Below are positions 1-27,331 of a DNA stretch of 27,331 nt, piece after piece. How positions within the stretch are numbered: position 1 is the stretch's first letter; each line of letters begins with the position of its first letter. The notes under the pieces were generated by a model. The model searched no databases and had not been told where the DNA came from. It saw only the letters and a program-made list of their open reading frames with translations. The translations under genes were made by a program, and so were the position numbers. The DNA is taken from positions 1 through 27,331 of the IMG/VR virus record IMGVR_UViG_3300048546_000799, one strand, 5' to 3'. Origin of the DNA: a virus.

Positions 1-153
1 CGTTGATGGCGCGGCCATCACGGTGGCCAGCTCCAAGGCAACCTACACCGTCACCGCGGCGACACTCCCTGATACCAAAGCGCTGTCAGACCTTTGGCAG
101 GTTCGGTGGGCGCTGGTCATGTCGGACGGGCAGACCTATACGTTCACAAGGGA
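1..153. repeat. Left copy of the 153-bp window-end repeat (circular junction)
   Basis: Bases 1-153 recur at 27179-27331 with a single difference (C at 27, T at 27205). The repeat lies inside one gene that reads continuously from the right end into the left end. It is therefore best read as assembly overlap of a circular or circularly permuted genome of 27,178 bp, not as a biological terminal repeat. The mismatch changes one codon from Ala (left) to Val (right), which suggests strain variation in the sampled population or a sequencing error. Confidence 0.9.
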
Positions 154-604
154 GGGACACCTCGTTCGGTTACGCCTCTATCCGGTTATCTCTGACTCAG
201 ACCTTGAGGCCATGCATGGCGACCTCAGCAGGTGGAAGGCCCGCACTGGTGGCAACCTCCAGGGCTACATAGACGAGGCATGGACGCAGCTGCAGACACA
301 GCTCTTGCAGATGGGGCGTCGGCCGTGGCTGGTGCTGTCCTCCTCTGCTCTCCGGTCTTCGCATCTCTACCTGTCGTTGTGCCTGGTCTTCCGAGACTTC
401 GCCACATCAGCGGGTAACGGGCGATTCGGCGAACTGTCTGAGGACTACCTCAGGATGTTTGAGCAGACCTTTGGGACTGTCAGCATTCGATACGATAGCG
501 ACGAGACAGGCCTACCCGGAAGCGATGAGATTGAGAGCGCAGCCGGTGTGGTCTTCATCGGTGGCCCGGGCAATTCGACGTGGGACTATACGTGGCCAGT
601 CTGA
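2..604 (+). CDS. Head-tail connector-like virion protein, 3' part
   Basis: This is the 3' part of a gene that starts at 27024 and crosses the circular junction; the frames match exactly. Joined, it encodes about 252 aa. The N-terminal part (partly at the right end) is beta-rich and Ig-like, with a TVTIYDDSG motif. The C-terminal half is helical, with a segment pairing LVFRDF with a YLRMFEQTFG helix, as in connector/neck proteins of siphoviruses. Position between the capsid region and the gp10-like and tail-tube genes supports a head-tail junction role. No catalytic motif was seen. The connector assignment is inference from order and helix pattern; a virion structural role is more certain than the exact one. 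Confidence 0.55.
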   Translation, partial: VDGAAITVASSKATYTVTAATLPDTKALSDLWQVRWALVMSDGQTYTFTREGHLVRLRLYPVISDSDLEAMHGDLSRWKARTGGNLQGYIDEAWTQLQTQLLQMGRRPWLVLSSSALRSSHLYLSLCLVFRDFATSAGNGRFGELSEDYLRMFEQTFGTVSIRYDSDETGLPGSDEIESAAGVVFIGGPGNSTWDYTWPV

Positions 605-1032
605 CAACACGACAGCTGCTCGATAACGTTGCCACCCTGGTGAACAACGTGACTGGACTCGTTGAGCTACCAGAGTTGCTGGACCCCCGGGACGAGCCTA
701 GGTCGCAGCTGGCGCGTGGCTTCTCCGTGACTTGGTCAGACACCAACACCCGAAACTACAGGGACCGCGGCGATCGCTCTGCGCGGCTGCAATATCGAAT
801 CACCGTTCGGGTTGGGACTCAGATTATCGGGGGATTCTCTCCTGCCAAGGAGGCCATTCGGGAGGCTGGGGATTATCGGGACTCCATCGTCAAGGCCATC
901 TGCGGGGACACCACCTCAACGATTGCCAGCATGACCGTCTACTACTCAGCAACGAGGAGCATCCCCACTCCAACCAGAGAGTGGCTCATCACTGAGATCG
1001 ACTTTGATATAGCGGCCGATCTGGAGCTTTGA
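592..1032 (+). CDS. Tail terminator / head-tail joining-like protein
   Basis: A 146-aa protein in the slot where siphoviruses usually encode a tail terminator or minor joining protein. I chose the GTG at 592, which overlaps the previous gene's stop and has a weak GGGA upstream; an in-frame GTG at 580 is also possible and neither has a strong ribosome binding site. The protein starts with a helix (RQLLDNVATLVNNV), then has alternating beta segments such as YRITVRVGT and EWLITEIDFDI, an alpha/beta layout typical of tail-terminator folds. Its stop overlaps the next ATG (TGATG). I do not recognise a family from sequence alone; the role is inferred from position and secondary-structure pattern. 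Confidence 0.5.
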   Translation: MASLTTRQLLDNVATLVNNVTGLVELPELLDPRDEPRSQLARGFSVTWSDTNTRNYRDRGDRSARLQYRITVRVGTQIIGGFSPAKEAIREAGDYRDSIVKAICGDTTSTIASMTVYYSATRSIPTPTREWLITEIDFDIAADLEL

Positions 1033-1508
1033 TGGCCAAGCCGGTTCTCGTTCATGGCCTCACCGAACTACTGAGCGACATGCGCGACATGGACCTCGTC
1101 ATAGACCGAGCGGTTGCCCGCGAACTAGCTGAAGGTGTCATCAGATGGCAGAAGGACCTACGGGGGTCAGGTCAACCCCCTGGCTCTGGTAAGAGCTGGC
1201 CAATTGGTACGACCAAACGCAGCAAGCGCACGGGTCGCAAGTATTACGTCGAGCCGGGAACTAAAGGTGGCAAGCCCTCGGGGCGCTCCCTCAATGCGTG
1301 GGAGGTCAAGCAGGGCCAAGGAGAGGTGGTAGCGACCAACCGCGCGAGAGACCCAAGGACCGGCAAGGAGTACGCGCAGTGGGTCCACCTTCGGAACAAG
1401 GACACCGGCTCAGCCGTTGATGACGCTTGGGAGCACTGGACCCGGGAGTTCGACCAGGCCGCTGAGGCAATATCTCGCATCGTCGGCGATGAGATTGAAG
1501 ACCGCTAA
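1032..1508 (+). CDS. HK97 gp10-like neck/tail-completion protein, copy 1
   Basis: A 158-aa protein. The ATG at 1032 overlaps the previous TGA; a TTG at 1029 immediately precedes it. The central and C-terminal part shows the gp10-like pattern: a Gly-Ser/Lys-rich loop (PPGSGKSWPIGTTKRSK), then S-x-x-AW, a V-x-x-N strand pair, and YAQWVH. HK97 gp10-like proteins act at the neck or in tail completion. The following gene shows the same pattern in shorter form, so the two look like diverged tandem paralogues. The family call is from motif order only. The stop overlaps the next ATG (TAATG), indicating translational coupling. Confidence 0.55.
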   Translation: MAKPVLVHGLTELLSDMRDMDLVIDRAVARELAEGVIRWQKDLRGSGQPPGSGKSWPIGTTKRSKRTGRKYYVEPGTKGGKPSGRSLNAWEVKQGQGEVVATNRARDPRTGKEYAQWVHLRNKDTGSAVDDAWEHWTREFDQAAEAISRIVGDEIEDR

Positions 1509-2059
1509 TGGCTGTAGTCCTCAAGAATGGCGCCGTAGATTTATCGATCAACATATACCAACGGCTCCCTGGGGCTTCAGATTCTCTGTCCCGGAGAGCG
1601 CGCTCAGAGATTGAGGACGTGATTGACGATCTGACCGCAGAGCTTCGGGAGTACATCATTGACAATTGGCCGGTCGATACTCGCCGAAGCCAGCAAGCGT
1701 GGTCCCTTCAGTGGGACGAGCCGACGTGGGTGATACGAAATCCGGTTGATTATGCTGAGTATGTACACCCGAAAGATGTGACCCTGGAGAGCTGGACCGG
1801 TGTTGAGATGGAGTCTGAGCGGCTCCTCACGGGAGCGCTTGGCAGGCTGACCAACATCGTCCAGCGCGACAACGTCCGCACTGTTGATTTAGTCATTCAG
1901 AAACAGCAGAATCTTGCTGAGCGTTTAGAGCGCCAAGCCCGAAGGGTGCTGCGCACTGACCTCTTTGCTGCTACGGTGCAGGCATACCGTGACCGCCCTA
2001 GTAGGTTGCGTGAGCGGGAACAATCAGAGCGCGAGCGTCAACGGCTCCGCGGGAGGTAG
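1508..2059 (+). CDS. HK97 gp10-like neck protein, copy 2, with charged C-terminal helix
   Basis: A 183-aa protein whose ATG overlaps the preceding stop (TAATG). Residues about 30-95 hold the gp10-like core: an N-terminal helix (EIEDVIDDLTAELREYI), then P-x-D-T-x-R-S-x-x-AW, V-I-R-N-P and YAEYVHP. Compared with the upstream gene, it lacks the long loop between N and YA. The last roughly 55 residues form a long, highly basic/acidic helix rich in Arg, Glu and Gln, ending in RERERQRLRGR-like sequence, which is unusual for the core family and may contact nucleic acid or the tail tube. The role is inferred from motif pattern and gene order. Confidence 0.55.
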   Translation: MAVVLKNGAVDLSINIYQRLPGASDSLSRRARSEIEDVIDDLTAELREYIIDNWPVDTRRSQQAWSLQWDEPTWVIRNPVDYAEYVHPKDVTLESWTGVEMESERLLTGALGRLTNIVQRDNVRTVDLVIQKQQNLAERLERQARRVLRTDLFAATVQAYRDRPSRLREREQSERERQRLRGR

Positions 2060-2061
2060 AA

Positions 2062-2646
2062 ATGGCTGAGTCTCTCGTCGTGAAGTCACGACTTATGGGT
2101 AAGATCACCCTGGCCGCTCTCAAGGAGGGCGCATTTAACACGAGCACCGGAGCCCTCGAGGCAACCGCTGAGTCCTACGAGATCAAGTTCGAAGAAGGCG
2201 ATCTCAGCATCTCGGCAACGGGCAGGGCCAAGAACATCATTCGTGACCGCTCTGACATCAGTTCCGTCATCCCTGGCGACGAGGAGCCGACCACGATTCA
2301 GTTCTCTGCCTACCTGCGAGACCTGACCGACACCGGCGCGGCCACCCTCAACGATATCGCCATGTGGTTGACTCGTGACCCTTGGACCTCTGGGTTCTCT
2401 GACTACGTCACCACCAATTGGGAAAGCGTCTACAACTCGTCGGCCGGAAGCGATGCCCTGATCAACGGCATTAGCATCAAGTTCGAAATCGACAACCCCG
2501 GCGATGCAACAGATGCCCATATCATGATTGCCAACCAGTGCTTTGGTTCCATGAGTTTGAGCGAGGGTGACCCCGACACAATCACCATCTCTCTCACATG
2601 CACGGACGGCGGGAAAGGGCACCCGACGCCCGTCCCGATTTCTTAG
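2062..2646 (+). CDS. Major tail (tube) protein
   Basis: A 194-aa protein with an excellent ribosome binding site (GGGAGG, 2051-2056) ahead of ATG 2062. It lies directly before the tail-chaperone and tape-measure genes, which is the standard tube-protein position. The sequence is beta-rich with alternating polar/hydrophobic strands (YEIKFEEGDLSISATG near residues 39-54; IQFSAYLRDLTD near 86-97) and a late strand pair (GISIKFEID, TITISLTC). This suits the tail-tube beta-sandwich that stacks into rings around the tape measure. No sheath gene was found nearby, so a non-contractile tail is expected. Confidence is high for virion role and moderate to high for tube identity. Confidence 0.7.
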   Translation: MAESLVVKSRLMGKITLAALKEGAFNTSTGALEATAESYEIKFEEGDLSISATGRAKNIIRDRSDISSVIPGDEEPTTIQFSAYLRDLTDTGAATLNDIAMWLTRDPWTSGFSDYVTTNWESVYNSSAGSDALINGISIKFEIDNPGDATDAHIMIANQCFGSMSLSEGDPDTITISLTCTDGGKGHPTPVPIS

Positions 2647-2661
2647 GGCTGGGTAATTGTT

Positions 2662-2688
2662 TCCCCAGCGACTGGGGAGCACTGGGGA
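2662..2688 (+). promoter_or_regulatory. Hairpin able to mask the tail-chaperone ribosome binding site
   Basis: TCCCCAG (2662-2668) can pair with CTGGGGA at 2672-2678 (loop CGA) or with an identical CTGGGGA at 2682-2688, which carries the GGGGAGA ribosome binding site of the gene at 2693. The two pairings are mutually exclusive, so the leader could switch between an exposed and a masked site. There is no T-run, so it is not a classical terminator. Function is inferred. Confidence 0.4.
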
Positions 2689-2692
2689 GAAC

Positions 2693-3112
2693 ATGAGGGA
2701 ACGTAAGACACGGCGCGAAGTGCCTGAGCACGCCGCGCTTGAGATAGACATTCCGGGACTCGGGGTTCATCAGTTTAGGCTGGTGGACCCCGTCCGCCTT
2801 TTGCGCTACTGCGAGGCCGCGGCGAGGGTTGGCTCATCGTCTCATGAGCAGGCTGCGATATCCTCTGCGGCGGTAGGTTGGTTCTGGGCACACCCTGACG
2901 TTGACCTTGAGGCAGAGCCAGACGACGACCCAACCGTTTATGGCGAGCGGGTTTCTTCTGAGTTGTTTGATGAGGGCTGGTCCTTGGTGCAACTTATGGG
3001 CACGGGCTCTGCTCTAATGCGGGCTGCGCAGGAGTCAATGCCAACCCCCGAGGAGGTGGGCTCGCTCGTGGATTTTATTGCGGCGCGGGCTGGCAGAGCT
3101 GGCAAGCGCTAG
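2693..3112 (+). CDS. Tail assembly chaperone, zero-frame product (lambda G-like)
   Basis: A 139-aa acidic protein starting at ATG 2693, with GGGGAGA just upstream; the in-frame TTG at 2657 has no comparable signal. Position between tube and tape measure is diagnostic of the tail assembly chaperone pair. It begins with a short beta segment (LEIDIPGLGVHQFRLV) followed by helices, and ends in a helical tail rich in Ala, Gly and Arg. In lambda-like phages this protein coats the tape measure and is extended by a programmed -1 frameshift. Here the -1 frame is open from 2962 to 3417, across this gene's stop, as expected. See the separate entry for the extension. Confidence 0.65.
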   Translation: MRERKTRREVPEHAALEIDIPGLGVHQFRLVDPVRLLRYCEAAARVGSSSHEQAAISSAAVGWFWAHPDVDLEAEPDDDPTVYGERVSSELFDEGWSLVQLMGTGSALMRAAQESMPTPEEVGSLVDFIAARAGRAGKR

Positions 3113-3417
3113 ACATAGAAGTTGGCATCCTCGGAGGGCGTGGATTTGCTCCTCGCTTCTGGGATAACTCACGCGCAGACCGGCTCAGGCTGTTGGCCTA
3201 TTGGCAGGTCCTTCACGCCCACGAGCGCCGGGGCTTGGCTGGCAGGAAGCTACGCCCTGCTGACTTGAGGTTGACAGCTACCCATTCTGCTACACTCGGC
3301 GATATGTTGGAGGCTTGGATAATGACACGCCCTCAGCAACGCACCAGCCCAACCGCCAAGGCCAAGCTTGGGCGGGGGGCAGCTACACCCGAGGCCGCGT
3401 CGTGGTGGTCCAGCTAG
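3043..3417 (+). CDS. Tail assembly chaperone -1 frameshift extension (lambda GT-like)
   Basis: The frame one base behind the upstream gene is open from 2962 to the TAG at 3415-3417. It has no ATG with a ribosome binding site near its start, so it is best explained as the C-terminal extension of the chaperone. Past the zero-frame stop it reads as sensible protein (for example LDIEVGILGGRGFAPRFW, then helical YWQVLHAHERRG). Candidate slip sites in the zero frame are A-ACC-CCC at 3043-3049 and G-GAT-TTT at 3070-3076; neither is a perfect canonical heptamer. This otherwise gene-less gap directly precedes the tape measure. Slip position and efficiency are unknown. Confidence 0.6.
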   Translation, partial: NPRGGGLARGFYCGAGWQSWQALDIEVGILGGRGFAPRFWDNSRADRLRLLAYWQVLHAHERRGLAGRKLRPADLRLTATHSATLGDMLEAWIMTRPQQRTSPTAKAKLGRGAATPEAASWWSS

Positions 3418-3426
3418 GGGGAGACA

Positions 3427-5448
3427 ATGGCCCGCAGAATTGAATTCGAGGTTGTGGTTGATGCGGACGGCGCCGTCACTGCGCTCCGTCAGGTTGCAGA
3501 CACTGCAGAGGAGACGGGCGAAGAAGTTGAGGAGATGGGAGAGAAGGGGGGCAAGGCCTCCCGAAACCTGAAGGCCTCTCTGTCAGGAGTCAAAGGGGCG
3601 TTTGCTGCGGTAGCTAAGAGCGCAGCCGCCGCGGCTGCAGCAGTAGCGGCCGTGGGCGTTGCAGTCGTTCGAATGGCTGCCAGCAATGACGAGGTCGCCA
3701 AGCTAGCCACGACGCTTGGGACCACGGCTGAAGAATTGCAGCTGGTAACGGGCGCTCTCGAGCTTGGGGGCGTCAGTGCCGATATGGCAGCCCAAGCCAT
3801 TCGCGACCTCAACCTCAGAATGGCAGACGCGGCGCTCAACGGCGGCGCCTCTGCGGAGGCTTTGAACCGGCTGGGGATATCGGCTCAACGGCTCGAAGCT
3901 CTGCCTCTCCCGGAACGCTTCGCACTTATTGCAGACCGCCTACAGACGCTGGAGTCTCAGAGCCTGAAGGCACGCACGGCCGCTGACCTCATGGGAGAAT
4001 CCGGCGTCCGCTTGCTCTCCGCATTTGAGGGTGGAGGAGAGGGCATCAGGCAGGCAGCCGACGCAATTGAGCGCGCTGGCATTGTGTCCAACGAAACGGC
4101 TGCGGCTTCTGAATCATTCACTGACTCAATAACGCTGCTGAGCCGTTCTCTTGGGAGCCTGGCCAGGGATTTCCTAGAGCCCCTGATGCCACCTATGCAA
4201 CGGCTGGCGGATGAGTTGACCGAGCTGATACAGCTGACCCGTCAGTTCATCGCAACAAGTGAGGAGATGGACGAACGTGGCCAGCTTGGCCAGCGTGTTG
4301 ATGTTTATTCAGACGCCCTGAGGGGGGCAGAGGAGCAGTTGGCTGCACTCCTTGCCCGCGCTGCTGAGGCTCAAGCGAACCAAGACTTTGCAGGCATGGA
4401 GCGGCTGACCATGCAGATGCAGGCAGTCGAAGAAGAGATTGTAAAATTCAGAGAACTGCAGGACGCAGCGCGTGGAGGAATGCGGGACTACGCCAACCAA
4501 ACGGAGGAAGCTGGCTCAGCAATAGATGAGCAGACTGAATCACTGTCAGACAACACTGCGGCCCTGGAGGAAAACCTTGAGGCAGTGCAGAACCTCAACG
4601 AGGCAGAGTCCTTCGCCAGCGAGCTGCAGCGTGAGCGCGTGGGAATTGACCAAGACCTCGTCATCTCTGGAATTGAGGCGATAGCAGCTGCCAGAGACGA
4701 CGCCGCCCGCCGGAGAAGGGAGCAGGCAGAGGAAGAAAGGAAGATGGAAGAGGAGAGGGCTCAGACGATTCTGGGCTCTGCTCTCAACGTCATCAGCATG
4801 GTTCAGCGTGCAGAGCAAGACGCAATGAATCAGAGAATCAGAGAAGAGGAGGCCGCAAGCCGACGGGTCCAGAGCATCAGAGACCAGCTTGCCGACGCCA
4901 CCACCGAACGCAGCAGAGAGCGTCTCCGAAATGAACTTGAGATTGCCCTACAGTCAGAGCGGATAGCGAACGAGGAAGCCCGGCAAGCCTTCGCTCGAAG
5001 CAAGGCGCTAGCCCTTGGGCAGGCCGTCATCTCAACGGCCCAGGCAGTAGCCAGCGCGCTCGCCATACCACCGGCCCCGAATGTTCCCCTTGGTATTGCG
5101 GCGGGAGCATTGGGCGGCGCTCAGATTGCGGCCATCGCTGCAGAGCCTGCCCCCTCGTTTCACTCGGGTGGCCTTCTGCGGGACGAGATGATGATTAGAG
5201 CCAGACAGGGTGAGGCTGTTTTGTCCCCCGCTGCGGTCAGGGCCGCCGGGGGGGAGGAGGGCGTCAGAGCTCTCAACCAAGGGCAGGCGATGGGGCCCAC
5301 GACCTTGGTCGTTCAGCAGAAGATTCGGACCCGAGTACTTGACGCTCAGGTATACGACCTCGGGCGCTCTGGCCAAGGGTCGCTACAGAACCAGATTCAC
5401 AGGGGTCGGCCGCGTCCTGGCAGCCACCGACCCACCGGAATGGGGTAA
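3427..5448 (+). CDS. Tape measure protein
   Basis: A 673-aa protein, ATG 3427 preceded by GGGGAGA. The order of features is typical: a short beta start, an Ala-rich hydrophobic stretch (about residues 56-84), a long helical body, charged coiled-coil regions (about 300-350 and 410-525, rich in Arg, Glu and Gln), a second hydrophobic Ala/Gly segment (about 525-572), and the common C-terminal signature FHSGGLL followed by RQGEAVLSPAAVRAAGG. It sets tail length and spans the tube lumen; its hydrophobic parts may enter the host membrane. At roughly 1.5 angstrom per residue the tail would be near 100 nm (inference). It follows the chaperone gene, which helps fold it. Confidence 0.88.
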   Translation: MARRIEFEVVVDADGAVTALRQVADTAEETGEEVEEMGEKGGKASRNLKASLSGVKGAFAAVAKSAAAAAAAVAAVGVAVVRMAASNDEVAKLATTLGTTAEELQLVTGALELGGVSADMAAQAIRDLNLRMADAALNGGASAEALNRLGISAQRLEALPLPERFALIADRLQTLESQSLKARTAADLMGESGVRLLSAFEGGGEGIRQAADAIERAGIVSNETAAASESFTDSITLLSRSLGSLARDFLEPLMPPMQRLADELTELIQLTRQFIATSEEMDERGQLGQRVDVYSDALRGAEEQLAALLARAAEAQANQDFAGMERLTMQMQAVEEEIVKFRELQDAARGGMRDYANQTEEAGSAIDEQTESLSDNTAALEENLEAVQNLNEAESFASELQRERVGIDQDLVISGIEAIAAARDDAARRRREQAEEERKMEEERAQTILGSALNVISMVQRAEQDAMNQRIREEEAASRRVQSIRDQLADATTERSRERLRNELEIALQSERIANEEARQAFARSKALALGQAVISTAQAVASALAIPPAPNVPLGIAAGALGGAQIAAIAAEPAPSFHSGGLLRDEMMIRARQGEAVLSPAAVRAAGGEEGVRALNQGQAMGPTTLVVQQKIRTRVLDAQVYDLGRSGQGSLQNQIHRGRPRPGSHRPTGMG

Positions 5449-5451
5449 TCA

Positions 5452-8400
5452 ATGGGCGCTCGCTACACCAAGTATTCACAGCTTTCTGGTCTGCTCGTCC
5501 CGGATGAGCGGGTCACGTTCGCCAACCTTGACTCGTCGCTGTCCAGCTACACCGAAGGCTCTCCCATTGTGGGGCAACCGGTTCCGAGTGGGGCTACCGA
5601 CCTGTCGCTTAGGTCTACCGGCACGAACTCAGACCAGCACAAGATTGACGTGCAGACCCAGACGAGCGGGATACCGGTGCGCAATGGCGCGGGCTACGTC
5701 TGGAGGGATAGCGGCTCTTCCTCTTGGTATGGGGCGGATCACCTTGGTCTTGTCACTGGCCATGAGGTTTTGTCCGCAACCTACATCCCCCGCGGTGGGA
5801 TTGCTGTTGAGCGCCTGGAGGGTGGGCGGGTCGTTGCTATCTCCCGACCTAAGACCCTGAGCAACGGTTTGCATCGGATGATCTTCGACGCATCTGCAGA
5901 CAGCTGGACACAGACAACCGTCGTGTCCGTCGCAGGGTACACCTTCGGAGTTGGGTCAAGCCCCGGCCTATGCGTTGCCCCCGACGGCAAGCTGTATCTG
6001 TTCTTGCAGTCAGACCGAGCAGTGAACAGCTATCGCAACGTCGACATTCTCGTTTCCGATGACAAAGGGGACAGCTGGTCTGTCTACGCTCAGCGAGTGG
6101 TGGACGACAACATCATCAGCACTAACGACCTGCGTATCCGCGCCGCGGTCACTGACGCGGGAGTTTTCTTAGCACTGGGGACGACCGAGTCATCAGCTCA
6201 AAACGTGCGAACGTACGCAGCCACAACGCCCGCGGGCCCCTATGGACTGGTTACCTCAGACACTGGCGCACAACTATCTATCAACGCCGGGAACGGAGAC
6301 ACCGATACCCATGATTGTGTTGCGTTGCCAGACGGCTCGGTCCTCTTCGTCACCAGGCACACCGACTCGGCAAACGTTGACGCGTGGGTATCCGTTGCTC
6401 TTCCGACCGTATCAACCCCAATCGCGAACGGTCTCCAGCGACAGATTCAAAGCACCGACCTCACCCCCGACGTTCCGGAGTACGCGCACGACCCGGCCGC
6501 TTCCGTATGGCTTGGCGAAGATGGCGACATCTATGGGTTGATCTCTAGCTCTTCCGGAGTTGGTGACCACACTTCTGAGCTGTTGCGCCGCTCATCAGAC
6601 GGGGGCCGTTCTTGGGTCCTTTGGCATGGAAACAACATCAGCCTGCGAGAATCAAGCACTGACTATCTGATGAAGTACGGCGCCGTCGATATGGGCGGAC
6701 GGTTGTTTGTCATTACGACCGACGAGGACGAGGGAGCAACCCGCGCGGTCTATATGGGCGGACACTCAACGCAGACCTTCCCGCGGGGGTATCACATACT
6801 GGGAGCCAGCTACTTCTCAGCGGACTCCTATGTGACCTACGCAAAGGTCACCGACATCTCCCCTACACAGCTCCAGGGAGCGCTCTACCTCCCGACCGCT
6901 ATACCTACTGACGTAGGATGGTCCAAGTCTGGCGCCGCTTCGGAGGCCATCACCAACGGGCTCTTTGAGTTGAGCGGCACGGGGCTCCTGATATACAGCC
7001 AGACCGACACCAACTCTGCCTACCAGGGGATAGTGGCTGAGATTTCCCTCAAGGTCACAACGCTCACCGATGAGGACACCGGAATCACCCTTCAGCTCAG
7101 CAACAACAGCGGAGCCAACGACGCGACCTATGTTTACGCGGCCACCATCAAAGCGGGTACGGGAAGCTTCACCCTGACCGACGCCATATCAGGCTCACCG
7201 GTAAGCGGATCCGCAACGGTGACTCACGACATGACCAACGAGACGTTGATCCGCATCGCCATGGACAAAGCTGGCAACGTCAAAACGTGGTACGGCTCAC
7301 AGTCTCAGCGGAGGCAGTGGTCAGAGGGCCCGGCCGGGACACTGACAGACGACAGCGGAACCACGCCAGGAGCTGACACGCTGGCCAAGTGGGGCAAGCT
7401 GGACAGCAGCAGCCAAGAGAGCACTTGGAGCCACGTCGGGTGGTGCGGTTGGCCGGACGTCTGTACGCGACTGAGCAGCGACACTCCCGCCGCTGGATAC
7501 GCCAACCCGGAAGACGTGAGGCCGCTCGATTTCTCGCCACTGTCTCAATATGTGCGGAAAGGGATTGAGTTGACAGCAATGGACGGGCCGACCCTGCAGG
7601 GCGAGCAGTGGACGGTTACCGCGGACCACCTTTACCCAGCAGAGTCAGCGCTCCCCGAAGTCTCCCCAGCTCCTTCAAACACTTATAGGAGCGACTCAGA
7701 CAGTGACGACCAAGACCTTGTTTGGACGCTCAGCACGCAAAAGGCACGACTCAGGAACAGCACCATTGGTCTGTGTCTGCTGCGCTGCAATTTTAAGACT
7801 GCCAAACTGCAATACTCTGACAACTCCGGAGGCAGTTGGAACACCGCGGCAACGCTCGACCTGGCTTCGGGGCTGGACTCGCTGACGTTTACCAGGCAGG
7901 GCACCGCGCTCCTTGTTGATACGGGAACCGCTCAGGCTGCGGGCCGGTACATATGGCCAGATGAGTTCCGCGGATCCACGGTAAAGCTCATCGGGGGGAG
8001 CACCTCCGTTCGCAAGATTAAAGGCAACAGTGGGGGCAGCTGGACAGATGCGATAAGCCGCCGCCCCGTCTTTATCCTCGAGGGTGTTGACGGAACTGAG
8101 CCCACTTCCGGGACGTGTGAAATATGGGCTCGCTCTGGCGTCGTCATTGCACACGAGTTCACCTCGGAAGCTACGCACTTGCGGTTGCGAATTGATAGCG
8201 GCACAACTGCGGACGGGTATCAGGAGGTCGGTCAGATTCTGATTGGCGACGTCTTTGTCTTTGGGAACTCACCCTCGTTTGGTCGAGAGATTACGACTCA
8301 GCAGCGGGCAGAGATTTCCGAAGACTCAAGCGGAGCGACCTATGCCAGGAGGAGCGGTCTGCCATCCCGCCAAGTCTCATTCTCGTGGGACGAGGGAATG

Positions 8401-8736
8401 GAGACGCGGCGCCTGTATCAGTACAACATCAAGCCTGACTATGTGACGGGGACCGACGCCGGTAAAGCTGTGGCCAATCGGGGTGAGGCCGTCATGGCTC
8501 TTGAGTCGTTGGTATCTCAGCGCCTCGGAGGGGCGGCCAGCCCCGTTGTGTATCTTGGCAAGGTCGAAAGAGGAAGCGGCGACCACGTCATCACCGATCG
8601 ACAGCTCATCATTTATGGACGTGTGACATCAAACCCCGGGGTTGAGCCGTTCCAAGGTTATGAGGGCAAGGACGAAGTTCAGCGCTCCAGTCGGGTTGTT
8701 GTGTCTGAAATCCCTGGTGGATGGGAAGCCCCATGA
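5452..8736 (+). CDS. Large tail protein with sialidase-type Asp-box repeats (tail tip / receptor binding)
   Basis: A 1094-aa protein starting three bases after the tape-measure stop. Asp-box motifs (S-x-D-x-G-x-S-W) occur at residues 202-209 (SDDKGDSW) and 381-388 (SSDGGRSW); a looser SDNSGGSW lies at 789-796. Asp boxes mark bladed beta-propellers of sialidase-like proteins. A beta-rich LamG/concanavalin-like segment follows (about 490-650), then further beta domains. The region after about 950 resembles a structural anchor to the hub. The likely role is glycan recognition or degradation at the tail tip. I did not identify the full arginine triad and acid/base residues of an active sialidase, so enzymatic activity is uncertain. 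The stop overlaps the next gene (ATGA). Confidence 0.65.
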   Translation: MGARYTKYSQLSGLLVPDERVTFANLDSSLSSYTEGSPIVGQPVPSGATDLSLRSTGTNSDQHKIDVQTQTSGIPVRNGAGYVWRDSGSSSWYGADHLGLVTGHEVLSATYIPRGGIAVERLEGGRVVAISRPKTLSNGLHRMIFDASADSWTQTTVVSVAGYTFGVGSSPGLCVAPDGKLYLFLQSDRAVNSYRNVDILVSDDKGDSWSVYAQRVVDDNIISTNDLRIRAAVTDAGVFLALGTTESSAQNVRTYAATTPAGPYGLVTSDTGAQLSINAGNGDTDTHDCVALPDGSVLFVTRHTDSANVDAWVSVALPTVSTPIANGLQRQIQSTDLTPDVPEYAHDPAASVWLGEDGDIYGLISSSSGVGDHTSELLRRSSDGGRSWVLWHGNNISLRESSTDYLMKYGAVDMGGRLFVITTDEDEGATRAVYMGGHSTQTFPRGYHILGASYFSADSYVTYAKVTDISPTQLQGALYLPTAIPTDVGWSKSGAASEAITNGLFELSGTGLLIYSQTDTNSAYQGIVAEISLKVTTLTDEDTGITLQLSNNSGANDATYVYAATIKAGTGSFTLTDAISGSPVSGSATVTHDMTNETLIRIAMDKAGNVKTWYGSQSQRRQWSEGPAGTLTDDSGTTPGADTLAKWGKLDSSSQESTWSHVGWCGWPDVCTRLSSDTPAAGYANPEDVRPLDFSPLSQYVRKGIELTAMDGPTLQGEQWTVTADHLYPAESALPEVSPAPSNTYRSDSDSDDQDLVWTLSTQKARLRNSTIGLCLLRCNFKTAKLQYSDNSGGSWNTAATLDLASGLDSLTFTRQGTALLVDTGTAQAAGRYIWPDEFRGSTVKLIGGSTSVRKIKGNSGGSWTDAISRRPVFILEGVDGTEPTSGTCEIWARSGVVIAHEFTSEATHLRLRIDSGTTADGYQEVGQILIGDVFVFGNSPSFGREITTQQRAEISEDSSGATYARRSGLPSRQVSFSWDEGMETRRLYQYNIKPDYVTGTDAGKAVANRGEAVMALESLVSQRLGGAASPVVYLGKVERGSGDHVITDRQLIIYGRVTSNPGVEPFQGYEGKDEVQRSSRVVVSEIPGGWEAP

Positions 8737-10298
8737 GCGAGCGATGGTGGGACCGTGTTGAGCTGCTAGCGGCAGACCTTGTTTGGCTAGTGCGCCTTGA
8801 GTGGGCGTCACGCGTTGTTTACCTATCCCCCCAACAGGTCAAAGCAGCGGACCCAGAAACAGGGCAGACGGTGACTTGGAGGCCCGGCGTTGACGACTTT
8901 GCGTGGGCCGAATCTTTAGACCTATTCGCTCTTTCCCCAGTCAGCAGAAGCCTCACCCTGACCGTTCGACCTCACTGGTTGGACGTCCCGGAACTGGTTG
9001 CAAACCGGCAAGATTTGCACCAATGCACGGTCCAGATATACCGGCACATTCTCGGAGGGCGGTCGCTGCTGTACTTCTCTGGCCGCGTCCGTGAATACAG
9101 CTATGGGCCCAAGGGGATGCCGGTTGAGCTAGCCATTGACGCCAACCCATGGGACGACTCCGGCGACCTCTGCCCTGAGACCGCCCGCGTTGACTCAACG
9201 ACATGGCCGGACGCAGCCGAGAAAACCAACGGCGAACGCTACCCCCTTGTTATTGGACAGCCGGGATTGATTAGTGACTCAACCAGTGTGCAAGCGGTGC
9301 CAGCCTATGCGGTGGACTCTGGCAATAAGTACCTGCTCATTGCGGGCCACGCTGTGCAGGCCTCACAAGTAACGGTCCACCAAAACGGTTCCAGCGCAAC
9401 GGGTCCAGTTGAACACGTAGCAGATGGGACGGGGCGTCTTGTTGCCATTGCAGACGTTCACAACCATTTCAGCGGCATCACCTATCAGCCCAACGACACC
9501 TACCGCACGAGCTGGACAGAGGGCCCGGGGCTTACTCGAGAGGGCGGCGGCGCCATACGAACCGCTGGCGAAGTGCTGCAATGGGCGGTCAGTCAATCAA
9601 CTGCGCCTTGGGATGTGGTTTCTGTGCAGGTTGCTGCCAGGCTCCTCGAGAGCTACCAGATAGACACGTCAATCGTGTGCGACCCGACTGAGCATCTGAG
9701 GCCGTGGGACTGGATATCAGCTCAGCTGCTACCGCTGCTGCCTGTCTCTATACATGGCACGGCCAGAGGCCTTGGTGTGCATGTCTGGCCCCTTGGTGAG
9801 AGCCCGATTGCCAATCTGACCAGGGGGTTCCAGGGAGTGTTCCGGGTCGGGCGCATTCAATCAGAGGACAGAACCAGACTGCTCACAGAATCGGCCATCA
9901 GATACGCCTACGACGCGGACCACAATCTGTACGCGGAACGGGTGGCCGCAGTCTCCCGATCGGAGGACGAGGCCAACGGAGGAGGTGTACACCGGGCTCT
10001 GCAGGCTGGCAGGCTTAGGTATGGGCCGGGGGTTATAGAGGCCCAGTTTTCAGACCTGATATACTCGGCCTCCACAGCTGGCGCGGTCGTCGGCTGGCGC
10101 TCTCAAGAACTAGGCCTTCCCGCTTTCTTCGTATCGTATGACCTTGAACAGTCTTGGGGGTGGCTTAGGTTAGGCGACCAAGTCACTATCACCGACACAG
10201 AGATTGGATGGTCTCGCCGGCTCGCCGTAATACAAAGCGTTGAGCACTTGCCAGGAGGGCGTTTGACGGTAGCGCTGAGAGTGCGCGACGTGGCGTAG
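8733..10298 (+). CDS. Tail hub / distal tail protein
   Basis: A 521-aa protein. ATG 8733 overlaps the previous stop (ATGA) and has GGGAAG upstream; ATG 8721 is an alternative adding four residues. It is the last gene of the virion operon. The sequence is beta-rich with many aromatic residues, and the C-terminal part contains a LRLGDQVTITDTEIGWSRR-type strand-turn-strand followed by VIQSVEHLPGGRLTVALRV. This is the usual ending of tail-hub or baseplate-hub proteins that cap the tube and anchor fibres. No peptidase or lysozyme motif was seen. The call rests on gene order and this C-terminal pattern. Confidence 0.55.
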   Translation: MSERWWDRVELLAADLVWLVRLEWASRVVYLSPQQVKAADPETGQTVTWRPGVDDFAWAESLDLFALSPVSRSLTLTVRPHWLDVPELVANRQDLHQCTVQIYRHILGGRSLLYFSGRVREYSYGPKGMPVELAIDANPWDDSGDLCPETARVDSTTWPDAAEKTNGERYPLVIGQPGLISDSTSVQAVPAYAVDSGNKYLLIAGHAVQASQVTVHQNGSSATGPVEHVADGTGRLVAIADVHNHFSGITYQPNDTYRTSWTEGPGLTREGGGAIRTAGEVLQWAVSQSTAPWDVVSVQVAARLLESYQIDTSIVCDPTEHLRPWDWISAQLLPLLPVSIHGTARGLGVHVWPLGESPIANLTRGFQGVFRVGRIQSEDRTRLLTESAIRYAYDADHNLYAERVAAVSRSEDEANGGGVHRALQAGRLRYGPGVIEAQFSDLIYSASTAGAVVGWRSQELGLPAFFVSYDLEQSWGWLRLGDQVTITDTEIGWSRRLAVIQSVEHLPGGRLTVALRVRDVA

Positions 10299-10322
10299 CT
10301 GACAGGGCGCCTAACGGTGCCC

Positions 10323-10380
10323 CCCTCCGGCCGGGCTCCCCCTCTCCCCCTCCCCGGCCGGGGGGTCAGTTGGTTTTATT
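10323..10380 (+). terminator. Strong stem-loop closing the virion operon
   Basis: Bases 10323-10335 pair with 10353-10365 over 13 positions (one G-U), including the palindromic CCGGCCGG cores. The 17-base loop is almost pure C and T. T-rich sequence (TTGGTTTTATTT) follows. It sits just after the last tail gene and ahead of an independent promoter, as expected of an intrinsic terminator. Confidence 0.6.
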
Positions 10381-10390
10381 TCATCAATCT

Positions 10391-10410
10391 TGGTTTTGTG
10401 TATGGACACA
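10391..10410 (+). repeat. 20-bp promoter repeat, copy 1
   Basis: TGGTTTTGTGTATGGACACA is identical to 18122-18141. It contains the palindrome TGTGT-ATGG-ACACA (10397-10410), a likely operator, and the -35 box TGGACA overlaps its right arm. Confidence 0.85.
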
Positions 10411-10431
10411 CACAGGGGGGCTGTCTATATT
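10403..10431 (+). promoter_or_regulatory. Sigma70-like promoter of the 10481 cassette
   Basis: -35 TGGACA (10403-10408), a 17-base spacer, and -10 TATATT (10426-10431). The predicted transcript start is near 10438. The -35 is embedded in the shared palindrome, so a protein bound there would block RNA polymerase. The same arrangement is found at 18134-18162. Confidence 0.7.
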
Positions 10432-10445
10432 GGTTTCACAAAGAC

Positions 10446-10465
10446 GGGGGCGACGGACGCACCCC
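10446..10465 (+). promoter_or_regulatory. 5'UTR hairpin with ACGGA loop, copy 1
   Basis: The left arm GGGGGCG pairs with CGC-A-CCCC (one bulged A) around a five-base loop ACGGA (10453-10457). It starts a few bases after the predicted transcript start. The counterpart at 18176-18192 keeps the loop while the inner stem pairs differ in a compensatory way, which supports a real RNA structure. Confidence 0.55.
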
Positions 10466-10480
10466 AACGGAGTCGAGACT

Positions 10481-10750
10481 ATGACCAACGCAGCCACCAC
10501 CGCCAACAACTCCCCAGCCACTGCCGACTCCTTCGACCGCATCCGCCTTGGTGGCAACCTTTGGGCTATGTCGTACATCGACGAGTCCGGCAACGAGGTC
10601 GTCTGGTTCCCCGCCGGTCAGACTGACGACGGAGAGGCCGCGGTCGCGATTTATGACGAGTGCGACGAAGAGTGGGAGAGCCCTGTCCTTTGGAAGCCCG
10701 CCGCCGACCTGCAGGCCGCCTGCGATGTAATCAACAGCGCCACCCTCTAG
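10481..10750 (+). CDS. Small acidic protein in its own promoter-terminator cassette (moron-like)
   Basis: An 89-aa acidic protein, ATG 10481. The N-terminal 18 residues are Thr/Ala/Asn-rich and likely disordered. The rest is a compact beta-rich acidic domain containing SYIDESGNEVVWFPAG and a DECDEEWES cluster. It has its own promoter, a 5'UTR hairpin and a terminator, between the end of the rightward virion operon and the end of the leftward operon. That is the usual place and design of a moron. The upstream region matches that of the early gene at 18211, so early expression is expected. I do not recognise the family. An anti-host or anti-defence role is conceivable but unsupported. Confidence 0.7.
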   Translation: MTNAATTANNSPATADSFDRIRLGGNLWAMSYIDESGNEVVWFPAGQTDDGEAAVAIYDECDEEWESPVLWKPAADLQAACDVINSATL

Positions 10751-10771
10751 ACAGACGTCCACAGCAGCAAT

Positions 10772-10790
10772 AGGCCCTTCGGGGCCTTTT
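10772..10790 (+). terminator. Terminator after the 10481 gene
   Basis: AGGCCC (10772-10777), loop TTCG, GGGCCT (10782-10787), then a T-run. This is a compact intrinsic terminator with a stable TTCG tetraloop. It also lies just past the leftward operon's last stop codon, but lacks a T-run in that direction. Confidence 0.85.
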
Positions 10791-10796
10791 GTCGTT

Positions 10797-11078
10797 CTAG
10801 CGCTGGCGCTCCAAGTGCTGGACCCTGACTTCTAGCGCATCAATGCCAGAGACCTCTTCGCGCAGGGCCCTCACATCATCGCGGACCTCCCCAACCATAG
10901 TGACGGTGGCATCAAGCCGCTCCTGCGTCGAGGTGTAGCCCCCAACCGTGGACGCCAGCACAACAGCAATCCCAACAATAGCACCAAGAGACTGCGGGTC
11001 GTTCCAGCGCGTGCGGGCCCGTTCCATGCTTCTCTGAATAAGGGTGTCGGCGAGTTGCTCAATCTCGGTCTCGGTCAT
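10797..11078 (-). CDS. Small membrane protein with coiled coil, holin-like
   Basis: A 93-aa protein. ATG at 11078 is chosen because GAGGTAG lies just upstream; the longer form from 11099 would begin upstream of that signal. A helical charged N-terminus precedes one transmembrane segment (AIVGIAVVLASTVGGY, about residues 33-48). A C-terminal coiled coil with heptad Leu/Val follows (DDVRALREEVSGIDALEVRV). It is the last gene of the leftward operon, immediately after the endolysin. This position and build suggest a holin or related lysis-timing protein, but single-pass coiled-coil proteins have other roles too and no family was recognised. Confidence 0.5.
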   Translation of the reverse strand: MTETEIEQLADTLIQRSMERARTRWNDPQSLGAIVGIAVVLASTVGGYTSTQERLDATVTMVGEVRDDVRALREEVSGIDALEVRVQHLERQR

Positions 11079-11105
11079 GGAACTACCTCGGGGCGTCACC
11101 CCCCT

Positions 11106-11675
11106 TTACCATTGTCCACCACTCTTGGCACGGTTGGCCAGCTCAACCAATTGCTCAGCCAGCGCAACCGCGAGCCTGTCGCGCCGGGGTGTCACGTATT
11201 CGTGGTCCGGTGAATCACCAAAGTGGCTCTCGCATATCGTTGCCGGACAATTTGTGCGGGTTAGAATCCAAAGTTCATACCCTGAGCCGTTCACACTAGT
11301 CGCCCATAGCCCGCGGTCACGTATGCTTGGGAGGGCAGAGTTGTGGGCATCGCTGCAAGCTTGTGCCAGTGCCTCACCCTTCACGCTTCCGGGATAGTGC
11401 AACATTAGGTGGCCACCCGCGCCACCGGCGCCGGCATTGAAATGCAGCGAGATCACCGCGTCATAGGTGTCGTGGTTGATTCGGTCAACCAGCTCGGTCA
11501 TTGCGCCGCTTGACTTGTTGGGCCGAAAGAGGAGGTCGGCCTCTTCCCCAGCTGCCTCAAGCTCTGCGCACAGCCTCGCAGCAAGGGGGATGTTCCACTC
11601 CCACTCGTGTTCTCCGGACAGCGCGCGGGCCCCCTGGCGGTCCTTCCGATGACCCACGACAACAGCGAAGCGCAT
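11106..11675 (-). CDS. N-acetylmuramoyl-L-alanine amidase (endolysin, Amidase_3 type)
   Basis: A 189-aa protein; its ATG overlaps the upstream stop (TAATG). It has the zinc amidase pattern: GH at residues 8-9 (VVVGHRKDRQGAR), an acidic cluster E22-E26 supplying the second ligand, SLHFNAG with H78, and a C-terminal ICESHF Glu as the catalytic acid. The enzyme cuts the bond between muramic acid and L-alanine in peptidoglycan to release progeny. There is no signal peptide and no separate wall-binding domain, so export would need a holin. It is flanked by two single-pass membrane proteins. Family confidence is high; the assignment of individual ligands is by pattern. Confidence 0.85.
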   Translation of the reverse strand: MRFAVVVGHRKDRQGARALSGEHEWEWNIPLAARLCAELEAAGEEADLLFRPNKSSGAMTELVDRINHDTYDAVISLHFNAGAGGAGGHLMLHYPGSVKGEALAQACSDAHNSALPSIRDRGLWATSVNGSGYELWILTRTNCPATICESHFGDSPDHEYVTPRRDRLAVALAEQLVELANRAKSGGQW

Positions 11676-12109
11676 TAGTCTGTCTCTCCGATGAGGTCCT
11701 TCAGGCGACGGACCCGTCGCTCAACTGCGCGCCGCCGACGAGCGGACAGATCACGGCCGTGGTCAGCCAGAAGCGCCTCGAGCCGTGCCATCCTATTGGC
11801 TCGGTTCTTCTCCTTGCGCTGTAGGCCTCTCCACACCCCGATGGCGGACAGTGCGACAAAGAAGAATATTGGCCGATCAATCGCCTCAGCCAATTCGTTT
11901 GGGATATAGATTGCGTTGTCTAGTCTCTCAGCAACCAGGCCGGCCAACCTGAGGTCAGCCTCAACCTGACCCATGTCAGCGGTCTCTGGTGCGAGGTCCC
12001 GAACGGCCTGAGCGACCATTCTCATGACTGGCCCCTCGTACTGCTCGACGATACGAGCCGCGCGCAGCTCTGCCTCAGCTCTTCCCTTTAGCCACCTTGC
12101 GTTGTGCAT
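11675..12109 (-). CDS. Single-pass membrane protein next to endolysin, unknown or holin-related
   Basis: A 144-aa protein. ATG 12109 follows GGAGACAGAGG; it overlaps the end of the RusA gene by 35 bases, and a longer in-frame reading to 12196 lies entirely inside rusA and is not favoured. It has a helical N-terminal half, one hydrophobic segment (IFFFVALSAIGVW, about residues 81-93), then a strongly basic Arg-rich helix (DLSARRRRAVERRVRRL). The stop overlaps the endolysin start, so the two are probably coupled. Position suggests a lysis role (holin, antiholin or spanin-like), but the fold is not diagnostic. Confidence 0.5.
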   Translation of the reverse strand: MHNARWLKGRAEAELRAARIVEQYEGPVMRMVAQAVRDLAPETADMGQVEADLRLAGLVAERLDNAIYIPNELAEAIDRPIFFFVALSAIGVWRGLQRKEKNRANRMARLEALLADHGRDLSARRRRAVERRVRRLKDLIGETD

Positions 12110-12593
12110 CCTCTGTCTCCTCTGACTCAGACCACCTGAGCACAAGTTCAACGTGCGGGGTCTCGTCGCCGGAAGCGTACCACTTGCTGGCCACAATTCT
12201 TGTGATGCGCGAGTCGTCTGAGACGATTGCTTGTGGGATCCCGTCGTTCAGGCTCTTCACGCAATTGTCCAGGTCTGGCTTTCGGTCGTGTGGGGCCCTT
12301 GGCATTTGTCTGGTTTTCCAGACAATCCGTCCCGGACGCTTGAAAACGAAGGTCATCTCAGCAGACACCGGGCCGTGTGTTTTGGCGCCAGGGGGGAGTT
12401 CAGCCTCCCACCTTTCAAGCATTACAAACGACGCTGCGGTCTCCCACTGAACGCTCCTGCCAGCGCGGTACGCGCGACCGTTGGCGAACCTCGGGCGGGC
12501 TTGTGCGGCGGGCTGCCCAGGAATGACAACCCGCCACACTCGGTCTCTGCTTTCCTGCTCAGTCACGTTCGGCCAAGTCGGGCCGACCGACAT
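12075..12593 (-). CDS. rusA: RusA-family Holliday junction resolvase
   Basis: A 172-aa protein. The hallmark block is K105-P-D-L-D109-N with K113 and D117, followed by D126-D127 (VSDDSRI); the aspartates bind metal and cleave four-way DNA junctions. The N-terminal part has the usual IPGQP-x-x-x-A-R-P-R start of RusA proteins. ATG 12593 is the longest start and lacks a clear ribosome binding site; a GTG at 12566 overlapping the upstream TGA is an alternative that still contains the full domain. It works with the nuclease, annealing protein and SSB encoded upstream, probably resolving branched replicating DNA before packaging. Confidence 0.88.
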   Translation of the reverse strand: MSVGPTWPNVTEQESRDRVWRVVIPGQPAAQARPRFANGRAYRAGRSVQWETAASFVMLERWEAELPPGAKTHGPVSAEMTFVFKRPGRIVWKTRQMPRAPHDRKPDLDNCVKSLNDGIPQAIVSDDSRITRIVASKWYASGDETPHVELVLRWSESEETEDAQRKVAKGKS

Positions 12594-13488
12594 AGAGCAT
12601 GGACGCGGGAGCCCCTCGATAGTCGCGCTGGACCACTTTCACGAGGTCGTCTCCCCAGCACGGATTGAAATGGCTGCAGTAGCGGCAGACCCAACTCAAA
12701 AGACCGTGCTTTTTGTTAAAGGACTTTCCATCTCGTTTCGAGATATCCACCCGCGGCGCCAGCTCGACCCCGTTGGGAAGGAGCCGTGGCACCTCTTCCG
12801 GTGGCGCGCTGGCCATGTCCAAGTGCAACCGCAACAGGGGCAGAAAGTCCGGATCCCGGAAGACCCAGAACGACTGGATTGCTCCCGAGTCTTTGCACAG
12901 CATCAGGACGCCAGACCGGTCAAGGTCCAACGCTGCCATGTAGGCCTGTGCCTGATACCAATAGGACTCAGATTCGTCCCAAGGGCACCGGCCATCTGCC
13001 AACAGCTTGGATGCACGCTGGAACCCATATGAGGAGGTGCTCTTGATTTCCAGCACAGCCCACGGGGTCCCGTTCCTGAGGATGATTCCGTCGGGGTGGC
13101 CCTTAATTGGTTTGTAGTCCTCGCCAACGTCCAGCCAGACCGGCGACTGATTCTCGCCAACGTTCCGAAGGCTCCACGTCGGGTCGCTCTCCAGAGCCTC
13201 GCAGAGAGCATGCACCAGTACCGCCTCAGTGATATCGCCAAGGGCGAATGTGAGCCGAGCCCGTGCATCGATGCGCCTACCGTCAACCGGAACCCCGGCG
13301 CGAATGTAGGCCAGAGCTCTTGCGCATTTACCTAACCCCGACAACCGCCAACGCAGCTGGTCCTTCTGCTTATCGTACAGTTGACGCAGCGCCGCGCGGC
13401 CAATCTCGGCCCCGTCAGTGCCCTCGGGAGTTTCCCGGGGGCTGTCCATCCGTTCCCGAACAAGGCCAGCCAAGTCGATACCGCTCAT
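12559..13488 (-). CDS. Cas4/RecB-like PD-(D/E)XK nuclease with Fe-S cluster motif
   Basis: A 309-aa protein. ATG 13488 overlaps the upstream TGA, with GGGGGTGA just ahead. Visible elements in order: Cys55 in GKCARAL, a GDITEAVLVH93 segment, GHPD133 (metal-binding Asp), E147-I-K149 in AVLEIKSTS, Q179-x3-Y183 in YWYQAQAYM, and three cysteines C268-x2-C271-x5-C277 in CRYCSHFNPC. One early Cys plus three late Cys is the 4Fe-4S arrangement of Cas4- and AddB-like nucleases. It likely resects double-stranded ends to feed the annealing protein encoded upstream. There is no CRISPR array in the window. All catalytic residues appear intact. Confidence 0.85.
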   Translation of the reverse strand: MSGIDLAGLVRERMDSPRETPEGTDGAEIGRAALRQLYDKQKDQLRWRLSGLGKCARALAYIRAGVPVDGRRIDARARLTFALGDITEAVLVHALCEALESDPTWSLRNVGENQSPVWLDVGEDYKPIKGHPDGIILRNGTPWAVLEIKSTSSYGFQRASKLLADGRCPWDESESYWYQAQAYMAALDLDRSGVLMLCKDSGAIQSFWVFRDPDFLPLLRLHLDMASAPPEEVPRLLPNGVELAPRVDISKRDGKSFNKKHGLLSWVCRYCSHFNPCWGDDLVKVVQRDYRGAPASMLYVGRPDLAERD

Positions 13489-13916
13489 ATTGTCACCCCC
13501 TTGTATCGGGTGGCATGTTCAGCTCGAACGATGGCAGCCTCATCGTCTGTCAACCATAGAGCTATCCGTCCGCCAGGGCCCTTAGATGGACGCCAGGCAC
13601 AGCGGCCATCCCTAGACAGGGCCCTGACGATTGAGCGGTATCCGTTGCCAAGGTAAAGCTGTGCGCCCTGCCCGTTGATTGTGCCCCTCGTATGTCTGCC
13701 AGCGCGTCCTACGTTCCCCACCTCGGGATGCTGCCCCCATAGGACCGACGGAGCCGACCTAGCAAATAGCTGAGTCGTTATCTGCCGACCGCTGACCACG
13801 TCCGACCCAATGCCGGCAAGGTGAAGGATGTCATTCATAGCCCGTATCCTCAGAGTGTCATCCCCAAGGAGGTGGGCCTTGCCCAGGCTTCTCAGTGCGT
13901 TGTCCAGTCTGCTCAT
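13485..13916 (-). CDS. Unknown protein in recombination operon
   Basis: A 143-aa protein, ATG 13916 with GAGGGAGA upstream. The N-terminal 35 residues are helical (RLDNALRSLGKAHLLGDD). The centre is Gly/Arg-rich with a likely loop (GRAGRHTRGTINGQG). The C-terminal part reads as a small beta/alpha domain (GNGYRSIVRALSRDGRCAW then IALWLTDDEAAIVRAEH). It sits between SSB and the nuclease and its stop overlaps the nuclease start, so a DNA-related role is plausible. I do not recognise the family and see no catalytic motif. Confidence 0.7.
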   Translation of the reverse strand: MSRLDNALRSLGKAHLLGDDTLRIRAMNDILHLAGIGSDVVSGRQITTQLFARSAPSVLWGQHPEVGNVGRAGRHTRGTINGQGAQLYLGNGYRSIVRALSRDGRCAWRPSKGPGGRIALWLTDDEAAIVRAEHATRYKGVTI

Positions 13917-13961
13917 GTTTCTCCCTCTCGCTGCGCGCCCCCGCGCGCCTCAGTTGATTGT

Positions 13962-14339
13962 TTAGAATGGCAGGTCTTCAGTGTCGTCGGGTCCACTGTA
14001 GGTCTGGCCCGCGTTGTCGTATTCCGCCTTGGGCGCGTCCTGTCTTGGAGCCTCCACCGCGTCAACGTCCAGCCCAAGCCCCTCCTTGATAGTCCCGTCT
14101 TTGGATGTCCAACTGCGCAGAGTCAGTCGCCCAGAAACAGTAACGCGAGTCCCCTTGGGGCAGGCCAAAAGGTCAGCTGCTGGCCACTGTGACCAGGCCG
14201 TCAGGTCGAGCCAGATGGTTGGCTTGTCGCGACCCTGAGAGACCGCCAGCCGTCCAGAGACAATCTCACGCTCTCCGATTCGTTTCGTCTCTGGGTTGCG
14301 GGCAAGAACTCCGGTCATCGTTGCGTGTCTAATTGGCAT
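13962..14339 (-). CDS. ssb: Single-stranded DNA-binding protein
   Basis: A 125-aa OB-fold protein. ATG 14339 directly follows the upstream stop, with GGGGGTGA ahead; the upstream in-frame start at 14363 is not favoured. The core shows SSB strands (IVSGRLAVSQG, TIWLDLTAWS, KGTRVTVSGRLTLRSW with a DG turn). A short disordered linker leads to the acidic tip DDTEDLPF, which matches the bacterial SSB tail ending in -PF that recruits replication and repair proteins. That ending argues for a bacterial host whose own SSB-interacting proteins the phage uses. It lies between the annealing protein and nuclease genes. Confidence 0.85.
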   Translation of the reverse strand: MPIRHATMTGVLARNPETKRIGEREIVSGRLAVSQGRDKPTIWLDLTAWSQWPAADLLACPKGTRVTVSGRLTLRSWTSKDGTIKEGLGLDVDAVEAPRQDAPKAEYDNAGQTYSGPDDTEDLPF

Positions 14340-14340
14340 C

Positions 14341-15036
14341 CTATTCACCCCCGTGCGCATCAAGCGCAGCCTGTAGAATCTCAGCAGGCTTGAGCCCGTC
14401 CTGAGTCGTTAGTCGTCGCACCTTAGTGAGCGCCCATTCTGGCCCGTCGGGGTCAGCCTCGAGCGCTTTCCAGTCTTCCCAATGTGGTTCCATCGTATCC
14501 GGAACGCGGCGGAAGAATCGGGCGAGCATGTCTAGCGAGGCCACTTTCCTAGCGCCCATTGGACCCTTGACGAACTCCCGCAACATCAGCAACGGGGTGG
14601 GCTGCTGCTCCTCGGTAGGCGGCGGGCTTTGCTTGGTTTGAACCGACTGGGGAATCTGAGCATCAGGAGCCGGGGCCCGTCCCGGCAACTCACTGACGCA
14701 GGTTAGTCCAATCCCAAGGTACAATCTCGCGCAGCGGCTGACCGCTCGGGTGCTGGCCATTCTCAGACAGGCTGAGGCGATCGCCCTGTTTACGTTCGCA
14801 GGGCATGCGTCCCCGTAATCGCTGAACGTTCCCCGCGTTCCCTTTGCCGTCGCCTTGACCACCGCGGCCCGTGCTTCCGGGTCCCAGCTTATGAGCTCGG
14901 TCTCAATCGATTCGATGCCATTGGCGTGGCATATCATCAGGAGCCCGTCGTGGTTCAGGTAGTCCCTACCCTGCAGTTTCGTGATGACCCCAATATTAGC
15001 GAGGTGTTTCCGGTCTATCTGGTTCTTCTCTGACAT
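14341..15036 (-). CDS. Single-strand annealing protein-like recombinase
   Basis: A 231-aa protein. ATG 15036 has GGGAGAG upstream; the longer form from 15084 includes the ribosome binding site and is rejected. Residues about 10-115 hold a conserved core: YLNHDGLLMICHANG, IETELISWDP, then GDACPANVNRAIASACLRMA and STRAVSRCARLYLGIG. This order, with a G-D-A-x-P-A-N-V-N turn followed by an RM-x-x-TRA helix, is the pattern I associate with phage Rad52/Erf-like annealing proteins. A Pro/Gln-rich linker (about 120-148) leads to a C-terminal helical domain. Neighbours (SSB, exonuclease, RusA) strongly support recombination. The superfamily assignment is from memory of the motif. Confidence 0.65.
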   Translation of the reverse strand: MSEKNQIDRKHLANIGVITKLQGRDYLNHDGLLMICHANGIESIETELISWDPEARAAVVKATAKGTRGTFSDYGDACPANVNRAIASACLRMASTRAVSRCARLYLGIGLTCVSELPGRAPAPDAQIPQSVQTKQSPPPTEEQQPTPLLMLREFVKGPMGARKVASLDMLARFFRRVPDTMEPHWEDWKALEADPDGPEWALTKVRRLTTQDGLKPAEILQAALDAHGGE

Positions 15037-15086
15037 TTCTCTCTCCCTTCGCGCTTCCGCGCCTCGAGGGGCCCCTCGCCCCATTG

Positions 15087-15299
15087 TTAGTCGTCAAGCT
15101 CTCGTATCCGCAGCCAGAGCGAGCGCAACACAACAGCGCATCGCGCCAGCTCGGTCAATGGCTCTCTGTGTGGATTATCCTTTGGTATTTCATCCAGCGA
15201 ACGAAACAGCGCCGCGCGAGTCGTTGACTCCTGCAGCAACTCCAGGGCGACCTTTTGAGCGAATTCGTGTGCTTCCCGCAGTTCGTCAATTTCTGCCAT
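15087..15299 (-). CDS. Small helical protein, unknown
   Basis: A 70-aa protein, ATG 15299 with GAGGGAC a few bases upstream. It is almost entirely helical and charged (EIDELREAHEFAQKVALELL, then PLTELARCAVVLRSLWLRIRELDD), and could form a helical hairpin. It is the gene immediately before the annealing protein. No family recognised. Confidence 0.65.
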   Translation of the reverse strand: MAEIDELREAHEFAQKVALELLQESTTRAALFRSLDEIPKDNPHREPLTELARCAVVLRSLWLRIRELDD

Positions 15300-15311
15300 A
15301 TGAGTCCCTCA

Positions 15312-15770
15312 TCAGTCTTTCTCAAAGAATGGTGAGTGCTGCTGCATCCACTCGTTGTACTTGTCCGCTTCCATGCGCCCTGGGCCGCGCACAGCGGACC
15401 AGTTCGTAGGCCAACCCATCAACCACTCCGCGAAGGCACAGGCAACTCGGCCGCCCAGGGTTGCAGACAGCCCGGCAAGGCTAGTCCTGCCATCCTCTCG
15501 CATAACTCGAGCCGTCCCGGAACACGTTCGAAACAGCGCCTTGCTCGCAAAGTTTCGGTCAGGGTCGCACGTAGGGGTAGGGAAGAGTTGCCTGCCCTCC
15601 TTGCCTGATAGAAACGGGAAGGTCGTTGGTCTTGTATAGCAACGAGACGACCGCATCTTACCCTCCCTTGGCCACCTATCGCAGTAGCCCTGTAATTCGC
15701 CTGTCAAGAGTTGTTGGCTCGTGACCCACCGACCGCTAGCGTGCTCGTACTGGCAGAGTTCCCTAGCCAC
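15312..15770 (-). CDS. Companion protein of the methyltransferase (WPREG / EWLMGWP family), diverged duplicate
   Basis: A 152-aa protein; GTG 15770 overlaps the methyltransferase stop by eight bases. It is clearly homologous to the protein encoded in an alternative frame inside the methyltransferase gene (15783-16307). Shared blocks are W-x-T-x-Q-x-LL-x-G-x-L, RWPREG, R-S-x-x-C, FPTP/LATPT, EWLMGWP, AVRG, and KY-x-EW-x-QQHSP near the end. It has no AdoMet motif I, PCQ or ENV box, so it is not itself a C5 methyltransferase. In the register equivalent to the methyltransferase frame this copy has a stop (15704-15706) and a degraded motif X (GSGQVQ). Selection has therefore kept the alternative frame. 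Function unknown; accessory to methylation or DNA recognition is a guess. Confidence 0.7.
   Translation of the reverse strand: MARELCQYEHASGRWVTSQQLLTGELQGYCDRWPREGKMRSSRCYTRPTTFPFLSGKEGRQLFPTPTCDPDRNFASKALFRTCSGTARVMREDGRTSLAGLSATLGGRVACAFAEWLMGWPTNWSAVRGPGRMEADKYNEWMQQHSPFFEKD
15409..15428. repeat. 20-bp identity between duplicated methyltransferase-tail regions, copy 1
   Basis: GGCCAACCCATCAACCACTC is identical to 15883-15902 and encodes (on the minus strand) the EWLMGWP core. Flanking bases remain similar for roughly 100 bp, showing that the two regions descend from one duplication. Confidence 0.8.
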
Positions 15771-16575
15771 CGTCGCCCCCCATCAGCCGGCCCCAGAGGA
15801 TGGAGAATGCTGCTGCAGCCACTCGTGGTACTTGCCCATTCCCAAGTGCTTTGAGCCGCGCACGGCGGTCCAGCCTGGACTCGGCCAACCCATCAACCAC
15901 TCGACCCACTCGGGGTTCAGCCGGCCACCGATGACACCATTGAGATGGCGCTTGCGCACCTCTGAGGGGCTGCCATCGCACTTTGCGTCGTGGGCAATCG
16001 GCGTCGGAAATGACTCCACCCACCTTCGGCACGATGGCCACTTCTGCATGCCGGGGCTCAACTGGTTGGCGACTGCGGTTGGGGTCGCAAGCCAGAAGCC
16101 AGATCCGTTGGCGGATATGGGGGGCACCGACGTGTCCCGCGCCCAGCACGATCCACTCCGCAGACCACCCTCTCTCGGCCATCGCCCCGAGAATGTCTCC
16201 AAGCCCCCTAGAAGCAAGTTCTGGCGAGTTTTCCACAAAGACGAACCCGGCTCCCACGTCGCCAGCAATTCGCCACATATCCCACCAGAGGCCACTCTTT
16301 TGCCCATGAAGTCCCTCTCCTCTTCCTGCCTTTGAAATGTTCTGACACGGGAACCCCCCTGTCACAATGTCAACCTTGCCCACCCAAGGTTCCGGGTCGA
16401 AGGTTGTGACGTCGTCGTAGATTGGGAAGTCTTCAAGCATGCCGTCGGCCTGCCTGGCCCTCAGCACCTCTTGGCAGAACGGCTCTATCTCGACCGCGGC
16501 CACCGTCTGAAGGCCGAGCAGCCTTGAGGCCAGCAATCCACCCCCAGCCCCAGCAAACAGAGCCAGCTCACGCAT
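15763..16575 (-). CDS. DNA (cytosine-5) methyltransferase
   Basis: A 270-aa protein. ATG 16575 is chosen because the protein then begins directly with motif I; it overlaps the upstream stop. Motifs in order: FAGAGGG (7-13, AdoMet binding), GGFPCQ (73-78, catalytic Cys77), FVENSP (113-118, the E-N pair), RQRIWLL (motif VIII) and LKALGNGQVP (motif X). It transfers a methyl group to C5 of cytosine, probably to shield phage DNA from host restriction. The target-recognition part is short. No cognate restriction enzyme was seen. A second, overlapping reading frame (15783-16307) lies within it, and a diverged copy of that frame follows as the next gene. Confidence 0.88.
   Translation of the reverse strand: MRELALFAGAGGGLLASRLLGLQTVAAVEIEPFCQEVLRARQADGMLEDFPIYDDVTTFDPEPWVGKVDIVTGGFPCQNISKAGRGEGLHGQKSGLWWDMWRIAGDVGAGFVFVENSPELASRGLGDILGAMAERGWSAEWIVLGAGHVGAPHIRQRIWLLACDPNRSRQPVEPRHAEVAIVPKVGGVISDADCPRRKVRWQPLRGAQAPSQWCHRWPAEPRVGRVVDGLAESRLDRRARLKALGNGQVPRVAAAAFSILWGRLMGGDGG
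15783..16307 (-). CDS. Overlapping-frame protein inside the methyltransferase gene (WPREG / EWLMGWP family)
   Basis: A 174-aa reading frame on the same strand as the methyltransferase but shifted by one base. Its ATG (16305-16307) lies within methyltransferase codons 90-91 and is preceded by GGAGAGGGA, a good ribosome binding site. The protein matches the next gene (15312-15770) in at least six blocks: W-x-TRQ-x-LL, RWPREG, LRSG-x-C, ATPTA, EWLMGWP and KYHEWLQQHSP. Since that gene is independently maintained in this frame only, this frame is probably translated too. Part of its ribosome binding site coincides with conserved methyltransferase residues (GRGEG), so chance cannot be fully excluded. 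Function unknown. Confidence 0.55.
   Translation of the reverse strand: MGKRVASGGICGELLATWEPGSSLWKTRQNLLLGGLETFSGRWPREGGLRSGSCWARDTSVPPISANGSGFWLATPTAVANQLSPGMQKWPSCRRWVESFPTPIAHDAKCDGSPSEVRKRHLNGVIGGRLNPEWVEWLMGWPSPGWTAVRGSKHLGMGKYHEWLQQHSPSSGAG
15883..15902. repeat. 20-bp identity between duplicated methyltransferase-tail regions, copy 2
   Basis: Identical to 15409-15428. Here the same DNA encodes methyltransferase residues around VDGLA in one frame and EWLMGWP in the overlapping frame. Confidence 0.8.
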
Positions 16576-16750
16576 CGTTCCGCCTGATGTACGAGGCCGC
16601 GCGCCACAGCCTGTCATAGGCCTGTGTGAGGAGCATCAGCCGGTCAGGGCTGGCCCCGTCCTTTCGAGCCCGCAGCAACTCAGCAAGGACCTCGTCAGAC
16701 CTGAGTTGGTAGTATCGCCTCATCGTCTCGACCACATCGTCTGCGCTCAT
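16568..16750 (-). CDS. Small helical protein, unknown
   Basis: A 60-aa protein. ATG 16750 overlaps the upstream TGA (ATGA); a longer reading from 16792 has no supporting signal. It is helical and Arg-rich (DVVETMRRYYQLRSDEVLAELL, then LLTQAYDRLWRAASYIRR). Its end overlaps the methyltransferase start by eight bases, so the two are coupled. No family recognised; a regulator or accessory of the methyltransferase is possible. Confidence 0.6.
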   Translation of the reverse strand: MSADDVVETMRRYYQLRSDEVLAELLRARKDGASPDRLMLLTQAYDRLWRAASYIRRNDA

Positions 16751-17088
16751 CTGTGCCCCCCAGTCTGAGATGACACAGAATTGCCCGTGCATGGCGTTTT
16801 ATTGGTGTCGGTTTGAGGCGCGGCGCAGTCAATCAACCGCTCAATCGCCGCCAGGCTCCCACCGTCCCAACTGTGCGGGACGTCGCACCGGCAAAGGCCA
16901 GCGCTCGTGGCAATCCAAACAACGGAAGAGGAGTGAAAGTGGGCGACCTCAGCCCCCCTTGGCAACTCTTGGCTCTCTCCGTATAGGTGGACGCTTACAG
17001 GCTCCCCATCCCGGATGGCCGTGGCCACCGCTCCCCGCAAGGCTACTGCGTTAATTCTTATGCGGCGCCAATCTTGGTCGTGTGTCAT
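16747..17088 (-). CDS. Unknown protein, paralogue of the 18555 early protein (ELPxGxEVAxF family)
   Basis: A 113-aa protein. ATG 17088 has GGAGGG eight bases upstream; a GTG at 17112 would place that signal inside the gene. The central part aligns with the protein at 18555-18860: LYGESQELPRGAEVAHF against FGTKDSPELPSGTEVAYF, then VVWIAT/VVFIYT, VP-x-x-W, and a final helix (LAAIERLI / LPAVLDLL). The C-terminal 30 residues here are an unrelated, polar tail. The two paralogues sit in opposite operons that diverge at 18.04-18.21 kb. It looks like a small beta-rich domain with a closing helix. No known family recognised. Confidence 0.65.
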   Translation of the reverse strand: MTHDQDWRRIRINAVALRGAVATAIRDGEPVSVHLYGESQELPRGAEVAHFHSSSVVWIATSAGLCRCDVPHSWDGGSLAAIERLIDCAAPQTDTNKTPCTGNSVSSQTGGHR

Positions 17089-17133
17089 TACCCAAGCCCT
17101 CCATTGCGACACCTATTGCCGCGGCTGTAGGGC

Positions 17134-17164
17134 CACACTGCCTGAATAGCAACGACACTGTCAA
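17134..17164 (-). promoter_or_regulatory. Possible internal leftward promoter with GCAGTGTG box
   Basis: On the minus strand a perfect TTGACA (17164-17159) is followed at about 17-18 bases by a poor -10 (CAGTGT). The 8-mer GCAGTGTG (17141-17134) overlaps that position and is the same one repeated upstream of the RHH gene. It lies in a gap between genes, ahead of the ribosome binding site at about 17100. The weak -10 keeps confidence low. Confidence 0.3.
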
Positions 17165-17185
17165 CACACAGCTGCGGGGACCCCC

Positions 17186-17467
17186 CTATTGGCCCACGTC
17201 CGCGCTGTCGTCATCGTCTCCAACTTCGATGAAGTCCCCCGCGCCACCAAGGGCGTCCTTCGCCAGCTTCAGAGGGCTGCCTGGATAGTCGTGCGGGTCT
17301 CGGTCTCCCTGCCAGATGTCGGCGCTGATGCGCAGCGTTGAGGCCATTCCGGGAACCGCAATCATCAGCAGCAGGACCACGGCAATCGCGTCCTGCACAG
17401 GCTCGGGCAGTCGGTGAAGAATTGGAAACAGGGCGGCCAGGGACCTTGGGCTTGTTGGGCTAGACAT
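17186..17467 (-). CDS. Small single-pass membrane protein with acidic tail
   Basis: A 93-aa protein, ATG 17467 with AGGAG upstream. One transmembrane segment (DAIAVVLLLMIAVPGMA, about residues 26-42) follows a short N-terminus. The C-terminal half is soluble and ends in an acidic stretch (EVGDDDDSADVG). It is the third gene of the leftward operon, so probably early; that makes superinfection exclusion or host membrane modification as likely as lysis. No family recognised. Confidence 0.6.
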   Translation of the reverse strand: MSSPTSPRSLAALFPILHRLPEPVQDAIAVVLLLMIAVPGMASTLRISADIWQGDRDPHDYPGSPLKLAKDALGGAGDFIEVGDDDDSADVGQ

Positions 17468-17476
17468 CAGACACTC

Positions 17477-17755
17477 CTACCACTTGACTCGGGCAGACCA
17501 ATATGCCGGAAAGAGAGGCCCCTTGGCTATGTTTGCCTCATGCCTCTTCATCCAGTTTCGGCGGCGGTCTCTAGATGCCTTGGACTCGCCCTTGCGATAG
17601 GGGGAGCCACTGACGCCCTGCTGACCGAACCTCACCAGCTTTATCTTGTCACCGACCTTAGCAAGGACCGCGTGGCTCTTGGTCGGGTGTCGTGGTGTCC
17701 TCTTGGGCCTGTTGAAGCCCTCAAAGGTCTCGCCTGCGTAGGTAATATCCGGCAT
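17477..17755 (-). CDS. Conserved small basic phage protein, unknown function
   Basis: A 92-aa basic protein with an ideal ribosome binding site (AGGAGG, seven bases before ATG 17755). It has a pattern I recall from many phage genomes: YAGETFEGFNRPKRTP, a K-x-K-L-V-R-FGQQGVSGSP block, RRRNWMKRHEANIAKG, and a final AYWSARVKW. High Lys/Arg content and its early position suggest nucleic-acid or nucleoprotein binding, but the function is not established as far as I know. It lies directly after the RHH regulator gene. Confidence 0.7.
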   Translation of the reverse strand: MPDITYAGETFEGFNRPKRTPRHPTKSHAVLAKVGDKIKLVRFGQQGVSGSPYRKGESKASRDRRRNWMKRHEANIAKGPLFPAYWSARVKW

Positions 17756-17781
17756 GTCTGTGCCTCCTGGCGCAGCATACC

Positions 17782-18039
17782 CTAGAGTGCTGGGCGCTTC
17801 CTTGGCTTGTGTACCTTGAGCCCCTCGCCGGGGTGGTACGAGATGCGGACGTCGACCGCCTCAGGGCCCGACCAGTCGTCTCGGCAGTGGGCCAGCGCCA
17901 ACCGCTCAATCATGCGAGAGCGCGAGATTTCCAAGTCGGCCGCGCGCTGGTCAAGGGCCGCAAGAGCTTTGGGGTGGAGGGTGACGCTCAGCACTTGGCG
18001 CACGCGCTTAGGGGGGTTCCGTCTCTTGGTATCGCTCAT
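17782..18039 (-). CDS. Ribbon-helix-helix transcriptional regulator
   Basis: An 85-aa basic protein, ATG 18039 with GGAG seven bases upstream. Residues 13-21 (VRQVLSVTL) form the ribbon strand, followed by helix 1 (PKALAALDQRAADL) and helix 2 (SRSRMIERLALAH), the CopG/Arc-type RHH core that binds DNA as a dimer. The N-terminus (KRRNPPKR) and C-terminus are basic. It is the first gene of the leftward operon and faces the early rightward promoter. Direct repeats of GCAGTGTG in its upstream region (18057-18075) are candidate autoregulatory operators, and the palindrome at 18128-18141 is a second candidate site. Confidence 0.8.
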   Translation of the reverse strand: MSDTKRRNPPKRVRQVLSVTLHPKALAALDQRAADLEISRSRMIERLALAHCRDDWSGPEAVDVRISYHPGEGLKVHKPRKRPAL

Positions 18040-18056
18040 AGTGTGACTCCTTCCTA

Positions 18057-18087
18057 GCAGTGTGCCTGCAGTGTGTGTTGTTGTCAA
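18057..18087 (-). promoter_or_regulatory. Leftward operon promoter with GCAGTGTG direct-repeat operator
   Basis: Two copies of GCAGTGTG start at 18057 and 18068, an 11-base (one helical turn) period; a related AGTGTG is at 18040. On the minus strand a perfect TTGACA (18087-18082) lies 17 bases before CACACT (18064-18059), a weak -10 formed by one repeat. RHH dimers often bind such tandem short sites. Promoter and operator would overlap, giving simple repression. Confidence 0.4.
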
Positions 18088-18121
18088 TCTTTGGGGTGTA
18101 TGTACTTTTCTTGATTGTTTC

Positions 18122-18141
18122 TGGTTTTGTGTATGGACACA
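18122..18141 (+). repeat. 20-bp promoter repeat, copy 2
   Basis: Identical to 10391-10410. The palindrome TGTGT-ATGG-ACACA is at 18128-18141. Confidence 0.85.
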
Positions 18142-18162
18142 GCCGCAGAGGTCTCCTAGTAT
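18134..18162 (+). promoter_or_regulatory. Early rightward promoter
   Basis: -35 TGGACA (18134-18139), 17-base spacer, -10 TAGTAT (18157-18162). The -35 overlaps the shared palindrome exactly as at 10403. The predicted start is near 18169. Confidence 0.7.
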
Positions 18163-18175
18163 TAATTTATCGACG

Positions 18176-18192
18176 GGGCGCACGGAGCGCCC
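18176..18192 (+). promoter_or_regulatory. 5'UTR hairpin with ACGGA loop, copy 2
   Basis: GGGCGC pairs perfectly with GCGCCC around the loop ACGGA (18182-18186). It lies just after the predicted transcript start, ahead of the GGGAGAG ribosome binding site, and corresponds to the hairpin at 10446-10465. Confidence 0.6.
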
Positions 18193-18210
18193 AACCGGGA
18201 GAGCTCGAGA

Positions 18211-18558
18211 ATGAACATCGCCACCCTTAACCGAATCGACTCCAGCCTCGCAGCGGTCGCCCGCCCTGGTGACTGCCTCACTGAGGCCCTCATCACCACC
18301 GACGACGCCCTCTCTGTTGTGCGCGCTGCCGCCGTATCGCTTTTCTTTATCGCCAGCCGAGACGGCCTCTCGGCGCACGCCGACGACATGCAGCGCATGG
18401 ACGACATCATCGACACCCTCAAGAGCATCCGCAGCCTTATGCCCGGCAACTACGACTACATGGGCCCCAACTGCTGGGGCGACTGGCTGGTCGAAATGGT
18501 GCTCCCCGCTCGCAAACTGGTGGCTCAGTCCATCGCCAGCAAGGAGGTGTCCGTATGA
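18211..18558 (+). CDS. Early protein, unknown
   Basis: A 115-aa protein, ATG 18211 with GGGAGAG upstream. It is mainly helical: an N-terminal helical pair (TLNRIDSSLAAVARPG, ALSVVRAAAVSLFFIAS), an acidic helix (DDMQRMDDIIDTLKSI), a turn (PGNYDYMGPNCWGDW) and a final helix. It is the first gene after the early rightward promoter and is coupled to the next gene (ATGA). No family recognised. The position suggests host takeover or regulation. Confidence 0.75.
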   Translation: MNIATLNRIDSSLAAVARPGDCLTEALITTDDALSVVRAAAVSLFFIASRDGLSAHADDMQRMDDIIDTLKSIRSLMPGNYDYMGPNCWGDWLVEMVLPARKLVAQSIASKEVSV

Positions 18559-18860
18559 GGTGGGGCAGCCACGAGATTATGAGTTTTGACATCTGCATGG
18601 CCATCCGCGCGGCCCTTCAGAACTGCGATGACTACGAGTTCAAGGCCTTCGGCACAAAGGACAGCCCCGAACTGCCCAGCGGAACAGAGGTGGCATACTT
18701 CCCTCTAACCAACGTCGTGTTTATCTACACGGGTGGTGAGCGAGCCCGCACGTTCGAGGTGCCCTGGCGCTGGAGGCTTACCCTGCCTGCTGTGCTCGAC
18801 TTGCTTGAAGGCTACAGCAACCCCGATAGCTTCATGCTGCCGATAAACCCGAGCCAGTAG
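18555..18860 (+). CDS. Early protein, paralogue of the 16747 protein (ELPxGxEVAxF family)
   Basis: A 101-aa protein. ATG 18555 overlaps the previous stop, with AAGGAGGTG five bases before it. The core PELPSGTEVAYFPLTNVVF matches the leftward-operon protein at 16747-17088, as do the following VPWRW and LPAVLDLL. The paralogue has a different C-terminal tail. Having one copy on each side of the divergent control region suggests two related partners or a dosage/decoy arrangement. No known family recognised. Confidence 0.7.
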   Translation: MRWGSHEIMSFDICMAIRAALQNCDDYEFKAFGTKDSPELPSGTEVAYFPLTNVVFIYTGGERARTFEVPWRWRLTLPAVLDLLEGYSNPDSFMLPINPSQ

Positions 18861-18867
18861 GAGAATC

Positions 18868-18963
18868 ATGGACTGGAACGAAGTGACAGCAGTCGACGTG
18901 TTGCAAGCGGTAGCCAGCGGGTTCGTCCTATGGTGCGGACTTGTGGTGCTTATGTGCTTCTAA
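18868..18963 (+). CDS. 31-residue membrane microprotein
   Basis: ATG 18868 follows AGGAG with normal spacing, eight bases after the previous gene. The 31 residues comprise a short acidic start (MDWNEVTAVD) and one hydrophobic helix to the end (VASGFVLWCGLVVLMCF). It is short enough for automatic gene finders to miss. A ribosome binding site, operon position and full-length transmembrane helix support it. A role at the host membrane is likely; the exact function is unknown. Confidence 0.6.
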   Translation: MDWNEVTAVDVLQAVASGFVLWCGLVVLMCF

Positions 18964-18974
18964 GTGTTTGGAAC

Positions 18975-19097
18975 TCTTTATTATTTATAAATAAAAGAAA
19001 ACAGGACCGCACTAGGTACAAACCAAACACCTCAGAACCGAACAATCCCCCCACCCTAACCCCCCCCCTATAGTCCCCCCCCTTCCCCTATCCCCCG
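18975..19097. other. AT-rich palindrome followed by C-run (G-quadruplex-capable) tract
   Basis: The non-coding gap 18964-19107 holds a 14-base perfect palindrome, TTATTTATAAATAA (18981-18994), inside about 27 bases almost free of G and C. Six C-runs follow (6, 3, 9, 8, 4 and 5 bases, 19047-19096). The complementary strand thus has enough G-runs for a G-quadruplex. No gene or clear promoter is seen. An easily melted segment beside a structured tract could be a replication origin or transcription pause; this is inference. Confidence 0.5.
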
Positions 19098-19107
19098 TCG
19101 GAGCATC

Positions 19108-19737
19108 ATGGCCGCATGTCAGTGGGCGCAACACGTCCCCAAAGGAGAGCAACCCCGAGGCAGTGACGCCGGCACCGTGGTCAGAGATGGCACGGGCTGG
19201 CGCTGTCGCCATTCAGCGCGCCCAGGAAGCGAATTCTGCACCATTCACGAGCAGGCCGACCTTCGGCGCGTGATGATTCTCGACTGGGCCGTCTATCAAC
19301 TCAGCCGACGAAGGGACTCGTTTTCTGGACATGCCTACGACTGGGCCATGCGAAGGGAGGTAGCCCGGCTCCCTCTCGACCGCCTCAGGGCCGCGCTCGA
19401 CCTTATTGTCGAAGACCGCGCACGCGACGGGGCTAAGCGGGGAGTGCTTGAGGTCTCTGACCTGGTGAGAGCCGTTGCGTCTGTACAGCGGGAGCGGAAG
19501 AGAGAGAAGCGGCACTCCGCCGGCTGCCCCACATGCTTTGGCACTGGTTGGCGGATTGTGTTTGACCGGTACGTGGATGGCATGACGGGAGCCGTGGCTT
19601 GCTCCTGCAGCGACGGCGGGTCTCGCTCTAGTGAGGCGCAGGAACGCGGGCGCCCTATATGCAACGCGGACAACATGCCGCGGCGCTGGACCACACAGCC
19701 GCCCAAGCCAGTTGCGGAGATAGAATACGATTCTTGA
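19108..19737 (+). CDS. Protein with two cysteine-rich (zinc) clusters, upstream of terminase
   Basis: A 209-aa basic protein, ATG 19108 with GGAG upstream. An N-terminal C-x-H...C-x2-H cluster (WRCRHSARPGSEFCTIH) resembles a small zinc finger. A helical, Arg-rich middle follows, then a DnaJ-like C-x2-C-x-GTG (CPTCFGTGWR) with a later CSC (ACSCSDG) giving a second possible zinc site. The C-terminus is basic and disordered. A DNA-binding or packaging-related role fits its place before the terminase genes. Its stop codon overlaps the -35 box of the predicted late promoter. No named family recognised. Confidence 0.65.
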   Translation: MAACQWAQHVPKGEQPRGSDAGTVVRDGTGWRCRHSARPGSEFCTIHEQADLRRVMILDWAVYQLSRRRDSFSGHAYDWAMRREVARLPLDRLRAALDLIVEDRARDGAKRGVLEVSDLVRAVASVQRERKREKRHSAGCPTCFGTGWRIVFDRYVDGMTGAVACSCSDGGSRSSEAQERGRPICNADNMPRRWTTQPPKPVAEIEYDS

Positions 19738-19761
19738 CACTTTGAGCCTGTGCCATACAGT
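19734..19761 (+). promoter_or_regulatory. Predicted late promoter ahead of terminase genes
   Basis: A perfect TTGACA (19734-19739), 16-base spacer, and TACAGT (19756-19761). The predicted start is near 19768, which excludes the upstream GTG at 19750 as the terminase start. The -35 overlaps the stop of the preceding gene. Confidence 0.55.
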
Positions 19762-19767
19762 GGAAGG

Positions 19768-19792
19768 GCGCGGCTCGCCGTTTCGAGCGCGC
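19768..19792 (+). promoter_or_regulatory. 5'-end hairpin of the late transcript
   Basis: GCGC-G-GCTCG pairs with CGAGCGCGC (nine pairs, one bulged G) around the loop CCGTTT. It starts at the predicted transcript start and ends just before the GGGAGG ribosome binding site, so it could protect the mRNA 5' end. Confidence 0.5.
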
Positions 19793-19806
19793 ACGATGGG
19801 AGGCTC

Positions 19807-20244
19807 GTGGCTACCTCACAGAAGGAACTTCGTCGCCGTCTGGACGTCGTTGAGCGCACCATTGAGTCTCGAGGCTGGAGCGGTCGCATTGAAAGGGAAC
19901 TCTCTGAGGAGTTCGGTGTAAGCCGCCGCACAGTCAGGCAGTATCGCCTGCGCTGTCTGCAGGAAATCGCAGACGGATATCGTGGCCTCGACAGAGAGCT
20001 GACCAGGGGTGAGTTCCTGCTTAGGGTCAGAGAAAACATGCAGCGGGCCAGGGCGGAGGGGTCGTTCGGTCCAGTCGCCACAATGCTCAACATTGAAGGC
20101 CGCGCGCTTGGTGTTTATCAGGACGGGGTTACCCTTAACCACCAGTCAGAAAACGCCAGCCTTGACGACGTTATCAGCCGCCTGCAGGAGTTGCCTGAAC
20201 CTGTCCGGGAGCGGCTGGCTGCAGTTTTGACGGGGGCTAAGTGA
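19807..20244 (+). CDS. terS: Terminase small subunit
   Basis: A 145-aa protein. GTG 19807 is chosen over GTG 19750 because GGGAGG lies immediately before it and the predicted promoter start lies between the two. An N-terminal helix-turn-helix (RELSEEFGVSRRTVRQYR) would bind the packaging site. The C-terminal part has the common small-terminase segment ending in MLNIEGRALGVYQDG, then a final helix (LPEPVRERLAAVL). It sits directly upstream of the large terminase. It recognises phage DNA and stimulates the packaging motor. Confidence 0.75.
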   Translation: MATSQKELRRRLDVVERTIESRGWSGRIERELSEEFGVSRRTVRQYRLRCLQEIADGYRGLDRELTRGEFLLRVRENMQRARAEGSFGPVATMLNIEGRALGVYQDGVTLNHQSENASLDDVISRLQELPEPVRERLAAVLTGAK

Positions 20245-20275
20245 GCCGGCTCCCTCAGTCGGTTGAAGCCTCAGG

Positions 20276-21685
20276 ATGAGCCTGTCGGCCCTTTGTCGCG
20301 CGTTGGATTCCTTCGCTTCTGACAAGTTGTCCTTGTATTGGGACAAAGCCAGCCCCAAGCAGCTCGAGTTTCACCAAAGCCAGAGCCCTCGCCGACTGTT
20401 GAGAGCAGCCAATCAGGTCGGCAAGAGCTTTAGCGCGGGCGCAGAGACTTGGGCCAACGCTATTGGAGAGCATCCATGGAGGGAGACCCCCGCGTCTCCG
20501 TGTGTCGGTTGGGTGTTGGTGGCAGACCTGGAGAACCACTATCCGACCATATGCCGGAAGCTTCGTGAGACTGAGCCCGGGCACATGCTCAGCCCGTCCA
20601 CCAGCTACGACACCGCGCGCGGGTACAGGACCAAGGGGCGGAAGGTTATCGAGCTGAAGAACGGCAGCATCATTGAGTTCCGTTCCGGGAAGGGGGAAAT
20701 CACCGCGCTGGCCTCCGCAAGTTGCTCATTCCTCTGGATCGACGAAACCCCTTACCAGGCACATTTCGGCGAGGCCTTGGCCCGCGTTGCTGTGCGTCGT
20801 CTGCCAAGTGGTGCCCGCGCTCCGATGTGGATGTCATTCACGCCGATCGGGAGACCGGTGGAGTGGCTCAAGGAGATGGTCGAGGGGACGAAGGACCATC
20901 CACCCAACGAGCTGTGGCATCAGACAGTGGTCAGGCTCAACCCTCAGGACTGCCCCCATCGCTCACCGGAGAGCATCAAGCAACAACTGGCCAGCTATCT
21001 CCCCGGCGAATACGAGCAGAGAGCTAACGGAGCGTGGGAGGGGAACAGCCCGTCTAGGATGTTTAGCGGTTGGTCGCCCTCCTGTCTGCTGGATGATGAG
21101 GACCTTCCCCAAGGAGAGGTGTCCATCGGCCTGGCTTGGGACCACGGTGAGGACGTCGGCAGAGAGCTTTGCTTGCTGTATGCCTACGACGAGGACGAGC
21201 GGAGAGCATGGATACTCGACGAATGCGCCAGTCCCGGAAGGACCACAATTGACCAGGACGCGATGCAGGCGCTGCAGATGCTCGACCGCAACGGGATGAG
21301 TCTGGCGAGTGTTGACCGGCTGCACGGGGACACCAACTCAGCGGGCAAGGCGTCCCACCTCTCGAGCGTCAACCGACTGATGGAAGAAGCGTTAGCCAAG
21401 GCGCTCGGGATGCCCCCAAGCCGACCGCCCGTGACTATCCTTCCCGCTCGCAAGGGAAGTGGCAGCGTGGCCATGGGCTGTCGTGTTGTGAACAATGCGC
21501 TATTGTCCGGCCGGTTGAAGGTCTCCCCAAGGTGTCACAACCTCATCAAGGGGCTCGCTCATTGGCAGGGCCGCAAGACCGGTCCCGACGGCGAGCTGAC
21601 CCACGCCGTTGACTGCCTCAGATATGCTACGGTCGACACGCTCGACCCTCGAGCGCGCGGCGCTCACAGATTGGCGGTTCGTTAA
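20276..21685 (+). CDS. terL: Terminase large subunit
   Basis: A 469-aa packaging motor and nuclease. The ATPase motifs are RAANQVGKS (Walker A-like, 43-51, with K50) and FLWIDE (Walker B with D156-E157). The RNase H-like nuclease has D289 (GLAWDHGED), D352 (LHGDTN) and D446 (HAVDCLRYA), the usual three acidic residues. The start at ATG 20276 has only a weak signal (CTCAGG), 31 bases after the small subunit. The stop overlaps the portal ATG (TAATG). All key residues look intact. Confidence 0.92.
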   Translation: MSLSALCRALDSFASDKLSLYWDKASPKQLEFHQSQSPRRLLRAANQVGKSFSAGAETWANAIGEHPWRETPASPCVGWVLVADLENHYPTICRKLRETEPGHMLSPSTSYDTARGYRTKGRKVIELKNGSIIEFRSGKGEITALASASCSFLWIDETPYQAHFGEALARVAVRRLPSGARAPMWMSFTPIGRPVEWLKEMVEGTKDHPPNELWHQTVVRLNPQDCPHRSPESIKQQLASYLPGEYEQRANGAWEGNSPSRMFSGWSPSCLLDDEDLPQGEVSIGLAWDHGEDVGRELCLLYAYDEDERRAWILDECASPGRTTIDQDAMQALQMLDRNGMSLASVDRLHGDTNSAGKASHLSSVNRLMEEALAKALGMPPSRPPVTILPARKGSGSVAMGCRVVNNALLSGRLKVSPRCHNLIKGLAHWQGRKTGPDGELTHAVDCLRYATVDTLDPRARGAHRLAVR

Positions 21686-23151
21686 TGCAGTATTACAGCG
21701 CGATGTCATCGATCGTCCCCCTCCCAACGGGGGACGGTGACCAACAGCGTCGAGCGCACTCTGCTCTCCGTCGTCGCATGCTCCAGGGCAATTGGCAGCA
21801 GGACCTCGAAGCCCGAGTTCGAGCCTTCTTTCCTCCCACCTCCGTGGCTCGTTTCGGCTCTCTGGACCTCTCGCGCAACGTGTTCCGGAGTGTGACCAAC
21901 AGCCTATCTCAGCTGTATAGCTATCCCCCTTCGGTGTCCCACGCTGACATGACAGACGAGCAGTCTGCAGCCTTCGCGCAGGAGCTGAACGCCTGCGGAC
22001 TTTGGCCACTGCTGGCACAGAACCAGAACCTCACGGTGGGCCTTCGTGAGTCGCTCGTCCGGCTTGACTACCTGTCCCAAGGAGACGGCGGGAAAGCACA
22101 GGTCAGGCTTGTCCCGGCTGATATGGTCTATTGCGAGGCCAGCGCAGACAGTCCCGACGAGCCAAACTATGTCATCGAGGCCCGCGTCCGACTCATCAAG
22201 GACCAGACCGGCAAGTCGTCCAAGGTCTGGACGTGGGACGTGTTGGACGTTCGGAACCCTGAAGAGCCGAGCTACAAGGTGATCCTCCCCGACGAGGACC
22301 TGAACGTAGACGGCGGTCAGGCCGACCTGACCGAGCAGGTATTGGGCGGGACGTTTGACGGCGCCGACTATCCCTACATTGTGGACGGTCAGCCGGTCAT
22401 TCCCTACGTGCTCTACCATCGCCAGCGGTCAAACCAACTGTGGTCCCCCTATGCCGGCCGCGAGCTGGTAGACGCAACCCTGCAGGTCGGCGCGCTTTAT
22501 TCGTTGTGGGGCTATCTGGTGCGCGACGCATCGCACCCACTGCGCTATCTGTCCGGTGCCAAGATTCGAGGAACTCAGCAGCGCGGGAGCGGGAGCGCAG
22601 CACGACAGGAAGTACACGTTGACCCAACTGCAATCCTGCAACTCATACCCGATGGTGGAACGCCAGTGCAGGCGGGCCAGTGGGCTGCAGGGGCCGACCC
22701 GGAACGGCTCCAACTCGCGATCCAATCCTTTGAGATATCAGCCGCGGCCCATGGTGGGCTCCAGCCCGACGACCTGCAAAGGACCGGAGGACCCGAGTCG
22801 GGTGTTGCTATTGCGCTCAAGCGTGAGGCCGTCCGCGAACATCAGCGGATGATGGTTCCCGAGTTCGAACGGGGTGACCAAGGGACGCTCTCCCGCATCG
22901 CCTCCCTGCTCAATCGATACAAGGGGACCAACTATCCCGAAGCCGGTTGGCGCATCAGATACCCCGGCCTACCGCTGAGCCCGCAAGAGCGGTCCATCAG
23001 GCTCGAGGAGGCGCGGGCAGAGATTGCCTTGGGCGTGGCCTCGCTGGTTGATGTTGTGCTCGCGAAGAATCCTGGTTGGACGCGAGAAGAGGCGCAGTCC
23101 CACCTTGACCTAATCCAGAGAGAGCGGCGGGTATATCCTGCTGCTGAATGA
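21685..23151 (+). CDS. Portal protein
   Basis: A 488-aa protein that starts inside the terminase stop (TAATG) and precedes a scaffold and the major capsid. Recognisable portal features include an N-terminal helical region with RNVFRSVTNSLSQLYSYPP, a central beta/wing region (VYCEASAD through VWTWDVLDV), PVIPYVLYHR, a helical stem (ELVDATLQVGALYSLW), and a C-terminal crown with R-x-M-M-V-P-E-F. It forms the dodecameric channel at the capsid vertex through which DNA passes. The length is typical for siphoviruses. Confidence 0.87.
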   Translation: MQYYSAMSSIVPLPTGDGDQQRRAHSALRRRMLQGNWQQDLEARVRAFFPPTSVARFGSLDLSRNVFRSVTNSLSQLYSYPPSVSHADMTDEQSAAFAQELNACGLWPLLAQNQNLTVGLRESLVRLDYLSQGDGGKAQVRLVPADMVYCEASADSPDEPNYVIEARVRLIKDQTGKSSKVWTWDVLDVRNPEEPSYKVILPDEDLNVDGGQADLTEQVLGGTFDGADYPYIVDGQPVIPYVLYHRQRSNQLWSPYAGRELVDATLQVGALYSLWGYLVRDASHPLRYLSGAKIRGTQQRGSGSAARQEVHVDPTAILQLIPDGGTPVQAGQWAAGADPERLQLAIQSFEISAAAHGGLQPDDLQRTGGPESGVAIALKREAVREHQRMMVPEFERGDQGTLSRIASLLNRYKGTNYPEAGWRIRYPGLPLSPQERSIRLEEARAEIALGVASLVDVVLAKNPGWTREEAQSHLDLIQRERRVYPAAE

Positions 23152-23162
23152 GGGAGAGAGAC

Positions 23163-23801
23163 ATGACAGAAGAGACCACAATTCCGAAGCCCCGTTTCGA
23201 TGCAGTGCTCACCCGAGCCAAGGAAGCAGAGGCCGCGTTGGCTGCCCTGCAGACTCAACATCAAGAACTGACCAGCAGCGCCAAGAATTGGCAGCGGGAT
23301 GCAGAGATTGCGGCCGAGCTGAGAACCGAGCGCGATACCCTGACCGCTCAGCTGCAGAGCCAGCGACAAACGAGTGAGGCAAACCTTGCCATGGTATCGG
23401 CTGGCGTCACTGACACCGAGGTTCGTGACTACGCACTGCACCGATACAACCAGCAGCTTGGTGGGGAAGAGTCCAGGGAATGGTCTGACTGGTGGAGCTC
23501 TCAGACTGAGTCGCCGTCTGCGGTACTGCGCCCATTCTTGCAGCCCGCAACCGCTGCCGCCGCCCCTCCCCAGTCGGTTGAAACCCCGGCCCCGGCACTG
23601 TCAACAGCCCCAGCCGCTGTCCCGGAACCAGCCCCCACCGCTGCTCCCGCCGCCCCTCAGTCGAACGCCGGGACACTGCCAACGCCAGCCGCCGCGCAAG
23701 CCTACACTCCAGGCTCAATCGCATCGCTCCCAAGAGCGGCCAGAAAGGCAGCGCTCGCTGCGGCCATGAACAACGGCTCAGGGGGCTGGCCTTTCAATTG
23801 A
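23163..23801 (+). CDS. Capsid scaffolding protein
   Basis: A 212-aa protein, ATG 23163 with GGGAGAGAG upstream; an earlier in-frame start at 23148 is not favoured. The N-terminal half is a long coiled coil (LTRAKEAEAALAALQTQHQE, then ELRTERDTLTAQLQSQ). The C-terminal half is Pro/Ala-rich and disordered, ending in a small helix (RAARKAALAAAMN) that may bind capsid. This is the usual build of siphovirus scaffolds, and it lies between portal and capsid. No protease was found nearby, so it may leave the shell uncut. Confidence 0.75.
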   Translation: MTEETTIPKPRFDAVLTRAKEAEAALAALQTQHQELTSSAKNWQRDAEIAAELRTERDTLTAQLQSQRQTSEANLAMVSAGVTDTEVRDYALHRYNQQLGGEESREWSDWWSSQTESPSAVLRPFLQPATAAAAPPQSVETPAPALSTAPAAVPEPAPTAAPAAPQSNAGTLPTPAAAQAYTPGSIASLPRAARKAALAAAMNNGSGGWPFN

Positions 23802-23806
23802 CTGGT

Positions 23807-23828
23807 GGGGCTTCTGCCCCCTATTTTA
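23807..23828 (+). terminator. Partial terminator between scaffold and capsid genes
   Basis: GGGGC (23807-23811), loop TTCT, GCCCC (23816-23820), then CTATTTTAAA. It sits directly after the scaffold stop. Read-through would still supply the capsid gene; it could trim upstream transcripts or mark a processing site. Confidence 0.5.
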
Positions 23829-23943
23829 AATCATACCCCCACAGGCGCCGCCGGCCACAACGGGCGAAGGGGGACGCGGGGCCGCCTCCCCTTAGGGCGA
23901 GAGACGAAACACACACCGCGCCCCGTGCGCACAGGAAAAGAAC

Positions 23944-24864
23944 ATGGCGAACGAAATAACTTTTACAGGCTCAGGCAACGTCAGAGCTGCAGAAATCCTG
24001 AACGGTCTCTTGTGGGAGACCCTGGTCGACCGCACTGACCTCCGCAACACCCTCATCCGACTCGGCGACGTCGGTGGATCGGGCTCTGACACGCTCAAGA
24101 CCCCAACCGTTAGCTTCGACGACCCCTTCGCCGCTGCGAACGCAAATGAGACCAGCGCGGCCGGGAACAGTGCCCTTGGCATTGGTTCGGTTTCGATGGC
24201 TGTAGCTCAGCAGATTCTGGTCTACCAGCTTTCTGATAAGTTCATGATCACTGGCGGGGCCGGCAACCTCAACATGCAGCAGATTGCGGCATCGATGGCA
24301 GACTCCTATCTGCTCCGCGTCACTGACCTGGTGTGCAGCGCTGCAGAGGGCTTTACCACCGACGTGACCGCTTCCACCTTCATGGACGTCGACAACTTCG
24401 TTGCGGCCATGGCTCAGCTTGAGCAGTCGAGCGTACCTGGCCCCTACTCCGCGGTCCTGCACCATGGGCAGTGGACCGGCCTGCAGAGCAGCCTTCGCGC
24501 TGAGACGGGCGCCGTTGCATACGCACCGGCAACCTATGAGCAGATCCAGATGAAGGGTCCCGGATACGTCGGAAACGTACTTGGAGTTGACTGTTACAGC
24601 ACTAACTCCGTCAGTAACGATGGGACCCACTACAACGGTTCCATGTACGGACTCGGCGGGATTGCCTACGTCGAGGCCAGCCCCCGTCAGGCTATGCCTG
24701 GCAGCATGGCCGCACTCGTAACGCCCGCGGGATCCCCCGTGTACGTCGAGTTCGACCGACAGGGTGACCCCGGTTTGACTCAGGTCATCGGGCACGCCTT
24801 CTGTCAGGTCAGCATCCTTGAGGATGCCCGCGGTGTTGGCGTCCTTTCCGACGTCCTGCCGTAG
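23944..24864 (+). CDS. Major capsid protein (HK97-fold type)
   Basis: A 306-aa protein, ATG 23944 with GGAAAAG upstream and a 142-bp leader. It has the expected capsid layout: an N-terminal arm with AAEILNGLLWETLVDRTDL, a central helix-rich region with QQIAASMADSYLLRVTDLV (spine helix), a MAQLEQSS.../LHHGQWTGLQ segment, and a late beta region with VYVEFDRQG. Position after the scaffold and before small head proteins supports it. It is flanked by RNA hairpins on both sides, which may raise its expression. Confidence 0.82.
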   Translation: MANEITFTGSGNVRAAEILNGLLWETLVDRTDLRNTLIRLGDVGGSGSDTLKTPTVSFDDPFAAANANETSAAGNSALGIGSVSMAVAQQILVYQLSDKFMITGGAGNLNMQQIAASMADSYLLRVTDLVCSAAEGFTTDVTASTFMDVDNFVAAMAQLEQSSVPGPYSAVLHHGQWTGLQSSLRAETGAVAYAPATYEQIQMKGPGYVGNVLGVDCYSTNSVSNDGTHYNGSMYGLGGIAYVEASPRQAMPGSMAALVTPAGSPVYVEFDRQGDPGLTQVIGHAFCQVSILEDARGVGVLSDVLP

Positions 24865-24879
24865 TAGGTAAACAGACGA

Positions 24880-24912
24880 GGGAGGGGAAGGGGCCGCGCT
24901 CCTTCTCCTCCC
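24880..24912 (+). other. Strong hairpin downstream of the capsid gene
   Basis: GGGAGGGGAAGG (24880-24891) pairs with CCTTCTCCTCCC (24901-24912) over 12 positions with one G-U; loop GGCCGCGCT. No T-run follows, so RNA stabilisation or processing is as likely as termination. Confidence 0.6.
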
Positions 24913-24946
24913 CAGTCGCCACAAACCACGAAAGAGGGAGAGAAAC

Positions 24947-25618
24947 ATGGCAGCAATCATTGGACAGCCCGCGGTCCCAATCAGCAACCAGGTGGGTGAA
25001 AGCAAGCTACCGAAGAAGCGGGCCCGCAGAATGCACCAGTGGGTTTACCGGTGGCACCCTAAGAGGTGGCATTTCTACAAGGACGCAGGCACGCGCGGCG
25101 AGTGGCTCCCGCGCCTTGGCCGAATCTCATTCGATGCGGGTCAGTCCAACGTTCAGGAGAACGGGAACATCACGCTTGCCATGGCCAGCGCTCAGGAGCA
25201 GGGGTGGTCAGTCATCCGGCCCAACGATGAGCGACTCGGGCCTCACCAGAGCTATATGCAGGCCGTCCCCGTTGAGGGAGGGGGCAAGGCGTATACGTCA
25301 AGGTTCAAGGCCTACAGCATTGAGGGCGGGATGGTCTTTGAAGACTTTGACCGCCAGGGCTACTACGCCTTTCTTCGCCACTTGGTAGACGCGGGAATCG
25401 TCGCGCCGATGTCCAAGAACATCCGGTCTTACCACCTTCGCCGGCACAAGGAGCGGGTCGAGCGCGCTGAGGCATCAGCGGCCAACATGCCCCACAATGC
25501 GATGCTGCAGGCACGCGCCAACAGACTCCGAGAGACCCACGAGGCAATGACTGAAACCTACAAGCCGAAGCGTCCCGGAAGGCCGAAGAAGCCCAAGACC
25601 ACAGAGGCGCAAGCATGA
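24947..25618 (+). CDS. Unknown virion-region protein with AT-hook-like tail
   Basis: A 223-aa basic protein, ATG 24947 with GAGGGAGAG upstream. The N-terminal part is basic and aromatic (MHQWVYRWHPKRWHFYKD). The middle forms a mixed alpha/beta domain. The C-terminal end is helical, then a basic tail (YKPKRPGRPKKPK) resembling an AT-hook (core GRP flanked by Lys/Arg). It could be a minor head protein contacting DNA. It overlaps the next gene (ATGA). No family recognised. Confidence 0.7.
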   Translation: MAAIIGQPAVPISNQVGESKLPKKRARRMHQWVYRWHPKRWHFYKDAGTRGEWLPRLGRISFDAGQSNVQENGNITLAMASAQEQGWSVIRPNDERLGPHQSYMQAVPVEGGGKAYTSRFKAYSIEGGMVFEDFDRQGYYAFLRHLVDAGIVAPMSKNIRSYHLRRHKERVERAEASAANMPHNAMLQARANRLRETHEAMTETYKPKRPGRPKKPKTTEAQA

Positions 25619-25752
25619 GCGGGGAGCGCCAGGGCGGACGGGAGACGGTCGACAGATTGACCAAACGAATGAGAGAATCCGGCATGTCTTCCGACGCCGC
25701 GAAGCAGCGGGCAGTTGAGGCGGTACGGAAACTAGACAAGACCAAGAGGTAA
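25615..25752 (+). CDS. 45-residue small protein
   Basis: A short gene whose ATG overlaps the previous stop (ATGA) and which ends two bases before the next ATG. It is charged and helical (RETVDRLTKRMRESG, then DAAKQRAVEAVRKLDK). Tight spacing on both sides supports it as a coding part of the operon. Function unknown. Confidence 0.6.
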   Translation: MSGERQGGRETVDRLTKRMRESGMSSDAAKQRAVEAVRKLDKTKR

Positions 25753-25754
25753 CC

Positions 25755-26030
25755 ATGGCACGGATACAGACACAGGCAACATCTGACTCCTTCGGCTCGG
25801 GGCTATCGCTAGAGTCCGGCACCACTCAAGTAGAGGTATCTTTCCTTGACTCGGGGGCGCTGGTGGCCGGGACGGTGAAGATCCTTGACCCCGCCTCAAA
25901 TGCGCTCGAGATTCCAATCGGCGCAAACCAGTCGTACAGCTTCAGCCTTCCCAAGGGAATTGGCAAAGACTGGCAGGTCAAGCTCAAGGCGGCGTCCGGA
26001 ACCCCAACCGGCCAGCTGCTGGAGTCCTAG
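25755..26030 (+). CDS. Small beta-rich head protein, unknown
   Basis: A 91-aa protein, ATG 25755 with GAGG five bases upstream. It consists of alternating beta strands (TTQVEVSFLDSG, LVAGTVKILDPASN, QSYSFSLPKG, WQVKLKAASG) with no helix. It lies just after the capsid genes and next to another beta-rich protein, so a head-decoration or capsid-stabilising role is plausible. No family recognised. Confidence 0.6.
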   Translation: MARIQTQATSDSFGSGLSLESGTTQVEVSFLDSGALVAGTVKILDPASNALEIPIGANQSYSFSLPKGIGKDWQVKLKAASGTPTGQLLES

Positions 26031-26033
26031 CCC

Positions 26034-26839
<806 letters not shown>

Positions 26840-26843
<4 letters not shown>

Positions 26844-27022
26844 TTATCCGACAAGTGTCCAAGCAGCAGATGGGGCCTACCCAGACGGACCTGGAGCCCA
26901 CATACACGATTAGGCTGGAAATAACTGAAGCCGAATCAGACGCAGTAACCAACAACACCGAGCGCGCCACATGCTGGCGCCTACTGCAGGAGGCTATCGC
27001 CGCCTGGGAGGCAGCGCAGTAG
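26840..27022 (+). CDS. Small protein, unknown
   Basis: A 60-aa protein coupled to the upstream gene (ATGA) and ending one base before the connector gene start. It has a beta strand pair (TYTIRLEITEAESDAV) and a C-terminal helix (CWRLLQEAIAAWEAAQ). Probably a minor virion component; no family recognised. Confidence 0.6.
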
Positions 27023-27023
27023 G

Positions 27024-27331
27024 ATGCCATTCACCGACTATGCGCCGCGCTTCCCCCTGCCTGAGTTCCTCGTGCGCGCTCAGGATAACGACATTGAAGC
27101 GGCCATTTATCGGGACGGGGCAATCGCTGCGCCCGCTTCCGGGACGGTGACTATCTATGATGACAGCGGCACGAAAGTCGTTGATGGCGCGGCCATCACG
27201 GTGGTCAGCTCCAAGGCAACCTACACCGTCACCGCGGCGACACTCCCTGATACCAAAGCGCTGTCAGACCTTTGGCAGGTTCGGTGGGCGCTGGTCATGT
27301 CGGACGGGCAGACCTATACGTTCACAAGGGA
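27024..27331 (+). CDS. Head-tail connector-like virion protein, 5' part
   Basis: The 5' part of the gene that continues at window position 2 after circular closure (unit-genome length about 252 aa). ATG 27024 lies one base after the previous stop. The N-terminus (PFTDYAPRFPLPEFLVRAQ) is followed by Ig-like strands (IEAAIYRDGAI, GTVTIYDDSG). The last 153 bases duplicate the window start and carry the Val form of the Ala/Val difference. Confidence 0.6.
   Translation, partial: MPFTDYAPRFPLPEFLVRAQDNDIEAAIYRDGAIAAPASGTVTIYDDSGTKVVDGAAITVVSSKATYTVTAATLPDTKALSDLWQVRWALVMSDGQTYTFTR
27179..27331. repeat. Right copy of the 153-bp window-end repeat
   Basis: Matches 1-153 with one mismatch (T at 27205 against C at 27). 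It marks closure of the circular map. Confidence 0.9.

Follow-up and report, generated by a model that had tools for sequence, protein, structure and literature searches.

Long overlaps between genes on the same strand are thought to be rare and mostly young. The window analyzed here, a 27,331-base IMG/VR virus record in which profile searches identified genes for a tail tape measure protein, a terminase, an endolysin, RusA, SSB and a Cas4-type exonuclease, contains a C5-cytosine methyltransferase (MTase) gene across which a second, +1-shifted frame lies open on the same strand. A preliminary description of this DNA had proposed that two proteins are made from this one stretch. The locus thus raises the question of whether the second frame is maintained as a protein-coding sequence and, if so, what its product contributes.

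The MTase frame (alpha) matched the PF00145 profile, and motifs I, IV (PCQ), VI (EN), VIII and X, which the preliminary description had named correctly along with the coordinates of the two frames, were all located in frame and intact (Table 1), identifying alpha as a C5-cytosine DNA methyltransferase. The open reading frame (ORF) extends from 16617 to 15763 on the minus strand; an upstream ATG at 16617 is a possible start, and the ATG at 16575, already taken as the boundary of the gene, is the start of the family. Alpha has motifs I, IV, VI, VIII and X in common with M.HhaI and the other PF00145 single-chain enzymes but, unlike them, carries no motif IX or recognizable target-recognition domain (TRD) in the same chain, and its PF00145 and M.HhaI matches end after motif VIII. 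The shifted frame (beta), with its own ATG and GGAGAGGGA upstream, was confirmed at the proposed position. Its product belongs to PHROG 1008 by profile match, as does that of the neighboring gene, beta2 (E 4e-9).

Table 1. Features of the overlapping MTase locus in the window
Feature	Position	Strand	Basis
Alpha, C5-cytosine MTase frame; motifs I-VIII and X, without motif IX	15763..16575	(-)	PF00145 E 5.8e-27; phrog_363 E 3.7e-58
Motif I, alpha frame	16566-16537	(-)	Sequence
Motif IV GGFPCQ (catalytic Cys), alpha frame	16342..16359	(-)	Sequence
Motif VI VENS, alpha frame	16236-16225	(-)	Sequence
Motif VIII RQRIW, alpha frame	16099..16113	(-)	Sequence
Motif X KALGNGQVP, alpha frame; overlaps KYHEWLQQHSP of the beta frame (15833-15801)	15826..15852	(-)	Sequence
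Beta, +1 ORF of 174 codons, N-terminally shortened; PTP repeats (candidate TRD region) and motif IX-like LNPEWVEWLMGWP	15783..16307	(-)	phrog_1008 E 3.7e-18; z 2.89, 5.01
GGAGAGGGA, candidate ribosome-binding site ahead of the internal beta start	16312..16320	(-)	Sequence
Part of the MTase gene that encodes the first third of beta in relatives; three stops here, unconstrained	16362..16571	(-)	z about 0
PTPTAVANQ ... FPTPIAHDAK, TRD-type repeats, beta frame; alpha frame unconstrained here in relatives	15981..16094	(-)	Codon shuffling, sequence
RLNPEWVEWLMGWPSPGW, motif IX-like block, beta frame	15870..15923	(-)	Sequence, family alignment
Beta2, stand-alone copy of the beta frame; 7 stops in the former MTase frame	15312..15770	(-)	36% identity to beta, E 2e-29

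Occurrence of the second frame and selection on both frames

A database search for EWLMGWP-type proteins with the beta product, a check proposed in the preliminary description, yielded 593 confirmed IMG/VR stretches and 97 phage records, and the beta frame overlapped an MTase in the +1 relation in 79 of the 80 loci kept. Scans with P0002 and ArV1-beta as queries recovered hardly any phages beyond these. So that the second frame would not bias the choice of loci, we picked another set of relatives with the MTase frame alone. A +1 match to the beta profile was present in 80 of 80 viral loci and 73 of 80 loci from bacterial genomes in this set; in five of the six loci without any beta match the MTase profile extended only to about motif VIII, and these were single-chain enzymes of the usual type. 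By their record titles, these genomes include Pseudomonas, Streptomyces, Companilactobacillus, Bacteroidetes, Planctomycetota, Verrucomicrobiota, Spirochaetes, Nitrospirae, Dehalococcoidales and Spirulina. Double coding is thus conserved in phages and in bacteria of many phyla, from Enterobacterales prophages to Streptomyces, Bacteroidota, Planctomycetota and Bacillota; in most nested cases the overlap takes in the whole enzyme gene, and usually only one of the two genes is annotated. Recurrence of the arrangement in scores of independent records also led us to reject a frameshift or sequencing error as its source in the window.

Stops in the alternative frame of homologs, to which the preliminary description had drawn attention, were counted in 96 full-length nested genes. 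There were 4 stops in the +1 frame, compared to 455 expected from shuffling of synonymous MTase codons, and 1497 in the +2 frame of the same genes, compared to 1269 expected. In addition, the real sequence outscored all five of its codon-shuffled versions against the beta profile at every locus with a match (153 loci), with median scores of 312 versus 62 bits in viral loci and 80 versus 26 bits in distant genomes. Since the codon-shuffled genes still matched the profile weakly, +1 matches were rejected as stand-alone evidence, and it is the excess over the shuffles that counts. Pairwise shuffle z-scores among close relatives were inflated by shared ancestry, according to the +2 control; weight is therefore placed on the window comparisons at 49% identity, on the stops and on codon freezing.

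Synonymous sites, which the preliminary description had singled out for analysis, were indeed conserved. Codons were frozen most strongly at the gene start and in the C-terminal block whose +1 reading gives EWLMGWP, with observed/expected synonymous identities of 0.66/0.34 and 0.63/0.32, respectively. In most relatives the MTase begins with xTG-AAT-GAG; read in the +1 frame this becomes TGA ATG, a stop followed by an ATG for beta that lies 4 nt past the MTase start (ATGAATGAG). The codon for Asn-2 of the MTase was AAT in 90 of 90 cases, versus 42% gene-wide. When the beta codons were shuffled, the MTase frame proved to be constrained in every part but the interval from motif VIII to the IX/X block (z 11.7, 9.0, 1.1 and 4.3), and in that interval constraint in the relatives lay only on the beta frame. 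Codon shuffling in both directions, stops and codon freezing thus show purifying selection in both frames, in a conserved frame relation. Together with the fixed ATG at +4, these results support the proposal of two proteins from one stretch and take it further, in that the second frame of the relatives usually spans the whole MTase gene.

The predicted product of the second frame

The beta family combines variable PTPxAxD-type repeats with a nearly invariant LNPxWVEWLMGWPxGW block. Pfam and NCBIfam searches of beta and a PDB sequence search with the beta profile gave nothing useful, and an AlphaFold model of beta alone was poor (pLDDT 60), with no PDB match in a fold search. Similarly, no significant direct profile match linked beta to canonical MTases. 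The link passes through the single-chain members among the relatives, which occur in several layouts. In the nested layout, that of the window, motif X is in the MTase frame and beta is without it. In the split layout (ArV1, Dylan, phiBT1 and several Streptomyces), the MTase frame stops after motif VIII, and the beta frame carries EWLMG and, beyond it, motif X. In the single-chain layout (Babsiella gp54, Fancypants gp73, Nimbo gp63, Rabbitrun gp78 and PFR1 gp45), an EWMMG block and GNGVxP or a similar sequence lie in frame with motifs I-VIII, in most cases preceded by PTP repeats. The PF00145 alignment reaches 312 of 324 in PFR1 gp45 and in a Nocardiopsis protein, and the beta block matched the single-chain family alignment with an E value of 9.2e-11. 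In the AlphaFold model of a single-chain member (355 aa, pTM 0.73), the catalytic domain and C-terminal part were confident, the repeats disordered and the TRD part of low confidence; the model matched M.HhaI along its length with a domain shift (E 2.5e-14, TM 0.54-0.58). Because the beta module is found in frame in the single-chain relatives and the model of such a protein matches M.HhaI, beta most likely supplies the TRD and motif IX.

We therefore favor, with a probability of roughly 0.7, a C5-cytosine methyltransferase of two subunits whose genes occupy different frames of one stretch of DNA. Translation of the MTase frame would give an alpha chain comprising the catalytic domain with motifs I-VIII and X, and the +1 frame, from its own start, a beta chain bearing the target-recognition region and motif IX. 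Each chain would be initiated separately on one mRNA, and the two would assemble into a single enzyme that methylates cytosine in a specific sequence.

Alternatively, the +1 frame might encode a real, selected protein that was overprinted on the MTase gene and acts as something other than its subunit, such as an MTase regulator or an anti-restriction factor. Such a protein would be in keeping with the failure of beta alone to give a structural match and with the persistence of a stand-alone copy without its MTase frame; moreover, what the comparisons show is selection on the frame rather than its function. We consider this unlikely, however, given that single-chain MTases contain this module, placed after motif VIII and before motif X, that in the split ones it carries motif X, and that motif IX and a constrained TRD region are missing from the MTase frame. 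With a programmed +1 frameshift close to motif VIII, one long chain, I-VIII-TRD-IX, would be made in place of two separately initiated ones. The invariably +1 relation fits such a mechanism, and the shift would restore the single-chain order; but a fusion needs neither the constraint on the +1 frame well upstream of motif VIII nor the fixed ATG at +4 that are both seen in the nested relatives, where, in addition, motif X remains in the MTase frame. Since constraint on the +1 frame of the relatives already holds upstream of motif VIII and its own ATG is retained, we regard a frameshift as improbable.

Other overlaps and rearrangements were seen among the relatives. Over motifs VI-VIII of five single-chain phage MTases (loci L281, L282, L286, L288 and L289) there is a +1 ORF containing SWxTxQ and SETWP-type blocks, with Babsiella gp55 annotated at this place, even though these enzymes carry the TRD and motif IX in their main frame; constraint on the VI-VIII +1 ORF in the single-chain set L291-L310 was not above the +2 control. 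In phage phi-BT1 (L285), gp9.1 (1218-1718) is recorded as "DNA methylase may be inactive," and an unannotated +1 frame, open from 1336 for 310 codons, holds EWLMG and motif X, such that this methylase may be complete in two chains. In the viral contigs L114-L119 the MTase frame stops after motif VIII and a separate downstream stretch contains the beta block and motif X in different frames, as if one insert had interrupted both frames. Three loci (L080, L266 and L328) have chimeric ORFs that pass from the N-terminal part of the MTase into the beta frame or the reverse; these are either natural frame swaps or assembly errors. Finally, the Escherichia coli PT62 prophage (L321, NZ_CP090448) encodes at 2043-3029 a second cytosine MTase, of lambdoid type, over which the +1 frame is open for ~300 codons and contains GWPTPVANDS and QLNPAHSRWLMGLP. 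Two-frame coding may therefore extend to lambdoid Dcm-type enzymes.

The window copy and its neighboring gene

In the window itself, openness of the +1 frame was weak evidence and was dropped as an argument for this copy alone: about two stops are expected by synonymous shuffling of this GC-rich gene, giving a P of about 0.06. The window was next compared with 61 relatives at a mean MTase identity of 49%, the first third of the gene serving as an internal negative. Similarity in the +1 frame beyond that imposed by the MTase had a mean z of 0.11 in the first third, 2.89 in the middle third and 5.01 in the last. Sharing the third position of the MTase codons, the +2 frame was in modest excess as well (1.5 and 3.4); the +1 excess was larger. 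The preliminary description had placed the joint conservation of both frames in the last third, which holds but is too narrow, as the middle third shows it as well. Given the three stops and the z of 0.11 in the first third and the clear excess further on, the window beta has lost its first third and would start internally near 16307, as had been proposed.

The shortening, together with the stand-alone copy next door, might be taken to mean that the window beta, functional in relatives, is a decaying relic whose role the neighbor has taken over. The first third would fit such a history, but the remaining 174 codons are open and similar to relatives beyond MTase constraint, retain all of the invariant residues in the family block LNPEWVEWLMGWP and have an ATG with a ribosome-site-like stretch, making decay very improbable for this copy. 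If the second frame simply reflected GC-rich codon use and conservation of the MTase, and no protein were made from it, the non-significant openness of the window frame and the weak matches of shuffled relatives would be accounted for, but this reading is strongly disfavored, to the point of being hardly credible, by the deficit of stops, the margin over shuffles at all 153 matched loci and the frozen synonymous codons.

The sequence blocks that the preliminary description had noted in both the +1 frame and the neighboring gene reflect a real relationship, with beta and beta2 (P0001 versus P0003) sharing 36% identity over 155 aa (E 2e-29). The first 8 nt of beta2 overlap the end of the MTase gene. 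A motif IX/X residue survives at 15450-15310 in the former MTase frame of beta2 (E 3e-4), and the beta frame alone stayed open (P 0.003, base shuffling). The relatives found with beta2 all overlap an MTase, except for a second contig of the same phage (L093, L323). Judging from its sequence, beta2 is a decayed duplicate in which the second frame survives and the MTase frame was lost. That loss suggests that beta acts as a separate protein, and beta2 may be a second, alternative beta chain. A further step, in which one catalytic chain would be served by two interchangeable recognition chains, nested beta1 and stand-alone beta2, so that two sequences are methylated, is put forward tentatively, with the odds somewhat against it. 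If true, recognition chains would be swapped on one catalytic subunit, much like HsdS in Type I systems.

Comparison with known two-polypeptide methyltransferases

If beta does provide target recognition, the specificity subunit has gone unannotated in a very common class of phage and prophage MTases, and some MTases recorded as possibly inactive, such as phiBT1 gp9.1, may be complete. On the wider, tentative reading given above, very many enzymes annotated as single genes would be half-enzymes with their specificity in an unannotated frame. The coexistence of nested, split, single-chain and duplicated versions also offers a tractable system for the coevolution of two frames in one DNA. In the open-licence literature we found no description of an embedded methyltransferase gene and no account of the prevalence of the fully nested two-frame form or of a duplicated recognition chain.

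In Dylan (gp7/gp6), ArV1 (067a/067b) and Shelly (gp55/gp56, "g55 internal gene"), pairs of methyltransferase ORFs that overlap in this +1 relation are already annotated. These actinophage and Paenibacillus phage pairs match phrog_363 and phrog_1008, and their records do not state a joint function; the Dylan and ArV1 beta frames overlap the MTase partially and carry motif X, unlike the window beta. The out-of-frame HNH insert in phage methylases (PMC11855218) is an inserted homing endonuclease and different from beta.

Natural C5-cytosine methyltransferases of two polypeptides are already known, and the small chain of one of them, M.EcoHK31I, likewise comes from a second frame within the gene for the large chain. 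The window pair follows the two-polypeptide plan in its motifs, with I-VIII and X on one polypeptide and IX, assigned via the single-chain relatives, on the other. M.EcoHK31I (YGGCCR) has been called naturally split (PMC3439449) and shows the same division, motif IX alone being on the small chain and motifs I-VIII and X on the large one (PMC3404938). Its TRD was assigned to the large chain, whereas the constrained variable region of the window pair is in the second frame. M.AquI is divided between motifs VIII and IX, its small chain comprising the distal TRD and motifs IX-X (PMC3404938), and resembles the split relatives in the position of the break; by contrast, motif X of the window is on the large chain, and the window genes overlap across the whole beta ORF. 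The nested two-frame enzyme proposed here would therefore be a variant of the known two-polypeptide C5-methyltransferases.
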